Made by a program: the position numbers and the translations under genes. Shown here piece after piece: positions 1 through 64,000 of a DNA stretch of 64,000 nt; the stretch's first letter is position 1, and every line of letters begins with the position of its first letter. Location of the stretch: positions 1-64,000 of the forward strand of contig MPMV01000009.1 of NCBI GenBank assembly GCA_002238685.1. The letters run 5' to 3'. The DNA comes from a bacterium EF100-94H03 bin56. Lineage in GTDB: Bacteria; Pseudomonadota; Alphaproteobacteria; SP197. The notes below the pieces were generated by a model, which was given only the letters and a program-made list of their open reading frames with translations, made no database searches and had not been told where the DNA came from.

Positions 1-2
1 CT

Positions 3-365
3 CTCCGCTTCCTGTTGCACCGGGGGACGCGGAAACGACGTGAATCCGCTTCCCCGGCAATAGTTATTGAGAGAGAACGTGTTTTATGTCAGTATGTTAC
101 AGATTCGTTCAGCACCGAAGGTGCGGCACTGGTGTGGGTCGCCGTCCTGCTGTCCCTTGTATCGGTCATGCTGCTCACTCTCATGATCAGGCGTCACGAG
201 GCATCACGCATCACCAGTCTCTTCTTCCTCGTACCACCGGTCACCGCCCTTATCGCCTGGATGGTGCTGGGTGAAACCATGGGCGCGGTGGCCCTTGCGG
301 GCATGTCACTTGCCGTTGCCGGAGTCGCTCTCGTCGTCAGCGGCAGCCACAGGGCTCCGGCATGA
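3..365 (+). CDS. EamA/DMT-superfamily transporter, C-terminal part
   Basis: Inner-membrane permease of the drug/metabolite transporter superfamily; substrate unknown. Only the C-terminal end is in the window. The last ~80 residues give hydrophobic segments with the family pattern RRHEASRITSLFFLVPP, then a helix ending in GETMG and a final helix. The part encoded by about 3-110 is hydrophilic and locally A+T-rich, where relatives have a membrane helix, so the gene may be broken or joined to foreign DNA and not just cut by the window edge. Its TGA overlaps the next start by 4 bp (ATGA), suggesting translational coupling. Confidence 0.7.
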   Translation, partial: LRFLLHRGTRKRRESASPAIVIERERVLCQYVTDSFSTEGAALVWVAVLLSLVSVMLLTLMIRRHEASRITSLFFLVPPVTALIAWMVLGETMGAVALAGMSLAVAGVALVVSGSHRAPA

Positions 366-1387
366 TGGCGACCTGGCTCCGCGAGTGCGCCCTGACCTTG
401 GCGATAGCCGCGTCCGGAGGCGTTCTCGCGGGCATTGCCGGCATTCCGGCGGGCTGGTTGGCCGGGCCCATGATCGCCGTCGCTGCGGCCGCTGTCCTTC
501 GTGTTCCAGTGGCCATGCCCACGTCGCTGCGCGATGGTGGTTTCGCGATTCTCGGCACCATGATCGGTACCACGCTGGACCGGCGCACGCTCGAGGCTTT
601 GCCGGAGTGGCCGGTGTCAATCGCCGGCCTCGTCATCGGCATCGCGATCATGCTCGCCGTCATACCGGCCTGGCTCCATCGCCTGCACGGCATCGACCGC
701 AAGACCGCAAGAATGTGCGCCATGCCCGGCGCCATGGCTTTCGTCATCCTCCATGCCATCGAGACCGGCGCCGACAGCCGGCGTGTCGCCATCCTGCAGA
801 TCCTGCGTCTTTCCACCATGCTGCTGGTGGTGCCGGGCCTCTTCGCGGTGATCTACGGCACCGGCGCGCCCCGCGCATCAGGCGATGTTCCATCCCTCTC
901 ATGGCCGGTGGCCCTTGGTCTTGTCGCCGCCGGGTACGCGGCCCTTCCGCTCGCACGCAGACTGCGGTTCCCGGCACCGGCCTTCTTCGCTCCGATGTGC
1001 CTGTCGGCTGGACTGTCGCTGACCGGCTGGTTCGACAGGGGACCCCTGCCCCTGGAACTCATGCTGCCGGCTCTGATTGTCAGCGGTGCGGCGATCGGCT
1101 CGCGTTTCCGTGGCACTTCGCCACGCTACCTGCTCGAAAGCGTAAGGGCGGGGTTGGGAAGCGTGATTCTCGCCGTGGCCATCTCGGGAATACTGGCCTG
1201 GATAGTTGCCCGCATCACCTCATTTCCCTTCCTCCAGGTGCTGCTCGCCTATGCTCCAGGCGGCATCGAGATGATGACTGTCCTGTCGCTTTCCCTGGGT
1301 CTCGACCCGGCCTTCGTCGCCGGCCATCAACTGATGCGATTCGTCGCCGTCTGCCTCATCCTCCCCTTCCTTGTGACGCGGTCCTGA
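362..1387 (+). CDS. AbrB-family membrane protein (Pfam AmoA/AbrB duplication type)
   Basis: A polytopic inner-membrane protein of 341 residues of the family often labelled 'AbrB family transcriptional regulator' or 'putative ammonia monooxygenase'; the true function is unknown and the label comes from a historical regulation phenotype. The two-fold repeat is visible: GGVLAGIAGIPAGWLAGPM near the N terminus and a second GGFAILGTMIGTTLDRRTL-type segment, then SGAAIGSRFRGTS in the second half, with about ten hydrophobic helices. The start ATG overlaps the EamA stop by 4 bp. The last eleven codons and the following ten bases are repeated about 1 kb downstream, at 2348-2394. Confidence 0.85.
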   Translation: MMATWLRECALTLAIAASGGVLAGIAGIPAGWLAGPMIAVAAAAVLRVPVAMPTSLRDGGFAILGTMIGTTLDRRTLEALPEWPVSIAGLVIGIAIMLAVIPAWLHRLHGIDRKTARMCAMPGAMAFVILHAIETGADSRRVAILQILRLSTMLLVVPGLFAVIYGTGAPRASGDVPSLSWPVALGLVAAGYAALPLARRLRFPAPAFFAPMCLSAGLSLTGWFDRGPLPLELMLPALIVSGAAIGSRFRGTSPRYLLESVRAGLGSVILAVAISGILAWIVARITSFPFLQVLLAYAPGGIEMMTVLSLSLGLDPAFVAGHQLMRFVAVCLILPFLVTRS

Positions 1388-1398
1388 CAGCCACATCA
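1352..1398 (+). repeat. 47-bp direct repeat, copy A (3' end of AbrB-family gene)
   Basis: The stretch covers the last eleven codons of the AbrB-family gene, its stop and ten further bases. It recurs at 2348-2394 in the same orientation with three mismatches (44/47 identical by eye). The two copies bracket the higBA unit, as a target duplication or a site-specific insertion at a gene end would. Confidence 0.85.
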
Positions 1399-1729
1399 GC
1401 CGAATCGGGTGCAACAGCGATCTGTGCAGCGGAACTCCATCCGCCAGACGTCAACACTCCGGCATCCTTCCCTCCTCAACGTCGCGGCGCCATGCAAGCT
1501 CGACCCCCGTCGACGGTGGAGGCCATTGCGCCAACACCCCGTCCGGGCGACAGCCGGACAGACGTCGACATCGTTGTGCGAAGCCGGGTTCGCGAGACCG
1601 TGATGTTCGGCGCCGGACACGCGACCGGCCGGCGTCCGTGAAGTTCTCCTTCCTCCCGCTGCGATCCAGACCACTGGTTCGCATCGAGGTCGGCCATGAA
1701 GAAGCACCGCCCGGCTGGGCGCAGGCCGG
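1399..1729. other. Gap between AbrB-family gene and higA
   Basis: About 330 bases downstream of repeat copy A. Several open frames run through it on both strands because the DNA is G+C-rich, but none has a recognisable domain, plausible start context or protein-like composition. I see no RNA gene or clear hairpin terminator here. Confidence 0.5.
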
Positions 1730-2017
1730 TCAGGCCGTAGCGAACCTGCGGACCTCCACCGGCTTGCGGTCATGCTGTGCCTGCCAGAGGTCGTATTGCA
1801 TCTGCTGGGTCAACCAGCTCTCGGGGCTGCCACCGAAGGCCTCGGACAGCCGAATCGCCATCTCCGGCGAGATGCCGAGGCGACCGTTAAGCAAGAGTGA
1901 CAACGTGTTGCGCGAAACCGCGAGCCCCTTTGCGGCCTCGGTCACCGTGAGACCGAGAGGTTCGAGGCACTGACGCCGGATGAAGGCACCGGGATGGGGC
2001 GGGTCGTTCATCAGCAT
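1730..2017 (-). CDS. higA: HigA-type antitoxin, XRE-family HTH
   Basis: Antitoxin of a type II HigBA module; it would bind the HigB-like toxin and repress its own promoter. About 95 residues from the ATG at 2017, the usual HigA size. The N-terminal half is a helix-turn-helix with [20 protein letters not shown], followed by [20 protein letters not shown] and [17 protein letters not shown], the hallmark of the HigA/VapI subfamily. An alternative ATG lies at 2011; the upstream purine-rich TGGGGA favours 2017. The paired toxin gene upstream is frameshifted, so this may now be an orphan antitoxin. Confidence 0.9.
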
Positions 2018-2033
2018 GGAAGAATCCCCACTG

Positions 2034-2310
2034 GTGGTAGTCCAGATAGTCAACATCAACGGCGTGGCCGTCCTCGAACCGGAAAATCGCCCGCCAGTTG
2101 GCGCGCACTGTCACCGCCCAGAACCCGGCATACTCCCCCCCGGAGCGGATGCAACCGGAACCCCGGCAGGTCCATGTCGTCAGGAGCGGCGGAGGCATTC
2201 AGACGCACCAGGATGTCCCGCACTTTCTCGCGGTGTTGCGGATGGATGCGTCGCTCGTCGCCGCGTTCCATGAAGCGCCGAAGCACCCGGCTCCTCAAGT
2301 TTCCTGTCAT
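2034..2310 (-). pseudogene. higB: HigB-type toxin (RelE/ParE superfamily), frameshifted
   Basis: HigB toxins are ribosome-dependent mRNA interferases. The frame from ATG 2310 begins MTGNLRSRVLRRFMERGD and reaches PDDMDLPGFRLHPLRGG, typical HigB. The family then needs a [19 protein letters not shown]-type segment, which is present but in another frame. The shift falls on a run of seven G (minus strand) near 2136-2142; one G fewer joins both halves into a normal toxin. After the usual YLDYH ending (about 2034) no stop follows and the second frame runs on into higA to 1887. So it is either a real inactivated toxin or a homopolymer sequencing error plus an unusual C-terminal extension. Confidence 0.75.
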
Positions 2311-2318
2311 GGCCGTCT

Positions 2319-2344
2319 GTAATATGCCCTATTGCAGGTGTCAA
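2319..2344 (-). promoter_or_regulatory. Putative higBA promoter
   Basis: Reading the minus strand, a perfect TTGACA (-35-like, 2344-2339) sits just inside repeat copy B and just upstream of the higB start at 2310, followed by an A+T-rich TATTAC/TACAGA element at a spacing of 14-17 bases. The -10 match is weak, so this is only a candidate. Confidence 0.35.
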
Positions 2345-2347
2345 TAC

Positions 2348-2394
2348 TGCCTTATCCTCCCCTTCCTTGTGTCACGGTCCTGACAGCCACATCA
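2348..2394 (+). repeat. 47-bp direct repeat, copy B
   Basis: Second copy of the AbrB-gene 3' end found at 1352-1398. It still encodes ILPFLVSRS plus stop in frame, but is detached from the gene. It marks the outer edge of the higBA insertion. Confidence 0.85.
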
Positions 2395-2530
2395 CCGGGT
2401 CGAAGGACCGTCGGCACCGCGGAACCGGACAGGCGCTGACTCGTGTCTGAACAGGGGTAGGGGACCGGGCCTGGACCGGGTAGGACGAGCATGTCTTTGA
2501 CCGGCATTGGCGACGGCTCCGCAGAACGAC

Positions 2531-2559
2531 TGCGGAGAACAGGGGATCTTGTCTCCGCA
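2531..2559. promoter_or_regulatory. Inverted repeat TGCGGAGA ... TCTCCGCA
   Basis: Perfect 8-bp arms at 2531-2538 and 2552-2559 separated by 13 bases, about 75 bp upstream of the Fic fragment start. The same GCGGAG/CTCCGC arms recur at 2600-2628, suggesting two sites for one regulator. Confidence 0.45.
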
Positions 2560-2599
2560 GGTCATGCGGTGATGCTTGCCGATGCAGAGAATCGACACC

Positions 2600-2628
2600 A
2601 TATTCTCCGCTATTTATGCGGAGTATAT
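2600..2628. promoter_or_regulatory. A+T-rich palindrome just before the Fic fragment
   Basis: ATATTCTCCGC and GCGGAGTATAT flank a 7-base TATTTAT centre (10 of 11 arm positions pair). It ends three bases before the ATG at 2632, so it covers the likely promoter/leader of the Fic gene and looks like an operator. Confidence 0.5.
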
Positions 2629-2631
2629 TCG

Positions 2632-2916
2632 ATGTTCGTTTGGCAACGTCCCGAGTGGCCGCGGTTCTGCCAGGACACCGCTCGGCTCGCCGAGCTCCTG
2701 GCGGACACGCGTCACGCCCAGGGAAAACTGTTCGGCCGCATGGAAGCTCTGGGTTTCGAGATGCGAAGGGAGGCCACGTTGCGCATCCTCACCGAGGATG
2801 TCGTGAAGACGAGTGAGATCGAGGGCGAAACCCTCGCACCGGACCATGTGCGTTCATCCATTGCAAACCGCCTCGGTCTCGACGCCGGAGATCTGCGTCA
2901 GGCTGGCGCTTCCTGA
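2632..2916 (+). pseudogene. Fic family protein, N-terminal DUF4172 domain only
   Basis: The frame from ATG 2632 gives about 94 residues that match the DUF4172 N-terminal domain of Fic AMP-transferases: it starts MFVWQRPEWPRF and contains LFGRMEALGFEMRREA, ILTEDVVKTSEIEGETL and VRSSIANRLGLD. The inhibitory motif region S-x-x-x-E-G of class II Fic proteins (KTSEIEGE) is kept, but the catalytic Fic core (HPFxxGNGR, about 250 further residues) is absent; the frame stops at 2916 inside the 3' end of the convergent amidotransferase gene. The frame is open upstream to 2491, but the DUF4172 match begins at 2632. Almost certainly a truncated remnant. Confidence 0.75.
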
Positions 2917-3653
2917 ACGCTTTCCGACCGGGACTGAACATCGAACCTGTGGCTGGCCGCCGGGCCGATCCAGCGGTCGACGAACTCCTCGGTCCATCTC
3001 TGGATCGCCGCTTCGAGGCGATGCGCCAGACGAATCTGTTCGTCGACACCCTGGGCGCCCTCGACGCCAATGAGAGAATCGCCGGCGATCGCATCGGGGG
3101 TCAGCCGTTCGAGCCTGGCATCGGGATGGAACTGCAGTCCGTAGGCGTTCTCGCCGACACGGAAGGCCTGGACAGGGAAGTTCTCGCCCGTGGCCAGCAG
3201 GACAGCGCCGGCCGGCAGTGCCATGACACCTTCGTAGTGGGCCTGGTAGAAACACCGTGAGTCGCGAAAGAGGCTGGCACCCTCCGCAGTGGGCTCCAAG
3301 GGAAAGAAGCCGAACTCGCACAGGCCGTCCGCCCGTCCGCCCACGTCGCCGCCACAGGCGCCGGCCAGAATCTGGCACCCCATGCAGATGCCGAGGTAGG
3401 GAATGCCCCTTGCCAGGACATCGCGGACAAAGGCGATTTCCCTGCCCACCCAGGGTGGATCGTCGGGCTCGGCAACGTGGCCTTCCTCGCTGCCTCCCAC
3501 CATCACCGCTGCATAGCCATCGAGTGCGGGAAGATCATCGCCAAAGGGTGGGCACACATGATCGATCGTGTAGCCCCTGGTCCTCAGCGTGTCGGCGACC
3601 CGGCAGTCGGTCCATGCCGGATTGTGAATGATGTAGAGAATCTTCGATGTCAT
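2898..3653 (-). CDS. Class I glutamine amidotransferase (GMP synthase-like)
   Basis: Cytoplasmic type 1 GATase-like protein of 251 residues. The nucleophile elbow GICMGCQ places Cys90, and FHPD (His176, Asp178) supplies the rest; most class I GATases have FHPE, so Asp replaces the usual Glu. These stand-alone proteins resemble GuaA/gamma-glutamyl-GABA hydrolase-type enzymes; the substrate is unknown. Its ATG overlaps the end of valS by 4 bp, so the two are probably co-transcribed. The 3' end overlaps the Fic fragment by 19 bp. Confidence 0.8.
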   Translation of the reverse strand: MTSKILYIIHNPAWTDCRVADTLRTRGYTIDHVCPPFGDDLPALDGYAAVMVGGSEEGHVAEPDDPPWVGREIAFVRDVLARGIPYLGICMGCQILAGACGGDVGGRADGLCEFGFFPLEPTAEGASLFRDSRCFYQAHYEGVMALPAGAVLLATGENFPVQAFRVGENAYGLQFHPDARLERLTPDAIAGDSLIGVEGAQGVDEQIRLAHRLEAAIQRWTEEFVDRWIGPAASHRFDVQSRSESVQEAPA

Positions 3654-6316
3654 GGTGCATTCCCTGGCTGCGGGACGGCGAGACGCGCCAGGGCCTCCTC
3701 GAGGCGATGGCGTGCGTGGAGCGCCGCCTCGAGGCGTTCGCGCTGTTCCTCCACAACCTCTTCAGGGGCCCTGGACAGGAACTGCTCGTTGCCGAGCTTG
3801 CGTTCCATAACGGCAATCGACGTCCCCGTCCTGTCGATTTCCTTTTTCAATCTGGCCATCTCGGCATCGAAGTCTATGACGCCCTCAAGGGGCAACGACA
3901 CGGTGGCATCATCGAACACCACCTCCACCGAGCCTGGCGCAGCGGTCCCGCCGATGGACAAGTCGTCGAGTCGCGCCAGACGCCTGATGAGGACCATGTG
4001 GCGCTCGATCACGCGTGCGAGTGCGTCATCGGTATCGCGCACCAGAGCAGTGATCCGGCGTGCCGGTGGAACATTCAGTTCGGCCCTCACCGTCCTGATC
4101 AGAGTGACGAGACGCACCACCTGGTCCATCTCGCGTGCCGCACTCTCGTCAATCAGCCCGGAATCCGCGGCCGGCCAGGGGGCCTCGATGAGCGGCGTCT
4201 CTCGGTCGCCGTCAATCTCTCGCCACAAGGCCTCGGTGACGAAGGGCATGAAGGGGTGAAGAATCGTCAACAACTGGTCGAGCGCCCAGCCGGCGGTCTG
4301 CCTGGTCTCCACCGCCGGTCCCTCGTCGCCTTTCTCGAAGACGGGCTTGGTGAATTCGAGATACCAGTCACAAAAGACGTTCCAGATTCCCTGATAGACG
4401 GCCTGGGCGGCATCATTGAACCGGTAGGCTTCAAGAGCCTCGTCGACGCGCATGCGCAGACCCGCCACCTCGCCCACCATCCAGCGGTTCGCCGTTTCCC
4501 TGCATGTTTGCGGATCAAAGCCGGGATCGGCTCGGCATTCGTTCATCTGGCAATAGCGCGCTGCGTTCCACAGTTTTGTGGAGAAGTTGCGGTATCCCTC
4601 GACCCGCTTCTCGGAGAGGCGGATGTCACGACCGGGTGCAGCCATGGCGGCCAGCGTGAAACGCAGGGAATCAGCGCCGTAGGTCTCCATCAGTTCAAGG
4701 GGATCGATGATGTTGCCCTTCGACTTCGACATCTTGGCTCCGGAGGCGTCACGCACCAGGGCATGGATGTAGACGGTGTGGAAGGGAACGTCCCCCATGA
4801 AGTGAAGACCCATCATCATCATCCGGGCAACCCAGAAGAAAATGATGTCAAAGCCCGTCACGAGAACATCGGTGGGATAGTAGCGCTGCAATTCCGGCGT
4901 CTCATCGGGCCATCCCAGGGTTGAGAAGGGCCACAGGGCCGACGAGAACCAGGTGTCCAGCACGTCGCTGTCGCGCACGAGACCCACCTTCTCGCCATAG
5001 TGCCGGTGTGCCTTGTCACGGGCCTCCCCTGCAGTTTCCGCCACGAAGATCTCGCCGTCCGGTCCGTACCAGGCGGGAATGCGATGGCCCCACCAGAGCT
5101 GCCTGGAAATGCACCACGGCTGGATATTGTGCATCCACTGGTAATAGGTCTTGGTCCACTTCTCGGGGAGGAAGCGGGTCCGTCCCTCCTCCACCGCCTT
5201 GATGGCCGGACCGGCAAGGGTGCGTGCATCCGCGTACCACTGTTCGGTGAGGTACGGCTCGACCGGTACACCGCTGCGGTCACCAAAGGGGACGGTATGC
5301 ACGTGCTCTTCGATCCGTTCGACGAGACCGGCGGCCTCCATGTCGGAGACGACCTTCCTGCGGGCCTCGAAGCGGTCGAGACCACGGTAGGGCACGGGAA
5401 CGTTGTCATTGAGCCGGGCCCGGTGATCAAGAATGTTGATCATCTCGAGATCATGGCGGCGGCCAACTTCGAAGTCGTTGAAGTCGTGCGCCGGTGTGAT
5501 CTTGACGGCACCGCTTCCCTGTTCGGGATCGGCCCATGTATCGGCGACGATCGGGATTTTTCGGCCCACCAGGGGGAGGACGGCGTGACGCCCCACCAGC
5601 GCCGCATAACGGTCATCATCGGGATGAACGGCGATGCCGGTATCGCCCAGCATGGTTTCGGGACGGGTGGTGGCAATGGTGACGTGAAGGCCGTCCGTTC
5701 CCTCAACAGGGTACCGGAAGTACCAGAGATGACCGCGTGTCTCCCTTGCCTGGACTTCAAGATCCGAAATCGCCGTTTCCAGGCCGGGGTCCCAGTTGAC
5801 GAGCCGCTTGTCCCGGTAGATGAGGCCCTGTTCATGGAGGGTCACGAAGACCTTGATAACGGCCTTCGACAGGCCTTCGTCCATGGTGAAACGTTCGCGC
5901 GACCAGTCGGCAGAGGCGCCCAGGCGGCGAAGCTGCCGGTTGATGAGGCCGCCCGATTCCTCCTTCCACTCCCAGACCCTGTCGACGAAGGCCTCGCGGC
6001 CGATGTCGCGCCGCGTGGTCCCTTCTTCTCCGAGCTGGCGCTCGACGACCATCTGTGTCGCGATGCCGGCGTGATCCGTGCCCGGCTGCCACAACGCGTC
6101 GCGGCCCCGCATGCGCTCGTGGCGGATGAGAATGTCCTGCAGGGTATTGTTGAGGGCGTGACCCATGTGCAGGCTTCCCGTCACATTGGGTGGCGGGATG
6201 ACGATGGTGTAGGGCCGGGCGTTGTCCCGCCTGCCGATGGCAAAGGAGCCGCCGTCCTCCCACTCCTCGTAGAGACGGCTTTCCGTCGATGTGGCATCCC
6301 AGTTCTTGTGCATCAT
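3650..6316 (-). CDS. valS: Valyl-tRNA synthetase
   Basis: Class I aminoacyl-tRNA synthetase that charges tRNA-Val. The HIGH box is HMGH in PPNVTGSLHMGHALN and the KMSKS loop reads KMSKSKGN about 540 residues from the GTG at 6352. The editing domain lies between them, and the C-terminal tail ends in the coiled-coil arm typical of ValRS. The start is uncertain: an ATG pair at 6316/6313 (MMHKNWDATSTESRLYEEW) fits relatives, while an in-frame GTG at 6352 would add twelve residues. It belongs to the conserved alphaproteobacterial run pcm-tolC-popZ-valS. Confidence 0.97.
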   Translation of the reverse strand: MMHKNWDATSTESRLYEEWEDGGSFAIGRRDNARPYTIVIPPPNVTGSLHMGHALNNTLQDILIRHERMRGRDALWQPGTDHAGIATQMVVERQLGEEGTTRRDIGREAFVDRVWEWKEESGGLINRQLRRLGASADWSRERFTMDEGLSKAVIKVFVTLHEQGLIYRDKRLVNWDPGLETAISDLEVQARETRGHLWYFRYPVEGTDGLHVTIATTRPETMLGDTGIAVHPDDDRYAALVGRHAVLPLVGRKIPIVADTWADPEQGSGAVKITPAHDFNDFEVGRRHDLEMINILDHRARLNDNVPVPYRGLDRFEARRKVVSDMEAAGLVERIEEHVHTVPFGDRSGVPVEPYLTEQWYADARTLAGPAIKAVEEGRTRFLPEKWTKTYYQWMHNIQPWCISRQLWWGHRIPAWYGPDGEIFVAETAGEARDKAHRHYGEKVGLVRDSDVLDTWFSSALWPFSTLGWPDETPELQRYYPTDVLVTGFDIIFFWVARMMMMGLHFMGDVPFHTVYIHALVRDASGAKMSKSKGNIIDPLELMETYGADSLRFTLAAMAAPGRDIRLSEKRVEGYRNFSTKLWNAARYCQMNECRADPGFDPQTCRETANRWMVGEVAGLRMRVDEALEAYRFNDAAQAVYQGIWNVFCDWYLEFTKPVFEKGDEGPAVETRQTAGWALDQLLTILHPFMPFVTEALWREIDGDRETPLIEAPWPAADSGLIDESAAREMDQVVRLVTLIRTVRAELNVPPARRITALVRDTDDALARVIERHMVLIRRLARLDDLSIGGTAAPGSVEVVFDDATVSLPLEGVIDFDAEMARLKKEIDRTGTSIAVMERKLGNEQFLSRAPEEVVEEQRERLEAALHARHRLEEALARLAVPQPGNAP

Positions 6317-6352
6317 GTCGCGTTCCGTCGCACCCGGTCTGGCGGGTGGCAC

Positions 6353-6996
6353 CTGTCATCGAAAGAAAATGCTGTTGCGTGGGTAGACGTCACCAGTTTC
6401 GGGGTTTCAGCACACCGGATGTCCACCTCCGGCGTCAAACAACTGTATTGACGGACTGTTTCCCATACATGCGGGAAGATTCCGTGCCGGATACTCCCCC
6501 GTCTGCAACGCCAAGGCAAGATCGAATCGATCACCCGAACCAGCCTGATCCAGGGGAACGGCGCATCCAGCGGCCGATTGCCGCAGAGAGACGGGTTCCC
6601 CGCTTCGTCGATGAGCCGGTACCGGCCCTTCAGCGAAGCAGGGTCGTGGAGCGGATCACAATCTGCCCTTCGAAACACCGGTGTTCGAAGGCTGCAGCGA
6701 CCACCAGCCCGCTACGATCACCAGGGCGAGCAGCGCGCCATGGCTGGGAGACGCGCTGATGGGTTCCGCTCCCGGGTTGCGTCGGGCCGTGGCGGTCGAG
6801 GCCGATCGAAACACTCATGCTTCCCGGCAATACCGCAGGGGGCGAATCGCCTCCCGCTCGTGAAGCCGTTCCACGAGGAACTCGACGGCTACAAAGGTGC
6901 ATGTCGGGAATGCGCCGGGACGGTTTCCCGGTCTTTCTCGGCACTGCGTACCAGGCACTCAATCGAGGCAAGTGCCTGCGAACGTGCCTGTGATCG
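6353..6996. other. 644-bp gap upstream of valS
   Basis: No recognisable gene. Short open frames exist on both strands, one minus-strand frame encoding a single hydrophobic stretch near 6710-6760, but none has a familiar domain or a convincing start site. It presumably holds the valS promoter. Confidence 0.5.
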
Positions 6997-7563
6997 TCAC
7001 CGGGAAACAACCGCCTCCGTGCCGGCCAGCTTGCGGGCACCGAGGATCAGGCACACTCCGTGCAACAACCAGCCAACGAGCAACATCAGTCCCGAGAACA
7101 CCATGAACTCTTCCAGATTGGAAATGTGAATGTCTGTGAATTCGATCGCTATCGCGGCGGTGAACACCATGACGGCAATCAGATAGATGGAGCCGACAGC
7201 CTGCCACACGGGCGCACCGACGCGTCTACCGAATCTGATCGCAAGAATCGAGAACCACGCCCAGACCGGAAGCGCGAGAGGAGGCAGGAACACGAGTACG
7301 CCAAAGAGCCACGCGACCAACGCGTCAGCAGACCTGTAGCCGGATGCATTGAAGACCTGTTTCGTCGCCCACAGGACAAAGGCCGAACATCCCACAAAGG
7401 CGTAGTACATGACGATGATCAGCAGGGCGACCTTTCCCAGGGCTCCCTCGATGCTGGCGGGACCGGTGGAAGCCACTGATCCCACCAGAAACGCGGACGC
7501 AGGCACGATCAGGACCGTCGCGAGAGCCACGATACCGCTCGTGCGCACAGCTCTGGCCGACAT
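6997..7563 (-). CDS. Hypothetical integral membrane protein
   Basis: 188 residues with about five hydrophobic helices (near residues 10-30, 42-65, 80-105, 120-145 and 155-178), a positively charged N terminus and no catalytic motif I recognise. It sits between popZ and valS, an order that is usually contiguous in related bacteria, so it looks like an insertion into a conserved block. Coding character is supported by the regular helix pattern and a clean start. Function unknown. Confidence 0.65.
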   Translation of the reverse strand: MSARAVRTSGIVALATVLIVPASAFLVGSVASTGPASIEGALGKVALLIIVMYYAFVGCSAFVLWATKQVFNASGYRSADALVAWLFGVLVFLPPLALPVWAWFSILAIRFGRRVGAPVWQAVGSIYLIAVMVFTAAIAIEFTDIHISNLEEFMVFSGLMLLVGWLLHGVCLILGARKLAGTEAVVSR

Positions 7564-8124
7564 CGTTACTCCAGCGATGGGTTGTCACCAAACTCTCGTT
7601 CGCCGCCACCCCGGTGTCAAATCGGAACCAGGCAAGCGGATGGCGGCGCGCGCACTGCTTCCCGCTCGTCACGGTGCTTCTCCAGGATCCGGCAAATGAC
7701 GTCCTGAATCAGGTCAATCTTGCGAACATTGACCGGAAATCCGGATTGATTCCCACGGCTGTCGCCGGCGATGACCACCTGCGCGACGGCATTGGCCACG
7801 GCAGGCTTTCACCGCTACCTGATACGCCCGCACGGCCCTGGCGCCACTCCACGGTTGCGGGTCAGCCAACCTGCTTCACCGAGACTGGGGAATGGAACTC
7901 ACACTCGAAATGTCGGGTTCTCGTCTGCCATTGACGGTGAGGACATCGGCCGGCCCGGATCATAACGCATGTCCATGAATACCCTTCGGTCGTGCGGCCT
8001 CAGGGACCTCCATGAATCCTGCACCGACAATGCGCGGGGCTGCCCTTCAGACGGGAAGGCAACCGGCGGGGCGCGACCGGTTCGACGCCTGCGCAACCGC
8101 TTCATCACGGCGGCTGCCGGTCGG
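7564..8124. other. 561-bp gap between popZ and the membrane protein gene
   Basis: No gene can be supported. A short minus-strand frame at 7617-7799 has fairly protein-like composition (it includes VNVRKIDLIQDVICRIL) but matches nothing I know and lacks a good ribosome site. Confidence 0.45.
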
Positions 8125-8472
8125 TCAGCCGCCGCGGCGACCCATCAGATCTCGGACCTCGCGTTCGACGACGCGCGCGACGATTCCCGGAAGATTCACT
8201 TCGAGCCACTCCCGCACTATCGGAGTGATCTGCTCTGCGACCATCTCCTCGAGTACCTCGGCGCGTCCCGGAGGGGTGCTCCGGGCATCGCCTGATGCCG
8301 AGTCGTCTGCCACGGCTTCGGCCTCTGGTGCATCCATGGTGTCGCCGGGAGCGGTCGATTCTGTCGCCAAACCGGCTTGCGGCGCTTCTTCGACCTGGTC
8401 GGCCCTGTCAGCCTCCATCATGCCCCGAACGGCCTCGAGAGCCTCGCTCATCGGCTTGTCCTGATTTGTCAT
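8125..8472 (-). CDS. popZ: PopZ/DUF2497 cell-pole-organising protein
   Basis: Polar scaffold protein of alphaproteobacteria that self-assembles at cell poles and anchors the chromosome origin region. The short N-terminal helix (MTNQDKPMSEALEAVRGMM), the long acidic Pro/Ala-rich linker and the conserved C-terminal helices (AEQITPIVREWLEVNLPGIV, then VVEREVRDL) are all present. Start chosen at ATG 8472 because the extended frame upstream is not PopZ-like. It lies directly downstream of tolC on the same strand, as in many relatives. Confidence 0.88.
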   Translation of the reverse strand: MTNQDKPMSEALEAVRGMMEADRADQVEEAPQAGLATESTAPGDTMDAPEAEAVADDSASGDARSTPPGRAEVLEEMVAEQITPIVREWLEVNLPGIVARVVEREVRDLMGRRGG

Positions 8473-8491
8473 GAGGTTCCCGTCACCCGTT

Positions 8492-9853
8492 TCACTCGAA
8501 CCAGTCGTCTGCATCGATCGTGTTGTCGCCGTAACCCCACAGCGTGGATCGTGCCTTCGCATGATAGGCGCGCTCATCGTAGACCGCGACCGGCAACCCC
8601 AGGCTGCGCACGTTCAGCCGACCGGTCGCTGCCAGCAACTCGTAGGCCGCCGTCACTTCCTGACTGCGTGCACGAGCGAGACTGACTTCACTGATGAAGA
8701 GCGCCTGTTCCGCATCAAGAACTGCAAGCACCGTGCGCAATCCGGCCCGCAATTCATTGTTGGCGCCCTCCAGTGCTGTCGCATTGGCCGCCACTTCTTC
8801 TTCAAAGGCAGCGATTTCGGCACGGGCCACCCTGAGGGACTGCCACGCACCCACGACTCCGGCTTCCACCTGTCTGCGGACGTTGTGGACCTCCTGCTTG
8901 AGGGCAGCTGCAATCTGACGCGCCTCCCGGGTCCGGGCCGAGACCAGGCCTCCCTGATAGATGGGAACGACAAAGCGGGTCAGAATGCGGAAATCATCCC
9001 GCCAGACATGTTCGAAGTTGCCATCCCTGGCCCGCGTGAATTCCGCCCTCAGATTCAGCGATGGTCCAAGATCGGAGGCCAGGATGTCGGCGGTTTTCCA
9101 CGCGGCCCTTTCGTCCTCGACGGCCCGCACGACAGCAGGATGTTCCGCCACGGCGCGGGCCGTTGCCTCTTCAAGGTCTGCCGGCAGTCCGTCCGGCACA
9201 ACCGGCAGCCCGGGACTGTCGGGATTGATGCCGACAACCTGCCGGAACCGGGCGGACTCCGACATCACCTGACCCAGTGCCCGCTGCCTGTCCGCGCGCC
9301 CGCCCGCCAGCCGCGCCCGTGCCTGGGCTACATCGGTCAGGGTAGACAGGCCAAGACGGAAACGATCCTCTGCCGCCTCGAGGTGGCTTGCCAGTCTCTG
9401 CTCGTTGCTGATCGCGCGATCGAGAATGGCATGCGCCAGGACAACGGCCGCGTAGCTCCGCGCGACTTCCAGCAGGACCTGTTGCTCGACTTCGGCCAGA
9501 CCGGCCCGCGAACTGCCGACGACGTGCACCGACTGGTCGATGCCGGCCGCCACGGCGCCATGATAGAGAATCTGGTCGACACCAATCGACCACGATGCCG
9601 GTTTGGTACTCCCCTGGGTCTCGTGTTCCTTCAGTCCGAAGTCTCCGTGGAGAGACAGGGACGGACGCGTTCTGGCATCGGTCTGGGCTGCCTGTTCGTC
9701 GGCAGCTCTCAGGCGTGCCCGGGCCGCTTCGAGTGCCGGGCTGCTCTCGTAGGCGATGGCCATGGCCTCATCGAGAGTCTGGGAGGATGCCGGCCAGGAC
9801 AGCGCCAGCACGGCGGCAATGACGAGTGGTCTACAACCGGAATTCAGGTTCAC
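8492..9853 (-). CDS. tolC: TolC-family outer membrane efflux protein
   Basis: Outer-membrane channel of type I secretion and RND efflux systems. A signal peptide (CRPLVIAAVLALSWPASSQ) is followed by two repeated OEP domains rich in long amphipathic helices, with QTLDEAMAIAYESSPALEAA at the mature N terminus and an equivalent ATARAVAEHPAVVRA in the second half; the ending DERAYHAKARSTLWG resembles proteobacterial TolC. I use the GTG at 9853, which gives a clean signal peptide; an ATG at 9886 is also possible. The start overlaps the end of pcm. Confidence 0.92.
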   Translation of the reverse strand: MNLNSGCRPLVIAAVLALSWPASSQTLDEAMAIAYESSPALEAARARLRAADEQAAQTDARTRPSLSLHGDFGLKEHETQGSTKPASWSIGVDQILYHGAVAAGIDQSVHVVGSSRAGLAEVEQQVLLEVARSYAAVVLAHAILDRAISNEQRLASHLEAAEDRFRLGLSTLTDVAQARARLAGGRADRQRALGQVMSESARFRQVVGINPDSPGLPVVPDGLPADLEEATARAVAEHPAVVRAVEDERAAWKTADILASDLGPSLNLRAEFTRARDGNFEHVWRDDFRILTRFVVPIYQGGLVSARTREARQIAAALKQEVHNVRRQVEAGVVGAWQSLRVARAEIAAFEEEVAANATALEGANNELRAGLRTVLAVLDAEQALFISEVSLARARSQEVTAAYELLAATGRLNVRSLGLPVAVYDERAYHAKARSTLWGYGDNTIDADDWFE

Positions 9854-10487
9854 GTCTGAAACAGTCCAGTGGTGGCAGAAAGGCATCGAAAAGGGATCGC
9901 CGGCTCAGGTTGCCCGCGGCGTCACGGCGGATCACAACGGCGCGTCCGACGGCCGCTTCACTGAACACGGTGACGAGTCGGCCACCCGGGGACAGCTGTT
10001 CGGTGATAGTGCGCGGCACCTCGTCGCACCGGCCCTCGATGACGATGACGTCATAGGGAGCCTGTTGCGGCCAGCCCTGCCGCATGTCGCCACAGACGAC
10101 GACACCATTGTAGATTTCGAGGCGGGCGAGAGTGGCCTCGGCCCTGGCAATCATGTCCGCATCGCCATCAAGGCCCACCACGGCTGCAGCCAGGCGTGCC
10201 GTCACGGCTACGCTGTAACCGGTCGTGCAACCGATGACGAGGACGGCATCGTCGGGACCGATGTCACCGGCCTGCAGGAGGCGGGCCAGCACCATCGGCT
10301 CGGTCAGGTAGCGGTCGCCATCAATGCGGATGTCCTCGTCGACATAGGCGACACCGCGCAGGTGTTCCGGCACGAACAGTTCTCGCGGCACCTCGCGCAT
10401 CGCCTCGAGAAGGTCTTCGTTGTCCACCCTTACCGAGCGGATCTGGTTTTCCACCATGGCCTGGCGAACGTTCGCAAACTCGGTCAT
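9831..10487 (-). CDS. pcm: Protein-L-isoaspartate O-methyltransferase family protein
   Basis: SAM-dependent methyltransferase of the PCMT family. In the alphaproteobacterial relatives next to tolC this protein is PCMT-like, but the repair activity on isoaspartate is not always shown. It has VRQAMVENQIRSVRV near the N terminus, RELFVPEHLRGVAYVDED, and the SAM-binding VLVIGCTTGYSVAVTARL. Start set at ATG 10487 (MTEFANVRQ). Its 3' end overlaps tolC, so pcm, tolC and popZ are likely one transcript. Confidence 0.9.
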   Translation of the reverse strand: MTEFANVRQAMVENQIRSVRVDNEDLLEAMREVPRELFVPEHLRGVAYVDEDIRIDGDRYLTEPMVLARLLQAGDIGPDDAVLVIGCTTGYSVAVTARLAAAVVGLDGDADMIARAEATLARLEIYNGVVVCGDMRQGWPQQAPYDVIVIEGRCDEVPRTITEQLSPGGRLVTVFSEAAVGRAVVIRRDAAGNLSRRSLFDAFLPPLDCFRREPEFRL

Positions 10488-10609
10488 TGCACGCCTTGAT
10501 TTCCGAAGGCCTGAGCCCACTCGGGCGAGACGGCACTTCGCAAGCGATCAGGGGGGCAGTATAGTGGATGGACCGCGTTGTGTGGAAGGGCACTCCGCAA
10601 GGCGGCAGG

Positions 10610-10683
10610 GGCTAGGTGGCAGAGTGGTGATGCACCGGACTGCAAATCCGTTTACACCGGTTCGATTCCGGTCCTAGCCTCCA
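10610..10683 (+). tRNA. tRNA-Cys (anticodon GCA)
   Basis: A complete 74-base cloverleaf with encoded CCA. The acceptor arms are GGCTAGG (10610-10616) and CCTAGCC (10673-10679). The discriminator is T, the identity base for Cys. The anticodon loop CTGCAAA carries GCA, and the T arm contains GGTTCGATTCC. It lies between pcm and the deacylase genes with no other tRNA nearby. Confidence 0.97.
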
Positions 10684-10709
10684 CGTTCCCGTGCCCGGAC
10701 GGTCGGCCA

Positions 10710-11801
10710 TCAGTCTGCTGGCGGATCATCACCGGCGATGGCGCAGAAATAGTCCCCCTGGCGGACCAGGCGGTGACTGCGCCGCGTGTAGAGACATCCC
10801 GCGACCGGAGAGGTTACCGGGTGGCGCGTGCCGCTGGCCGGATCGAGAATGTGGGCGAACGTCTCACCCCTGGCGACGTGTGCGCCGAGCGCTTGCGCAT
10901 AGATGACGATACCGCCGGCCCGGGCCTGAAGCCGCCGCAGACCGGCAATCGAACGCGCCTGGCACCTTGGCCGGGGGAGAGGCCCCGGCGCTCCTCCGAC
11001 GATACCGCGGCGGCGGAGCCAGCGCAGCAGCCCGCGTGCCGCAGGCAGGGTCAGATGGTCGTCGACATCCCTCTGGCCGCGCAGTTCGAGGACGGCGGCA
11101 AGAGAGCCCGGTCGTTCCAGGCTTGTCGGAAAGCGCCTGGCGATCCCCTGCCAGAATAGGACATGGGCCGACTTGAAGGTCATCATGGGATTGCCGTCGT
11201 CAACGATCACCACGTCGCTTTCCATGTCCCGGGCGAGATCCCCGGCGTCGGGCCAGTGGAGAGAGCTGACAAACATGTGCGGCAACGCCTCCCAGGCCGT
11301 GTGAAGGTCAAGGACGTAGTCGCTGTCCAGCGACAGGCGCAACAGGGTTGTCTTCAGGACATCATCCTCACGCAGGACACGCCGGCGTTCCAGGACATCG
11401 AGGGCCGCCTGTCTCACCCGGGCCACACTGGCATCATGGCTCTCTCCGAGCCGGCCGGTGACGGCGTGTACCACCTCATCCAGGATGTCGGGAAAGCCGC
11501 GGTTGTAGTTTCGCCCCGTATCGAGGTCGTGGCGCCCCGGAGTTTCCATCATGACCTGTTGCGCCAGGCCAACCGGGTTGGCAAAGGGCACGATGACCAC
11601 CTCTCCCCTGACATCCGCATCGCGCAGCATGCCGGCCAGGTGGTCGAGGACGACGATGCCGGGAAGCTCCTGGGCATGGAGCGCCGCGTGAAGGTAGGCC
11701 TTGGGCCGTGCGCCCGGTTCACCAAACCGTTGGACAACGATGCTCCGCCGGGTACCGGGGCCCGCCCGGGGAAGCTCGATGATCTCCTGCCTGCAGACCA
11801 C
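10710..11801 (-). CDS. Succinylglutamate desuccinylase/aspartoacylase-family protein, copy 1
   Basis: Zinc-dependent amidohydrolase of the M14-like AstE/AspA family, which removes acyl groups from N-acylated amino acids. The zinc site is visible as LHAALHAQELPG (HxxE) and YVLDLHTAWE. The N-terminal catalytic domain is followed by a C-terminal lipoyl-like barrel (ARAGGIVIYAQALGAHVARG). Start is GTG at 11801, nine bases after the next gene's stop. It is a diverged tandem paralogue of the gene at 11811-12950. Substrate not identifiable. Confidence 0.85.
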   Translation of the reverse strand: MVCRQEIIELPRAGPGTRRSIVVQRFGEPGARPKAYLHAALHAQELPGIVVLDHLAGMLRDADVRGEVVIVPFANPVGLAQQVMMETPGRHDLDTGRNYNRGFPDILDEVVHAVTGRLGESHDASVARVRQAALDVLERRRVLREDDVLKTTLLRLSLDSDYVLDLHTAWEALPHMFVSSLHWPDAGDLARDMESDVVIVDDGNPMMTFKSAHVLFWQGIARRFPTSLERPGSLAAVLELRGQRDVDDHLTLPAARGLLRWLRRRGIVGGAPGPLPRPRCQARSIAGLRRLQARAGGIVIYAQALGAHVARGETFAHILDPASGTRHPVTSPVAGCLYTRRSHRLVRQGDYFCAIAGDDPPAD

Positions 11802-11810
11802 GGGCCCGTC

Positions 11811-12950
11811 CTACCAATCGTGGACGGGATGGTCCGGAGGTGGCAGTTCCTCCGGTCCCGACACCACCGCGAAGGACTGGCCCGGGCGCACCAGCCGGCT
11901 CAGCCGGCGGCCATAGAGGATGCCGCTCGCCCGGCTCGCAACCGGTGTCCGCGCGCTCTGCCAGTCGGCTTCCGCCGGGTCGACGATATCGGCGACGACC
12001 ATTCCGGCCTCGACCCTGTCACCCGGGGCCAGGCGGTAACTGACGACACCGGCGACGGGCGCGACGAGGTTGTCGGATCCGGCGAGGGGTGTCGGCTGAC
12101 ACAGCAGGTCCGGCGGCGGAACCGGATCACCGGCGATGAAACCGTGACGCACGAGGAACCGCCACAGGGCCGATGCATCATCCAGGGCAAGGTCGGCGCC
12201 GACATCGGACTGTCCTCTGAGCTCCAGAGTCGTCGTAAAGGGTGCGTCTGCGATCACGTGGTCGGGAAAGGCCTTGCGGATGGTCGACCAGGCGACAGCA
12301 GCCGCGTTCTCGAAGGCCGTGCCTTCCGTCGCGTCGTGCAGCAGGATAGTGCGGCAGCCCAGTTCACCGGCCAGATCGCTGTAGCGCGGCCAGATGTCCC
12401 GGGGGAAATAGATGTACGCGATACCCTCACCGTGGCAGTGCAGGTCGAACACGAAGTCGCTGTCGATGGAGAGGCCGAGCAGCGTTTTCCTGAGCTGATT
12501 GGCCTCTCCTCTCGCAGGCCATTCGGCAACCGCATCAAGGAGGGCCTGACGTATGATCGGCGTATTGGCTTGCCTGTCATCGGTCAGGAGATCGCCCACC
12601 TCCTGCACAACGACGGCGCCCAGGTCCGGGTACCAGCGGTTGAAGTTGCCGTCACCGCCCAGATCGAAGCGGCCCAGGTGGTAGTTGAGGATGCGATTGG
12701 CGAGACCGACGGGATTGGCAAGGGGGACGATCACGAATTCGCCGTTGAGTCCCCCCTCCTCTTCCGCTTCCTTCAGCCAGGACAGCATGCGGTTGAGCAC
12801 CAGTGATCCGGGGAGCTCATCGGCGTGAAGCGCTGCCTGGAAGTAGAGCTTGGGGCGCGCGCCCGGTTTCCCGAAACGATGCACGACGAGGTGGCGTTCG
12901 CTCCCCGGACCCGGGGACATGAGAGGAATCGTCTCGACGCGGTGCGCCAC
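11811..12950 (-). CDS. Succinylglutamate desuccinylase/aspartoacylase-family protein, copy 2
   Basis: Paralogue of the neighbouring gene with the same architecture and length class (379 residues): zinc motif FQAALHADELPG, second ligand region FVFDLHCHGEG, and a C-terminal barrel (LVAPVAGVVSYRLAPGDRVE). The two copies keep identical motif spacing but differ in most other residues, so the duplication is old or the pair was acquired together. Starts with GTG, 13 bases after the end of moaA, suggesting one transcript moaA-deacylase-deacylase. Confidence 0.86.
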   Translation of the reverse strand: MAHRVETIPLMSPGPGSERHLVVHRFGKPGARPKLYFQAALHADELPGSLVLNRMLSWLKEAEEEGGLNGEFVIVPLANPVGLANRILNYHLGRFDLGGDGNFNRWYPDLGAVVVQEVGDLLTDDRQANTPIIRQALLDAVAEWPARGEANQLRKTLLGLSIDSDFVFDLHCHGEGIAYIYFPRDIWPRYSDLAGELGCRTILLHDATEGTAFENAAAVAWSTIRKAFPDHVIADAPFTTTLELRGQSDVGADLALDDASALWRFLVRHGFIAGDPVPPPDLLCQPTPLAGSDNLVAPVAGVVSYRLAPGDRVEAGMVVADIVDPAEADWQSARTPVASRASGILYGRRLSRLVRPGQSFAVVSGPEELPPPDHPVHDW

Positions 12951-12963
12951 CGCCGACTGGCCC

Positions 12964-13962
12964 CTATCCGCCCGTCACACTCATGTGGCGGGCGACGCTC
13001 GGCGTCCTCGTTGCCCTGTCGATGACAAAGTCGTGGCCCCTGGGCTTCCGGCCGATGGCCTTGCGAATGGCGGCCTCGAGCGGCGCGTCATCGCAAGACA
13101 TGCGCATGGGTGTCTTCAGGTCCGCGGCGTCTTCCTGGCCAAGGCACATGTATAGGGTGCCGGTGCAGGTCAACCTGACCCGGTTGCACGACTCGCAGAA
13201 GTTGTGGGTCATCGGCGTGATGAAGCCAAGGCGTCCGCCTGTCTCGGCGATGCGCACATAGCGTGCCGGACCGCCGGTCCGGTGATCGCTGTCGACGAGC
13301 GTCCACCGCCTTGCCAGATCGGTCCTGACAGCCGACAGCGGCAGATACTGTTCTGTCCGGTCGCCGTCGATATCGCCCATGGGCATCGTCTCGATCAGTG
13401 TCAGGTCGAAACCGCGTTCGCCACACCAGCGAATCATGCGGTCGAATTCATCCTCATTGACACCCTTCATCGCCACCGCGTTGATCTTGATGGCAAGTCC
13501 AGCCTGTGTCGCGGCGGCGATACCCTCCATCACCCTCTCCCAGCGGCCCCAGCGCGTGATGGCCCGGAACTTTTCCGGATCGAGAGTGTCGAGCGAGATG
13601 TTGATCCGCCGGACACCGGCCTCGTGAAGTGCTTCGGCATGGCGTGCCAGCTGGCTGCCGTTGGTGGTCACGGTCAGTTCGTCGAGACCACCGCCGTGAA
13701 GGTGCCGTCCCAGGCTCCTGAAGAGCTGCATCACACCCTTGCGCACGAGGGGCTCGCCTCCGGTGACGCGGACCTTGCGCGTACCGAGACGCACGAAGGC
13801 GCTGGTCAGGCGGTCGAGTTCCTCGAGGGTGAGAAGGTCCTTCTTGGGAAGGAAGGTCATGTCTTCCGACATGCAGTAGACACAGCGAAAGTCGCACCGA
13901 TCCGTCACCGAGATCCGGATGTAGCTGATCTCACGTCCAAAGGGATCGACAAGTGGCGTCAT
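12964..13962 (-). CDS. moaA: GTP 3',8-cyclase MoaA
   Basis: Radical-SAM enzyme that starts molybdenum cofactor synthesis by converting GTP to the 3',8-cyclised intermediate. The N-terminal cluster motif is CDFRCVYC (Cys23, 27, 30). The C-terminal substrate-binding cluster is [10 protein letters not shown] with Cys256 and Cys259 plus Cys273 in LYMCLG. The chain ends in VTGG, the conserved double glycine that enters the active site. 332 residues is normal length. No other moa genes are nearby. Confidence 0.97.
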
Positions 13963-14011
13963 GGCTCGGGTTCACAAGAAGGAGGCAAGCAATCCTACCG
14001 CCGGATCATCA

Positions 14012-14025
14012 GGCATTGCAATGCC
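14012..14025. promoter_or_regulatory. Perfect 14-bp palindrome between moaA and the ABC operon
   Basis: GGCATTGCAATGCC is an exact palindrome in the 207-bp divergent intergenic region, about 50 bp upstream of moaA and 145 bp upstream of the permease gene. It could be an operator for either direction; no regulator gene is adjacent. Confidence 0.3.
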
Positions 14026-14169
14026 GGCAACACGTGCAGGGACAGGATTGACGCCGTTCGCCAGATCGTCGGGGACGGGGCGATCCCGGATTATTGGAAA
14101 CTGGACAGCAGGGTGATTGTGTCACAGTGTGAATTGCCGGGGAGACAACGGTGCGGAGACGGCGCGGGA

Positions 14170-15183
14170 ATGGCCCTATTCATAGGCAAACGCTTGCTGA
14201 TGATGCTTGTCACGATGTTCGTGACAACCGTGATTGTCTTCTCGCTCCTCGAATTCACACCTGGCAATGTCGCCAGCAAGACCCTCGGCCCCTACGCTAC
14301 CCAGGCGCAAAAGGAGATCCTCTACAACAAGCTCAATCTCGATGATTCCCTTGTCGTGCGCTACGTGCGCTGGATCTCGGTCCTCTCCGGCATCATCAAG
14401 GATCCGGTCTACGATCCCGATCTCAAGCTCGGCTACAAGGACTCCAGGGGCGATCAGTACTTCGGCAACTTCGGCTGGTCGCTCAAGTACCGGCTGCCCG
14501 TGAACGACATCATGTGGCGCCGCCTGGGCAACACCATGATCCTTGCCGGCATTGCCTTCGCCATCATTGTGCCCCTCTCCCTCGTCTTCGGCGTGCTGTC
14601 GGGCATGCGGGAGGGAAGTGCGCTCGACAGGTCGCTGTCCTACACGGGCATCACGCTGACCTCCATTCCGGAGTTCGCATCGGCCACCTTTCTGCTGGTC
14701 ATCTTTGTGCTCATGCTCGGGTGGTTGCCGGGCACCTCGAACATGCAGAATTTCGAACCCTGGTCGTGGGCCTCGCAGATGGTGCTGCCTGTCATTGTGC
14801 TTGTGCTCTACGACTTCGGCTATGTCGCCCGCATGGTGCGGGGCTCCATGGTCGAGGTCATGACACGGCCCTACATCCGAACGGCGATACTCAAGGGACT
14901 GCCCTACCGCCAGGTCATTCTCAAGCACGCACTGCGCAATGCACTGATCGCTCCGTTCACGGTCATCCTGCTGCAGATTCCCTTCCTCATCACGGGCGTC
15001 GTCGTCACCGAAACCGTGTTCAGCTATCCGGGATTCGGCAAGATGCTCCTCGAGGCCGCGCTCTTCGGCGATACGGCGCTGATCGAGGCCGCCACACTCA
15101 TCGCCGTCTTCATTGCCGTGACGACACAGCTCGTCGGGGATGTCGGCTACATGTACATCAATCCACGTATCCGCTTCATATGA
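14170..15183 (+). CDS. Peptide-type ABC transporter permease (DppB-like)
   Basis: Inner-membrane subunit of a dipeptide/oligopeptide/nickel-class importer. Start taken at ATG 14170 (MALFIGKRLLMMLVTMFVTT), because the in-frame sequence upstream is not membrane-like. Six helices are visible and the EAA-loop reads RPYIRTAILKGLPYRQVILK. A loop of about 45 residues after the first helix (DPVYDPDLKLGYKDSRGDQY) is longer than in typical DppB. Followed after 7 bp by the partner permease. Confidence 0.92.
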   Translation: MALFIGKRLLMMLVTMFVTTVIVFSLLEFTPGNVASKTLGPYATQAQKEILYNKLNLDDSLVVRYVRWISVLSGIIKDPVYDPDLKLGYKDSRGDQYFGNFGWSLKYRLPVNDIMWRRLGNTMILAGIAFAIIVPLSLVFGVLSGMREGSALDRSLSYTGITLTSIPEFASATFLLVIFVLMLGWLPGTSNMQNFEPWSWASQMVLPVIVLVLYDFGYVARMVRGSMVEVMTRPYIRTAILKGLPYRQVILKHALRNALIAPFTVILLQIPFLITGVVVTETVFSYPGFGKMLLEAALFGDTALIEAATLIAVFIAVTTQLVGDVGYMYINPRIRFI

Positions 15184-15190
15184 TGCCTGC

Positions 15191-16105
15191 ATGACGGATA
15201 CCACTTCAGACAGCGCCCAGGCGATGCCGACAAACGCCGAACAGCCGGACCGGACGGGCTGGGCACGCTTCTTCTACTCGATTGGCCTCCTGCGCGAATC
15301 GCCCGCCGCGATGATCGGCCTTTCCCTCGTCATGCTGTGGGTCTTCATCGCCGTCTTTGCCGACGTGATCACGGTCTGGGGTCCCAACGAGTACGACTAT
15401 TCGGCCATCTCCGTGCCGCCGTTGACCGTTGACGGCCACTGGCTTGGAACCGACATCTCCGGACGCGACATCTGGTCGCGCCTCGCCTACGGGGCGCGGG
15501 CGACGCTGACCGTGGCGCCGGCGGCCATCCTGGTGTGCTATTTCGTCGGTATCACCATGGGCATGCTGGCCGGTTACTACGGTGGCTGGATCGACAGCAT
15601 CCTGATCAGCCGTATCAGCGACATCATCCTGTCCTTTCCGCTGATCATTCTCTTCATCATCATCATCACTGTCTTCGGCGCCTCCGCGCTCAACATCATC
15701 GTTGCCGTCACCCTGGCGTCGTCACCTGGAATCGGCCGCATCGTGCGCGGACTCACCCTCGATCTGCGCAATCTCGAATATGTATCGGCGGCGCAGATCC
15801 GGGGCGAGCGGAGTCTCTACATCATGGCGGTGGAACTCCTGCCCAATGCCCGGGGACCGCTCATCGTCGATGCCTGCCTGCGCATGGGCTACACCGTCAT
15901 CACGATCGGAATCCTCGGCTTTCTTGGCCTCGGCCTGCCGCCTCCCGATCCTGACTGGGGTGGCATGGTGTCCGAATCGCGGACCATGGCGACGGTTCCG
16001 GGCATGGCCTACATGCCGATCATTCCGTCCATTGCCGTCTCGAGCCTCGTGATCGGCTTCAACCTCCTGGCCGACGGCCTGCGGGAAATCTCGACAAGGG
16101 ACTGA
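15191..16105 (+). CDS. Peptide-type ABC transporter permease (DppC-like)
   Basis: Second membrane subunit of the importer, 304 residues from ATG 15191. An N-terminal OppC_N helix (ESPAAMIGLSLVMLWVFIAV) is followed by LGTDISGRDIWSRLAYGAR, the DppC signature, and the EAA loop SAAQIRGERSLYIMAVELLP. Five bases separate it from the ATPase gene, so B, C and the ATPase form one operon. Confidence 0.93.
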   Translation: MTDTTSDSAQAMPTNAEQPDRTGWARFFYSIGLLRESPAAMIGLSLVMLWVFIAVFADVITVWGPNEYDYSAISVPPLTVDGHWLGTDISGRDIWSRLAYGARATLTVAPAAILVCYFVGITMGMLAGYYGGWIDSILISRISDIILSFPLIILFIIIITVFGASALNIIVAVTLASSPGIGRIVRGLTLDLRNLEYVSAAQIRGERSLYIMAVELLPNARGPLIVDACLRMGYTVITIGILGFLGLGLPPPDPDWGGMVSESRTMATVPGMAYMPIIPSIAVSSLVIGFNLLADGLREISTRD

Positions 16106-16109
16106 ACCC

Positions 16110-18188
16110 ATGGCGCATGCCTCCAGCGACGACTACGTCCTCGAGATCGAGAATGTCGGAATCTCCTACTTCACGCGCCTTGGAGAGATTCCGGCGGTTC
16201 CGGAGTTCTCGCTCAAGCTCAAGCGGGGCGAGAGCTATGGTCTTGTCGGCGAATCGGGATGCGGCAAGACCACCGTGGCGATGGCCATCATGAACTACCT
16301 CGGTCTCAATGGCGGCATCGTCAAGGGCCGCATCAGGTTCGAGGGACGCGACATGGCGACCATGTCCGATGAAGAACTGCGTGCCGTCCGCGGATCACGA
16401 ATCTCCATGGTCTACCAGGAGCCGATGAGCGCCCTCAACCCGTCACTCACCATCGGCTCCCAGATCAAGGAAGTGCTTGCCGTCCATGAGGGCGTCTCCG
16501 ACGCCGAGGCCGCGGAGCGCTCCATCGAGATGCTGAGCGACGTCAACATGCCTGATCCTGAAAGGGTGATGACGCGTTATCCGCACCAGATTTCGGGAGG
16601 TCAGCAACAGCGTGTCGTCATCGCCATGGCCATGCTGTCCAACCCGTCGCTCCTGCTGCTCGACGAGCCGACAACCGCACTCGACGTGACGGTCGAAGCG
16701 ACGGTGATCGACCTCATCGTGCAGCTGCGCGAGAAGTTCAACACCACCCTGCTCTACATCAGCCACAATCTCGGCCTCATCGTGAAGGTCTGCGACCGCG
16801 TCGGTGTCATGTATTCGGGCTCCATGGTCGAGGAAGGCACGATCCGCCAGGTCTTCAAGGAAACCCGCCACCCCTACACGTTCGGTCTCTTCGACTGCAT
16901 TCCCACACTCGGTGCGGACAAGCACTCCCGGACCCTGCAGCCCATTCCGGGCCAGGTGTCGCTTCCCCACGAAAGACCGTCAGGCTGCTCCTTCGGACCA
17001 CGCTGCAGCTACTTCAGTCAAGGGGTCTGCGACGTCGGAGAGACGCCCCTCGAGACGGTGTCGGACGGACACCATGTACGCTGCCGGCGTATCGACGAGA
17101 TTCGCCATGATCCCTCGACAGTGGAAAGCGAGGTTGTGGGCGGACATGGCGATGCCGTGCTCGATGTCGTCAACATGAGCAAGTTCTACGAGATCAACGA
17201 TGTTTCCCTCGCGTCACTGTTCAAGGGCCAGAGCCGCCACTACGTCAAGGCCAATGAGAGAATCAGTTTTCGCGCGCAGCGGGGCCGCACCATCGCCATC
17301 GTCGGCGAATCAGGGTGCGGCAAGTCGACCTTCGCCAAGGTACTCACCGGACTCGAGACTGCCACCGACGGCGAGATCATGTTCGAAAACCGCAATATCG
17401 CCGCCATTCCGGTACACAAGCGGAACCAGGATCTCATCCGCGCCATGCAGATGGTGTTCCAGAATCCCGATGGTACGCTCAACCCAAGCCATTCCGTCGG
17501 TCACTGCATCGGCCGTGTCATCAAGAAATTCGGCATCCGCACCGACAGCAAGGGAATCCGGGAACACGTGGGCGAGATGCTCGATGTCGTCCGCCTGCCC
17601 AAGGCCTTCTCGACACGCAAGCCGCGCCAGCTTTCCGGTGGCCAGAAGCAGCGCATCGCCGTGGCTCGCGCCTTTGCCGGCAATCCTTCCATGGTCATCG
17701 CCGATGAACCGGTCTCGGCACTCGATGTTTCCGTGCAGGCGGCCGTCATCAATCTCCTCAATGACGTGCAGAAGCGTTACAACACCACCCTGCTCTTCAT
17801 CAGCCACGATCTTTCGGTGGTCCGCTTCCTTTCCGACGAGATCGTCGTCATGTACCTCGGCGAGATCATGGAGGCCGGTTCCTCGGAACGCATCTTCATG
17901 CCGCCCTATCATCCCTACACCGAGGCCCTGTTGTCGGCTGTGCCGATCCCCGATCCCGACATCATCCAGAAGCGCATCCGGCTGGAAGGCGAAATGCCGT
18001 CCGCTCTCGACCCCCCTGGAGGATGCCGCTTCGCGTCCCGCTGTCCACGGTATATCGGCAGGATCTGCAATGACGAGGTCCCGCCGGACCGGGATGCCGG
18101 AGGCGGCCACACCATCAAGTGCCACCTCCCCCTCGATGAACTCTCCGCGGTGGAGCCGATCTTCAACACCAGGGACAGTGCGGGCTGA
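16110..18188 (+). CDS. Fused peptide ABC transporter ATPase (DppD-DppF type)
   Basis: A 692-residue protein with two complete ABC ATPase domains in tandem, which are usually two proteins. Domain 1: Walker A GESGCGKTT (residues 47-55), signature ISGGQQQR (161-168), Walker B LLLLDEP (181-187). Domain 2: Walker A GESGCGKST (399-407) and signature LSGGQKQR. Each half ends in the oligopeptide-type C-terminal Cys-rich segment (GCSFGPRC, CRFASRCPRY). It powers the DppB/DppC-like permeases. No substrate-binding protein gene is adjacent, so the specificity subunit must be elsewhere. Confidence 0.95.
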   Translation: MAHASSDDYVLEIENVGISYFTRLGEIPAVPEFSLKLKRGESYGLVGESGCGKTTVAMAIMNYLGLNGGIVKGRIRFEGRDMATMSDEELRAVRGSRISMVYQEPMSALNPSLTIGSQIKEVLAVHEGVSDAEAAERSIEMLSDVNMPDPERVMTRYPHQISGGQQQRVVIAMAMLSNPSLLLLDEPTTALDVTVEATVIDLIVQLREKFNTTLLYISHNLGLIVKVCDRVGVMYSGSMVEEGTIRQVFKETRHPYTFGLFDCIPTLGADKHSRTLQPIPGQVSLPHERPSGCSFGPRCSYFSQGVCDVGETPLETVSDGHHVRCRRIDEIRHDPSTVESEVVGGHGDAVLDVVNMSKFYEINDVSLASLFKGQSRHYVKANERISFRAQRGRTIAIVGESGCGKSTFAKVLTGLETATDGEIMFENRNIAAIPVHKRNQDLIRAMQMVFQNPDGTLNPSHSVGHCIGRVIKKFGIRTDSKGIREHVGEMLDVVRLPKAFSTRKPRQLSGGQKQRIAVARAFAGNPSMVIADEPVSALDVSVQAAVINLLNDVQKRYNTTLLFISHDLSVVRFLSDEIVVMYLGEIMEAGSSERIFMPPYHPYTEALLSAVPIPDPDIIQKRIRLEGEMPSALDPPGGCRFASRCPRYIGRICNDEVPPDRDAGGGHTIKCHLPLDELSAVEPIFNTRDSAG

Positions 18189-18303
18189 ATTCCACCATGG
18201 GACGGTTGTCACGGGGCCGGTGTCCGCCAGGGCGATGCAGTCCCTTTCGCGACCCCGCCAATTGCCGTATGGATGCGGTCTTTCCTGACGTCAGGCCGAG
18301 AGC

Positions 18304-19551
18304 ATGAAGTACTCCCTGTGGAACCTTCTCCGCCAGGCGCCCCGCGGTCACCGGGACTGGCCGCAGGCTTGGCGCAATCCGGAGCCGAAGGAGGCCTACG
18401 ACGTCATCATCATCGGCGCCGGCGGCCATGGCCTGGCGACCGCCTACTACCTGGCGAAGGAGCATGGCATCTCCCGGACCGCGGTGCTCGAGAAGGGCTG
18501 GCTTGGCGGCGGCAACACCGGGCGCAACACGACCATCGTGCGCTCGAACTACCTGTGGGACGAGAGCGCTCACCTCTACGAGCATTCCCTCAGGCTCTTC
18601 GAGACCCTGTCGCAGGATCTCAACTTCAACGTCATGTTCTCCCCCCGCGGTGTCATCAACCTGGCCCACAACGAACATGACCTGAAGGAATTGCGACGGC
18701 GTGGTCACGCATGCCGGCTCAACGGCATCGACTACGAGATGGTGACCCCCCGGGAAATCAAGGAGATCGCGCCGATCATCAATATCTCCAGGTCCATCCG
18801 GTACCCGGTTCTCGGCGGCGCCATGCAGCGCCGCGCCGGCAACGCCCGCCACGACGCCGTGGCATGGGGCCTGGCCAGACGCGCCGACGAGCTCGGTGTC
18901 GACATCATCCAGAACTGCGAAGTGACGGGCATTGATGTCCGGGACGGCCGGGTGACAGGTGTGCAAACGACCAGGGGAGCGATCAGGGCCAACCGCATCG
19001 GCGCGGTCCCGGCGGGCCATGCATCCGTCGTTGCCTCGATGGCCGGCCTGCGGCTGCCGGTGGAGAGCCATGCCCTCCAGGCCATGGTGACGGAACCGGT
19101 CAAGCCGGTGCTCGATACGGTCATCATGTCGAACACGGTGCATGTCTACATCAGCCAGTCCGACAAGGGGGAACTGGTGCTCGGGGCTGGAATCGACGGT
19201 TACAACAGCTACAGCCAGAAGGGTGGCATCAATGTCATCGAGCATCAGCTCGAGGGGTTGTGCGAACTCTATCCCATTGTCTCGCGCCTGAAGATCATGC
19301 GGGTGTGGGGCGGCATTGTCGATATCGCGCCCGATGCCAGCCCGATCATCTCGAAGACGCCAATCGAAGGTTTCTACATCAATTGCGGCTGGGGAACCGG
19401 TGGATTCAAGGCGACACCCGGTTCCGGTTGGGTGTTTGCCCACACCATCGCCCAGGACCGGCCCCACAGACTCAACGAAGCCTTCGATCTCGGACGTTTC
19501 GAGAGCGGTCTGCTCATCGATGAGCACGGCGCGGCGGCGGTGGCTCACTAG
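18304..19551 (+). CDS. soxB: Sarcosine oxidase subunit beta
   Basis: FAD-dependent catalytic subunit of heterotetrameric sarcosine oxidase, which demethylates N-methylglycine. 415 residues. The N terminus carries the family extension [19 protein letters not shown], then the dinucleotide fold [19 protein letters not shown] and the FAD-attachment region [18 protein letters not shown]. The C-terminal DAO segment [16 protein letters not shown] is present. First gene of soxBDAG; 115 bp separate it from the ABC ATPase gene, so the importer may share its expression. Confidence 0.96.
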
Positions 19552-19565
19552 AAGGGAGCGGAGCG

Positions 19566-19844
19566 ATGATGCTGATTCCCTGCCCCTGGTGTGGCGACAG
19601 ACTCGATGCCGAGTTCACCTGCGGTGGCGAAGCCCACATCATGCGTCCCGATCCGGCCACGGCCAGTGACGCCGAATGGGCCGACTACCTCTTCATGCGG
19701 GAAAACCCGAAGGGTCTTCACCACGAACGCTGGTTCCATGCTCACGGTTGTCGCCGCTGGTTTCACATGACACGCGACACGGCGAGCCACCGAATCGTGG
19801 CGGTCTACGCCATTACCGAAAGTGCGCCGGAGGCATCGGGTTGA
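19566..19844 (+). CDS. soxD: Sarcosine oxidase subunit delta
   Basis: Small zinc-binding subunit (92 residues) of the sarcosine oxidase complex. It has IPCPWCGDR at the N terminus, EWADYLFMRENPKG in the middle and WFHAHGCRRWFHMTRDT, which supplies the remaining zinc ligands. Lies 14 bp after soxB, and its TGA overlaps the soxA ATG by one base. Confidence 0.95.
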   Translation: MMLIPCPWCGDRLDAEFTCGGEAHIMRPDPATASDAEWADYLFMRENPKGLHHERWFHAHGCRRWFHMTRDTASHRIVAVYAITESAPEASG

Positions 19845-22800
19845 TGCAGTCCTGGCGGAACAGCACCGGCGGGATCATCGACCGAAGCCGCCGCCTCTCC
19901 TTCACCTTTGACGGCAGGCGCCTCGCCGGCCATCCAGGCGACACGCTCGCGTCGGCACTTCTCGCCAACGGCATCCATCTCGTCGGCCGCAGCTTCAAGT
20001 ATCACCGGCCACGCGGCATCGTCGGTTCCGGTGTGGAGGAACCCAATGCCCTCGTCAGACTCGGCGAGGGCGGCGCCGTGGAACCCAACGCGAGGGCCAC
20101 GACCTCGGAGCTCTTCGACGGTCTCGTGGCTTCGAGCCAGAACCGCTGGCCGAGCCTCGCATTCGATGTGGGGGCACTCAACAGCGTCGCATCAGGACTC
20201 ATACCGGCAGGATTCTACTACAAGACGTTCATGTGGCCTGCGAAGGCGTGGACGTTCTATGAGCGCTTCATCCGGCGTGCCGCCGGACTTGGCCAGGCGC
20301 CAGAAGAACCCGATCCGGATGTCTACGAGAAGCGCTTTGCCCATTGTGACGTGCTTGTCGTCGGCGCCGGCCCGGCCGGTCTTCAGGCGGCACGCGCCGC
20401 CGCGCCCGCCCCGGCCGGTGTGCGGGCGGCGCCCGCCGCCGGACGCTCGGGCGCACGCGTGATTCTTGCCGACGAGCAGGCCGTTCCCGGCGGTTCGTTG
20501 CTGGCTGAACACGTCACCCTTGACGGCGTTCCTGGCCAGGACTGGCCTGAATCGGTTCGCACGGAACTCGCGAGCATGACCGACGTCACCCTGCTCACCC
20601 GGACCACCGTTGCCGGTTACTATGATCACAACTTTCTGGTCGCTGTCGAACGGCTCACGGACCATCTGCCGTCCGGCGAGAGTCCCCTGCCACGCCAGCG
20701 TCTCTGGAAGATCCGGGCCCGCCATGTCGTTCTCGCCACCGGGGCCATCGAACGGCCCCTGGTGTTTCCCGGGAACGACCGGCCCGGTGTCATGCTCGGC
20801 AGCGCGGTGCGCGCCTTTGCGAACCGCTGGGGTGTGCGCTGTGGTGCAAGGGCCGTCGTCTTTGCCAACAACGACAGCGCTTACCGATCGGCCATCGATG
20901 CCGCCGACAGCGGCATTCATGTGACAACCATAGTCGACTGCAGGGCCGCACCCCGAGGGCGCCTCGTCGAGGAGGCGCACTCGCGAGGCATCGATGTGTT
21001 GGCCGGAAGCGTCATTGCCGGCGTCGAGGGAAGGAAACGGGTTCGCGGTGTCGCCATCTCCACCCTGGATGGCAGCACGCCGGCAGCCGCGCGCAAGGAA
21101 TGTGATCTCGTCATGATGTCGGGAGGCTGGAACCCGACCGTTCACCTTGCCTCCCAGTCGGGGACCCGCCTCGCTTGGGACGAGTCCCTGGCGACGTTCA
21201 TTCCGGGCGATGCCGCCTCACACCAGACGAGTGTCGGCGCGGCGGCCGGGACCTTCGGTCTCGTCGAGTGCCTGACGTCCGGAGCACTCGCCGGAACCGA
21301 TGCAGCGGCCCGGGCCGGATTTGACGGCGAAGCACCGCCCGTGCCGGAGGTCGATGATGACACCGGAGACGGTGCGCTCGACCTCGAAGCGTTCTGGCAC
21401 CGTCCGGCGTCACCGAGGGACGGCAAGGCCTTTCACGACTTGCAGAACGACGTCACCACCGCCGACGTGGCGCTCGCGACCCGGGAAAACTACGTTTCGG
21501 TGGAGCACTTCAAGCGCTACACGACCACCGGCATGGGGACCGACCAGGGCAAGACGTCGAATGTCAACGGCCTTGCCATCCTTGCCGGCCATGTCGGCAG
21601 CAGCATTCCCGGGGTGGGACACACGACCTACCGCCCCTTCTACACGCCGGTCACCATCGGCGCCCTTGCCGGCATCGACACCGCAGGCGAACTCTACGAT
21701 CCCGTCCGCAGGACACCGATGCATGCCTGGCATGCCGCCAACGGCGCCCACTTCGAGGATGTCGGCCAGTGGAAACGCCCCTATTGCTACCTTCGGGAGG
21801 GCGAATCGGTCGAGGAGGCCGTGGAGCGCGAGACCCGGGCCGTTCGCACCGGTGTCGGCATTCTCGACGCTTCGACGCTGGGCAAGATCGATGTCCAGGG
21901 AAAGGATGCCGCCGCGTTCCTTGATCGCCTCTACACCGGCACCTTCTCGACCCTGGCTCCCGGGCGCTGCCGGTATGGCCTGATGTGCCATGATGACGGC
22001 ATGGTGTTCGACGACGGTGTGACGGCGCGCATCGCCGATAACCGATTCCTTGTCAGCACCACCACCGGAGGTGCGGCCACGGTCCTCAATTGGTTCGAGG
22101 AATGGCTGCAGACGGAATGGTGGGATCTCGACGTTCACATGACCTCGGTCACCACGCAGTGGGCCGCCATCGCCGTTGCCGGACCGGAGAGCCGTGACCT
22201 GGTCTCGGGCCTGACGACGACCGATCTTTCCTCTGACGCCTTCCCCTTCATGACCTGGCGCGATGCAGACATCGCCGGCATACCGGGCCGCATCTTCCGT
22301 ATCAGTTTTTCCGGGGAAACCGGCTACGAGCTTCACGTGCCGGCAAGCTATGCCCTGTCGCTGTGGCAGATCCTCATGATGGCCGGCGAACGTCATGCCA
22401 TCACACCCTACGGCACGGAGGCCATGCATGTGCTGCGCGCAGAGAAGGGGTTCATCATCGTTGGCCAGGACACCGACGGCACCACTACACCCCATGATCT
22501 CGGCATGAGCTGGCTGGTATCGAAGAAGAAGCCCGACTTCCTCGGCAAACGTGGCCTCCGGAGACCCGACACCCTGCGCGAGGACCGCAAGCAGCTGGTC
22601 GGGCTCCTCACCGACGATCCCCAGGTTGTCATCCCGGAAGGGGCGCATGTGTCACCGGAACCCGAAGCGAAGCCGCCCGTGCCCATGGAGGGGTGGGTGT
22701 CGTCAAGCTACATGAGTCCCAACTGCGGTCACTCGATTGCCCTTGCCCTCATCCGTCGCGGGCATGACCGCATGGGCGAGTCGGTCGCCATTCCCCTGGA

Positions 22801-22873
22801 AGACAGGACCATCCGGGCACGCATCGTCAAGCCCGTCTTCTTTGACGAGGAAGGAGCGAGACTCCGTGGCTGA
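19844..22873 (+). CDS. soxA: Sarcosine oxidase subunit alpha
   Basis: Large subunit (1009 residues) that holds NAD, shares the FMN and transfers the methylene group to tetrahydrofolate. Domains: an N-terminal 2Fe-2S-like fold (about 1-100), a pyridine-nucleotide fold beginning VLVVGAGPAGLQAARAA, and a C-terminal aminomethyltransferase (GCV_T) domain from about residue 620 (KRPYCYLREGESVEEA). Start is ATG 19844. Odd: after the Gly-rich loop there is a 13-codon insertion, residues 187-199, that looks like a G/C-drifted copy of the preceding 13 codons; relatives run straight from AARAA to GRSGARVI. It may disturb the nucleotide-binding helix if real. Confidence 0.95.
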   Translation: MQSWRNSTGGIIDRSRRLSFTFDGRRLAGHPGDTLASALLANGIHLVGRSFKYHRPRGIVGSGVEEPNALVRLGEGGAVEPNARATTSELFDGLVASSQNRWPSLAFDVGALNSVASGLIPAGFYYKTFMWPAKAWTFYERFIRRAAGLGQAPEEPDPDVYEKRFAHCDVLVVGAGPAGLQAARAAAPAPAGVRAAPAAGRSGARVILADEQAVPGGSLLAEHVTLDGVPGQDWPESVRTELASMTDVTLLTRTTVAGYYDHNFLVAVERLTDHLPSGESPLPRQRLWKIRARHVVLATGAIERPLVFPGNDRPGVMLGSAVRAFANRWGVRCGARAVVFANNDSAYRSAIDAADSGIHVTTIVDCRAAPRGRLVEEAHSRGIDVLAGSVIAGVEGRKRVRGVAISTLDGSTPAAARKECDLVMMSGGWNPTVHLASQSGTRLAWDESLATFIPGDAASHQTSVGAAAGTFGLVECLTSGALAGTDAAARAGFDGEAPPVPEVDDDTGDGALDLEAFWHRPASPRDGKAFHDLQNDVTTADVALATRENYVSVEHFKRYTTTGMGTDQGKTSNVNGLAILAGHVGSSIPGVGHTTYRPFYTPVTIGALAGIDTAGELYDPVRRTPMHAWHAANGAHFEDVGQWKRPYCYLREGESVEEAVERETRAVRTGVGILDASTLGKIDVQGKDAAAFLDRLYTGTFSTLAPGRCRYGLMCHDDGMVFDDGVTARIADNRFLVSTTTGGAATVLNWFEEWLQTEWWDLDVHMTSVTTQWAAIAVAGPESRDLVSGLTTTDLSSDAFPFMTWRDADIAGIPGRIFRISFSGETGYELHVPASYALSLWQILMMAGERHAITPYGTEAMHVLRAEKGFIIVGQDTDGTTTPHDLGMSWLVSKKKPDFLGKRGLRRPDTLREDRKQLVGLLTDDPQVVIPEGAHVSPEPEAKPPVPMEGWVSSSYMSPNCGHSIALALIRRGHDRMGESVAIPLEDRTIRARIVKPVFFDEEGARLRG
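20363..20440 (+). repeat. 39-bp in-frame tandem duplication inside soxA
   Basis: Copy 1 (20363-20401) encodes GAGPAGLQAARAA; copy 2 (20402-20440) encodes APAPAGVRAAPAA. The core GGCCGGT and flanks align, and most differences in copy 2 are changes to G or C. The unit is a multiple of three, so the frame is kept. Confidence 0.75.
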
Positions 22874-23441
22874 AGCGTGGCAACGACAGAGTCCCCTCGC
22901 GCGACGCTCGCCGATGGACGACGACACGGGCGCCGGGCTCGCCATGACGGAACGGGAGTTCCTGGCGAAGATCACGGTACGGGGCAAGGTCGCGGATGAC
23001 GCCATTCGCGACGCTCTCGGCATCGCCCTTCCAGGCGAGCCCAACACCGCATGCTCCGGCAAGGATCACGCCATTTTGTGGCTGGGGCCGGATGAATGGC
23101 TTGTTGTCGGTCCGCCGGACACCGAGAAGGAGCTTGTCTCCACTCTTGCAACGGCTTTGCCCGATGCCGCCGTCATCGATGTGACTGAGGGTTACGCCAC
23201 CATCCGTCTCGGCGGTCCGCTCGCCAGGGAAGTCCTGTCGATGGGAACGCCGCTCGACCTCCACCCTCGCGAGTTCGCCGCCGGTGCGGCAACCCGCACC
23301 CTCTTTGCCCGCACCACCGTCATCCTGCACAAGATCAGCGATGACCCCGTCTTCGACATCCACGTCGAACGCAGCCAGGCCGAGTACCTGTGGACCTGGC
23401 TCGAAACCGCTTCGAGACCCTACCGCGACGCCCTTCGATAG
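22866..23441 (+). CDS. soxG: Sarcosine oxidase subunit gamma
   Basis: Fourth subunit of the complex, related to the folate-binding aminomethyltransferase fold. About 191 residues from GTG 22866, which overlaps the soxA end by 8 bp and has a strong GAGGAAGGAG ribosome site. Recognisable segments are LWLGPDEWLVVGPP, AAVIDVTEGYATIRLGG and FDIHVERSQAEYLWTWL. Last gene of the operon. Confidence 0.92.
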   Translation: MAEAWQRQSPLARRSPMDDDTGAGLAMTEREFLAKITVRGKVADDAIRDALGIALPGEPNTACSGKDHAILWLGPDEWLVVGPPDTEKELVSTLATALPDAAVIDVTEGYATIRLGGPLAREVLSMGTPLDLHPREFAAGAATRTLFARTTVILHKISDDPVFDIHVERSQAEYLWTWLETASRPYRDALR

Positions 23442-23870
23442 CGGCCGGTCCGCTCTTCCAGCGCCGCGTTGCAGAACTCGCAAAGCACATCGTCAGTCCT
23501 CCGACAACTCGCTGCCTTGCGGTATCCCCGCTCGCGTATCGTTGTGGGGCCATGCCGAAGTCATCATGGTGCCAACGCCAACGTTTCTGAATCATCCCCA
23601 TCAAAACCCGCGAATGACGCTGCAAGCGTCCCGGTCGGGTCGATGCCGAGTCCGCCGAACCTTGGTGTAGCGGTCCGCGAGAGCTGGATCGTGACCGAGA
23701 CGGCGCACGAGCAGGGAACGCTGTTGCGCCTGCTGAACGGCAAGGGCGACGTTGGAAGATATCGGCTGGGGCACTGCCGGGCACTGAATGTGGACGCAGT
23801 CTGCCAGTGCAATCTTGCGCGGTGAAACCCGGCGTGGAAACGCTCTGGTCTTGACTGGCACGTCTATTTC
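23442..23870. other. Gap between soxG and vapBC
   Basis: About 430 bases without a supportable gene. The open frames found are short, lack known motifs and have atypical composition. It looks like degraded sequence at the border of an accessory zone; no clear terminator hairpin follows soxG. Confidence 0.45.
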
Positions 23871-23889
23871 AACCAGTCTGTGACTGGTT
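23871..23889. promoter_or_regulatory. Inverted repeat upstream of vapBC (likely operator)
   Basis: AACCAGTC (23871-23878) and GACTGGTT (23882-23889) form a perfect 8-bp palindrome with a 3-base centre, 34 bp before the antitoxin start. Type II antitoxins bind such sites to autoregulate. T-rich sequence follows, so a weak terminator is the alternative reading. Confidence 0.5.
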
Positions 23890-23922
23890 TGTTTTGGGCC
23901 ATGCAGTCAGGAGGTAGATCCC

Positions 23923-24165
23923 GTGTCCGAGATCGGAGCCTTTGAAGCGAAGACGCATTTGCCACAGCTGCTTCAACGCGTGGCCGCAGGCGAACGGTTT
24001 GTCATTACCCGGCACAGCCGTCCTGTGGCCGAGTTGGTTCCATTCCGCGCGCGGGATTCCGACAAGGTGCAAACTGCGATCGATGCCTTGAAACACTTCC
24101 AGAAAACTCATTCTCTCGGAGGGCTTTCGGTGCGGCAGATCGTTGAGGAGGCGCGCAGGTACTGA
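23923..24165 (+). CDS. vapB: Phd/YefM-type antitoxin of VapBC
   Basis: Small antitoxin (80 residues) that neutralises the adjacent PIN toxin and represses the operon. N-terminal DNA-binding part FEAKTHLPQLLQRVAAGERF followed by VITRHSRPVAELVPF is the Phd/YefM signature; the C-terminal tail would wrap the toxin. Starts at GTG 23923 with AGGAGG nearby, and its TGA overlaps the toxin ATG by one base. Confidence 0.93.
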   Translation: MSEIGAFEAKTHLPQLLQRVAAGERFVITRHSRPVAELVPFRARDSDKVQTAIDALKHFQKTHSLGGLSVRQIVEEARRY

Positions 24166-24581
24166 TGCCGTTTGTTCTCGATTGCTCGGTTGCCATGGCA
24201 TGGGTGTTTCCTGACGAGGCCTCCGAAACAACCGAACGGTTGCGCGATTCTCTCATCGACGATCAGGCCTTCGTCCCGTCCCTCTGGCCGGTTGAAGTCG
24301 GGAGTGTGCTGCTTGCCGCGACCCGCCGCAGGCGCATCAGAGCAGACGAGTGGTCGCTCATATGCTCCAGCCTGGAAGCCCTGCCCATCGAGGTTGAACC
24401 GGTGTCCACGTCCCGCGTTTGGGGAAAGGTGATCGAACTCGCCGACCGGCACAACCTCAGCGTGCATGACGCGACCTACTTTGAACTCGCGCTGCGCATG
24501 CGCTTGCCGCTCGCCACACTGGACCGGGCCCTGATTACGGCGGCGCGGACTGCCGGGGTTGATACACCCGCGGTTGGATAG
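24165..24581 (+). CDS. vapC: VapC-type PIN-domain toxin
   Basis: Ribonuclease toxin of 138 residues. The four acidic metal ligands of the PIN fold are present: Asp6 (VLDCSVAM), Glu44 (WPVEVGS), Asp102 (SVHDATYFELA) and Asp120 (LATLDRAL). Length and order are standard for alphaproteobacterial VapC. It appears intact, so this is the most likely functional toxin-antitoxin pair of the region. Confidence 0.94.
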   Translation: MPFVLDCSVAMAWVFPDEASETTERLRDSLIDDQAFVPSLWPVEVGSVLLAATRRRRIRADEWSLICSSLEALPIEVEPVSTSRVWGKVIELADRHNLSVHDATYFELALRMRLPLATLDRALITAARTAGVDTPAVG

Positions 24582-24883
24582 GGGCCGGGTTGGCGACCCT
24601 GATCGACCGCACCGGCATGGCCAGACGCCGACATTGTTGCAAAGTCCAGGTGTCCCGATTCCTTCATGGTCTCACCCGCGCCTTGCCGCACATCGACAGC
24701 CCCTTTCGCGAACTGCCCGCTGCAGTCTTCCCGGACAAGGGCCCCCGGAACAGATGTCGAGGACGACTGCGATGGCTTTGGCGCCAGGTCACTGACGACG
24801 GTGGTCGCAACAGTTTCCTCCGGGATGAACGCACTCTCCGGTGCCCGCAGGAACCGGGGACTGACAAGCCTGATCTGGCTGGT
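24582..24883. other. Gap between vapC and the enoyl-CoA hydratase fragment
   Basis: About 300 bases with no recognisable gene on either strand. It directly precedes the left copy of a long direct repeat, so it may contain a recombination junction. Confidence 0.4.
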
Positions 24884-25200
24884 CGATCGCGATACGATCT
24901 CCTCAGGGTTCTGCGAGATGCGGTGACATGAACGGCAACCCTCCCGGGAGCATTCCGGTCGAGCGGCGGGGGTTCATTGCCACCGTCACCATCAATCGCC
25001 CTGAAAAGCGCAAAGCCATCAACACGGAGGCAGCCCGTAGGCTCTCGGAGGCATTCGACATGCTGGCGGCGAGTGACGCCATACGCGTCGTGGTGCTGCG
25101 CGGCGCCGGCGAACGCGCCTTCGGGGTGGGTGCAGACATCAGCGAATTCTGCGAACGGCGCGACGGCCCCGAACAGGCGCTTGAGTTCGAGGCAGCCTGG
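24884..25200 (+). repeat. Partial duplication of enoyl-CoA hydratase gene, copy A
   Basis: This stretch includes about 45 bp of leader and the first ~90 codons of an enoyl-CoA hydratase gene. It matches 27590-27927 in the same orientation at clearly high identity; the leader core CGATCTCCTCAGGGTTCT is shared exactly. The match ends abruptly after GCCTGGGG near 25202. Confidence 0.85.
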
Positions 25201-25254
25201 GGTCAGGCCGGGCGTTCTGCAGCTCACATTACTGGCGGAAGTGCCAGGCTCTGA
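24928..25254 (+). pseudogene. Truncated enoyl-CoA hydratase/isomerase
   Basis: A 108-codon frame whose first ~90 residues are the N terminus of a crotonase: VERRGFIATVTINRPEKRKA, VVVLRGAGERAFGVGADISE (oxyanion-hole region). It then runs into unrelated sequence and stops, losing the second half including the catalytic Glu pair. It is a near-duplicate of the intact gene at 27632 and lacks the extra 7 codons seen there, so in that part it is closer to the family norm. Confidence 0.85.
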
Positions 25255-25451
25255 GACAGATCGAGTCACCTGCGGATGAGCAATGAGCATGGCTTCGGCA
25301 GAGATGGATGGGTCAGGGGTTGAACAACCGGTGAGAGTGCTCCGCTTGCACGCCTTCCCGCGCGCCTGTATCACCGCCTGAGGCCACTGTGACATCCGCC
25401 TCACCCGGCAGAAGTCCGATACTGGTGCTGCACTGAACCTGGAGCGAACTG

Positions 25452-26009
25452 ATGGCACTGCTGGCTGCCGGCCTTGCACTGTTCCTGGCAATTCACCTGA
25501 TACCGAGCCTTCCGCGGCTGCGCGCCGCGCTGGCAGGGCAGCTGGGCGAGAAACCCTATCGCGGCGTGTTCAGCGTGGTTGCGTTCCTGTCGTTGGCGGC
25601 CATCGTCTGGGGCTTCTCGCGCGCGCCGCTGGACCTGGTCTACATGTCCCCGGACTGGGGACGTCTGGCCGCATTGTTCCTCGTGCCGTTGGCCCTGGTG
25701 CTCTTTGCCGCGGCCCGCATGCCCACCCGCATCCGCTCCCTGGTCCGGCATCCGATGCTGCTTGGCGTGCTGCTTTGGGCTGTTGCCCATCTTCTCGCCA
25801 ACGGCGAAGCACGTTCCGTCGTGCTCTTTGGCGGGTTTGCGCTGATTGCAGCGATCCTGGCGATCAGCGCAGCGGCGCGCGGCAAGGGCCCGCCGATGCA
25901 ACCCGCGCCGCGCATGACCATGGACATCGTTTCGATCATCGCCGGTCTGGTCGCGGCCGGGCTTCTGGCGGGTTTCCACGACGTACTGTTCGGTACGCCG
26001 TTGATGTAG
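25452..26009 (+). CDS. nnrU: NnrU-family membrane protein
   Basis: Integral membrane protein of 185 residues of the NnrU family, linked to denitrification gene clusters; the exact role is unknown. Features: LFLAIHLIPSLPRLRAAL at the N terminus, GEKPYRGVFSVVAFLSL, and RHPMLLGVLLWAVAHLLANG, the conserved core. Five to six hydrophobic helices. No nir/nor genes are nearby, so it stands alone in a degraded stretch. Confidence 0.88.
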   Translation: MALLAAGLALFLAIHLIPSLPRLRAALAGQLGEKPYRGVFSVVAFLSLAAIVWGFSRAPLDLVYMSPDWGRLAALFLVPLALVLFAAARMPTRIRSLVRHPMLLGVLLWAVAHLLANGEARSVVLFGGFALIAAILAISAAARGKGPPMQPAPRMTMDIVSIIAGLVAAGLLAGFHDVLFGTPLM

Positions 26010-26179
26010 CGCCGTCCCGCAGTCACAACCCGGCTGTCAACACTCAATGCGACAAGCCCCCAAGAGCGCAAGGAGGCCCTGCATGGATGAGTTCATCAGA
26101 ATGGCGTGTTCTGTCTTGTCTGGCGTTTCATCCGGTGCAATCGTACGCCTCATCACCCTGTCACCCGCGGACAGGTAAG

Positions 26180-26362
26180 GCAGACGGAGGGCAAGACGAC
26201 CATGCCGAAGACGACGAGCATATCCGGGCAGAGTTCGCAGGCTGGATTGCCGACGGCCGCATGACCCGGTGCCAAACCTTCATCGGCAGCCTCGAGAACG
26301 CGACCACTGCCTTCAACCGGCTGTTCGACTTCGGCAAGCTCGTCGGTCGGGTGCAAGGATAG
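26180..26362 (+). pseudogene. C-terminal remnant of a zinc-free MDR-family oxidoreductase
   Basis: The last 60 codons of this frame match the C terminus of NADP-dependent 2-alkenal/quinone reductases: IRAEFAGWIADGRMTRCQTF, then GSLENATTAFNRLF and DFGKLVGRV, equivalent to the usual 'W-x-x-G-R ... G-L-E-N-A-P-x-A-F ... N-x-G-K-x-x-V-x-V' ending. The preceding ~280 residues of the family are missing. It ends 3 bp before the SMP-30 gene, so the two may once have been an operon. Confidence 0.6.
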
Positions 26363-26365
26363 ACC

Positions 26366-27355
26366 GTGTCCATCTATCGCGCGTTCCATGATCGTTTCCA
26401 TGACCTCGTTGTCGAGCATGCCGCCTTCGAGACGCTGGGCGAGGGGTTCAGGTTCACGGAAGGACCGTCATGGCATCCGGCGGAACGCCATGTGACGTTT
26501 ACCGATATTCCGTCGAACCGCATTCACCGCTGGCACGCCTTGTCCGGCAGAATCGAGATCCTGCGCGAGCCCAGCAACTTGACCAACGGCACCTGCTACG
26601 ACGCCCATGGACGGCTGCTGATGTGCGAACACGCGTCGAGCCGGGTTTGCCGACTCGATCACGACGGCACGGTGACCGTGCTGGCGGACGCCTGGCAGGG
26701 CCGCGAACTGAACAGCCCCAACGACATCGTCGTCGATGATCGCGGCGGCATCTGGTTCACCGACCCCCTTTACGGCCGGGAGAGCGGCACGGGTGTCGTG
26801 CGCGAGCCTGGCCTGCCATTCCGCGGCATCTTCCGGATCGGCCCCCCCGGGTAGGGCGGGAAGAGCGCCGGGGGTGTCGGGCGGGAGCCGGGCCTGCCAT
26901 TCCGCGGCATCTTCCGGATCGACCCCTCGGGCGATCTTCACCTCATCGACGACGATTACGACGGACCGAACGGCTTGTGCTTTTCGCCCGACAAATCGCG
27001 TCTCTACGTCAACGACAGCGAGCGCCAGCACATCAGGGTCTACGAGATCGACGACGCCGGTGCCGTTTCCGGCGGCCTGCTCTTCGCCGAGACGCGTGAC
27101 GACGACGGCACCCTTGGATATGGCGCGCCGGACGGCATGAAGGTCGATGCCATGGGCAACGTGTGGTGTGGCGGGCCGGGCGGAATCCATGTCTTCGACG
27201 CGGACGCCTCCCTGCTCGGCGTTATCCTGACACCCCGGTTTCCGGCCAATTTCTGCTTCGGGGGCGATGACATGCGCGACCTTCTCATCACCGCAGGAAC
27301 GACCTTCCTGCGCCTGCGCGTCGCAAGTCCCGGACACCCGACCTTCCGGCCATGA
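26366..27355 (+). pseudogene. SMP-30/gluconolactonase-family protein, interrupted by an in-frame stop
   Basis: Six-bladed beta-propeller lactonase family. The frame from GTG 26366 reads GFRFTEGPSWHPAERHVTF, RLLMCEHASSRVCRLDHDG and LNSPNDIVVDDRGGIWFTDP, all family-typical, and then meets TAG at 26852-26854. The same frame resumes and continues to 27355 with DGPNGLCFSPDKSRLYVND and DGMKVDAMGNVWCGGPGG. The stop is the last codon of copy 1 of an 81-bp tandem duplication; removing one copy restores a normal ~300-residue enzyme. Either a real pseudogene or an assembly error. Confidence 0.85.
26774..26935 (+). repeat. 81-bp tandem duplication in the SMP-30 gene
   Basis: Copies at 26774-26854 and 26855-26935. 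The middle (GCCTGCCATTCCGCGGCATC and onward) is identical, while the start of copy 2 and the end of copy 1 have drifted toward G and C. The unit is 27 codons, so only the TAG at the end of copy 1, where copy 2 has GAT, breaks the protein. Confidence 0.85.
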
Positions 27356-27589
27356 CGCCATTCCGCGGCGACCAGGGCATCGTGAGGTCCACGCCCGTGA
27401 CGCTCGAGGCACGATCGTCGCGCATCCCGTCGATGCCGACCGGGATTGCCGGGCCGAACGCGAAGCGGGCGCCCAGGCGGTAACTCCTCGGCCCTCCTTC
27501 CTGCCCGCCGCGGCGATCATCTGCCACGCGGCGCCCGCCTGCGAGCACGGAGTTCGAACTCGCAGGCACCACCTGACCTGGAGGGGCCG

Positions 27590-27927
27590 ATTGCGCTACG
27601 ATCTCCTCAGGGTTCTTCGAGATGAGGCGACATGAACGGCAACCTTCCCGGGAGTATTCTGGTCGAGCGGCGGGGGTTCATTGCCACCGTCACCATCAAT
27701 CGCCCCGAAAAGCTCAATGCCATCAACACGGTGACGGCCCGCGGGCTCTCGGACGCCTTCGACCTGCTGTCGGCGGGTGGGACCCGGCGCGGCGTGGTGC
27801 GGGCCGTGCGCGTCGTGGTGCTGCGAGGCGCCGGCGAACGCGCCTTCGGGGTCGGCGCCGACATCAGCGAATTCTCCGAACGGCGCGACAGTCCAGAACA
27901 GGCGCTTGAGTACGAGGCGGCCTGGGG
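27590..27927 (+). repeat. Partial duplication of enoyl-CoA hydratase gene, copy B
   Basis: Matches 24884-25200 in the same orientation. This copy is the 5' part of the intact gene and carries an additional 21 bp near 27785-27805 that copy A lacks. The two copies bracket nnrU, the MDR remnant and the SMP-30 gene. Confidence 0.85.
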
Positions 27928-28435
27928 CGAGGGGCTGGCGAATTGCCGGCATCCCGTCATCGCCATGATCAGAGGCTACTGCATCGGCGGCAGTCTCGGT
28001 CTCCTCCCCGACACGGATCTGCGTATCGCCGGCGAAAGTGCCCGTTTCGCCATTCCCGCCGGGAGGCTCGGCATCACCTACGGGCACGATGACATCGACA
28101 GGCTCAAACGCCTGATCAGTCACGCCCATGCCCTTGAGATCCTTCTGGAAGCTTCGCAGTTCACGGCAGCGCGCGCACTCGACATCGGCCTCGTCAACCG
28201 CGTCGTCGCCGACGACGAGGTGGAGAAGGAAACCTATGCATGCGCCGAACGCATAGCCGCGAATGCGCCACTCTCGGCGCGCTGGCACAAGAAGTTCGCA
28301 CGCCGACTGCTCGATCCGGCGCCCCTGACCGACGAGGAACGAAGGGAACCCATGGCCTGCTTTGCCACCGAGGACTACGCCATCGGCCGGGCGGCCTTTG
28401 CCACCCGCACGCCGCCGCAGTTCAGGGGACGATGA
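27632..28435 (+). CDS. Enoyl-CoA hydratase/isomerase-family protein
   Basis: Crotonase-fold enzyme of 267 residues acting on acyl-CoA thioesters. The oxyanion-hole segments GAGERAFGVGADISEF and GYCIGGSLGLLPDTDLRIA are present, as is FAIPAGRLGITYG. The stretch LSAGGTRRGVVRAVRVVV is seven residues longer than normal, and the extra residues look like a drifted copy of the next seven. Its TGA overlaps the CoA-transferase ATG (ATGA), indicating a two-gene operon. Precise substrate unknown. Confidence 0.9.
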   Translation: MNGNLPGSILVERRGFIATVTINRPEKLNAINTVTARGLSDAFDLLSAGGTRRGVVRAVRVVVLRGAGERAFGVGADISEFSERRDSPEQALEYEAAWGEGLANCRHPVIAMIRGYCIGGSLGLLPDTDLRIAGESARFAIPAGRLGITYGHDDIDRLKRLISHAHALEILLEASQFTAARALDIGLVNRVVADDEVEKETYACAERIAANAPLSARWHKKFARRLLDPAPLTDEERREPMACFATEDYAIGRAAFATRTPPQFRGR

Positions 28436-29646
28436 CCATGGAGACCGGTTATGGGCCGCTCGACGGCATTCGTGTCATCGACTTCACCCATGTCATGGCG
28501 GGCCCCACGTGCACGCTGATGCTCGCCGACATGGGGGCCGATGTCATCAAGATCGAACGCGTCCCCTTCGAGCAGGACCCGTCACACAATGCTGACGACC
28601 CCTACTGGATCAATGGCGTGTCGGCATCCTACATGATCGTCAACCGCAACAAGCGGGGCATTCCCCTCGACCTCAAGCGCAAGGAGGCCGTCGACATAGC
28701 AAGGCGCCTCATCGCGACTGCGGACATCATCGTCGAGAACTTCCGCCCCGGCGTGCTCGACCGCCTCGGTCTCGGCTACGAGGATGCCCGTGCGATCAAT
28801 CCCGCAATCATCTACGGCGCGGTGAGCGGTTTCGGCAGGACCGGGCCCTATGGCCACCGGCCAGGTTACGACCTCATGGCTCAGGCCATGTCCGGAATCA
28901 TGAGTGTGACCGGAGAGGCGCCAGGGCGCCCTCCCGTCAAGCCCGGCGTACCGATGACCGACATCACCGCCGGCATCCTGCTCGCCATGGGTCTGTGCGC
29001 CGCCCTGCGCCACCGCGACGCGACGGGTGAGGGCCAGATGGTCGACACCTCTCTCTTCGAAGCCGGTATCGTCCAGACCTACTGGCATTCTGCCATCGCC
29101 TTTGCCACCGGCGAGGCACCTCAACCTCTGGGGTCCGGACATCCCCTTGTGGCTCCCTATCAGGCCATTCGCACGAAGGACGGCTACATCACGGTGAGTG
29201 CCGGCGGCTGGATGTGGCCGAAATTCTGCGAACTGGTGGATCGTGCCCTGGAAAAGGACCCTCGTTTCGACACCAACGCCAAGCGCATGGCCAATGTCGC
29301 CGAGCTCTCGAGAGTGCTTGACGAGCGCATGTCGGTGAAGACGACGGATGAGTGGATCGCCGAGCTCGAGGCGGCCGGCATGCCCAGCGGCCCCATCAAC
29401 ACCATCCCCGGAATGCATCGGGATCCCCAGGCGCTCGAGCGAAAGATGGTGGTTACGCAGGACCACCCGGTCGCCGGCGAGGTGCAGACCCTTGGTCTAC
29501 CCGTCAAGTTTTCGGCGACTCCCGGCGGTCCGGCACGGCCGGCCACGGTCTACGGCCAGTACACCAGGGGGATTCTCGCGGAACTGGGCTACAGCGACAG
29601 CGACATCACCCGCTTCACTCAGTCGGGCATCACGGCCGACGGCTGA
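28432..29646 (+). CDS. CaiB/BaiF family III CoA-transferase
   Basis: Moves CoA between carboxylic acids (formyl-CoA transferase/carnitine CoA-transferase class). 404 residues from ATG 28432. Family motifs: PLDGIRVIDFTHVMAGPTCT, LADMGADVIKIER, ADIIVENFRPGVLDRLGLGY and SGFGRTGPYGHRPGYD; the aspartate that forms the acyl anhydride lies in the SGIMSVTGE neighbourhood. Coupled to the enoyl-CoA hydratase by a 4-bp overlap, so the pair probably activates and processes one carboxylic acid. Confidence 0.94.
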   Translation: MTMETGYGPLDGIRVIDFTHVMAGPTCTLMLADMGADVIKIERVPFEQDPSHNADDPYWINGVSASYMIVNRNKRGIPLDLKRKEAVDIARRLIATADIIVENFRPGVLDRLGLGYEDARAINPAIIYGAVSGFGRTGPYGHRPGYDLMAQAMSGIMSVTGEAPGRPPVKPGVPMTDITAGILLAMGLCAALRHRDATGEGQMVDTSLFEAGIVQTYWHSAIAFATGEAPQPLGSGHPLVAPYQAIRTKDGYITVSAGGWMWPKFCELVDRALEKDPRFDTNAKRMANVAELSRVLDERMSVKTTDEWIAELEAAGMPSGPINTIPGMHRDPQALERKMVVTQDHPVAGEVQTLGLPVKFSATPGGPARPATVYGQYTRGILAELGYSDSDITRFTQSGITADG

Positions 29647-31181
29647 CCCTGCGTGGCAATGTCGCCGACGACGCGCACCCTGGCACGCAGCGCATTGCCC
29701 GGGAGGTAGGCAAGGGGCAGGTCCTCCATGTCGACGGTCTGCAGCGTCCGCGCGTCCGCGCCGCCAGCGATGGCCCGCTCTTCGGCCTCGCTCCGGGCGC
29801 GCCGGAGAGTCTCGTCGCGCGCCAGGCCCGTGAACACCCGGTCGCATTCCCCTGAGACCTGGGCCATCGCCGCACCTACCGCATTGGCGACAGCGCCGTG
29901 TTCGACACGGATCACCTCGCTGGCGCCCCAGATGTCATCTGCCACAAGAAAGGCCCCTCCACCCACGGCGACGACCGGCACGTCGCCGGCACGGACCTTG
30001 ACGCGATCAATGGCATCGGCGAGCATGGTCGAGGCGACGCCCAGAAGGGAATCGACCGTCACCGGATCGAGATCGGCCAGATGGCGCCTGTCGCCCAGAT
30101 CCAGCCGATTCCCTGCCACCCCGAGATCGCTTGCCGTCAGGTCGTCGCCGCCGAAGATGCGGGCCCTCGGATCAATTTCGTGGCCCGTGCTGGCAGGTCC
30201 GATGGTGCCCGCCTTCTCATCGACCAGGGATCCCCCACCCAGACCGATCGAAATGAGATCGGGCATGCGAAAGAGGGTTCTGATACCGGACAGGGTGACG
30301 ACATTGTTCGCTTCCCGCGGGAATCCCGCCTCCAGCATGCCGACATCGCTCGTCGTACCGCCGACGTCGACGACGATGCCGTGATCAAGCCCGCTCAGGA
30401 GGGCGGCACCCCGCATCGAATTGGTCGGCCCGCATGCCAGACTGAAAACCGGGAAGCGCTCGGCTTCTTCGGCAAGCAGAACCGTGCCGTCATTCCGGGT
30501 GAGGTAGAGACGGGCGTCAAGGCCCGCGTGTCCCAGGGCATCATTCATGGCCCTGGTGAACCGCTCCGCCAGGGGCCGGAGGCTGGCATTGAGGATGGCG
30601 GCATTTTCGCGCGCCAGGAGACCGATCCTGCCGATATCGGCCGAAAGCGTGATGCGGCAATCGGGGAGCCGCCCTCTAATGATGTCCCGGGCGCGTTCCT
30701 CGCAGGACCTGTTGAGGGGCGAGAAAATGGAGGCAATCGCCACATTGCGGCATCCACTGCCGGCAATCCGGTCGGCAAATCCGGCGATCGCTTTCTCGTC
30801 GAGAGCGACAAGCGGTCTGCCATCGACCTCGTGTCCGCCCTCGACACAGCAGACTGGACCGCCAACCGGTTTCGCAAGACGCGATGGCCAGTCGACGAGA
30901 GGTGTAAGGGTGCGGCTGGCCGGAAGACCGATACGCAGACAGGCAACACTGTCCAGGTTGCGCCCCTCGACGATGGCATTGGTGAAGCGGGTGGTCCCCA
31001 CCATCACCGCCTCGACCTGACCGGACGCCTCCGGTCCCTTGATCACTCCGGCAAGGGCCCGCGAGATGCCCGTCATGATGTCGGTGGTGGTCGCCACCTT
31101 GACACTCGCCTTCACCGTCGTGCCATCGACAAGCACTGCGTCGGTGTTGGTCCCCCCGACATCGATTCCAATGCGCCGCAC
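29619..31181 (-). CDS. Hydantoinase/oxoprolinase-family protein (HyuA-like), without partner
   Basis: ATP-dependent amidohydrolase/carboxylase A-type subunit with an acetate-kinase/Hsp70-like fold. It opens with RRIGIDVGGTNTDAVLVDG (phosphate loop) and has GIVVDVGGTTSDVGML and ISIGLGGGSLVD. At 520 residues it lacks the long C-terminal part of the 689-residue HyuA at 60439. No HyuB gene lies next to it, unlike most family members. It is convergent with the CoA-transferase gene, overlapping by 28 bp at the 3' ends. Confidence 0.88.
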   Translation of the reverse strand: MRRIGIDVGGTNTDAVLVDGTTVKASVKVATTTDIMTGISRALAGVIKGPEASGQVEAVMVGTTRFTNAIVEGRNLDSVACLRIGLPASRTLTPLVDWPSRLAKPVGGPVCCVEGGHEVDGRPLVALDEKAIAGFADRIAGSGCRNVAIASIFSPLNRSCEERARDIIRGRLPDCRITLSADIGRIGLLARENAAILNASLRPLAERFTRAMNDALGHAGLDARLYLTRNDGTVLLAEEAERFPVFSLACGPTNSMRGAALLSGLDHGIVVDVGGTTSDVGMLEAGFPREANNVVTLSGIRTLFRMPDLISIGLGGGSLVDEKAGTIGPASTGHEIDPRARIFGGDDLTASDLGVAGNRLDLGDRRHLADLDPVTVDSLLGVASTMLADAIDRVKVRAGDVPVVAVGGGAFLVADDIWGASEVIRVEHGAVANAVGAAMAQVSGECDRVFTGLARDETLRRARSEAEERAIAGGADARTLQTVDMEDLPLAYLPGNALRARVRVVGDIATQGQPSAVMPD

Positions 31182-31354
31182 GTCCGGTTTCCCCTGCTCG
31201 AGAATGGGTCACTTTCCCCTATTGAACCGGCGACGGGCAAGGCCTTGTCCCGGCCTTGTCCTTCAGCCACACTTCGCTTGCGCACAATTGAGGGCACGGT
31301 GACCCGTCACGCCCGGTCGAGCGACGGGCCAACACTCTATCCGGAAGGAGAACC

Positions 31355-32407
31355 ATGACGACGGGCTCGGCTCTCGACAGAACCGGAACGATCGATGCCA
31401 GGACACCCGACATCGACACCATTCCGGTCATCGACTTCGCACTCTTCCGGAACGGATCGCGGGACGCGAAACGACGGGTGGCGCAAGCGGTCGGAGACGC
31501 CTGCCGTCACACCGGCTTCTTCTACATCATCAACCATGGCATTCCGGATACCCGGATCGATTCACTGATCCACCAGACCTTCCGTTTTTTCCATCAACCC
31601 CTTGAAGAAAAACTGAAACTTGACATCGATCAGGTTCAGCGCCATCGCGGCTATGTGCCCCATGGCGGTCTCTATGCCGATGTCGGCGCCGAACCGGATG
31701 TCCAGGAAGGTTACGAGGTCTCCCTGGAATTGCCCCCGAACGACCCGGACTACCTCGCCGGCAACATCATGCTTGGCCCCAATGTCTGGCCCGACGATCT
31801 GCCCGGCTTCAGGGACGCGGTCTATGCCTACTACGAATCGATCCTGGGCCTTGCCCGGATGCTGCTCCGCACATTCGAGATCACGCTTGGTCTCGAGGAG
31901 GGCTGGTTCGACGCCAAGACCGACAAGCCCATGGGACAGTTGCGGCTGATCTACTATCCGCCCCAGGACGGACCGATCGATCCCCGCCGAATCGGTATCG
32001 GCGCCCACACCGACTACGAGTGCTTCACCCTCCTTCTCCAGGATGATGTCGGCGGCCTCCAGGTCGGCCATCGCAACGGCGAGTGGGTCCAGGCGACTCC
32101 GATCCCCGGCAGCATCGTTGTCAACATCGGCGACATGCTGATGCGCTGGACAAACGGTGAATTCGTCTCCACTCCTCACCGGGTCGTCAACAGGTCGGGG
32201 CGCGAAAGGGTGTCGTTCCCGTTTTTCTTCGGCGCCAACCATGACTGCGTCGTCACGCCCATCGAGCGCTTCGTGAACGAGGCGCGACCGGCTCGCTACC
32301 CGCCGACACGTTGCGGCTGGTGGACGGAGATGATGATCACCGACGCCTACGAGTACCGCAAGGCCTGGCGTGGACGGCTACCCGACCCCGAACTCGGTCT
32401 TGGCTGA
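31355..32407 (+). CDS. Isopenicillin N synthase-family 2-oxoglutarate/Fe(II) oxygenase
   Basis: Non-heme iron dioxygenase of 350 residues. The DIOX_N domain (IPVIDFALF, GDACRHTGFFYIINHGIP) precedes the jelly-roll core. Iron ligands are His218 and Asp220 (GAHTDYECFTLL) and His275 (STPHRVVN); Arg285 and Ser287 (RERVS) bind the 2-oxoglutarate carboxylate. Preceded by GAAGGAGAA ribosome site. Monocistronic, divergent from the HyuA-like gene; substrate unknown. Confidence 0.93.
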   Translation: MTTGSALDRTGTIDARTPDIDTIPVIDFALFRNGSRDAKRRVAQAVGDACRHTGFFYIINHGIPDTRIDSLIHQTFRFFHQPLEEKLKLDIDQVQRHRGYVPHGGLYADVGAEPDVQEGYEVSLELPPNDPDYLAGNIMLGPNVWPDDLPGFRDAVYAYYESILGLARMLLRTFEITLGLEEGWFDAKTDKPMGQLRLIYYPPQDGPIDPRRIGIGAHTDYECFTLLLQDDVGGLQVGHRNGEWVQATPIPGSIVVNIGDMLMRWTNGEFVSTPHRVVNRSGRERVSFPFFFGANHDCVVTPIERFVNEARPARYPPTRCGWWTEMMITDAYEYRKAWRGRLPDPELGLG

Positions 32408-32717
32408 TCACGTGCCTCGATGAAGACTGATGGTCCTCTCGGATCGAGAGAGTTGGGCCGGACACTGCCGGGGGAGCAGCCGACTGCCTTTCTTGAGGTA
32501 TGCAGAAACTCTGACTACCGACCCTGTCGGCGGCGACGGGCCTGCATGAAAGTCTCTCTCATTGACAAGGCAAGAAACCTCGGCGCATTGGCCGATCTGC
32601 TGGAGCCAAACGCCAGAATGTGATCTCTCAACAGTTCATCCATCGGCGACTGATCTCGGAATCTGATGGGGGTTGAAAGCCCCGGACAACAACGATCGAT
32701 GGGCCGGCATTTCCGGT
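32408..32717. other. 310-bp gap between the oxygenase and AbiE genes
   Basis: Nothing recognisable on either strand; short open frames only. It marks the left border of the toxin-antitoxin island. Confidence 0.45.
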
Positions 32718-33758
32718 TCAGGGGGCCCTTTCACTGTCGTCTTCGGGCCTGTTGGCTCTCGCCTCGATGCCGGCGCACCGCTCGATCAGGCGTTCGAAGG
32801 ACTCGACCGTACCAAGCAGCATGCCGTCGGCGACCATCCTGCCATAGTCGTCGGCCAGCACGTCGAACGTCGATCCTGTCGGAACCAGTTGCAGTCCGCC
32901 GGAACTGGCCGCCTCGTAGTCGATCCGGGCGCCCGCTGCATCCTTCTCCGGAAAGAACATCGCCTTGTGACGTGCGACCGACAGCGCAAGGGTGCGGTCG
33001 GCACAGGCTCGGTCCGCCACACCGGCGTCATCCAGTCTGGCCAGATCGTGCCAGTGCCGCGACAGTCGCGCGCCTCGCCGACGTTCCTGACGGCAATAGA
33101 CGTGGACGGCGGTGGCCTTCTCCCAAAATGTCCTTTCCGCCAGCATGACCGACGGACAGGCATCCGGAAACAGAAGTTCAGGCAGGAAGCCAGCCGCATC
33201 GCACCAGACGCGTCGCACTGCTCTGGGCTCGCCCGTCGAGCGCGCGCCGAATTCCACTTTCACTTCCGGTCGGATAAAGGCGTAGTCCTCGAACAAGGGA
33301 TCGTAGGAAACATAGAGCTCCTCTGCTTCGGCGCGGACCCGCGCTGAGAATCCCCCTTCCGCGAGGCTTCGCTCGATGATCGGTCGGGTTTCTTTTTCTA
33401 CCCATTCTGCCAGGCGCCCCCGGATCGCTCGCGTCCAGCGCTGTTCCTGGCTGCGCGTAGGCGGCAGGGCTTCCTCGCCCGAACCGGCTACCAGGTCCGG
33501 GGCGAAGGCGCGGATGTCGTAGGTGATATCGACGTCCTCCGAAAATCTCTGGATGACGCCGTAGGCCTTCGACAGCGACGTCCCGCCCTTGAACACGAGA
33601 TCCCTGCCAAAGGGAGCGTCGAAGAGGGCGCGCAGCGTCGCCACGACCCAGACATCCTTTTCAAGCAGGAAAGCGCGATACGTGCCTTTCTCCTGAGCGA
33701 CCCTCAAGGCATCGCGGCGATCCTCGGCCGGCAGGAACTGAAAACGCGTCTCAGCCAT
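32718..33758 (-). CDS. abiEii: AbiEii/AbiGii-type nucleotidyltransferase toxin
   Basis: Toxin of a type IV toxin-antitoxin/abortive-infection pair; relatives transfer nucleotides to tRNA or other RNA and arrest growth. 346 residues. The nucleotidyltransferase core is KGGTSLSK (57-64) with SEDVD (73-77), matching the G-S and D-x-D elements. A lysine-containing LLEKDVWV helix precedes it. It follows the antitoxin gene with an 8-bp overlap. It belongs to the longer DUF1814-type branch. Confidence 0.9.
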   Translation of the reverse strand: MAETRFQFLPAEDRRDALRVAQEKGTYRAFLLEKDVWVVATLRALFDAPFGRDLVFKGGTSLSKAYGVIQRFSEDVDITYDIRAFAPDLVAGSGEEALPPTRSQEQRWTRAIRGRLAEWVEKETRPIIERSLAEGGFSARVRAEAEELYVSYDPLFEDYAFIRPEVKVEFGARSTGEPRAVRRVWCDAAGFLPELLFPDACPSVMLAERTFWEKATAVHVYCRQERRRGARLSRHWHDLARLDDAGVADRACADRTLALSVARHKAMFFPEKDAAGARIDYEAASSGGLQLVPTGSTFDVLADDYGRMVADGMLLGTVESFERLIERCAGIEARANRPEDDSERAP

Positions 33759-34347
33759 GCACGAGACGTGCGCTAACCGACTCGGCCATCCATGCAGGCA
33801 GAACCGCTCTGGTGCCCGCCAGTTCGGTCAGTTCTTCCGAAGAAAGCGCAGGCAACACCGCATCCAGACTGTCGTCGGTCTCATGCGGGCCGAGCCAGGC
33901 GAGAGCCCGAATGACGTCGCCAGCCTTGCGGTGCGGCGCCAGCAGCTGCCAGCGGGGCGCATGGCGCAGTTCAACGGTGGTCTTGCCAAACTTCAGACGA
34001 CGGTTCGGTCCGGACGTCAGATAGACCTCCCGAACCGGATTCTGGGTGCTCAGACCCAGGCGGTTCGCTGCAGAGCCACCACAGGGGACGATGGTCTCGC
34101 CCCACAGGGCCGAGAGCATCTCGATTGCCTTGCCGATACGCGGGGCGCATCGTCCGAAACGGGTCTCGACGGGGCGCATGTACACCCCCTGGCAAATGCG
34201 CATGAGGTGCCCGGCGCGTGCGAGACGCGCCAGCGCCTGGTCCACCGCCGCCCGCCTGCCCAGGTGAAGCAGGGTGCCCGGACAGACCGGTGCCGCTTCG
34301 GGCAGGACCGAAACATGCTCCATGATCTGTTTCGGAAGGCCGCGCAT
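33751..34347 (-). CDS. AbiEi-like antitoxin (DUF6088 type)
   Basis: Predicted transcriptional antitoxin for the downstream nucleotidyltransferase. About 198 residues from ATG 34347 (an ATG/GTG further up is possible). The N-terminal winged helix includes QALARLARAGHLMRICQGVY, followed by MRPVETRFGRCAPRIGKAIE and the AbiEi_4/DUF6088 segment GGSAANRLGLSTQNPVREVY. It overlaps abiEii by 8 bp. An A+T-rich stretch at 34360-34400, unusual for this genome, should contain the promoter. Confidence 0.85.
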   Translation of the reverse strand: MRGLPKQIMEHVSVLPEAAPVCPGTLLHLGRRAAVDQALARLARAGHLMRICQGVYMRPVETRFGRCAPRIGKAIEMLSALWGETIVPCGGSAANRLGLSTQNPVREVYLTSGPNRRLKFGKTTVELRHAPRWQLLAPHRKAGDVIRALAWLGPHETDDSLDAVLPALSSEELTELAGTRAVLPAWMAESVSARLVHG

Positions 34348-34359
34348 GACTCGATTCAA

Positions 34360-34402
34360 TTCGCTCAGTTGTCAGAAATATAATGGTGAAAATGTCAATT
34401 GG
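34360..34402. promoter_or_regulatory. A+T-rich promoter region of the AbiE operon
   Basis: Immediately upstream of the antitoxin start the DNA becomes A+T-rich, with TTGACA on the minus strand (from ATGTCAA near 34395) and TATATT-like sequence, plus two TGTCA motifs. Exact -35/-10 spacing is not convincing, so only the region is marked. Confidence 0.35.
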
Positions 34403-34564
34403 CAACCGGGATGAAGAAACCAGTCGTCCACGTCGGGCCACCTGCAGATGACGATGCCTGTCAGAGCCCGAAGCCGTGCCGCTCCAGTACGGCCAGCAGG
34501 TCCGGATGCCAGTCATGGAAACGCAAGGAGAAGAAACAACTGAATTGACAGGGCTTTGACCCGG

Positions 34565-35635
34565 TCAGCCGCACTGTGCCCTGTGGCGCAGCAGATGGTC
34601 GGCGAGAACACAGGCCATCATCGCCTCGCCGACCGGTACGGCCCGGATGCCGACACACGGATCGTGGCGGCCGGTGACCCGGACCGTCGTGTCAGTTCCC
34701 TCGTTCGTGACGGTGCGCCGCTCGTGCAGGATCGAACTCGTCGGCTTGACGGCAAAGCGCACGATCAGCTCCTCGCCGGTCGAAATGCCCCCGAGAATGC
34801 CTCCGGCCCGGTTCGACAGGAATTGTGGACCATTCTCTCCGGACTGCATCTCGTCGGCCGCCGTCGTGCCCGGTGTCGATGCCAGCGCGAATCCGTCACC
34901 GATCTCGACCCCCTTGGCGGCATTGATGGACATCATGGCGGCGGCCAGGTCGCTGTCGAGCTTGCCATAGACAGGGCTTCCCAGGCCTGCGGGCACGCCC
35001 GAGGCACGAATCTCGATAATGGCACCTGCCGACGATCCCTGCTTGCGGACCCCGTCGACATGGTCGGCCCAGCGTGACGCCATGGCGCTGTCGGGACACC
35101 AGAAGGGATTGCGGCCGGTTTCCTCCCAGTCCCAGGCCGACCTGTCAATGGCAAGGGGGCCGATCTGGACCACCGCTCCCCGGATGACAACCGCCTCTCC
35201 CAGAACCTTGCGGGCAACGGCGCCGGCCGCCACGCGCATCGCTGTCTCCCGGGCACTCGCCCTCCCGCTGCCTCGCCAGTCGCGGATGCCATACTTCACG
35301 TCGTAGGTGTAGTCGGCATGACCCGGGCGCCAGATCAAGGAGATGTCGCCATAGTCTCGGGAGCGATGATCGATGTTCTCCACAATCATGGCAAAGGGGG
35401 TGCCGGTGGTCATGCCCTTGAACCAGCCCGAGACGATCGACACCTTGTCAGGCTCGCGACGCTGGGTCGTGTATCGCGACGTCCCGGGCCGGCGGCGGTC
35501 CATCCAGTGCTGGATCTCGTCCTCGCTGATGGGAATTCGTGGTGGCACGCCATCCACCACGCAGCCGATGCTGGATCCGTGGCTCTCTCCCCAGGTGGTC
35601 ACCCGGAACGCCTGCCCGAAGCTGTTCGATGCCAT
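34565..35635 (-). CDS. aroC: Chorismate synthase
   Basis: Last step of the shikimate pathway: converts EPSP to chorismate using reduced FMN. 356 residues, normal length. Motifs: the N-terminal [37 protein letters not shown], and [20 protein letters not shown] followed by [20 protein letters not shown]. Three bases downstream of fabI on the same strand. Confidence 0.98.
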
Positions 35636-35638
35636 GGT

Positions 35639-36454
35639 TCAGCGAACGACGGAGATGTCCGGCGCCTTCGGGTTCTTCATGCCGACCACGTGGTAGCCGC
35701 AATCGACATGATGAATCTCGCCGGTGACCGCCGTGGAAAGATCACTGACGAGATAGAGCGCGGCCTGTCCGACCTCGTCGATGGTGAGGTTTCGGGCGAG
35801 CGGAGCATTGAGTTCGTTCCACTTGAGAATGTAGTGGAAATCGCCGATCCCGGAGGCGGCGAGGGTCTTGATGGGGCCGGCGGAAATGGCATTCACACGC
35901 ACGGCCTGTTCACCGAAGTCGGCAGCGAGATAACGCACGCTGGATTCAAGGGCCGCCTTGGCGACACCCATGACATTGTAATGGGGCATCCAGCGTTCGG
36001 CGCCGTAGTAGGTGAGGGTCACGAGGCTGCCGCCATGGGGCATCAGATCGGCGCCGCGCCGGGCAACGGAGGTAAAACTGTAACACGACACGTCCATCGT
36101 ATGCAGGAAGTTGTCGCGCGTCGTGTCCGCATACCGCCCCTTGAGCTGTTCGCGATCCGAGAAGGCAATGGCATGCACGAGAAAGTCCATCGAGCCCCAG
36201 GTTGAGGCAACGCTCTCGAAGGCGCTGTCGACGCTGGCGTCGTCCGTGACGTCGCAGTCGATGACAAGGGTTGCGCCGACCGCCTCCGCCAGGGGCCTGA
36301 CGCGCTTGGCAAAGAGGTCGCCCTGATAGGTGAATCCGATCTCCGCGCCGGCTGCAGCGAGGACACGGGAAATCCCCCAGGCGATCGACCGGTCATTGGC
36401 CACACCCATGATGAGGCCACGCTTTCCGGCGAGGAGCGGACCGTCGCTAATCAT
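35639..36454 (-). CDS. fabI: Enoyl-[acyl-carrier-protein] reductase (NADH)
   Basis: Reduces enoyl-ACP in fatty-acid elongation; target of triclosan-type inhibitors. 271 residues. GLIMGVANDRSIAWGIS is the FabI-specific nucleotide motif; the catalytic Tyr-x6-Lys appears in YYGAERWMPHYNVMGVAKAA; SAGPIKTLAASGIGDF covers the substrate-binding loop. The fabI-aroC pairing is common in alphaproteobacteria. Confidence 0.97.
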   Translation of the reverse strand: MISDGPLLAGKRGLIMGVANDRSIAWGISRVLAAAGAEIGFTYQGDLFAKRVRPLAEAVGATLVIDCDVTDDASVDSAFESVASTWGSMDFLVHAIAFSDREQLKGRYADTTRDNFLHTMDVSCYSFTSVARRGADLMPHGGSLVTLTYYGAERWMPHYNVMGVAKAALESSVRYLAADFGEQAVRVNAISAGPIKTLAASGIGDFHYILKWNELNAPLARNLTIDEVGQAALYLVSDLSTAVTGEIHHVDCGYHVVGMKNPKAPDISVVR

Positions 36455-36548
36455 GGCATACCCGGGTTCAGTGACGACAGGACGGCGATCCTACACAATA
36501 CCCCGAACCCCGGCCACGGATCATGACCCTGGACAATGGGCGGACCGT

Positions 36549-37025
36549 TCAGGTTTCGACGATGACCCATGTGCCGTCCGGCTGGCGGCAGGCCGTGCCG
36601 TAGGCCTGATGCGTTTCGCCACCGATGGTCACCGTGGTCTGGTACTCCCTGCAGTAGTTGCCGCTCTGGTCCTGGCCTTCGCGCTGCGGTGTGACAGTGC
36701 CGTGATTGCCCGACTCCGGGTTGTTCCATGTCACCTGGCTGCCGACGGGCGCCTGGTGAGCCTGCTGCTGGGCCTGCGCCGCATGGGCCTGATCCGCCCT
36801 GTCGAGCGATGAGCCGATCTCCGAGCCAAGCCAGGCACCGATGACGCCACCCACCGCCGTTGCGATGATCCGACCGCTCCCGCCACCGACCTCTGATCCG
36901 AGCACCGCTCCACCGATTCCTCCGAGGATGGTTCCGGCGGTTTCCTTGTCTCCCGCCGTCCGGGAACACGCTGGCAGGGTGAGAGTGGCGGCGAGCAAGA
37001 CCACCGCGATCCTGATTGCAATCAT
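36549..37025 (-). CDS. Glycine-zipper surface lipoprotein (RT0821/17-kDa antigen type)
   Basis: Predicted outer-membrane lipoprotein of about 158 residues. A signal peptide ends in the lipobox LPAC (Cys20). Then comes a glycine zipper (GTILGGIGGAVLGSEVGGGS and AVGGVIGAWLGSEIG), a Gln/Ala-rich helix, and the C-terminal domain with CREYQTTVTIGGETHQAYGT and PDGTWVIV. Start set at ATG 37025; the frame upstream has no signal-like sequence. Divergent from pdxH. Confidence 0.9.
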   Translation of the reverse strand: MIAIRIAVVLLAATLTLPACSRTAGDKETAGTILGGIGGAVLGSEVGGGSGRIIATAVGGVIGAWLGSEIGSSLDRADQAHAAQAQQQAHQAPVGSQVTWNNPESGNHGTVTPQREGQDQSGNYCREYQTTVTIGGETHQAYGTACRQPDGTWVIVET

Positions 37026-37146
37026 GTTATTTTTCCTGGTGCTGATTGAGCCAGACGGGACACCGGTTGCCATCCCGTGGCCGATACCGGACCATCTTGG
37101 GTGATTTGTCGCCCAAGGTGAAGAGCAAACAGCAACTGTCTGGATC

Positions 37147-37737
37147 ATGAACGACGCCGAATGCCCCTTTCCGACCTTCGCGCGCTGGTATGACGAGGCC
37201 CTTCAATGCGGTCTGCGGGAGCCCGCCGCGATGGCGCTGGCGACGGCGGATGCCGCCGGTCAGCCATCGTTGCGCATGGTGTTGTTGAAGAGTCACGGCC
37301 CGGACGGGTTTGTCTTCTACACCAACCTGGAGAGCCGCAAGGGCGGCGAACTCCTGGCCAACCCGAAGGCGGCGCTGTGCTTTCACTGGATGCCCCTCGA
37401 GCGCCAGGTGAGGGTCCAGGGCAGGGTCGAACCGGTGAGCGACGACGAAGCGGACGCCTACTTCGCCAGCCGGCCGCGGGACAGCCAGATCGGCGCCTGG
37501 GCCAGCGACCAGTCGCGGCCCATGAAAGGCGTGCGTGATCTGGAGAAGAACGTCGCCCGCATGGCGGTGAGGTTTCATGTCGGGCGCATTCCCCGGCCGG
37601 CCCACTGGTCGGGGTTTCGCATCGTACCCCAGCTCATCGAGTTCTGGCAGGCAAAGCCCTTTCGCCTGCACGAACGCATCCAGTACACACGCACCAGCGA
37701 CGATGGTGCCTGGCAGGTGGTACGACTTTTCCCCTGA
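37147..37737 (+). CDS. pdxH: Pyridoxamine 5'-phosphate oxidase
   Basis: FMN enzyme that makes pyridoxal 5'-phosphate. 196 residues. Typical segments: EPAAMALATADAAGQPSLRM, VLLKSHGPDGFVFYTNLESR, ALCFHWMPLERQVRVQGRVE and the C-terminal RLHERIQYTR with W..V.RLFP. The C-terminal RLH motif binds the substrate. Starts 9 codons earlier than the core, as usual. Confidence 0.96.
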   Translation: MNDAECPFPTFARWYDEALQCGLREPAAMALATADAAGQPSLRMVLLKSHGPDGFVFYTNLESRKGGELLANPKAALCFHWMPLERQVRVQGRVEPVSDDEADAYFASRPRDSQIGAWASDQSRPMKGVRDLEKNVARMAVRFHVGRIPRPAHWSGFRIVPQLIEFWQAKPFRLHERIQYTRTSDDGAWQVVRLFP

Positions 37738-37804
37738 CCGGGCACGGCGTGGAAGGTTGGCGCCGATCACTCTACACTGGCGTGGGAGGATCCGGAGGAA
37801 CATC

Positions 37805-38668
37805 ATGTCGATATCGAAGATCCTGGTTGCTGCAACCGGCACCGAAGACGGCCTGGGCGCCGTCGAGTCGGCACTCCTTGTGGCCGGGCGATTCGACGCC
37901 CACGTTGAAGTCGTCAGCGTCCGGCGCAATCCGCGCGATGCCGTCGCCTTCATGACCGAAGGCATGACCGGCGCCGTCATCGAGGAGATTGTCTCGACTG
38001 CCGAACAGGACATCGAGCAGCGGGCCGATTTCGCCTCAACGGCTCTGAAGGACCTCGCAGACAGGCACGGTATCGTGATTTCCGCGCGAGCCCCGCGGCA
38101 CGGGCTTTCCATCACGTTCGTGCAACAGGAAGGGCGCGAGGACGAGATCATCGCCGAACGGGGAAGGCTGTCGGACCTGGTGATCGCTCCCCGGCCGACC
38201 GCCCATGGTGATGCCAAGGAGGAGGTGGTCGCCGAATCCGTGCTCATGGAATCGGGAAGCGGTCTGCTCCTGGTGCCACCTGGACACGTCAGCGACCTCA
38301 AGGGCAATGCGGCCATTGCGTGGAACGGCAGTGCGGAGGCCGCGCGGGCCGTGCAGAGGGCCATGCCGCTGCTCAGGGAGGCCGAGGAAGTCACCATCAT
38401 GGCGCCCGAGGAAAGTTCGATGCGGGGCCCGGGTCCCGATGCCCTGACAGAGTATCTCGCCCACCATGATATCAGGTGCCACGTCCACAACCTGCCGACG
38501 AACTGGACCAACATCGGGCACACCCTGCTCGACATCGCGCACAACGAGGACGCCAGGTTCGTGGTCATGGGCGCCTTCAGCCAGGGCAAGCTGAGGCAGC
38601 TCATTCTCGGCGGCGCCACGCGGTTCATTCTCAATCATGCAAATCTGCCGGTGCTGTTCACGCACTGA
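37805..38668 (+). CDS. Universal stress protein, tandem UspA domains
   Basis: Cytoplasmic stress protein of 287 residues with two Usp folds. Domain 1 begins SKILVAATGTEDGLGAVESA; domain 2 begins NAAIAWNGSAEAARAVQRAM and ends VVMGAFSQGKLRQLILGGAT, close to the ATP-binding G-x2-G-x9-G(S/T) pattern. Start at ATG 37805 has a strong GGAGGATCCGGAGG leader. Followed by an SDR gene after 9 bp. Confidence 0.9.
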   Translation: MSISKILVAATGTEDGLGAVESALLVAGRFDAHVEVVSVRRNPRDAVAFMTEGMTGAVIEEIVSTAEQDIEQRADFASTALKDLADRHGIVISARAPRHGLSITFVQQEGREDEIIAERGRLSDLVIAPRPTAHGDAKEEVVAESVLMESGSGLLLVPPGHVSDLKGNAAIAWNGSAEAARAVQRAMPLLREAEEVTIMAPEESSMRGPGPDALTEYLAHHDIRCHVHNLPTNWTNIGHTLLDIAHNEDARFVVMGAFSQGKLRQLILGGATRFILNHANLPVLFTH

Positions 38669-38677
38669 GACCGTGTC

Positions 38678-39406
38678 GTGAAGACCGTAATCGTCACCGG
38701 CGCCAGCCGCGGCATCGGACACCGGACAGTCATCCGGTTCTACGAGGAAGGCTGGCGCGTCCTGAGTTGCTCTCGCGACGACATTCCAGAGGACAGACGG
38801 GTGGCGGATTCGCCTCATCACCATTTTCCGGCCGATCTCTCGGACGAGGGCAGTCTCGAATCCTTCATCACCCGCGCCAGCGACATCATCGGCGACGGGC
38901 CGGTCCACGCCCTCATCAACAATGCGGGAGTCTCTCCGAAGACCAGCTTCGCCGAACGCCTCGGTACCCTCAACGGCAGCCTCGACCACTGGCGCGAGGT
39001 CTTCGACCTCAACTTCTTCGCCCCGCTCATCCTTGCCCGGGGGTTCGCTGCGGCGCTGCACCGGGGCAAGGGCGCCGTCGTCAACGTCACCTCGATCGCC
39101 GGTCACCGCATCCACCCCTTTGCGGGAAGCGCCTACTCGTGTTCCAAGGCTGCGCTGTCGGCGCTGACCCGGGAAATGGCCGCGGAATTCGCCCATCTCG
39201 ATGTCCGGGTGAATGCCGTGTCGCCCGGCGAGATCGAAACGGCGATGGTGTCGGAGGACTACCAGGACCTGGTGCCGCGAATTCCCCTGGGGCGCATGGG
39301 AACCGCCGATGAAGTGGCCGGCACGATTGTCTACCTGTGTTCCGCGGATGCTGCCTTCGTCACCGGCACCGAGATCATGGTGACCGGCGGCCAGCACCTC
39401 GTGTGA
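38678..39406 (+). CDS. SDR-family oxidoreductase
   Basis: Classical short-chain dehydrogenase/reductase of 242 residues. Cofactor motif VTGASRGIGHRT, NNAG (ALINNAGVSPKTSF), catalytic Ser in NVTSIAGH, Tyr-x3-Lys in AYSCSKAALSAL, and the SPGEIETAM turn. The start is GTG 38678. It directly follows the universal stress gene and may be co-transcribed. Substrate unknown. Confidence 0.92.
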   Translation: MKTVIVTGASRGIGHRTVIRFYEEGWRVLSCSRDDIPEDRRVADSPHHHFPADLSDEGSLESFITRASDIIGDGPVHALINNAGVSPKTSFAERLGTLNGSLDHWREVFDLNFFAPLILARGFAAALHRGKGAVVNVTSIAGHRIHPFAGSAYSCSKAALSALTREMAAEFAHLDVRVNAVSPGEIETAMVSEDYQDLVPRIPLGRMGTADEVAGTIVYLCSADAAFVTGTEIMVTGGQHLV

Positions 39407-39490
39407 ACCGGTTCGCGGGCGCCGGCCCGGTCGATCGCAGACACTGGCCCGAGCGGTTGCGTCCCCGGGCCCGTCGCTGATAATGGGCCC

Positions 39491-40735
39491 ATGACGCTAG
39501 CAACCGCAGAGAACCTGGACGAGATCTGTCTCGCTGAACCGGCATTCTGGAGACGGCCCGACAAGCACGACATTCTTGCCCGCTTCCGCCGGGAACAGCC
39601 GATCTCGCTGCAATCGATGCCGGACAGCGACACGAGCTACTGGTCGTTCACCAGACACCGGGAAACACGCGACATCACCCGGAACGCAAAGCTCTTCCTG
39701 TCACACTACGGGACCGGCATGACCACCATTGACGGCCCGGAGACTGCCTACGACGTCGCAGGCATGGTGAATCGGGATGCTCCCGTTCATCCACGTTTGA
39801 GAGGCATCCTGGCCAAGGTCTTCACGCCACGCCTGCTGAGGAATCTTGAGGACGCCATCGCCGCTTCTGCGCGCACTGTGGTTGGAGAAATCAGTGAGCG
39901 CGGCCATTGCGATCTTGCCAGCGACATTGCCAGCCGCATGCCCACCAAGGTGATCTGCGACATGCTCGCCGTCCCGGAGGGCAACGACCGCGACGAGCTG
40001 GCCCGCCTCAGTATCGTGGCCCAGGGGTACGGCGACGAACTGGGTGCTGACGAAGACGAGTCAATGGCCGCCTTCTATGCCCTCAACGCCTATGGCGAAG
40101 AGATATGCCGCGCCCGGCGCAAGGCGCCGGGCGATGACCTGGTCTCGATGATGGTCGCCGCCGAGGTCGATGGGCAAAGGCTCCGTGACTACGACATCGG
40201 CATCTATTTTCAGCTTCTCATCACCGCCGGAATCGACACCACCGCGAGTTCCATAGGCCAGGGGTTGAGTTTTCTCGCCAGGCATCCGGACCAGTGGCGT
40301 TGCTGGCGCGAGGACTACGACGGACTAGCGGCGACCGCGATGGAAGAGATCGTGCGATATGCGACTCCCGTGGTGCATTTCGGTCGCACGGTGGCCCACG
40401 ACACCGAGATCCTCGGCCAACGCCTGGCCGCGGGCGAACAGGTGGTGTTCTGGTATGTCTCGGCCAACCGCGACGAGACCGTGTTCGACAATCCCCAGGA
40501 TTTCGACATCAGACGATCACCCAATGATCACGTCGGCTTCGGCGGCGGCGGCGTTCATCACTGCCTGGGCATTCACCTCGCGCGGCGCGAGATGTATCAC
40601 CTCTTCAAGGTTCTCTTCGAGACGCTCCCCGACCTCGAAGTGGACCTCGACGGCATGAAGGAGATCAACGGTCTCTTCATCAACGGCATGCGCCACCTGC
40701 CCTGCCGCTACACGCCGGCGCGGATGAACGCATGA
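39491..40735 (+). CDS. Cytochrome P450
   Basis: Soluble class I heme monooxygenase of 414 residues. I-helix oxygen-activation motif AGIDTTAS, K-helix E-x-x-R in EEIVRYATPV, and heme-binding loop FGGGGVHHCLG with the axial Cys358. It has VNRDAPVHPRLRGILAKVFT, the variant of the bacterial 'D-P-P-x-H-x-R-x-R' motif. No ferredoxin or reductase is adjacent, so redox partners are elsewhere. Its TGA overlaps the next SDR ATG by 4 bp; the two are probably sequential oxidations. Confidence 0.95.
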   Translation: MTLATAENLDEICLAEPAFWRRPDKHDILARFRREQPISLQSMPDSDTSYWSFTRHRETRDITRNAKLFLSHYGTGMTTIDGPETAYDVAGMVNRDAPVHPRLRGILAKVFTPRLLRNLEDAIAASARTVVGEISERGHCDLASDIASRMPTKVICDMLAVPEGNDRDELARLSIVAQGYGDELGADEDESMAAFYALNAYGEEICRARRKAPGDDLVSMMVAAEVDGQRLRDYDIGIYFQLLITAGIDTTASSIGQGLSFLARHPDQWRCWREDYDGLAATAMEEIVRYATPVVHFGRTVAHDTEILGQRLAAGEQVVFWYVSANRDETVFDNPQDFDIRRSPNDHVGFGGGGVHHCLGIHLARREMYHLFKVLFETLPDLEVDLDGMKEINGLFINGMRHLPCRYTPARMNA

Positions 40736-41544
40736 ATCGGACCATCGTGGTCACCGGAACCAACTCCGGGATCGGCAAGGCGACGGCAACACTGCTGCGC
40801 GAACGCAACGTCCGAATCATCGGACTCGATGCCAACGGTGACGGCGCCGGCGTCGATGAGTTCCATCGCTTCGATCTCACCGATCCCGCTTCAATCGATG
40901 CGGCGCTCGCAGCAATCGATGAGCCCCTGCACGGGCTTGTCAATGTTGCCGGCCTGCCGGGGAGTCACGACGGTGAAGCGGTGATGCGGGTCAATGTCCT
41001 GGGTCTGCGCCATGTCACCGAATCGCTCATGGGGCGACTGCAGCCGTCCAGTGCCATCATTCATGTGGCCTCGGACGCCGGCCACGCGTGGCGTGAGCGT
41101 CTTGATCTCATCCGCGACCTGCTTCGTCAACGCACCTATGGCGCAGGGCTGGCCTGGGTCCGCAATCACCCGATGAGTGGCCCGGATGCCTACGACTTTT
41201 CCAAGGAGGTCGTCATCGTCTATGCCATGGCGGGATCGATGCTGGCGCGTCCCCACGGCGTGCGGTCGCTTTCCGTCAGCCCCGGGGCCGTCGAAACGCC
41301 ACTCCTCAGGCACTTCTACGACACGATGGGGGCCGAGCTCCTTGATCGCCTGAAAGCGCAGTCAGGAGGCCGCAATGCCCACCCGGAAGATGTCGCCAGA
41401 GTGGTTGCCTTCGCCCTCTCCGAAGACGCAGCCTGGATCAACGGTTCCGATATCGTTGTCGATGGTGGCGCCGGACCGGCCTTCCACTTCGGCCTGACCG
41501 ACGTCACCGCCGCCGACTCACCGGAGGCCTTCTTCGGCGCTTGA
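40732..41544 (+). CDS. SDR-family alcohol dehydrogenase coupled to the P450
   Basis: 270-residue SDR resembling coniferyl-alcohol/3-alpha-hydroxysteroid dehydrogenase-like proteins. VTGTNSGIGKATATLL, LVNVAGLPG, VASDAGHAW, the Tyr-x3-Lys AYDFSKEVV and SVSPGAVETPLL are present. The 40-residue insert before the active-site Tyr (LDLIRDLLRQRTYGAGLAWV) is typical of that subfamily. Translationally coupled to the P450, suggesting it oxidises the alcohol the P450 produces. Confidence 0.92.
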   Translation: MNRTIVVTGTNSGIGKATATLLRERNVRIIGLDANGDGAGVDEFHRFDLTDPASIDAALAAIDEPLHGLVNVAGLPGSHDGEAVMRVNVLGLRHVTESLMGRLQPSSAIIHVASDAGHAWRERLDLIRDLLRQRTYGAGLAWVRNHPMSGPDAYDFSKEVVIVYAMAGSMLARPHGVRSLSVSPGAVETPLLRHFYDTMGAELLDRLKAQSGGRNAHPEDVARVVAFALSEDAAWINGSDIVVDGGAGPAFHFGLTDVTAADSPEAFFGA

Positions 41545-41588
41545 GGCCGGTACGGCGACTCGCCCGAGGTCGGAACCTCGGCGTGGCA

Positions 41589-42512
41589 TCAGGGCAGCAG
41601 TCCGTTGTCGAGGAGGCCGGCGAGGTGGGCGTGGCAGATATCGCCGAAGGCACGGCTCATGCCTGTGGACCGGGCATGTTTCAACCGAGCCAGGCCCATG
41701 TGCATCGCGCGGTGGGGATCTCTGACCGGTACACAGACAAGGCTGGAGCCGTCCAGGGTTCGGTTGTGCGGCGCCCTGGTATGGAGAAGCCCATACCCGT
41801 AGCCGTTGGCAACGAGGCCCCGCACCATCTCGAAGGACCGTGTCTCGTAGGCGATGTCGGGTTCAAGGCCGGCTTCGGCAAAGAGCGAGAGAAAATGCCC
41901 GCGGCTGTCGGGCAGTCCGAGGAGAACCAGGGGCTCGCCCTCCAGGTCGCGAAGATCGAGTTCGTCCGCCGACGCCAGCCGGTGGTCCGCCGGCAAGGCA
42001 GCATAGAGCGGCACCGGGACCACGGGCTCGAAGGCTATGTCCTTTTCCAGGTTGAGATCGTAGGTGAGCGCCACCTCGAACCGGCCGTTGCGCAGGCCAT
42101 GCTGCAATGCCCGCAGGTCGTCCTCGTGGGGCCTGATGCGGATCAGGGGCTGTCTCGCCGCCAGGACGCGCAGGAGGCCCGGCAGCACGATGGGAGCGAA
42201 AGTCACGAAGCAGCCGACATCGAGATCGCCAGAGAGGCCCCCGGCGAGACCACTGGCCTCCTCGGCGAGTTCACCTGCCTGGAGGAGAAGGGCCTGGGCG
42301 GCCGCATGCAGGCGCCTGCCGGCCGGCGTGAGGGCCAGACCCCGCGCGTGATGCCTGACAAAGAGCTGAACACCGAGCACGTCCTCGAGGTGGGCAACAG
42401 CAGCAGAGACCGAGGGCTGGGAGACAGCACAGCGCTCGGCGCCACCCGAAACGCTCCCGGCTTCGGCGGCGGCGGTGAAGTAGCGCAGCTGTTTCAGCGT
42501 GTAGCGTATCAC
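41589..42512 (-). CDS. LysR-family transcriptional regulator
   Basis: 307 residues: winged helix-turn-helix (LKQLRYFTAAAEAGSVSGGA, CAVSQPSVSAAVAHLEDVLG) followed by a periplasmic-binding-like effector domain (DLDVGCFVTFAPIVLPGLL and onward). The start is GTG 42512, only three bases from a perfect palindromic LysR box, and there is no obvious ribosome site, so the message may be leaderless or tightly autorepressed. Divergent from the HpaB-like operon, which it presumably controls in response to that pathway's substrate. Confidence 0.93.
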   Translation of the reverse strand: MIRYTLKQLRYFTAAAEAGSVSGGAERCAVSQPSVSAAVAHLEDVLGVQLFVRHHARGLALTPAGRRLHAAAQALLLQAGELAEEASGLAGGLSGDLDVGCFVTFAPIVLPGLLRVLAARQPLIRIRPHEDDLRALQHGLRNGRFEVALTYDLNLEKDIAFEPVVPVPLYAALPADHRLASADELDLRDLEGEPLVLLGLPDSRGHFLSLFAEAGLEPDIAYETRSFEMVRGLVANGYGYGLLHTRAPHNRTLDGSSLVCVPVRDPHRAMHMGLARLKHARSTGMSRAFGDICHAHLAGLLDNGLLP

Positions 42513-42514
42513 TT

Positions 42515-42541
42515 TTTTCTATGCAACGTGTCGATAGAAAA
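42515..42541. promoter_or_regulatory. LysR-type operator (T-N11-A box)
   Basis: TTTTCTAT (42515-42522), eleven bases, then ATAGAAAA (42534-42541): a perfect 8-bp inverted repeat with T-N11-A at its core, the canonical recognition site of LysR regulators. It lies in the divergent promoter region between the LysR gene and the HpaB-like gene. Confidence 0.85.
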
Positions 42542-42607
42542 TGTTTTGCCTGAAACCGCAATCCTGTCAACCTCTCCGTTCACCTGAGCAAGGGAAGGAC
42601 ATGGCAG

Positions 42608-44056
42608 ATGCTGATGACCGGCAGCGAGTATCGCGACTCATTGCGTGATGGCCGAGAGGTCTACATCTCCGGCGAACGGGTGGACAATGTTCCCGACCAC
42701 CCGGCCTTCCGGCCAATCGTCGACGTCCGTGCCCGGGTCTACGACATGGCCCACGAAGAGCGGTTCAGGGACACCCTCACCTTCGAGGAGAATGGCGAGA
42801 CCTTCGCCACCGCCTGGCAGCCCCCCTTCACCCGCGAGGACTGGAAGACCAAGCGCGAGTGGGTCAACCTGGTGATGAAGGAGATCGGCGGCGTCGTGAC
42901 CCGCATCGGCGACGAGACTGTCGGCGAACTGTGGTCGCTCGCCGACGGCAAGGATGTCCTCAACCAGGTCGACAGTTCCTGGGCCGAGAACATTGACCGC
43001 CATATCACCAATGTTCTTGGCAACGACATCTTCCACGTCTCGGCCAACACCGACCCCAAGGGAGATCGCTCCAAGGCGCCGCAGGACCAGGACCCCGACA
43101 TGCTGCTTCACGTGGTGAAGGAGACCGACTCCGGCATCGTTGTCAGGGGCGCCAAGTACGAGACGGCGGCGGCCTATGCGCATCAGGCCTTCGTCAAGCC
43201 GACCATCGCCAACTGGGGCGACGCAAAGCTCTCGGACTACGCGCTTGGCTTCATCTGTCCGATGAATGCGCCCAACCTCAAGCACATCTGCCGCAGCGGT
43301 TTCGCCGGCGTCAAGCCAATCGCCGACTATCCGCTGTCCAACGGCTTCGACGAGGTCGATACCCTGCTCATCTTCGACAATGTCCTGGTGCCCTGGGAGA
43401 ACATCCTTTTTTACCGCCACACGCAGGCGGCGGTCTATATCCGCGCCGCCCTGCACCGCTACAGCGCCTACATGTTCGTGCTGCGCATCCTGCACATGGC
43501 GGACCTGATGATCGGCACCGCGTTGTTCAACGTCAGACAGACGGGCCTCGATCGCCAGCAGGCCGTGATGGAGAAACTCTCGGAACTCGCCTGCTATCGC
43601 GAGGGCATCAATGCCCACCTGACGGCGGCGATCGCCGAGGCGCGGCGCAGCCCTGCAGGCTATCTGATGCCCAATCCATCGCTTCTCTTCACCGGCCGCG
43701 TGCTGGCCTGCACCCGGCTGCCGGCCATGATGCATCTCACGCGCGAGCTGTGCGGCGGGCAGATCTGTGTCACGCCCGACGCCCCGGCCTTTACCGCGCC
43801 GGAGACCAAGGCATGGATGGACAAGTACTACAACGTGAACGACAACTGGCAGGCCGAGGACCGGCGGCGCCTGCTCGCCTTCGGACGCGACCTCGTCAAC
43901 TCGGACTACGCCGGTCACAAGGTGACCTTCCAGCTCTTTGCCCAGTCGCCGCCCTTCGCCCACCTGGCCGCGGTCTACCGGAACTTTGACTTCGACGAAC
44001 CGTTGGAGTTCGTGAAGTCTGCGGCCGGACTTTCCGACAGGGTCATGTCACGATAG
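42608..44056 (+). CDS. 4-hydroxyphenylacetate 3-hydroxylase (HpaB)-family monooxygenase
   Basis: FADH2-dependent oxygenase of the HpaB/PvcC family, 482 residues, with an acyl-CoA-dehydrogenase-like fold. Typical HpaB features: MTGSEYRDSLRDGREVYISG at the N terminus, GAKYETAAAYAHQAFVKPT, and LIFDNVLVPWENILFYRH. It needs a flavin reductase, which is not encoded nearby. Start ATG 42608 has GGGAAGG ten bases upstream; ATG 42614 is possible. The true substrate may be an aromatic or heteroaromatic compound other than 4-hydroxyphenylacetate. Confidence 0.93.
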   Translation: MLMTGSEYRDSLRDGREVYISGERVDNVPDHPAFRPIVDVRARVYDMAHEERFRDTLTFEENGETFATAWQPPFTREDWKTKREWVNLVMKEIGGVVTRIGDETVGELWSLADGKDVLNQVDSSWAENIDRHITNVLGNDIFHVSANTDPKGDRSKAPQDQDPDMLLHVVKETDSGIVVRGAKYETAAAYAHQAFVKPTIANWGDAKLSDYALGFICPMNAPNLKHICRSGFAGVKPIADYPLSNGFDEVDTLLIFDNVLVPWENILFYRHTQAAVYIRAALHRYSAYMFVLRILHMADLMIGTALFNVRQTGLDRQQAVMEKLSELACYREGINAHLTAAIAEARRSPAGYLMPNPSLLFTGRVLACTRLPAMMHLTRELCGGQICVTPDAPAFTAPETKAWMDKYYNVNDNWQAEDRRRLLAFGRDLVNSDYAGHKVTFQLFAQSPPFAHLAAVYRNFDFDEPLEFVKSAAGLSDRVMSR

Positions 44057-44086
44057 AGGGAACCGGCCCAACCGCCAGGAGGCGTC

Positions 44087-44503
44087 ATGGCACACCAGCG
44101 TTTCAGAACCTTCAACACCCGGGACATGTACCCGGACCAGACGCTCGACAACGATCTCTGCATGGTCGTGAGAGCCGGCAACCACGTCTTCATGCGCGGG
44201 CAGACAGGCTTTGATCTCGATGGCAGTTTCCATGGTGTGGGTGATCCGGCCGTCCAGGCCGAGATGGCGATGTCCTGTGTCAAGCGCCTGCTCGAGGAAG
44301 CCGGCAGCCAGCTCGAGCACATCTGCAAGATCACCATCTACCTGACGGACCCGCGTCACCGGGAACCGGTCTACAATGTCATCGGGCGCTGGCTCAAGGG
44401 AGTCTATCCGGTGTCGACGGGCCTTGTCGTGCAGGCCCTGGCCAAGCCTGAGATGCTGATGGAAATCGATGTCGATGCGGTCATCCCGGAGGACGGGCCA
44501 TGA
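44087..44503 (+). CDS. RidA/YjgF-family protein
   Basis: Trimeric enamine/imine deaminase-like protein of 138 residues. FMRGQTGFDLDGSFHGVGDP, then CVKRLLEEAGSQLEHICKIT and the C-terminal MLMEIDVDAVIP are family landmarks. The classic RidA arginine in the C-terminal E-x-R segment is not obvious, so it belongs to another Rid subgroup, possibly with a pathway-specific hydrolase role like RutC. Its TGA overlaps the DUF1028 ATG by 4 bp. Confidence 0.9.
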   Translation: MAHQRFRTFNTRDMYPDQTLDNDLCMVVRAGNHVFMRGQTGFDLDGSFHGVGDPAVQAEMAMSCVKRLLEEAGSQLEHICKITIYLTDPRHREPVYNVIGRWLKGVYPVSTGLVVQALAKPEMLMEIDVDAVIPEDGP

Positions 44504-45174
44504 CGTTTTCCCTGACCGCCCGCTGCCGGAGAACCGGCATGTTCGGGGTGGTGGTCACCTCGTCGAGTCCGGCCGTCGCCGCCCGTTGCGCCTGGGTGCG
44601 CGGCCATGTCGGAGCCGTTGCCAGCCAGAACATCACCGACCCCGGTCTGGGCCTCATGGGCCTCGATCTTCTGGCCCGGGGATACGGTGCGGCACGGGCC
44701 ATGGCGATCCTCGTCGAGGCAAGGGCCTGGCCGGAGTACCGCCAGCTCGCCATCATCGACGCCCTGGGGCACACCGCCCATCATTCAGGCTCGGGCACCC
44801 TGGGGACCCATGCGGTCGCCGAGGGCGAAGACGCCATAGCCGCGGGCAACCTGCTTTCGAACGCAGGCGTTCCCACCGCCATGGTGCGTGCATTCGAAAC
44901 CGGTGCCGGCGCCCCCTTCGTGGAACGTCTCCTCACCGGACTTGAGGCAGGGCTGGACGCGGGAGGCGAAATGGGTGCGGTGCGCTCGGTGGGCATCAAG
45001 GTCTGCCACCGGCACGAGTGGCCGGTGTGCGATCTCAGGGTCGACTGGCACGACGAACCCATCGCCGAACTCAGGCGCGTCTGGGACGTCTTCGGCCCGC
45101 AAATGGATGACTACGTCAACCGGGCACTCGACCCCGGGAACACACCGAGCTACGGGGTACCCGGCGATCCCTGA
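44500..45174 (+). CDS. DUF1028-domain protein
   Basis: 224 residues of the uncharacterised DUF1028 family, which has an Ntn-hydrolase-like appearance. TFSLTARCRRTGMFGVVVTS at the N terminus, HVGAVASQNITDPGLGLMGL, and AEGEDAIAAGNLLSNAGVP are conserved landmarks. Ends with the extra peptidoglycan-binding-like tail seen in some members (LRVDWHDEPIAELRRVW). Translationally coupled to the RidA gene, so both act in the HpaB-like pathway. Confidence 0.92.
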   Translation: MTFSLTARCRRTGMFGVVVTSSSPAVAARCAWVRGHVGAVASQNITDPGLGLMGLDLLARGYGAARAMAILVEARAWPEYRQLAIIDALGHTAHHSGSGTLGTHAVAEGEDAIAAGNLLSNAGVPTAMVRAFETGAGAPFVERLLTGLEAGLDAGGEMGAVRSVGIKVCHRHEWPVCDLRVDWHDEPIAELRRVWDVFGPQMDDYVNRALDPGNTPSYGVPGDP

Positions 45175-45195
45175 AGGAACCGCCGGGCACTGCTC

Positions 45196-46596
45196 TCAAC
45201 CCTTCCAGTGCCCCTCGCGCACGAGGTCGTCCTGGGTCGCAAGGATGGCGCCCCTGAGGATGTCGACAAACTCGTCGATCTGCGCCTCCGTCATGATGAG
45301 CGGCGGCGAGATGACATTGAGGTGGCCGAGGGGACGGACGATGACCCCGTTCGCCTGGGCATGTTCGGCAATACGCTCTCCGACATTGACTTCCGCAGGC
45401 AACAGCTCCCGGGTCTCCTTGTTGGCGACGTTCTCGACACCCAGCATGAAGCACTTGCCGCGGGTTTCGCCTACCAGTGGCAAGTCATTGAGTTCGGCGA
45501 GGCGTTTCTCGAAGTAGGGCCCGACCTTGCGCACATGGCCGGGTATGTCCTCGCGTTCCATGATCTCGATGTTCTTCATTCCGGCAGCGCAGCACACCGG
45601 ATGGCCCGAATAGGTGAAGCCGGTGGTGAAGAGCGCTCCGTCGGCCTGCGGCGTGGAGAGAACCTCGTACACTTCCTGGGAAACGATGGTCGCCGACAGC
45701 GGCTGATAGCCCGAGCTGATGCCCTTGGCTGACGTGATCATGTCCGGAACGATCCCGAAGACCTCCTCGGAGGCAAAGAAGTGGCCGAGCCGGCCGAACC
45801 CGGTCACCACCTCATCGGAGATGTAGAGAATCTCGTTGGCCTTGCAGACCTCGAACATGCGTTGGAGATACCCCTCCGGAGGGACGATCACGCCACCTGC
45901 CCCCATGATGGGCTCGGCGATGAAGGCGCCGATGTTCTCGGCGCCGACTTCCTCGATGCGCTTGCGGAAATCCTCGATCAGCCAGTCGCAGAACTCGGCC
46001 TCGGTCATGCCCTCCGGGCGCCTGTAGGTGTAGGGACAGGCGACGTGCACCACCATCTCGTCCGCCTGGTCGAAGCCGATCTTGTCGTAGGCAATGCCGG
46101 TAAGGGCCGCCGCCATGTAGGTCATGCCGTGGTAGGCGTCGACCCTGGAAACAATCTTCTTCTTGTTGGGGCGGCCGAGGTTGTTCCAGTAGAAGTGGAC
46201 AAAGCGCACGGCAGTGTCGTTGGCCATGGAACCGCCCGTGCCGAAGAACATGTGATCGAGGGTTCCCGGAGTCAGGGAAGCGATCTTTGCCCCGAGAAGG
46301 CCAGCCGGCGGAGTCGAGAGATGGTGGAACGGCGAGTAGTAGGGAATGGCGCGGACCTGTTCGGCAATCGCCTCCGCCATCTCCTCGCGGCCATAGCCGA
46401 TGTTGACGCACCACAGCCCGCCAATGCCGTCGATGAACCGGTTGCCGTGGCTGTCGTAGACATGGATGCCATCGGCCTCGGCCATGATCTCGGAACCCTT
46501 CTCGTCCCAACGGGAGAAGTCCGTCCACGGATGAATCACGTGGTCGTGGTCCTTTTGCCACAGTTCACTGGCGTCGTACCTGGTGTTCCTCAGCAT
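45196..46596 (-). CDS. Class III (omega) aminotransferase
   Basis: PLP-dependent transaminase of the omega-amino-acid/diamine type, about 466 residues from ATG 46596, which follows GGAAGGAAGGAAACC. Family features: DGIGGLWCVNIGYGREEMAE, FFGTGGSMANDTAVRFVHFY, DEVVTGFGRLG and the Schiff-base lysine in TSAKGISSGYQPL. Relatives use pyruvate with beta-alanine, taurine or polyamines. Convergent with DUF1028, so not part of that operon. Confidence 0.94.
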   Translation of the reverse strand: MLRNTRYDASELWQKDHDHVIHPWTDFSRWDEKGSEIMAEADGIHVYDSHGNRFIDGIGGLWCVNIGYGREEMAEAIAEQVRAIPYYSPFHHLSTPPAGLLGAKIASLTPGTLDHMFFGTGGSMANDTAVRFVHFYWNNLGRPNKKKIVSRVDAYHGMTYMAAALTGIAYDKIGFDQADEMVVHVACPYTYRRPEGMTEAEFCDWLIEDFRKRIEEVGAENIGAFIAEPIMGAGGVIVPPEGYLQRMFEVCKANEILYISDEVVTGFGRLGHFFASEEVFGIVPDMITSAKGISSGYQPLSATIVSQEVYEVLSTPQADGALFTTGFTYSGHPVCCAAGMKNIEIMEREDIPGHVRKVGPYFEKRLAELNDLPLVGETRGKCFMLGVENVANKETRELLPAEVNVGERIAEHAQANGVIVRPLGHLNVISPPLIMTEAQIDEFVDILRGAILATQDDLVREGHWKG

Positions 46597-46701
46597 GGTT
46601 TCCTTCCTTCCCCGATCGGGAGCCATCGTTTGCGTGCCACCATCTTGTAGACCAATCGTCCCTGTCGGGAAACCCGAAGCCCCGGTCCCGGCAATTCGTC
46701 A

Positions 46702-48084
46702 TCACATGGCGCTCTCGTGAAAAATCCGCAGGCGGTTGCGGAACCGGGCAATGAGGAGCAGGGACGCGCCCGTGGTGGCGACGGCGAGACCGGCCCAGAT
46801 CCCCTCGCCGCTCCAGCCGAACCAGAATCCGAAGGCAGCGGCACAGGGAAGACCGAGACCCCAGTTGTTGGCGAGGCTGTAGACCATGGGGACCGTGGTA
46901 TCCTTCAGTCCCTGCAGCGCGCCGCGCGCCGTGATCTGCACGGCATCGCTCAACATGAAGATGGCGGCAACGCTGAGCAGGCTCGCCGCAAGGCCCAGGG
47001 CGTGAGTGTTGGCGGGATTGTCGGCGTCGAGGATGAGCGAGGACAGTTCGGTTCCGAAGAACCAGAATGCAACGACAGGCACCAGGACCGTGGTCCCCGA
47101 AAGCGTCACCGCCATCCAGCCGGAACGGGCTGACCACTGCGGGCTGCCGGCGCCGGCGCCGTGGCCGACACGCACCGCCGCTGCCTGGGCAAAGCCGACG
47201 GGAATCATGAAGACGAAGGCATAGCACTGGGCGGTCACCGCATGAGCAGCGAGCATCTGTGTCGAAATCAGGCCCATCATGATCGTGGTGACAAAGAACA
47301 GGCCCATCTCGCCGATTTCCGTGACGGCGATCGGCCCACCGAGAAAGACGACTTCCTTCATCACGCGGTGATCGAGCCGCCAGAAATAGCCCAGCAGGTG
47401 GTAGCGGCGCAGGCGCCGGTCGGCATGCACGAACCAGAGAAGTGCGCCGAACATTGCCCAGTTGACGATGACGCTGGCGACACCCGCGCCCACGAGGCCG
47501 AGTTCGGGAGCACCGAGCTTGCCGAACATGAAGGCGTAATCGAGAAGGGCGTTGAGTGCGATGGCGTGAACCGTGACCAGGACGATCGCCCGTGGTCTGG
47601 CATGGGCGGCGAGGAATTCGCTCAGCACAACGAACCAGAGGGAGGGCAGAAGACCCCAGACCATGACCCGCAGATAGGACTCGCCCAGGGTGGCGATGGC
47701 CGGATCCTGACCGAACGCGACGAGGATCGGCGAGGCATACCAGGCAAGGATTGCGACGGCTGCCGAAAGCGGCACACACAGCCAGGACGCGTTGCGCACC
47801 ACCGGTCGGATCGCCCGAAAACGGCGGCCCCCCAGGTGCTGGGCCATGACCGGAGTCGCCCCTGTGAGCACGCCGATCGCAAATGCCACCATGACCCAGT
47901 AGAAGTCCCGGGCCAGGGAACCGGCAGCGATGGTCTCGGTACCGATACGCCCCATCATGATGACGTCCGTCGCCATGATGGCCATGTGCGCGAGGTGCGT
48001 CAGGATGAGCGGAACCGCGAGACGCACGATCGCCTCCGCCTCACGCCAGGTAGAGGCGATTTTCTCAGGAGGGTGTATCGTCAT
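46702..48084 (-). CDS. MATE-family efflux transporter
   Basis: Twelve-helix Na+ or H+ coupled multidrug/metabolite exporter, 460 residues. N-terminal LAVPLILTHLAHMAIMATDV, MGRIGTETIAAGSLARDFYW and GATPVMAQHLGGRR match the NorM/DinF-type pattern, repeated in the C-terminal half with GGPIAVTEIGEMGLFFVTTI and AAAVRVGHGAGAG. The 5' end overlaps the upstream PadR-like gene by 20 bp, suggesting joint expression. Confidence 0.94.
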   Translation of the reverse strand: MTIHPPEKIASTWREAEAIVRLAVPLILTHLAHMAIMATDVIMMGRIGTETIAAGSLARDFYWVMVAFAIGVLTGATPVMAQHLGGRRFRAIRPVVRNASWLCVPLSAAVAILAWYASPILVAFGQDPAIATLGESYLRVMVWGLLPSLWFVVLSEFLAAHARPRAIVLVTVHAIALNALLDYAFMFGKLGAPELGLVGAGVASVIVNWAMFGALLWFVHADRRLRRYHLLGYFWRLDHRVMKEVVFLGGPIAVTEIGEMGLFFVTTIMMGLISTQMLAAHAVTAQCYAFVFMIPVGFAQAAAVRVGHGAGAGSPQWSARSGWMAVTLSGTTVLVPVVAFWFFGTELSSLILDADNPANTHALGLAASLLSVAAIFMLSDAVQITARGALQGLKDTTVPMVYSLANNWGLGLPCAAAFGFWFGWSGEGIWAGLAVATTGASLLLIARFRNRLRIFHESAM

Positions 48085-48652
48085 CGCGTGAGCGTTCTTG
48101 CGTCATCAACGCTTCCTCACCCTCAAGCCACGCCAGGTCTTCCCCGGTTCGCGCAATGTCGCGGTCGAGCCACGCCAGGAATCCGGGATCCTCACCCTCC
48201 ATGTGGCGGCGCAGGTTGACAAGGCGCGCTCTTTCGCCCCTCAGGGTATCGCCCAGCACCTCGGCCAGCCGCACTTGTCCTGTTGTGTCGAGGAGGCGAA
48301 AGAAGCGAATCTTGAGGGCCACCATGAGCCGGGAGGAGGCACTGGAAGCCCTGACCGGCGAGAGCATCAGGCGTTCGAGTTCCTCACGCGCACCGGGCAT
48401 CAGCGTCACCCGGGCACTGCCGGCATCCTCACCCTCGTCGCCGATCCCGATCAGACCCTCGAACCGCAGGAGTTCAATGGAGGACGACATGACATCGACA
48501 GGCGACGCTCCGTAACTCGTGGCAAACAGCCGCACCATGGTGGCAAGGGTGGCGTAGTCCATCGGCCCCCTGCTGGCGAGGATCCCCAGGGCCGCGAGGC
48601 GCAGGCCTTCAACGGGAATCAGGACGCGGTCACGCTGCATGGGGTGATTCAT
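48065..48652 (-). CDS. PadR/winged-helix-like transcriptional regulator (tentative)
   Basis: About 196 residues from ATG 48652 (48640 also possible). The first ~90 residues look like a winged helix (LRLAALGILASRGPMDYATL, then SSSIELLRFEGLIGIGDEGE with an ARVTLMPGAREEL wing), followed by a helical C-terminal dimerisation-like part (LRGERARLVNLRRHMEGEDP). This layout resembles PadR-type repressors of efflux pumps, which fits the overlap with the MATE gene, but no single diagnostic motif settles it. Confidence 0.6.
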   Translation of the reverse strand: MNHPMQRDRVLIPVEGLRLAALGILASRGPMDYATLATMVRLFATSYGASPVDVMSSSIELLRFEGLIGIGDEGEDAGSARVTLMPGAREELERLMLSPVRASSASSRLMVALKIRFFRLLDTTGQVRLAEVLGDTLRGERARLVNLRRHMEGEDPGFLAWLDRDIARTGEDLAWLEGEEALMTQERSRDDDTPS

Positions 48653-48776
48653 AGGCCAGTGGTGAGCGTGTCTCAACGCTCCCCGGGAGGAAGGTGACAG
48701 ACGGGTGAGGGACTTGACGCACGCTGCAAGGCATTGGACAAGACGCCCGCCAGGTCAAGGAACGGGAGCAGGACTC

Positions 48777-50033
48777 ATGGAAATCTGTGCACTGGGCGAG
48801 CGGCCCCCCCTCGGAGAGATTCCGGACCGCATGCACGTCTTCAGCGTGCGCCAGGACCGTTTCGGTGAACCGCGGGACGCCTGGCAGCGGGAGATCATCG
48901 ACGTTCCCGAAGTCGCCGCAGACGAGGTTCTCGTCTACAACATGGCCACCGGCATCAACTACAACAACGTATGGGCGGCACTCGGCTATCCCATCGACGT
49001 CATAGCCGTGCGCCAGAAGCAGGGCGAGCCGGAGGATTTTCATGCCGGCGGATCAGACTGTTCCGGTATCGTCTGGAAGGTGGGTTCCGCCGTCACCAAC
49101 GTCAAGCCGGGCGACGAAGTCGTGGTTCATTCGGGCTGGTGGCCGCCTGACGACCCATGGGTGCAGTCGGGCCGCGATCCCATGCTTGCGGAAACCACGC
49201 GCATCTGGGGCTATCAGACCAACTACGGCAGCTATTGCCAGTTCGCGAAGGCACAAGCCCACCAGGGCCAGCCCCAGCCCCCACAGTCCCCGCCCAAGCC
49301 GAAGCCCCTCTCGTGGGAGGAAGCGGGTTGCTATCTGCTGTGCGCCTCCACCGCCTATCGCATGCTGATGGGCTGGTCCCCCAACACGGTGGAGGAGGGC
49401 AACGTGGTTCTCGTCTGGGGCGCTGCCGGCGGTCTTGGGTCCTATGCCATGCAGATCACCCGGGCCATGGGCGGGCGCGCCGTCGCCGTCGTCTCCGATG
49501 ACGCCAAGCGCCAGTTCTGCCTCGACAACGGCGCGGTTGGCGTCATCAACCGCAAGGACTTCGATCACTGGGGGCCGATGCCGGATACGTCGAGCCCGCA
49601 ATACGGCGCCTGGGTCAAGGGAGCCCGCGCCTTCGGCAAGGCCATCTGGGAAGCCGTGGGCGAGAGGGTGAGCCCGCAGATCGTCTTTGAACACCCGGGC
49701 GAATCGACCCTGCCGACCAGCGGATTCGTGGCCGCCACCGGTGGCATGGTGGTCATCTGCGCCGGGACCACCGGCTTCAACATCACCTTGGACCTGCGCT
49801 ACCACTGGATGCGCCAGAAGCGCCTCCAGGGGAGCCATCTTTCCAACGACGAGCAGGCGGCCGCGGTCAACCAGCTGATGATCGATCGCAGGATCGACCC
49901 CTGTCTTTCGCAGACCTTCACCTTCGACCAGATCGGACATGCGCACCAGCTGATGCATGACAACACCCATGCTTCCGGCAACATGGCCTGCCTCGTCAAC
50001 GCAACGGAGCCGGGCATGGGACGTTCCGCCTGA
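48777..50033 (+). CDS. ccrA: Crotonyl-CoA carboxylase/reductase
   Basis: MDR-family enzyme that reductively carboxylates crotonyl-CoA to ethylmalonyl-CoA, key to acetate assimilation in bacteria without the glyoxylate shunt. Start ATG 48777 with GGAGCAGGA. Family signatures: YNMATGINYNNVWAALGYPI, HAGGSDCSGIVWKVG, TNYGSYCQFAKAQ, VLVWGAAGGLGSYAMQIT and MVVICAGTTGFN. Between AKAQAHQ and PKPKPLSW it has a Pro/Gln-rich insertion (GQPQPPQSP) where relatives have two or three residues. Other ethylmalonyl pathway genes are not in the window. Confidence 0.95.
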   Translation: MEICALGERPPLGEIPDRMHVFSVRQDRFGEPRDAWQREIIDVPEVAADEVLVYNMATGINYNNVWAALGYPIDVIAVRQKQGEPEDFHAGGSDCSGIVWKVGSAVTNVKPGDEVVVHSGWWPPDDPWVQSGRDPMLAETTRIWGYQTNYGSYCQFAKAQAHQGQPQPPQSPPKPKPLSWEEAGCYLLCASTAYRMLMGWSPNTVEEGNVVLVWGAAGGLGSYAMQITRAMGGRAVAVVSDDAKRQFCLDNGAVGVINRKDFDHWGPMPDTSSPQYGAWVKGARAFGKAIWEAVGERVSPQIVFEHPGESTLPTSGFVAATGGMVVICAGTTGFNITLDLRYHWMRQKRLQGSHLSNDEQAAAVNQLMIDRRIDPCLSQTFTFDQIGHAHQLMHDNTHASGNMACLVNATEPGMGRSA

Positions 50034-50052
50034 TCGTGGCGGGCAGACGTGA

Positions 50053-51222
50053 TCAGGGGCCGACCCGAGCCAGTCGCCCGGCGATGACCGGCATCGCGTC
50101 CGCTTCCAGGTTGGCAAAGGCGAGGCGGATGTAGTCCTCCTGGTCGGGACCGAACCAGCTGCCTGGCAGAGTCAGGAGACCGTTCTCCACCGCCAGCGCG
50201 CGGGCCACCTCGACCGCGCCTTTGCCCCGGAACGGATGACGGACATAGGCGAAGTAGGCGCCTGCGCTCACCAGCTCCCAGGCAAGGTCGTTGCGGGTAA
50301 AGGCGCGTGCGAGGGCCTCGGCCCGTTCGCTCATGACCCCGGCATTGTGGCGCCGCCAGGAATCGAGATGACGGATGCCGTAGAGCGCCGCTTCCTGACC
50401 CAGATGTGGCGGCGAGATCTGAACACAGTCGCACACCTTCTCGAGGGCGCCCTGCAACCGGCCGCCTGCCACCACCGCGCCGACGCGGTAACCGGTCAGG
50501 CAGTAGACCTTCGAGAAACTGTAGAGATGCACCAGGGTGTGACGCCATCGCTCGTCGGCAAAGAGATCGTGCGGGCGGCTACCGGGGCCGAGAAAGTCGC
50601 GGTAGGTCTCGTCGATGACCAGGGCACATCCCGCCTGCCTTGCCACTTCGAGAAATTCCTGGATGACATCAGGTGGATACACCGCGCCCGTGGGATTGTT
50701 CGGTGTGACGAGAACGATCGCCCTCGTTCTCTCGCTGACCAGGCGGCGGGCATCGTCGGGGTCCGGCACACCCTGTCGGTCCGGCCGAAAGCCGAGAGGC
50801 ACGACGGAGACCCCCAGCATGCGCGCCGTCATCTCGTGATTGAAGTACCAGGGCACGGGAAGGACGATCTGGTCCCCCTCCCCCGCCAGGGCCAGCATGG
50901 TGTTGAAGAACGCCTGGTTGCACCCGGCGGTGATCATGACATCGCCCGCACCGACGTCACCGCCATAAAGAGCGTTGATGTCTTCTGCCAGGGCTTCCCT
51001 CAGGGGCGGCATGCCGAAGATGCCGGTGTAGCGGGCCGTCGACCCGTCGCGCGCCCGCCCGGCCACGTGGGCAAGAAGTTCGTCCGGCGGAGGGGATGCG
51101 GGGACCGCCTGACAGACATCGATAAGAGGCTCCCTCGTCTCGACGCCCTCGACCCAGGTCCAGGCCTCCGGGATAGGCGGCGCCTGGACCGAATCGACCC
51201 TGGTGTTCGTCTGGTACATCAT
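50053..51222 (-). CDS. Class I/II aminotransferase
   Basis: Fold-type I PLP enzyme, 389-391 residues. GIFGMPPLREALAEDINALY, the VTPNNPTGAVYPP loop, the aspartate in VIDETYRDFL and the Schiff-base lysine in SFSKVYCLTGYRVG are present. N-terminal start is ATG 51222 or 51228. Substrate cannot be told from sequence; relatives include aspartate/aromatic and alanine transaminases. Stand-alone gene, convergent with ccrA. Confidence 0.93.
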   Translation of the reverse strand: MMYQTNTRVDSVQAPPIPEAWTWVEGVETREPLIDVCQAVPASPPPDELLAHVAGRARDGSTARYTGIFGMPPLREALAEDINALYGGDVGAGDVMITAGCNQAFFNTMLALAGEGDQIVLPVPWYFNHEMTARMLGVSVVPLGFRPDRQGVPDPDDARRLVSERTRAIVLVTPNNPTGAVYPPDVIQEFLEVARQAGCALVIDETYRDFLGPGSRPHDLFADERWRHTLVHLYSFSKVYCLTGYRVGAVVAGGRLQGALEKVCDCVQISPPHLGQEAALYGIRHLDSWRRHNAGVMSERAEALARAFTRNDLAWELVSAGAYFAYVRHPFRGKGAVEVARALAVENGLLTLPGSWFGPDQEDYIRLAFANLEADAMPVIAGRLARVGP

Positions 51223-52006
51223 CCGCACTCCCCGTCCCTTGATCTGCCCGGCGTCAAGCTGACCCCGGGATCAGGCATTCTGCCATGTCATCGACCCCAT
51301 GACTGAATCCCGATCGCCGGAAAGCCCATCGGGCCATGACGCAGCCCCTGGCATGGACTCTTCGGGACGTCATTGTTGTCAGGAAACGCCGGAGGTCCAG
51401 ACAAGCCGACTGTGTCGAACATGGCGTCCGCCCCCGGTGTGCCGTGGTGTCGACCGGCGTCCTTGACGAACCCTGTCGGCTCCGATTGCTTCGCCGACAC
51501 GGTTCTCGCAGCTGCCAGCGCAAACAGTTCCGTCTGCACGATTCGCCGGATCGGATCGACGTCCTCGCCGCGGGAACCAAGGACGCCAGCGATGGCCTTG
51601 ACACCGCCAATAGCGATCATCCCGGGACGGCGGGAAACCATGACGTCCGTTGTGTGTCTTCAGAAGCGCGGGGTTCACGGCAGCGCATGCATTCCAGTCA
51701 CGAGAACGGATACCGGAGACATGACAGATCGTTGCAGACGGGCTGCCTGCACTGACGCTGATTCGACCAGGCTTCCGGGGGCAGCGCGACTTGCGGGCTT
51801 CCTTGACCGGGCCCAAGTGGCCCGTCACCACGGTCTCCCTGCGGCGTTATCGGGCACGATCCTGATCGGTAGAGTGCGCAGCACGTTGATCCGCGTCACC
51901 GCTGGCGGAACGTAACCCGGTCGTGATTCTGATCGGGAGAGGCTGGAGTTGTCATCTGCCGGCGGGCGTTGTCATGATGGCCCGGTGAAGCAAGGGGGCC
52001 TGACGC
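51223..52006. other. 784-bp gap with no recognised gene
   Basis: The longest unexplained stretch of the left and central parts. One minus-strand frame at 51288-51641 has protein-like composition (MIAIGGVKAIAGVLG near its start), but it matches no family I know and I cannot support it as a gene. No RNA gene seen. Near the right end, an AAGGGGG ribosome-site-like run at about 51991-51997 precedes the carboxylate-amine ligase. Confidence 0.45.
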
Positions 52007-53146
52007 ATAACCGATTCCGGCATAACTCTTGGGATCGAGGAGGAGTTCTTTCTCATCGATCCCGAAACGCGGGACGTGCTCACCGATCCCGACCCTGCCA
52101 TCTTCGCGGCCTGCGAGGAGGCGGCCGGCCCGCACCGTGTGGTGCGCGAGGCCTTGCGCACGCAGATCGAGACCAACACGAAGGTCTGCGGATCCGTGGC
52201 GGAACTGCGCACGGCACTGAAGGAAACGCGGCGCCTGGTCATCGGGACGGCCGAACGGTACGGAGCGGCGATCATGGCCTCGTCCACCCATCCCTTCGCG
52301 GCATGGTCGCGCACGGATGTGACGCCAAAGGAACGCTACAGAACGATTTCGGCCATGCTCCAGGGGCTGCTCAACCGCCTTCTGGTCGGTGGAATGCACA
52401 TTCACGCCGGGTTTGGTGATGCCGACGAACGCATCTGCGTGATGACGGCGATGCGCCGCTATCTGCCGGTCTTCCATGCGTTGTCCGCCTCCTCACCCTT
52501 CAGTGACGGCCACGAAACGGGATTCCGGTCCTGGCGCCTCGCCCTCTTCAGTGGCCTGCCGCGCGTCGGCGTTCCTGCACCCCTGTGGTCGGACAGGGAC
52601 TACGAAGACCTCCTCGGCGAATACCGGAACATGGGTTTCATCAGTGACGGCAGTGAACTGTGGTGGGACATCCGCCCTTCCCACACCTATCCGACCATCG
52701 AGATGCGCATCTGCGACGTGTGCACGCGGATCGAGGATGCCGTCACCATCGCCGCGCTCTACACCTCCCTGGTGCGGCGGCTGCTGCGGCAGACCCGTGA
52801 GGGAACGCTTCCCGACGAACCGTTGACCGAAATCATCTCCGAGAACCGCTGGATCGCCCAGCGCTACGGTGTGCTGGCCTTTTTCGGCGACATCGAGGCA
52901 GCCCATGGCAGGCTGGACATCGCCGACGCGACCCGGACACTCATCGACGATCTCGCCGACGACGCCCGTGCCCTCGGCTGCGAGAAGGAGATCCGCCGGG
53001 CCACGGCCATCATCGACGAGGGCAACAGCGCCGATCGCCAGGTCGACCTCTGGCGCCTGTGCCAACTGGAGGGAATGGACCGCATGGAAGCCTTCCGGGC
53101 CGTCGTCGATCATGTCATTCGCGAGACCCGCGAAGGAACCGGGTAG
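52007..53146 (+). CDS. Carboxylate-amine ligase / glutamate-cysteine ligase type 2 (YbdK-like)
   Basis: ATP-grasp-like GCS2 enzyme that forms gamma-glutamyl amides. The conserved N terminus ITLGIEEEFFLIDPETRDVL, with the metal-binding Glu triplet, is in frame, but between the upstream TGA (52001) and the first usable GTG (52076) there is no ATG, GTG or TTG. The codon where the start is expected is ATA at 52007 (giving M-T-D-S-G-I-T-L if it were ATG), preceded by AAGGGGG. Further landmarks: GGMHIHAGFGDADERICVM, SELWWDIRPSHTYPTIEMRI. Starting at GTG 52076 would remove the first catalytic strand. Confidence 0.85.
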   Translation: MTDSGITLGIEEEFFLIDPETRDVLTDPDPAIFAACEEAAGPHRVVREALRTQIETNTKVCGSVAELRTALKETRRLVIGTAERYGAAIMASSTHPFAAWSRTDVTPKERYRTISAMLQGLLNRLLVGGMHIHAGFGDADERICVMTAMRRYLPVFHALSASSPFSDGHETGFRSWRLALFSGLPRVGVPAPLWSDRDYEDLLGEYRNMGFISDGSELWWDIRPSHTYPTIEMRICDVCTRIEDAVTIAALYTSLVRRLLRQTREGTLPDEPLTEIISENRWIAQRYGVLAFFGDIEAAHGRLDIADATRTLIDDLADDARALGCEKEIRRATAIIDEGNSADRQVDLWRLCQLEGMDRMEAFRAVVDHVIRETREGTG

Positions 53147-53394
53147 ACGGGACGATCAGGGACGTATTGATGCCGACCCGGCCATGATGCGGGCCGGGGA
53201 GCGGATCATGGACCGCAACACGCCAACGGCGTAACTGCCAACCAGCACTCGGATGACGCTCTACACGTGTTGTGAAGCGTCGCCTTGTCGTTGCGATAAG
53301 GACTATGTTACGCGAGCTTATCCGTCCAAACCAACAGCGGGTACAGCACTGCAATGGTGAGACTATGGCGGCGCGAACAGTCGCATTCGGGGAA
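53147..53394. other. Spacer between the carboxylate-amine ligase and the transposase-like remnant
   Basis: About 250 bases with lower G+C than the surroundings and no recognisable gene. Confidence 0.4.
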
Positions 53395-53520
53395 GCAGAC
53401 GCGAGGCGGACATTCAGTGCACCAAGGGGGCGAGCGGGAGCTCGCGGCGACCTCTTCACCGTCAAAGGCAACCAGTAGACCCTGCTGAGCGATGTTCGCT
53501 TCCTGCGCGACGGACAGGCG
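53395..53520 (+). pseudogene. Possible transposase remnant (ISAs1-like DDE)
   Basis: One frame reads ADARRTFSAP, then GDLFTVKGNQ, a TAG stop (53476-53478), then TLLSDVRFLRDG. The order resembles the ISAs1-type transposase core, in which A-D-A-x-H-T-Q (catalytic Asp) is followed about 20 residues later by DYLFTVKGNQPTLLxD. The rest of the transposase is absent and no terminal inverted repeats are seen, so at most a decayed fragment. Confidence 0.35.
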
Positions 53521-53545
53521 GTACGTCGGTCGAACGCTGCTGCCA

Positions 53546-54148
53546 TCAATCCGTGTAATCCGTTTCGACAAGGCTGTAGGAACCGGCCGAAATCCGGATG
53601 ATTGCATCCTGTGGCGCCGGGAAGCCCAGAAGCGCCTCCGGATTGAGTCCGCAAGCCGCGGCGACGAACATCCGATTGAACACGCCATGGGCGATGACGA
53701 CCGTCTCATCGCCGAGATCGACGGCGGCGAGCCACGCACTTGATCGCTCAAAGACATCGCAACAGGACTCACCGCCAGGCGCGGCGTTCCGGAACGGGTC
53801 ACGACGTCGACGCTCCCAGGCCGACCGGTCGATTAGCGCCGCCTCGGTCGCCGTCATGCCCGCAAAATTGCCGTCATCAATCTCGATCAGCCTGTCGTCG
53901 AACCGAACCGTTTCCGGGGGGCGTCCCAACGCGTCGCAGATCAGACTGCAGCTTTGACGCGCGCGGCCAAGTGGACTGCACCAGATAGGGACCGTTCCGG
54001 GCTCCATCACCAGCGTCGCGAGCAGACGCCCCATGGCTCTCGCCTGGCCTACGCCGCGCTGGGTCAACGGCGAATCCTTCCGGCCCTGCATCCGGCCTGC
54101 CCGATTCCATGCCGTCTCGCCATGCCGCAACAGATAGATGATGCCCAT
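53546..54148 (-). CDS. Histidine phosphatase (phosphoglycerate mutase-like) family protein
   Basis: About 200 residues from ATG 54148 (MGIIYLLRHGETAWNRAG). The catalytic RHG motif gives the phosphorylated His; GRMQGRKDSPLTQRGVGQA follows; Glu in IEIDDGNFAGMTATEA and the second His in VVIAHGVFNRM complete the site. Relatives dephosphorylate small molecules; the substrate is unknown. The extended frame upstream of 54148 is not family-like. Confidence 0.9.
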   Translation of the reverse strand: MGIIYLLRHGETAWNRAGRMQGRKDSPLTQRGVGQARAMGRLLATLVMEPGTVPIWCSPLGRARQSCSLICDALGRPPETVRFDDRLIEIDDGNFAGMTATEAALIDRSAWERRRRDPFRNAAPGGESCCDVFERSSAWLAAVDLGDETVVIAHGVFNRMFVAAACGLNPEALLGFPAPQDAIIRISAGSYSLVETDYTD

Positions 54149-54315
54149 AAGCTCTCCGTTCGTGCAGTTTGCCATGACCACCACGCGACTTGTCGGTGTT
54201 TCGTGGTCCGAACAGAGCGCCGGAGAAGCCAATGGAAGCGTGTTCCCTACGTTCTGCCTTTATCCTCGCCGCGTGACAAGGGCGACGGCACATCGTGCTT
54301 CGTTGATGAGCGGAA

Positions 54316-54852
54316 TCAGGTGTCTGTCATCGAAGGACGAGTCCGCGAGGGTGCCGCGCTGGTTTGTGGTCTTGGTTCAGAGTGCGCATTCGCAGGCACC
54401 AGGCGAGTACGGTCGCGTGCGATAATGCAAAGCGACCGTTGGACAAGGGACCAGGAATCCGAAGACGTTTCTTGCACGGCAACCGCGCGGATGAGCCTGT
54501 CCGTCGTCTGACCGAACTTCACCAGGCAGCCGCTCGGGTCGAACACATGCAGTTCGTCCATGCCCCACGGCGTTTCGACGACCTCACCTACATCGATGCG
54601 CCTGGCGAAATCTGCATGCAGCGCATGAATGTCGTTCACACGGACGTAGCAGGAGGTGTTCTCGGCGACGTGCCTGTCCGTGCAAAGCCAGAAGTGGATC
54701 TCGATGTGCTCGCGGATGGCGATGCCGTAGTTGTGGTCGCCAAAATCATGCGTCTCGAAACCCAGCGTGTGAAAAAAGTCGAGAGAGGTCGCGATCTCCA
54801 GCGAAGCGAGCACGGGAATGGCGCGGTCCAACATGGCTGTCTTGCCCGGCAT
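54316..54852 (-). CDS. VOC/glyoxalase-bleomycin resistance-like protein with C-terminal extension
   Basis: The first ~120 residues from ATG 54852 (MPGKTAMLDRAIPVLASLEI) form a VOC domain: SLDFFHTLGFETHDFGDHNY, IHFWLCTDRHVAENTSCYVR and LHVFDPSGCLVKFGQ. Members bind metals or sequester bleomycin-type compounds. The frame then continues ~50 residues of low-complexity, Arg/Ser/Thr-rich sequence to 54316, unlike relatives, which stop near the FGQ; this may be read-through after loss of the original stop. Confidence 0.8.
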   Translation of the reverse strand: MPGKTAMLDRAIPVLASLEIATSLDFFHTLGFETHDFGDHNYGIAIREHIEIHFWLCTDRHVAENTSCYVRVNDIHALHADFARRIDVGEVVETPWGMDELHVFDPSGCLVKFGQTTDRLIRAVAVQETSSDSWSLVQRSLCIIARDRTRLVPANAHSEPRPQTSAAPSRTRPSMTDT

Positions 54853-54889
54853 CGGTCCTTTCCTTCCATTCGGAGCGTGACTGGAACAC

Positions 54890-54906
54890 GCGCAACGATG
54901 TTGCGC
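54890..54906. promoter_or_regulatory. Inverted repeat upstream of the VOC gene
   Basis: GCGCAAC, GAT, GTTGCGC: a perfect 7-bp palindrome centred 46 bp upstream of the VOC start and on the 5' side of the divergent cupin gene. Possible operator; no adjacent regulator. Confidence 0.35.
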
Positions 54907-55049
54907 CGCAGTATGTCCAGTCTGAGCTACATGGTACACAGGAGGCGATTCGGTCCCGGCGTCACGCACGCGGGATGAACGGCCAAGCGACCGCACCGCT
55001 CGGATGGCTGGACCAGGGTCCGGACTCCACCATCAAAAGAGGAGCCCCC

Positions 55050-55559
55050 ATGGAGCGCGTAGCCTCAATCATCAACCTTGCGGATATCCCCCTCGAGGCG
55101 TACGGGAAGGGCGGACACTTTGCAGCGATGCTGGGACGGGCGGGCGCGACGCTCGGAACCCGCCAGATCGGGTGTACCCTGGTTGTGCTGGAGCCCGGCA
55201 AGCGGGCGTGGCCCTACCACCTGCACTACGCGGAAGAAGAGCTCTTCGTGGTGCTGGAAGGGGAAGGCACGCTGCGCTACGACGGCGAGGAGTTCCCGGT
55301 ACGCACTGGAGACATGATCCTGACCCCGCCCGGTCCGGGCACCGCTCACCAGATCATCAACACGTCGCAGAGGAAGTTGCGCTACCTCGCCATCAGCGGA
55401 AGGCGAAGGCCGGAGGTCTGCTACTACCCGGATTCCGGAAAGTATGGCGCGTACTTCGGCGAGGGGAGGGATGACGCGTTCATCGCCAGGGATGAGAGCG
55501 CGGTCGACTACTGGCTCGACGAGTCCGTCAAGCCGCTCCCGGCCCGCTCTAGGGAGTGA
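55050..55559 (+). CDS. Cupin-domain protein
   Basis: Small beta-barrel protein of about 169 residues from ATG 55050, which has AAGAGGAG upstream. The two cupin motifs are clear: YHLHYAEEELFVVLEGEG with metal-binding His/Glu, and GDMILTPPGPGTAHQIINTS with the second His. The C-terminal part ends in VDYWLDES, found in a subgroup annotated as cupin or mannose-6-phosphate isomerase-like. Function unknown. Confidence 0.9.
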   Translation: MERVASIINLADIPLEAYGKGGHFAAMLGRAGATLGTRQIGCTLVVLEPGKRAWPYHLHYAEEELFVVLEGEGTLRYDGEEFPVRTGDMILTPPGPGTAHQIINTSQRKLRYLAISGRRRPEVCYYPDSGKYGAYFGEGRDDAFIARDESAVDYWLDESVKPLPARSRE

Positions 55560-55803
55560 ATGGTTCCGGATCTTCTCGACACTGTTCGGGTGGTGCGCGA
55601 CGGTTTGATTGCCGGCGCCGGTCTCGATGTCTTCGAGAACGAACCGACATCCGCTGACGAAACACCGGCGACGCTCGACAACGTCATCCTCGCGCCGCAC
55701 GCGCTGTGCTGGACCGGCCCGTGCTCCACAGGAAGCGGCGGCGCACCGCCCTTGCGGCCAAGCGCGGAGAGGAGCCTTCGGGAATTGTCAATCTCAAGTA
55801 TTG
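55560..55803 (+). pseudogene. C-terminal remnant of a D-2-hydroxyacid dehydrogenase
   Basis: The frame right after the cupin stop reads VVRDGLIAGAGLDVFENEP and DNVILAPHALCWTGPC, the end of the NAD-binding domain of D-isomer-specific 2-hydroxyacid dehydrogenases (normally '..L-R-D-G-x-I-A-G-A-G-L-D-V-F-E-x-E-P'). After CWTGPC the frame slips; the expected ending AAKRGEEPSGIVNLKYC is present in another frame to about 55803. The first ~240 residues are missing. Clear gene remnant. Confidence 0.75.
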
Positions 55804-55926
55804 CTGCCATGACCGGAAGTGTCGGCGCTTCGCCGACTGCCAGGCGCGATTCGGCGAGTGAACACGCCGACACATTCCTGCCCGGAACATCGGGCTGAAT
55901 GCGAACCAGGCGAGGAGACAAGAATC

Positions 55927-57372
55927 ATGGCATTACCGGGAAGCCGAAGCCTGCAGGGTGTCGCTTTCGGCCTTGCCCTTGCGGCGACGACCGGCACCGC
56001 TATTGCCCAGAGTGCAGCGGACCGGGCGGTCGAGGCGGCCAGGCAGTATGCCGGCGAAACTCTCAACGTCACCTGGGAGGCAGGCCTTCAGGCCCGGGAT
56101 CCCCTCAGTTACTCGGGCCCGCTCTGGGAGCAACTGACCGGGGTCAAGATCAATGTCGTAGAGATCCCGATCAACGAGCTCTTCACCAAGACCATCGCCG
56201 AGCACCGAGCAGGGACGGGAGCCTACGACATGCTCAGTGTCGTCCCGGCCTGGATGCCCGACATGGTCTGGGCCGGGGTGCTCGAACCCCTCGACTCCTA
56301 CATCGACAAGTACGGCTACCGCGAAGAGCTTGATGACATCGCACCGGCGTACCGCGACAACCAGATGACCTACGGCGACCAGATCTATGGTCTGCCGGAT
56401 GACGGTGATGTCTTCCTGCTCTACTACCGGGCCGATCTCTTCGGCGACGAGGCCAACCAGACGGCCTTCCACGAGGCCTATGGGTATGACCTGGCGCCAC
56501 CGAAGATCTGGGACGAGTTCTACGACATCTCGAAGTTCTTTACCGACACCGGAGGCGGTGACCTCTACGGGTCGGCGCTGATCCTCTCGCCTGGTCTTGT
56601 GCACTATCTCTACGAGATGCGGCTGAGGACTGCCGGAGGGAGGTTCTTCGATCAGGAAACCATGGTTTCGCGGATCAACAGCGACATCGCCGTGGCCGTT
56701 CTGGAAGACATGGTGCGCCAGCTCGACAACATGCCCCCCGGAGCGGCCGGCTGGGGTTCCATCGAGGTTCTCAACGCCTGGCTGGCCGGCGAGCTTGCGA
56801 TGCAGATCTGGTGGCCGCCGCCTGGGCGTTGGTCGGAGGGATACGGCGTTGATTCGGAAGCACTTTCCTGGCTCCCTGAATCGACCATTGCCGGCAATGT
56901 CGGTTACGCGCTGCCGCCTGGAGGGCATCCCGAACTTGCTGCCGGTTTCGCGCTGTGCGTGTCGTCGAACTCCGGGAACAAGGAACTCGCCTACCTCTTT
57001 GCACAGTGGCTCAACAGCCGGGACGTCAGCATTGACCGGGGCACACTGCCGTTCGCACTGCGTGATCCCTTCCGCACCTCCCACTTCAACAGCGACGAGT
57101 ACAAGGCGCTGTGGCCGGCGGCCAGGGATTACCTTGCTGCACTCGAGGACGCGGCGCAGACAGGGCTTGTCGACCTCTCGATCATCGACACCTTCGCCTA
57201 CGAGGAATCACTCACCCGTGCCATCGTGGCAGCGCTGTCGGGTCAGAATGCACGCACGGTTCTCGACCGGGCGGCCGGGGAGTGGAACGAAATCACCGAG
57301 GAGATCGGTATCGACGATCAGCGTGAGGCCTACATGATCTGGTCGTCCAAGCCGGGCGCCTATCCGAATTGA
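55927..57372 (+). CDS. ABC transporter extracellular solute-binding protein, family 1 (sugar type)
   Basis: Periplasmic binding protein of 481 residues. Signal peptide MALPGSRSLQGVAFGLALAA with cleavage after TAIAQ. The body contains WEQLTGVKINVVEIPINELF, GAYDMLSVVPAWMPDMVWAG, IYGLPDDGDVFLLYYRADLF and the C-terminal RAAGEWNEITEEIG, typical of carbohydrate or polyol importers. Normally followed by two permeases; here only a ~30-codon stub of one remains, so transport by this system is doubtful unless other permeases are used. Confidence 0.93.
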   Translation: MALPGSRSLQGVAFGLALAATTGTAIAQSAADRAVEAARQYAGETLNVTWEAGLQARDPLSYSGPLWEQLTGVKINVVEIPINELFTKTIAEHRAGTGAYDMLSVVPAWMPDMVWAGVLEPLDSYIDKYGYREELDDIAPAYRDNQMTYGDQIYGLPDDGDVFLLYYRADLFGDEANQTAFHEAYGYDLAPPKIWDEFYDISKFFTDTGGGDLYGSALILSPGLVHYLYEMRLRTAGGRFFDQETMVSRINSDIAVAVLEDMVRQLDNMPPGAAGWGSIEVLNAWLAGELAMQIWWPPPGRWSEGYGVDSEALSWLPESTIAGNVGYALPPGGHPELAAGFALCVSSNSGNKELAYLFAQWLNSRDVSIDRGTLPFALRDPFRTSHFNSDEYKALWPAARDYLAALEDAAQTGLVDLSIIDTFAYEESLTRAIVAALSGQNARTVLDRAAGEWNEITEEIGIDDQREAYMIWSSKPGAYPN

Positions 57373-57390
57373 GGCCGGCAGACGTGGCGC

Positions 57391-57413
57391 CCGGAGTGCC
57401 GGGATCACTCCGG
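57391..57413 (+). other. Intercistronic hairpin after the binding-protein gene
   Basis: CCGGAGTG and CACTCCGG pair perfectly around a 7-base loop, 18 bases after the stop codon. There is no T run, so it is not a classical terminator; such hairpins between a binding-protein gene and its permease genes commonly stabilise the 5' message and lower downstream expression. Confidence 0.5.
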
Positions 57414-57442
57414 AAACCGCCTCGGCGGGCCTATTCCATGTC

Positions 57443-57545
57443 ATGATCGTCCGATCCGGTCCAGCCAAGGCCTCAGCCCTCGATCTCTTTACCGACAGGC
57501 ATTTCCTCTGGCTGAACGTCTTGCCGGCGATCCTCGTCCTGCTCG
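57443..57545 (+). pseudogene. N-terminal stub of a sugar ABC permease
   Basis: The frame begins MIVRSGPAKASALDLFTDRH and FLWLNVLPAILVLL, as MalF-type permeases do before their first transmembrane helix (usually '..L-P-A-x-L-V-L-L-A-L-T-I-Y-P-L'). After VLL the family match stops and unrelated sequence (DAEIEALRDAADNHAF) follows in the same frame. The rest of the permease is missing. Confidence 0.55.
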
Positions 57546-57716
57546 ATGCGGAGATCGAGGCTCTTCGGGACGCCGCGGACAACCATGCCTTCACGCACGT
57601 GGCGGCCTCGCCGCTCGTCTGTCACAGGAGCTGCCAGCCTACGGAAACCTGGCCTGACGTGCCGCCCCTCGACACGCTCCCTGCACGTCTTCGCGAGGCC
57701 TTCACCGAAGCCGCCT
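57546..57716. other. Junction sequence between permease stub and BKACE remnant
   Basis: About 170 bases that remain in an open plus-strand frame (to 57907) but match no family. It separates two truncated genes facing each other and must contain at least one rearrangement point. Confidence 0.4.
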
Positions 57717-58039
57717 TCACAGCCTCAGATCAAGGATTGCTCGCGCTTCGGCAGTTGTTGCGGGATGACGGTCATATGCCCCGCACAACCCAGCTACACG
57801 CCCTGACAGCTCCGCGTTACTTGCCGCCAAGCGCGACTTGTCAAAGCGTGTGTTGTCCTCCAGCCCTGTCCGGCAGTGACCGCCCAACTCAAGCGCCCAG
57901 TGATTGACGTCGAGCTGGTCCCGCCGCGGTCCAGGTCGCGTTCGGCAGGATCTCGCGTAGCTGCGCAACTTCGAACTCCAGAACCTGCCGGCGTATCCTT
58001 CTTGCGCGGCACCGAACCGGTGATCGCGACGGTGATGAT
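57717..58039 (-). pseudogene. BKACE (3-keto-5-aminohexanoate cleavage-type) remnant
   Basis: Beta-keto-acid cleavage enzymes (DUF849) split beta-keto acids with acetyl-CoA. Minus-strand pieces of one are present in three frames: IITVAITGSVPRKKDTPA (N terminus, directly after a TGA and without a start codon), FEVAQLREILPNATWTAAG (late middle), and LDVNHWALELGGHCRTGLED with SNAELSGRVAGLC and a natural stop at 57717. About 180 residues of the barrel are missing. It lies just downstream of the SDR gene and was probably the last gene of that operon. Confidence 0.75.
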
Positions 58040-58074
58040 TCAGGGTGTTGTCAATAAGGCGGCCCCCTTTCCGT

Positions 58075-58866
58075 TCAGGATCCCGGTAACGCGTTGACCG
58101 GGACCGTGTAGTTAAGCGGCATGCGGCCACCATCGGGATAGATCACCTGACCGGTGACATAGGAGGCATCGTCGCTCGCCAAGAACGAGACGACGCCGGC
58201 CACCTCGTCGACTTCGCCACAGCGGCCCATGGGCGTGCGCGAGAGGATGCGGCGGTAGGAATCTTCGTTGGACAACACGCCCTTGCGGGTCAGGTCGGTC
58301 AGAATGGTTCCGGGACCGACCGCATTGACACGCACGTTCTGGTCAGCAAGCGCCACCGCGAAGATGCGCGTCAGCTGGTTGATGCCGGCCTTGGAGATGC
58401 CGTAGGGCACGCGATCCGGGATTGCGAGCAGCGCCTGCATCGAGGACATGTTGACGATAGCCCCACCGCTCTCCTGTCCGACCATGACGCGCGCGGCTGC
58501 CTGAGTGCCGAAGAACGTGCCCTTCAGGTTGACGCCGAGCACCAGGTCGAACTCATCCTCGCTCAAGTCGAGTACAGACTTGCCGACACTGATGCCGGCG
58601 TTGTTGACCATGATATCGAGCCGGCCAAAGGTCTCAGTCGCCAGAACGATGAGCGAGCCCATTGCGTCTTGGTCCGACACATCGGTGGCCACACCGCGCG
58701 CCGTCTCACCCGATTTGTCGAGGATGCCTGCGGCCTCCTTGACCTTGTCCTCCTGGATATCGCTCAGGACGACGCGCGCGCCCTCGGCATGGAGTCGCGC
58801 CGCGCATGCAAGTCCGATACCTTGTGCGGCGCCCGTCACAACCGCCACTTTTCCTTCATGTTTCAT
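58075..58866 (-). CDS. SDR-family oxidoreductase
   Basis: Classical SDR of about 263 residues from ATG 58866. VTGAAQGIGLACAARLHAEG, VVLSDIQEDKV (NAD-preferring Asp), NNAGISVG, the Ser in IVNMSSMQALL, Tyr-x3-Lys in YGISKAGINQL, and VGPGTILTDL are present. It lies 13 bases after hyuB on the same strand. With the BKACE remnant downstream, a 3-hydroxyacid dehydrogenase role is plausible but inferred. Confidence 0.93.
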   Translation of the reverse strand: MKHEGKVAVVTGAAQGIGLACAARLHAEGARVVLSDIQEDKVKEAAGILDKSGETARGVATDVSDQDAMGSLIVLATETFGRLDIMVNNAGISVGKSVLDLSEDEFDLVLGVNLKGTFFGTQAAARVMVGQESGGAIVNMSSMQALLAIPDRVPYGISKAGINQLTRIFAVALADQNVRVNAVGPGTILTDLTRKGVLSNEDSYRRILSRTPMGRCGEVDEVAGVVSFLASDDASYVTGQVIYPDGGRMPLNYTVPVNALPGS

Positions 58867-58879
58867 GATGCTCTCACCC

Positions 58880-60442
58880 TCAAATGTCTCCATCCGTAGC
58901 GCCGAACCCGCCGCCTCCGCCGGTCTCGATCACCACAGTGTCACCCTTGCTGATAATCTGCTGCCCGGCCGAGGCGACCGCTTGGCCGTTGATCTCGAAT
59001 CGCGCCGGTTTGCCCGGCTCGCCCTCCGCCAAACCGGGCGCCGGGCTGTTGATCCGGTTGACCATGAACGAACCGATGGCCGGTGTCTCGCCCAGCATTT
59101 CGAAGGCAAAACGCAACCCATCGCCGCCCTGCCGTTGACCCTTTCCGCCGCTGCCACGACAAATTGAGCGCTCGATAACCCTGAGAGGCGCTTGGTTCTC
59201 GATCACCTCGATCGGCGTATTGGAAAGATTGCTCGGAAAGCTGATCGCCGATGCGCCGTTCTGTGCGGCGCCGGCACCCTGGCCCGCGCCCAGGAAACAG
59301 TTGACCGCATAGCGCACGCCGCCACGCGATGACGCCAGCTGCACGTTGTTCGACGGCGAGCCGGGCGCTGCCTGGGCGCGCTCCGGCAACGCGTCCGCCA
59401 GCGCGCCGAAGATCGCGGGCGGCAGCAGATGGCCGATCATGCCGCGCGCGCCGCACGGCGCCGGGCGTTGCGGGTTCAGGATCGACCCTTCCGGCGCAGT
59501 GACGCGAATCGGCACGAAGCTGCCGTGACTGTTCGGTATCCATGGCGCCAGCAATGCCTTCAGGCCATAAGCGCTATAAGCAAAGGTGTAGTTGAGCACC
59601 GTGTTGATGGCGAGCGGGACCTGATCGCTCGAACCCGCGTAGTCGACAGAGATCTCGTCATCATCAACGGTCACCGCGCAGACGATTCGGATGATGCCAC
59701 CGGGCATCTCGGCCGGACCGTCATTCTCGATCGCGTAATGATAGGTGCCCGGGGTCAGTTGACGGATTGCCTCGCGCATCGCCCCTTCGGTGCGACTGAT
59801 GATCTCGGTGGAGAAACGGTCGAGATCAATGTCGGTTTCGTCAAGCAAACCGCCAAGGCGTTCACCCAGGGTACGGCAGCACGCGACCATCGCCCAGATA
59901 TCGCCGATAGTTTCGTCAGGGACGCGGACGTTCTGGCGGATCAGCGCCGTCAGCGTTTCGTCCGGCTGGCCCGCCTTCAGCAACGGCCATGGCGGTATCT
60001 GGAGGCCTTCCTCGAAGAGCTCGCGGTTGGCGGCATTGCGCAACCGGCCGCCGACATCCGGCAGATGACTGACGACACCGGCAAAGGCGATGACCTCGCC
60101 ATCGCGCATGATTGGCATGGCGATGGTGGCGTCGTTCAGGTGACCGCTGCCCAACCAGGGGTCGTTGGTGATATAGGCATCACCCTGCTCCATCGTGTCG
60201 ATGCTGTGGTGCGCGATGAAGGTGCGAATGGTCATCGGCACGGTGGCGATAAAGCTCGGGATGCTCTGCGACGACTGAGCGATGTTGTGGCCATGGCGGT
60301 CGGTCAACACGACGGCAAAGTCGTTGGCTTCGCGCACCAGGGTCGAGAACGACGCGCGGACAAAGGTCGCTGCCGCCTCGTCGACGACACTGATCAGCCG
60401 TGTCCAGACAATCTCCAGCGTCACCGGATCGATGGCCGTCAT
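58880..60442 (-). CDS. hyuB: Hydantoinase B/oxoprolinase-family protein
   Basis: Larger catalytic partner of HyuA in ATP-dependent N-methylhydantoinase/oxoprolinase/acetophenone carboxylase-type enzymes. 520 residues: MTAIDPVTLEIVWTRLISVV, NDPWLGSGHLNDATIAMPI, SHLPDVGGRLRNAANRELFE and the Gly-rich IETGGGGGFGATDGDI ending. The start overlaps the hyuA stop by 4 bp. The symbol is by homology; the substrate is not known. Confidence 0.93.
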   Translation of the reverse strand: MTAIDPVTLEIVWTRLISVVDEAAATFVRASFSTLVREANDFAVVLTDRHGHNIAQSSQSIPSFIATVPMTIRTFIAHHSIDTMEQGDAYITNDPWLGSGHLNDATIAMPIMRDGEVIAFAGVVSHLPDVGGRLRNAANRELFEEGLQIPPWPLLKAGQPDETLTALIRQNVRVPDETIGDIWAMVACCRTLGERLGGLLDETDIDLDRFSTEIISRTEGAMREAIRQLTPGTYHYAIENDGPAEMPGGIIRIVCAVTVDDDEISVDYAGSSDQVPLAINTVLNYTFAYSAYGLKALLAPWIPNSHGSFVPIRVTAPEGSILNPQRPAPCGARGMIGHLLPPAIFGALADALPERAQAAPGSPSNNVQLASSRGGVRYAVNCFLGAGQGAGAAQNGASAISFPSNLSNTPIEVIENQAPLRVIERSICRGSGGKGQRQGGDGLRFAFEMLGETPAIGSFMVNRINSPAPGLAEGEPGKPARFEINGQAVASAGQQIISKGDTVVIETGGGGGFGATDGDI

Positions 60443-62508
60443 ACGCTGACCTCCGTCAACACGACCTCAACACTACCGTCTTCCAACACCGCGACATCGG
60501 CCGGATAGGCGACGACCAACGTCGACTCAGGCTCGACCATCACAAGCGGTCCCTCCAGGCTCGTACCCGCCGAAAGGGTGTAGCGGTCATAAACCGGCAC
60601 CTCGTCAAAACCCTTGGAAGCCGGCAGGTATATCGCGCGCGATGACCCCATGACATCGCCGGGCTCCGCTGCGTCGAGCGCAAAGGATCGGGGCAGCATC
60701 GGCGAGGTGCCGACCAAACGCCAGGTGACGACCTCCGGAACGCCGCCTGGCACCAAACGGCCAAAGGTCTTGTTATAGGCGGCTTCGAATCCGGCCAGAA
60801 CTGCGCTGCGTTCTGGCTTGGCATCAATCGGCACGTCGACCGTGTTGCCCTGGCCTACATAGCGAACCTCAGCCGTCGCACGCCACTCGACAGTGCAAGA
60901 GTCGATACCGGCAGAGGCAAGCTCGGCCCCCGCCGATACACGCGCGTCGTCAAGCCGTAGTGCGACAGCATCCATATCAACGTCCGAAAGTGGCTCGACC
61001 TTAGACCACGAACGGTCGCTGCGCGCGGGCGCGGCCAAGAAGCCAAGGCACGAACCGACCCCGGACGCGACCGGGCAGACGATGCGCCGTATCCGCAGGC
61101 GCCGCGCGACGTCGACCGCGTGCACCGGACCGGCGCCGCCGGTGGCGATCATCGCGAAACGGCGGGCATCGTGCCCTTTTTCGGCGATGTGGGTGCGCGC
61201 GGCCGCCGCCATGTTTTCGTTGACGATGTCGTGGATACCCCACGCGGTTGCGATGGTATCGAGGCCAATCGCCTTGCCGGTGTCCGTCAACACATGGTAG
61301 GCGCGGCCAACGTCGAGTTTCATACGCCCGCCAAGAAAGCTCTCGGAATCAAGGTAACCAAGCACCAGATCGGCGTCGGTCACGGTTGCGGTCTCGCCGC
61401 CCAGGCCATAACAGGCCGGTCCCGGCTCCGACCCAGCGCTGTCGGGACCCACCTGGAGCAGGCCGAGGCCATCGATCCGGGCAATCGAGCCGCCGCCGGC
61501 GCCGATCTCTATCAAATCGATGGACGGCGACTTCGCGGGCAGGCCGCTGCCTCGCTTGAACCGATGTTCGCGAGCGAACTCGAAGAGGTGCGTGATCTCA
61601 GGCTTGCCGTCCACGGCAAGACAGGACTTCGCCGTCGTGCCGCCCATGTCGAACGCGAGCAAGCGATCAATGGTGTTGACCGCACCACAGTTGATGGCGC
61701 TCAGCACGCCGCCAGCCGGTCCCGATTCGAGCAGACGGATCGGAAATCGCGCTGCCTGCTCGGCATCGGTGAACCCACCGTTGGACACCATGATGTCGAT
61801 CCGTCCGTCGACCCCCAGATCGCGCAAGCGGCGGTCCAGCATGCCGAGATAACGCGCAACCTTGGGCTGAACATAGGCGTTGGCCGCCACGGTTGACATT
61901 CGCTCGTATTCGCCGATCTCCGCGGCTAGTTCAGACGACAAGGTGATCGGAAGTTCTGGTGCCGCCGCTTCCATGACATTGGCGACTTTCTGTTCGTTGT
62001 CACCGGAAACTGCAGCGTGCAGAAGGCAAACTCCGACCGCCTCGGCGCCCGACGTTGCGACAGCAGTCACGACATCGGCCAGCTCCGCCTGGTTGACGGA
62101 TTGCCAAGGCAACCCGTCAGGTCCGATGCGGCACGAGACCTCGTAACGGTCGTCCGGCGCGACCAGCGGCGGCGGAAACGTGATGGTGAGATCGTAGATG
62201 TCGTAGCGAAGCTCGCGGCGGATATCGAGCGTGTCGCGGGTGCCGCAGTTGACGATCAGCGCGACTCGCGAACCCTTGCGCTCCAAGAGCGTGTTCGTGA
62301 TCAGCGTGGTGCCGTGCACGACTCGCGTGACCGTCCTGTCATCATCGGGTTTCTGGGCCAGAAGCTGTCGCACGACATCGGCGATACCGTTGCCCGGATC
62401 ATCATTGGTTGTCAGGGTCTTGCCGACCCAGATCCGGTGACTGGCCTCATCCAGCAGCACACCATCAGTAAACGTGCCGCCGATATCGACCGCAATCTGA
62501 TAGCTCAC
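60439..62508 (-). CDS. hyuA: Hydantoinase A/oxoprolinase-family protein
   Basis: ATP-binding subunit partner of HyuB, 689 residues, full length. N-terminal IAVDIGGTFTDGVLLDEASH (phosphate-binding), VVHGTTLITNTLLERKG, LLAFDMGGTTAKSCLAVDG and the C-terminal barrel ending ESTLVVAYPADVAVLEDGSV. Overlaps both neighbours by 4 bp. It differs strongly from the 520-residue orphan at 29619, so the two are separate acquisitions. Confidence 0.94.
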   Translation of the reverse strand: MSYQIAVDIGGTFTDGVLLDEASHRIWVGKTLTTNDDPGNGIADVVRQLLAQKPDDDRTVTRVVHGTTLITNTLLERKGSRVALIVNCGTRDTLDIRRELRYDIYDLTITFPPPLVAPDDRYEVSCRIGPDGLPWQSVNQAELADVVTAVATSGAEAVGVCLLHAAVSGDNEQKVANVMEAAAPELPITLSSELAAEIGEYERMSTVAANAYVQPKVARYLGMLDRRLRDLGVDGRIDIMVSNGGFTDAEQAARFPIRLLESGPAGGVLSAINCGAVNTIDRLLAFDMGGTTAKSCLAVDGKPEITHLFEFAREHRFKRGSGLPAKSPSIDLIEIGAGGGSIARIDGLGLLQVGPDSAGSEPGPACYGLGGETATVTDADLVLGYLDSESFLGGRMKLDVGRAYHVLTDTGKAIGLDTIATAWGIHDIVNENMAAAARTHIAEKGHDARRFAMIATGGAGPVHAVDVARRLRIRRIVCPVASGVGSCLGFLAAPARSDRSWSKVEPLSDVDMDAVALRLDDARVSAGAELASAGIDSCTVEWRATAEVRYVGQGNTVDVPIDAKPERSAVLAGFEAAYNKTFGRLVPGGVPEVVTWRLVGTSPMLPRSFALDAAEPGDVMGSSRAIYLPASKGFDEVPVYDRYTLSAGTSLEGPLVMVEPESTLVVAYPADVAVLEDGSVEVVLTEVSV

Positions 62509-63587
62509 GACGGCCCCTTGTCGACCAAAGTTTCGGCCGCGTGAAGGGCGTTGGCCAGTGCGGACGTCATGGCAAGACCGTCGCGATCGCTGGCCTCGCG
62601 GTGGGCAGCCGCGCGGGAACCCGGTATTCGCACCGGCTGATCAGGATCGGCTGGCGCGCTGGCTTGAATATGATCGGCGAGCGCCGCGACGTGGTTTGCA
62701 ACACTATCGCTGCCGGCAAACCGGTCGGGATCGAGCGCGATGGCGAGATGACTCACTTGGCAAGGCGCACCATCGCTGGCCTGCGGCGGGTGTACCTCGA
62801 AGCCGGGCGCGCCGCCGGCAAGGGCGGAACACAGCAGTTCGATCATCATGGAAAGCGCGTAGCCCTTCGCGCCGCCGACCGGCTGCACAGTGCCGTCCAG
62901 GGCTGCGGCGGCATCCCTTGTTGGCCGGCCGGCGGCATCGAGCGCCCAGCCGTCAGGTATGGGTTCACCAGCGCGCGCGGCCTGGCGCATGACCGCGCGC
63001 GACCCCGCACTGGTTGCCATATCGATCAAGACCGGTCGGCCGCCAGCCCGCGGAAACGCGGCGGCCAGTGGGTTGGTGCCAAGTATGGCATCGCGGCCGC
63101 CCCACGGGGCCATGGTCGCCGACGCGTTCGACAGCAACAGCGCGACAAAGCCTTGCTCCGCCGCGCGCAGCACATGGGGTGCGGCAGCGCCCATATGTGA
63201 GCTGCGCCGTACTGCGACCATGCCGACACCCTGCTCTCTTGCCAGCGCGATCGCCTCGTGCATCGCGCGCCAAGCCGCCAGGCAACCGAGCGCATCATCG
63301 GCGCCAAGAACAGCCGCCGCGCCGGCGCCGCGCTTGAGCACAAAGGCGGGTCTTGCCTTGATGCTGCCGTCGCACAGCCTCCGGACATAGGCCGGCAGAT
63401 GCATGACGCCATGGGAGTCGATGCCGCTGCGCTGAGCAAAGACCAGCAGATCGGCCGCAAGCGCGGCATCCTCCGGTTGGAGGCCTGCTCCCGCCAGAAT
63501 GGCCGTAACCCGAACGGTCAGGTCATCGACGGTTATCAGATCGCCGACGCGCTCCGTTTCGGAGGGTTGGGAAACCGCGGAAGCCAT
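62505..63587 (-). CDS. Ldh-family (malate/L-lactate-type) NAD(P)-dependent oxidoreductase
   Basis: Member of the LDH2 family, which includes ureidoglycolate, 2,3-diketogulonate and delta1-piperideine-2-carboxylate reductases. 360 residues. DLLVFAQRSGIDSHGVMHLP, VAVRRSSHMGAAAPHVLRA (substrate His), NASATMAPWGGRDAILGTNP, GGAKGYALSMMIELLCSALA are diagnostic. Overlaps hyuA by 4 bp. In this context it could reduce an imine or 2-keto acid derived from the amino acid handled by the upstream aminotransferase. Confidence 0.93.
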   Translation of the reverse strand: MASAVSQPSETERVGDLITVDDLTVRVTAILAGAGLQPEDAALAADLLVFAQRSGIDSHGVMHLPAYVRRLCDGSIKARPAFVLKRGAGAAAVLGADDALGCLAAWRAMHEAIALAREQGVGMVAVRRSSHMGAAAPHVLRAAEQGFVALLLSNASATMAPWGGRDAILGTNPLAAAFPRAGGRPVLIDMATSAGSRAVMRQAARAGEPIPDGWALDAAGRPTRDAAAALDGTVQPVGGAKGYALSMMIELLCSALAGGAPGFEVHPPQASDGAPCQVSHLAIALDPDRFAGSDSVANHVAALADHIQASAPADPDQPVRIPGSRAAAHREASDRDGLAMTSALANALHAAETLVDKGPS

Positions 63588-63598
63588 ACCGACGCCCC

Positions 63599-64000
63599 TC
63601 AGGCGCTGCCATAGACCGGCGTCAGCCAGCCCTTGTCGCGATGGCTGTCTCCTGTCACGGCGGAAAAATAGGCCGCTTGCAGTGCCTTTGTCGCGGGCCC
63701 CACGCGGCCATCGCCCAGTTCGATGCCGTCGACACTTACTACCGGCAGGACTTCGGCGGCCGATCCAGCAACGAACATCTCGTTGGCGGCATAGAGTTCG
63801 GTGCGATCGACCGTGCGTTCGACAACGTTGATGCCAACATCCCGCGCCAGCGCCATCATGGTGTCGCGGGTGATGCTCTCCAGGATGCCACTGGTGATAT
63901 CCGGCGTGACGAGCTGGCCGTGACGCACAAGGAAGACGCAGGCTCCCGGCCCTTCGCCGACTTTGCCATGCTCGTTGAGCAGAAGCGCATCGTCGTAGCC
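63599..64000 (-). CDS. Branched-chain/D-amino-acid aminotransferase (PLP class IV), partial
   Basis: C-terminal ~133 residues of a fold-type IV transaminase; the start lies beyond the window. Visible: GYDDALLLNEHGKVGEGPGA, GILESITRDTMMALARDVGI, ERTVDRTELYAANEMFVAGS and VLPVVSVDGIELGDG, as in IlvE and D-amino acid transaminases. Eleven bases upstream of the Ldh-family start, so it is probably the first known gene of the operon. Confidence 0.92.
   Translation of the reverse strand, partial: GYDDALLLNEHGKVGEGPGACVFLVRHGQLVTPDITSGILESITRDTMMALARDVGINVVERTVDRTELYAANEMFVAGSAAEVLPVVSVDGIELGDGRVGPATKALQAAYFSAVTGDSHRDKGWLTPVYGSA

Follow-up and report, generated by a model that had tools for sequence, protein, structure and literature searches.

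An intact solute-binding protein gene in a layered deletion scar, probably kept by selection as an orphan after loss of its transporter

The window, that is, the whole stretch of 64,000 bp analysed here, corresponds to bases 1-64000 of contig C33 (122,224 bp) of G000, a draft genome of 4.53 Mb in 102 contigs (98.45% complete, estimated contamination 4.2). It contains an intact gene for a solute-binding protein (SBP) surrounded by gene fragments. We interpret this region, with a probability of roughly 0.8, as a layered deletion scar in which the SBP was kept by selection as an orphan after the loss of its transporter. Comparison with relatives shows that an ancestral operon of the order dehydrogenase-SBP-MalF-MalG-MalK-lactonase, followed by zwf, was destroyed in the G000 lineage. 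The sequence between two short repeats (3.8 kb by comparison with G006), comprising malG and malK in full, the greater part of malF and half of the lactonase gene, has been lost, as has the front of the dehydrogenase gene, and a ~30-kb catabolic segment now stands in place of the rest of the lactonase gene. The SBP was retained amid these deletions, and likewise in two sister species with different deletions; after the decay of its partners it stayed, on statistical evidence, under purifying selection, and it would still work as an orphan SBP. How orphan SBPs come about is as a rule deduced from the end result alone. Orphan SBPs are already known, and as a scar the region is ordinary; of interest is the set of sister scars, in which four sister species provide an intact operon and three differently gutted versions of it, with remnants that can be used as a neutral clock.

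The SBP was searched for in 61 genomes, ten of them from the genus of G000 (G000 included), with one genome per species throughout. A close SBP was found in four of the 61, all of the same genus, namely G000 itself and G006, G007 and G001 (85-90% identity), and the remaining listed matches did not exceed 41% identity. A scan of genome contigs returned six loci, three that appear to be those of G007, G006 and G001 and three from more distant relatives, L026, L027 and L028 (76-77%). MalFGK is kept at four of the seven loci with this SBP and absent at three. The sequence-only reading of this DNA had proposed looking for relatives with complete permeases or a complete BKACE gene, and both exist: the former in G006, L026, L027 and L028, the latter in G015. 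In G006 the whole operon lies on one strand, as follows.

293-1348, 2-hydroxyacid dehydrogenase
1414-2859, SBP
2929-3840, MalF
3837-4682, MalG
4684-5790, MalK
5787-7781, D-apionate-lactonase-like (ApnL-like) protein, 664 aa

The last of these genes is followed on the opposite strand by zwf (identified as G6PD from a Pfam match of the G001 copy). The ApnL model NF049900 aligns with residues 9-609 of the complete G006 lactonase, and we term the enzyme ApnL-like only, because its score of 592.8 bits lies under the curated equivalog cut-off of 750; about 60 of its codons are left in the window. SBP, MalF, MalG and MalK are encoded in this order at L026, L027 and L028, where ApnL-like and dehydrogenase genes are nearby in other arrangements.

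The corresponding part of the window contains the following features.

53190-55586, extra 2.4-kb segment: histidine phosphatase, 178-aa ORF without Pfam match, cupin (blastn collinearity, Pfam)
55587-55858, plus strand, dehydrogenase remnant, codons 258-351, with two 5-bp deletions (tblastn and codon alignment with G006; PF02826, 8.7e-8)
55927-57372, plus strand, intact SBP, 481 aa, sole full survivor of the operon (SBP_bac_1, 6e-27; 90% identity to the G006 SBP; purifying selection)
57391-57413, plus strand, SBP-malF intercistronic hairpin with an 8-bp stem (folding)
57443-57544, plus strand, malF remnant, codons 1-34 (79% aa identity to G006 MalF)
57538-57544, plus strand, junction 1, 7-bp repeat (alignment with G006)
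57539-57715, plus strand, ApnL-like remnant, codons 339 to about 400 (70-72% aa and 81% nt identity to G006)
57715/57716, junction 2, where the lactonase remnant abuts the BKACE 3' end with zero bases between; left edge of the ~30-kb segment
57716-58054, minus strand, BKACE pseudogene in three pieces (PF05853, 7e-18; alignment to the intact 275-aa G015 gene)
58075-58893, minus strand, intact short-chain dehydrogenase (SDR), upstream neighbour of BKACE (Pfam; order as in G015)
58880-60442, minus strand, hydantoinase B/oxoprolinase subunit (Pfam; G015 synteny)
60439-62508, minus strand, hydantoinase A/oxoprolinase subunit (Pfam; G015 synteny at the 3' part, where the G015 contig ends)

The SBP scores 95.8 bits against SBP_bac_1 (cut-off 26). 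Of the transport operon, malG and malK are thus gone altogether, along with the greater part of malF and of the lactonase gene and the front of the dehydrogenase gene. In agreement with the sequence-only reading, the SBP gene is followed by a hairpin and by a stretch of MalF-type codons, 34 of them against the 30 or so it had estimated. The hairpin folds just modestly better than shuffled sequences (z -1.9); where the operon is intact, the hairpins predicted at the corresponding place gave z values of -4.9 (G006), -4.6 (L026), -3.7 (L027) and -2.6 (L028). The next 170 bp, which had been taken for sequence of no known kind, are codons ~340-400 of the ApnL-like gene (57545-57715), and this argues that junction 1 is a deletion within one operon and not a misjoin. 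The window matches G006 up to 57544, and again from 57538 but 3776 bp further on. The seven bases shared by both matches are present at both ends of the deletion in G006 (3024-3030 and 6800-6806) and as a single copy in the window; a match of at least 7 bp at a random pair of breakpoints in the malF and ApnL-like genes has a chance of 0.00086 (200,000 draws). Junction 1 thus fits a deletion between short direct repeats, the ancestral bases being deduced from G006, which is 10-20% diverged. It may have arisen in one step or in two, and a two-step deletion would make the 7-bp match a coincidence.

Two sister species carry other scars of the same operon. The order in G001 is ligase, SBP, malF codons 5 to ~86, ApnL-like codons ~42 to ~106 and zwf; the hairpin and the first malF codons are missing, and similarity to malF begins right after the SBP stop codon. 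The order in G007 is a small dehydrogenase scrap, SBP, an ApnL-like scrap of ~20 codons (near codons 506-526, ~25 bp past the SBP stop codon) and a pfkB-family kinase scrap of about 108 bp, and no malF, malG or malK sequence was found at this locus. G001 keeps malF codons that the window is without and the window keeps ApnL-like codons that G001 is without, so that neither scar derives from the other. The SBP has been spared at all three gutted loci.

Gene trees were built from gyrB (757 codons) and rpoB (842 codons); G008 was badly aligned in rpoB (extreme branch), the partial G009 was omitted, and G002 was omitted for rpoB (no match). G001 grouped with G006 in both trees (support 100 for gyrB and 81 for rpoB). 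A grouping of G000 with G007 was obtained with rpoB (93) and with the concatenation (84) but not with gyrB. Since G001 groups with G006, and G006 is intact, the loss in G001 and that in the G000/G007 line, at least two in number, look independent unless G006 regained the operon. The first loss may have been common to G000 and G007. Two observations on the SBP itself bear on this point. The outgroup is attached to the G006 branch in the SBP tree (95% support), which would permit one shared loss, and the dS of the SBP between G001 and G006 (0.40) is about double that of gyrB, rpoB, zwf and the SDR gene (0.16-0.25). One of these two species may have received its present SBP gene by transfer in place of the former copy, in which case the argument for independent losses would be weaker, or codon usage may have loosened.

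Some minor differences between these species were also seen. G006 and G007 keep only a scrap of the pfkB-family gene (L036 9494-9521; L037, reverse complement of 7219-7326), and in both the match to G000 breaks off at nearly the same position (C33 89312-89313), even though these two species are not sisters by gyrB and rpoB. After the scrap, G006 joins directly to an SDR gene that lies 8 kb further on in G000. The only zwf match of G007 (C56:51859-53322) is 72% identical, where the copies of G000 and G006 reach 92-96%, and has one in-frame TGA, as a different or decaying copy would. Finally, rpoB of G000, G006 and G007 was matched in two pieces inside one open frame of 1618 codons (L085/L090 on G000:C57, L084/L091 on G006:C258 and L086/L089 on G007:C33), which in G000 are separated by about 600 bases without a match; this insertion was not seen in G003, G004, G005 and G008.

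Selection on the SBP was analysed with a seven-taxon codon model written for this work. All four SBPs of the genus have 481 codons and were compared codon by codon over that length. Omega was estimated at 0.165 on the orphan branches and 0.033 on the others (lnL -5815.1, versus -5851.2 with one ratio), and omega of 1 on the orphan branches was rejected (lnL -5915.0, 2dlnL 199.8). The gyrB/rpoB topology gave omegas of 0.166 and 0.033 (lnL -5815.7, versus -5853.1 with one ratio), and here too omega of 1 on the orphan branches was rejected (lnL -5901.3, 2dlnL 171.2). Fixing omega at 1 on the G000 branch alone gave 2dlnL values of 15.5 and, on the gyrB/rpoB topology, 15.1. A window-only fit with three taxa, in which omega of 1 for the SBP costs a 2dlnL of 4.5, is probably affected by a far outgroup so saturated that synonymous changes are unplaceable. 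Omega is about five times higher on the orphan branches than on the others, so constraint has loosened. The orphan branches also include time before the loss, so that part of the low omega is inherited, and for this reason the remnants were used as a clock.

Remnants and SBP were fitted on the same branch, with branch times common to both. For the remnants in the window (182 codons) omega was 0.44, which is indistinguishable from 1 (2dlnL 2.1), for the SBP it was 0.14, and a common omega for both was rejected (2dlnL 20.3, p 7e-6); the malF part of these remnants is short (34 codons, with 7 aa changes and no indel). In G001 the remnants (139 codons, one in-frame stop left out) gave 0.66 (2dlnL 3.0 versus 1) and the SBP 0.15, and a common omega was again rejected (2dlnL 60.7, p 7e-15). 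The distribution of differences to G006 over the three codon positions points in the same direction: 32, 35 and 33 in the G001 remnants and 43, 29 and 113 in the G001 SBP (113 of 185 at third positions), 19, 27 and 41 versus 31, 15 and 94 in the window, and 6, 8 and 8 versus 28, 14 and 109 in G007. The remnants have taken four indel events in 564 aligned columns in the window (two 2-bp gaps in the ApnL-like remnant are perhaps a choice of the alignment), six in 430 in G001 and two in 128 in G007. The SBPs have none in 1443 bp each, where 10.2, 20.1 and 22.5 would be expected at the remnant rates of the window, G001 and G007, respectively; the dehydrogenase gene may, however, not have decayed at the same time as the permease genes. 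Pairwise dN/dS is 0.115-0.209 for the SBP versus 0.070-0.153 for its neighbours zwf, ligase and SDR. The SBP is thus kept under somewhat loosened constraint, nearly as its ordinary neighbours are, and the remnants evolve like pseudogenes. Statistically, purifying selection on the SBP continued after its partners had become pseudogenes, with caveats on the dating.

The SBP might instead simply be the next gene to go, if the operon was lost so recently that a useless SBP has had too little time to break. The roughly five-fold relaxation of its constraint would suit this explanation, and an omega of 0.1-0.2 on the orphan branches could result from a long phase under constraint combined with a short neutral one. 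We nevertheless regard it as unlikely, as the same branches gave the remnants enough time for two to six indel events and near-neutral substitution, with no indel in the SBP. The excess of third-position differences in the G001 SBP compared with the even spread in its remnants, the sparing of the SBP at three of three gutted loci, and pairwise dN/dS values near those of ordinary neighbours likewise argue against it.

Retention by selection raises the matter of what the SBP does. Because sister species lost the operon at different breakpoints yet kept the SBP, it probably still functions without its own transporter, perhaps via another one. Among proteins of solved structure it comes closest to family-1 SBPs, including several of the maltose or trehalose type, at weak similarity (best 2.5e-9). 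No cognate permease or ATPase was found in searches for MalF genome-wide and for MalG and MalK on contig C33, where it should be noted that at 98.45% completeness a missed permease copy is possible. There are 14 MalF matches in G000, one of which is the remnant, and the eight strongest others were compared by eye with the list of SBP matches: for seven there is a PF01547 match no more than 4 kb away, and for the one at C97:20314 there is none within about 8 kb. The idea that the missing MalF or lactonase gene survives elsewhere in G000 was rejected, since no close MalF copy was found (best other relative 36% identical) and no other lactonase copy is present in G000 at E 0.001, nor is there one in G007.

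The most likely way for the SBP to function would be delivery of its ligand to another CUT1-type ABC permease, for example a second MalFGK system that is encoded beside a mannitol-dehydrogenase gene, ~4 kb from the SBP in G001. This second permease is 67-100% identical across G000, G001 and G007, which are all the species with an orphan SBP; in the rest of the genus (seven genomes) a match at E 1e-30 was obtained for G006 alone, and that one is 35% identical. The second system has its own SBP, and the orphan would be an additional one. The orphan SBP may therefore feed the second MalFGK system and widen its substrate range, a hint that comes from four informative species. As a separate observation, the SBP-MalF-MalG-MalK operon of this second system is inverted in G001 with respect to G000 relative to its flanks (L038 6654-10553; G000:C33 90917-94884). 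A signalling role may be considered as a second option; no sensor kinase was seen by eye in lists of the nearest ORFs of the three scarred loci. That the SBP came through separate losses by acquiring a job for which its own transporter is not needed is a possible but tentative account.

A search of the literature on orphan SBPs yielded precedents, none of them on this locus. BraC3 of Rhizobium leguminosarum is an orphan SBP that uses the Bra complex (PMC2978685). Its gene too lies outside an own transporter operon and has been kept in the genome; the difference is that the partner of BraC3 has been demonstrated, whereas for the window SBP it is the loss of the original permease that is visible in the DNA. 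For MsBP of marine Synechococcus and other orphan SBPs, PMC8938411 and PMC8786288 discuss possible co-option of other transporters or stress functions. MsBP is also a sugar-type SBP outside a transporter operon, but it belongs to a conserved non-transport operon, whereas the window SBP is surrounded by decayed pieces of its own operon. Orphan SBPs of Pseudomonas aeruginosa were studied in relation to sensor kinases (PMC11113362), unlike here, where none was seen near the scarred loci. If the SBP is really in use, these species would allow a direct test of the re-assignment of an SBP to another ABC transporter or receptor, and they would be a warning that permeases missing beside an SBP need not mean an assembly error.

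The right-hand part of the scar has a history of its own. Three pieces of a BKACE gene on the other strand, as had been read from the sequence, were found on the minus strand between 58054 and 57716. Compared with G015, a member of another genus of the same family, the gene begins with TTG in place of ATG, runs into a stop at codon 5 and has lost ~480 bp internally and 11 bp in another deletion; its reading frame is not intact, and it is therefore a pseudogene with a surviving 3' end. The C-terminal piece alone matches PF05853 with 65.3 bits (cut-off 24.8). That both a transport and a catabolic operon had lost their ends at the same place was thus right for the former but not for BKACE, which has kept its stop codon (57719-57717) and has lost its middle. 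In G015 the genes stand in matching order, from the end of hydantoinase A through hydantoinase B and SDR to an intact BKACE gene, and this stretch is 84% identical to the window over 3.05 kb. We also considered that BKACE acts in the same pathway as the SBP operon but found no support for this: the 7.6-kb contig that carries the G015 cluster is not one of those for which an SBP match was listed in that genome.

ApnL-like similarity stops at 57715 and BKACE similarity starts at 57716, just outside the BKACE stop codon. The zwf gene, which directly follows the ApnL-like gene in G006 and its remnant in G001, is located in G000 at 87697-89151, on the same contig and strand; therefore G000 has an extra segment of ~30 kb (57716-87675) that G001 and G006 do not have between lactonase and zwf. 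Because the ApnL-like gene is intact in G006, the simpler reading would be an insertion in the G000 lineage. The genes of the segment (21 scanned of 24 ORFs of at least 90 aa) are mostly catabolic and transport genes, for example for thiolase, CoA-transferase, enoyl-CoA hydratase, a TPP enzyme, MTTB, an FMN oxidoreductase, two S15 peptidases, TRAP DctM and SBP_bac_8. No integrase or transposase families were detected among these 21 of 24 ORFs, and the sole tRNA of the 64-kb window is at 10610. The extra 2.4-kb segment, which sits between a GCS2-family ligase gene and the dehydrogenase remnant, is not there in G001 and G007.

Judged from these alignments, the scar comprises at least four lesions (junction 1, junction 2, the internal deletion in BKACE and the truncated dehydrogenase gene) and is not a single event. 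The sequence-only reading had offered a large deletion, a transfer junction and a contig misjoin. Deletion holds for the transport operon at junction 1, and the edge of a transferred or inserted segment is right in kind at junction 2, because the ~30-kb segment is absent there in G001 and G006. One large deletion between converging operons was rejected: a stretch of lactonase sequence lies between them, and zwf is 30 kb off on the same contig.

A joining of unrelated contigs at the scar is highly improbable as an explanation of the whole. It could be suspected from the draft state of the genome (102 contigs, estimated contamination 4.2), and relatives with the same truncated arrangement, which would have spoken against a misjoin, do not occur among the nine other genomes of the genus: neither junction 2 nor the malF-ApnL join is present in any of them. 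Set against this, base composition, whose comparison left and right of the scar had been proposed, is even across it without a jump. Furthermore, the two genes that meet at junction 1 belong to the same operon and have kept its order and strand; zwf, which borders the operon on the right in G006 and G001, is found on the same contig and strand past the 30-kb segment; and sister genomes carry different scars of the same operon. The small indels in the BKACE and dehydrogenase remnants are also those of aged pseudogenes. Given the common operon, order and strand, the aged remnants and the sister scars, a misjoin would be very unlikely at junction 1, and it is unlikely at junction 2.

At junction 1, malF and ApnL-like codons are joined in frame, and the resulting open frame of 154 aa (57443-57907) runs antisense to the BKACE remnant. 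That this fused MalF(1-34)-lactonase(339-400) frame is a new functional protein is scarcely credible: it is open across junction 1 and beyond, but it has no Pfam family above its cut-off, the joined sequence occurs in none of the nine other genomes of the genus, its last part (57716-57907) is antisense to BKACE, the amino acid is changed in 20 of 91 codons compared with G006, and its lactonase part has taken two indel events.
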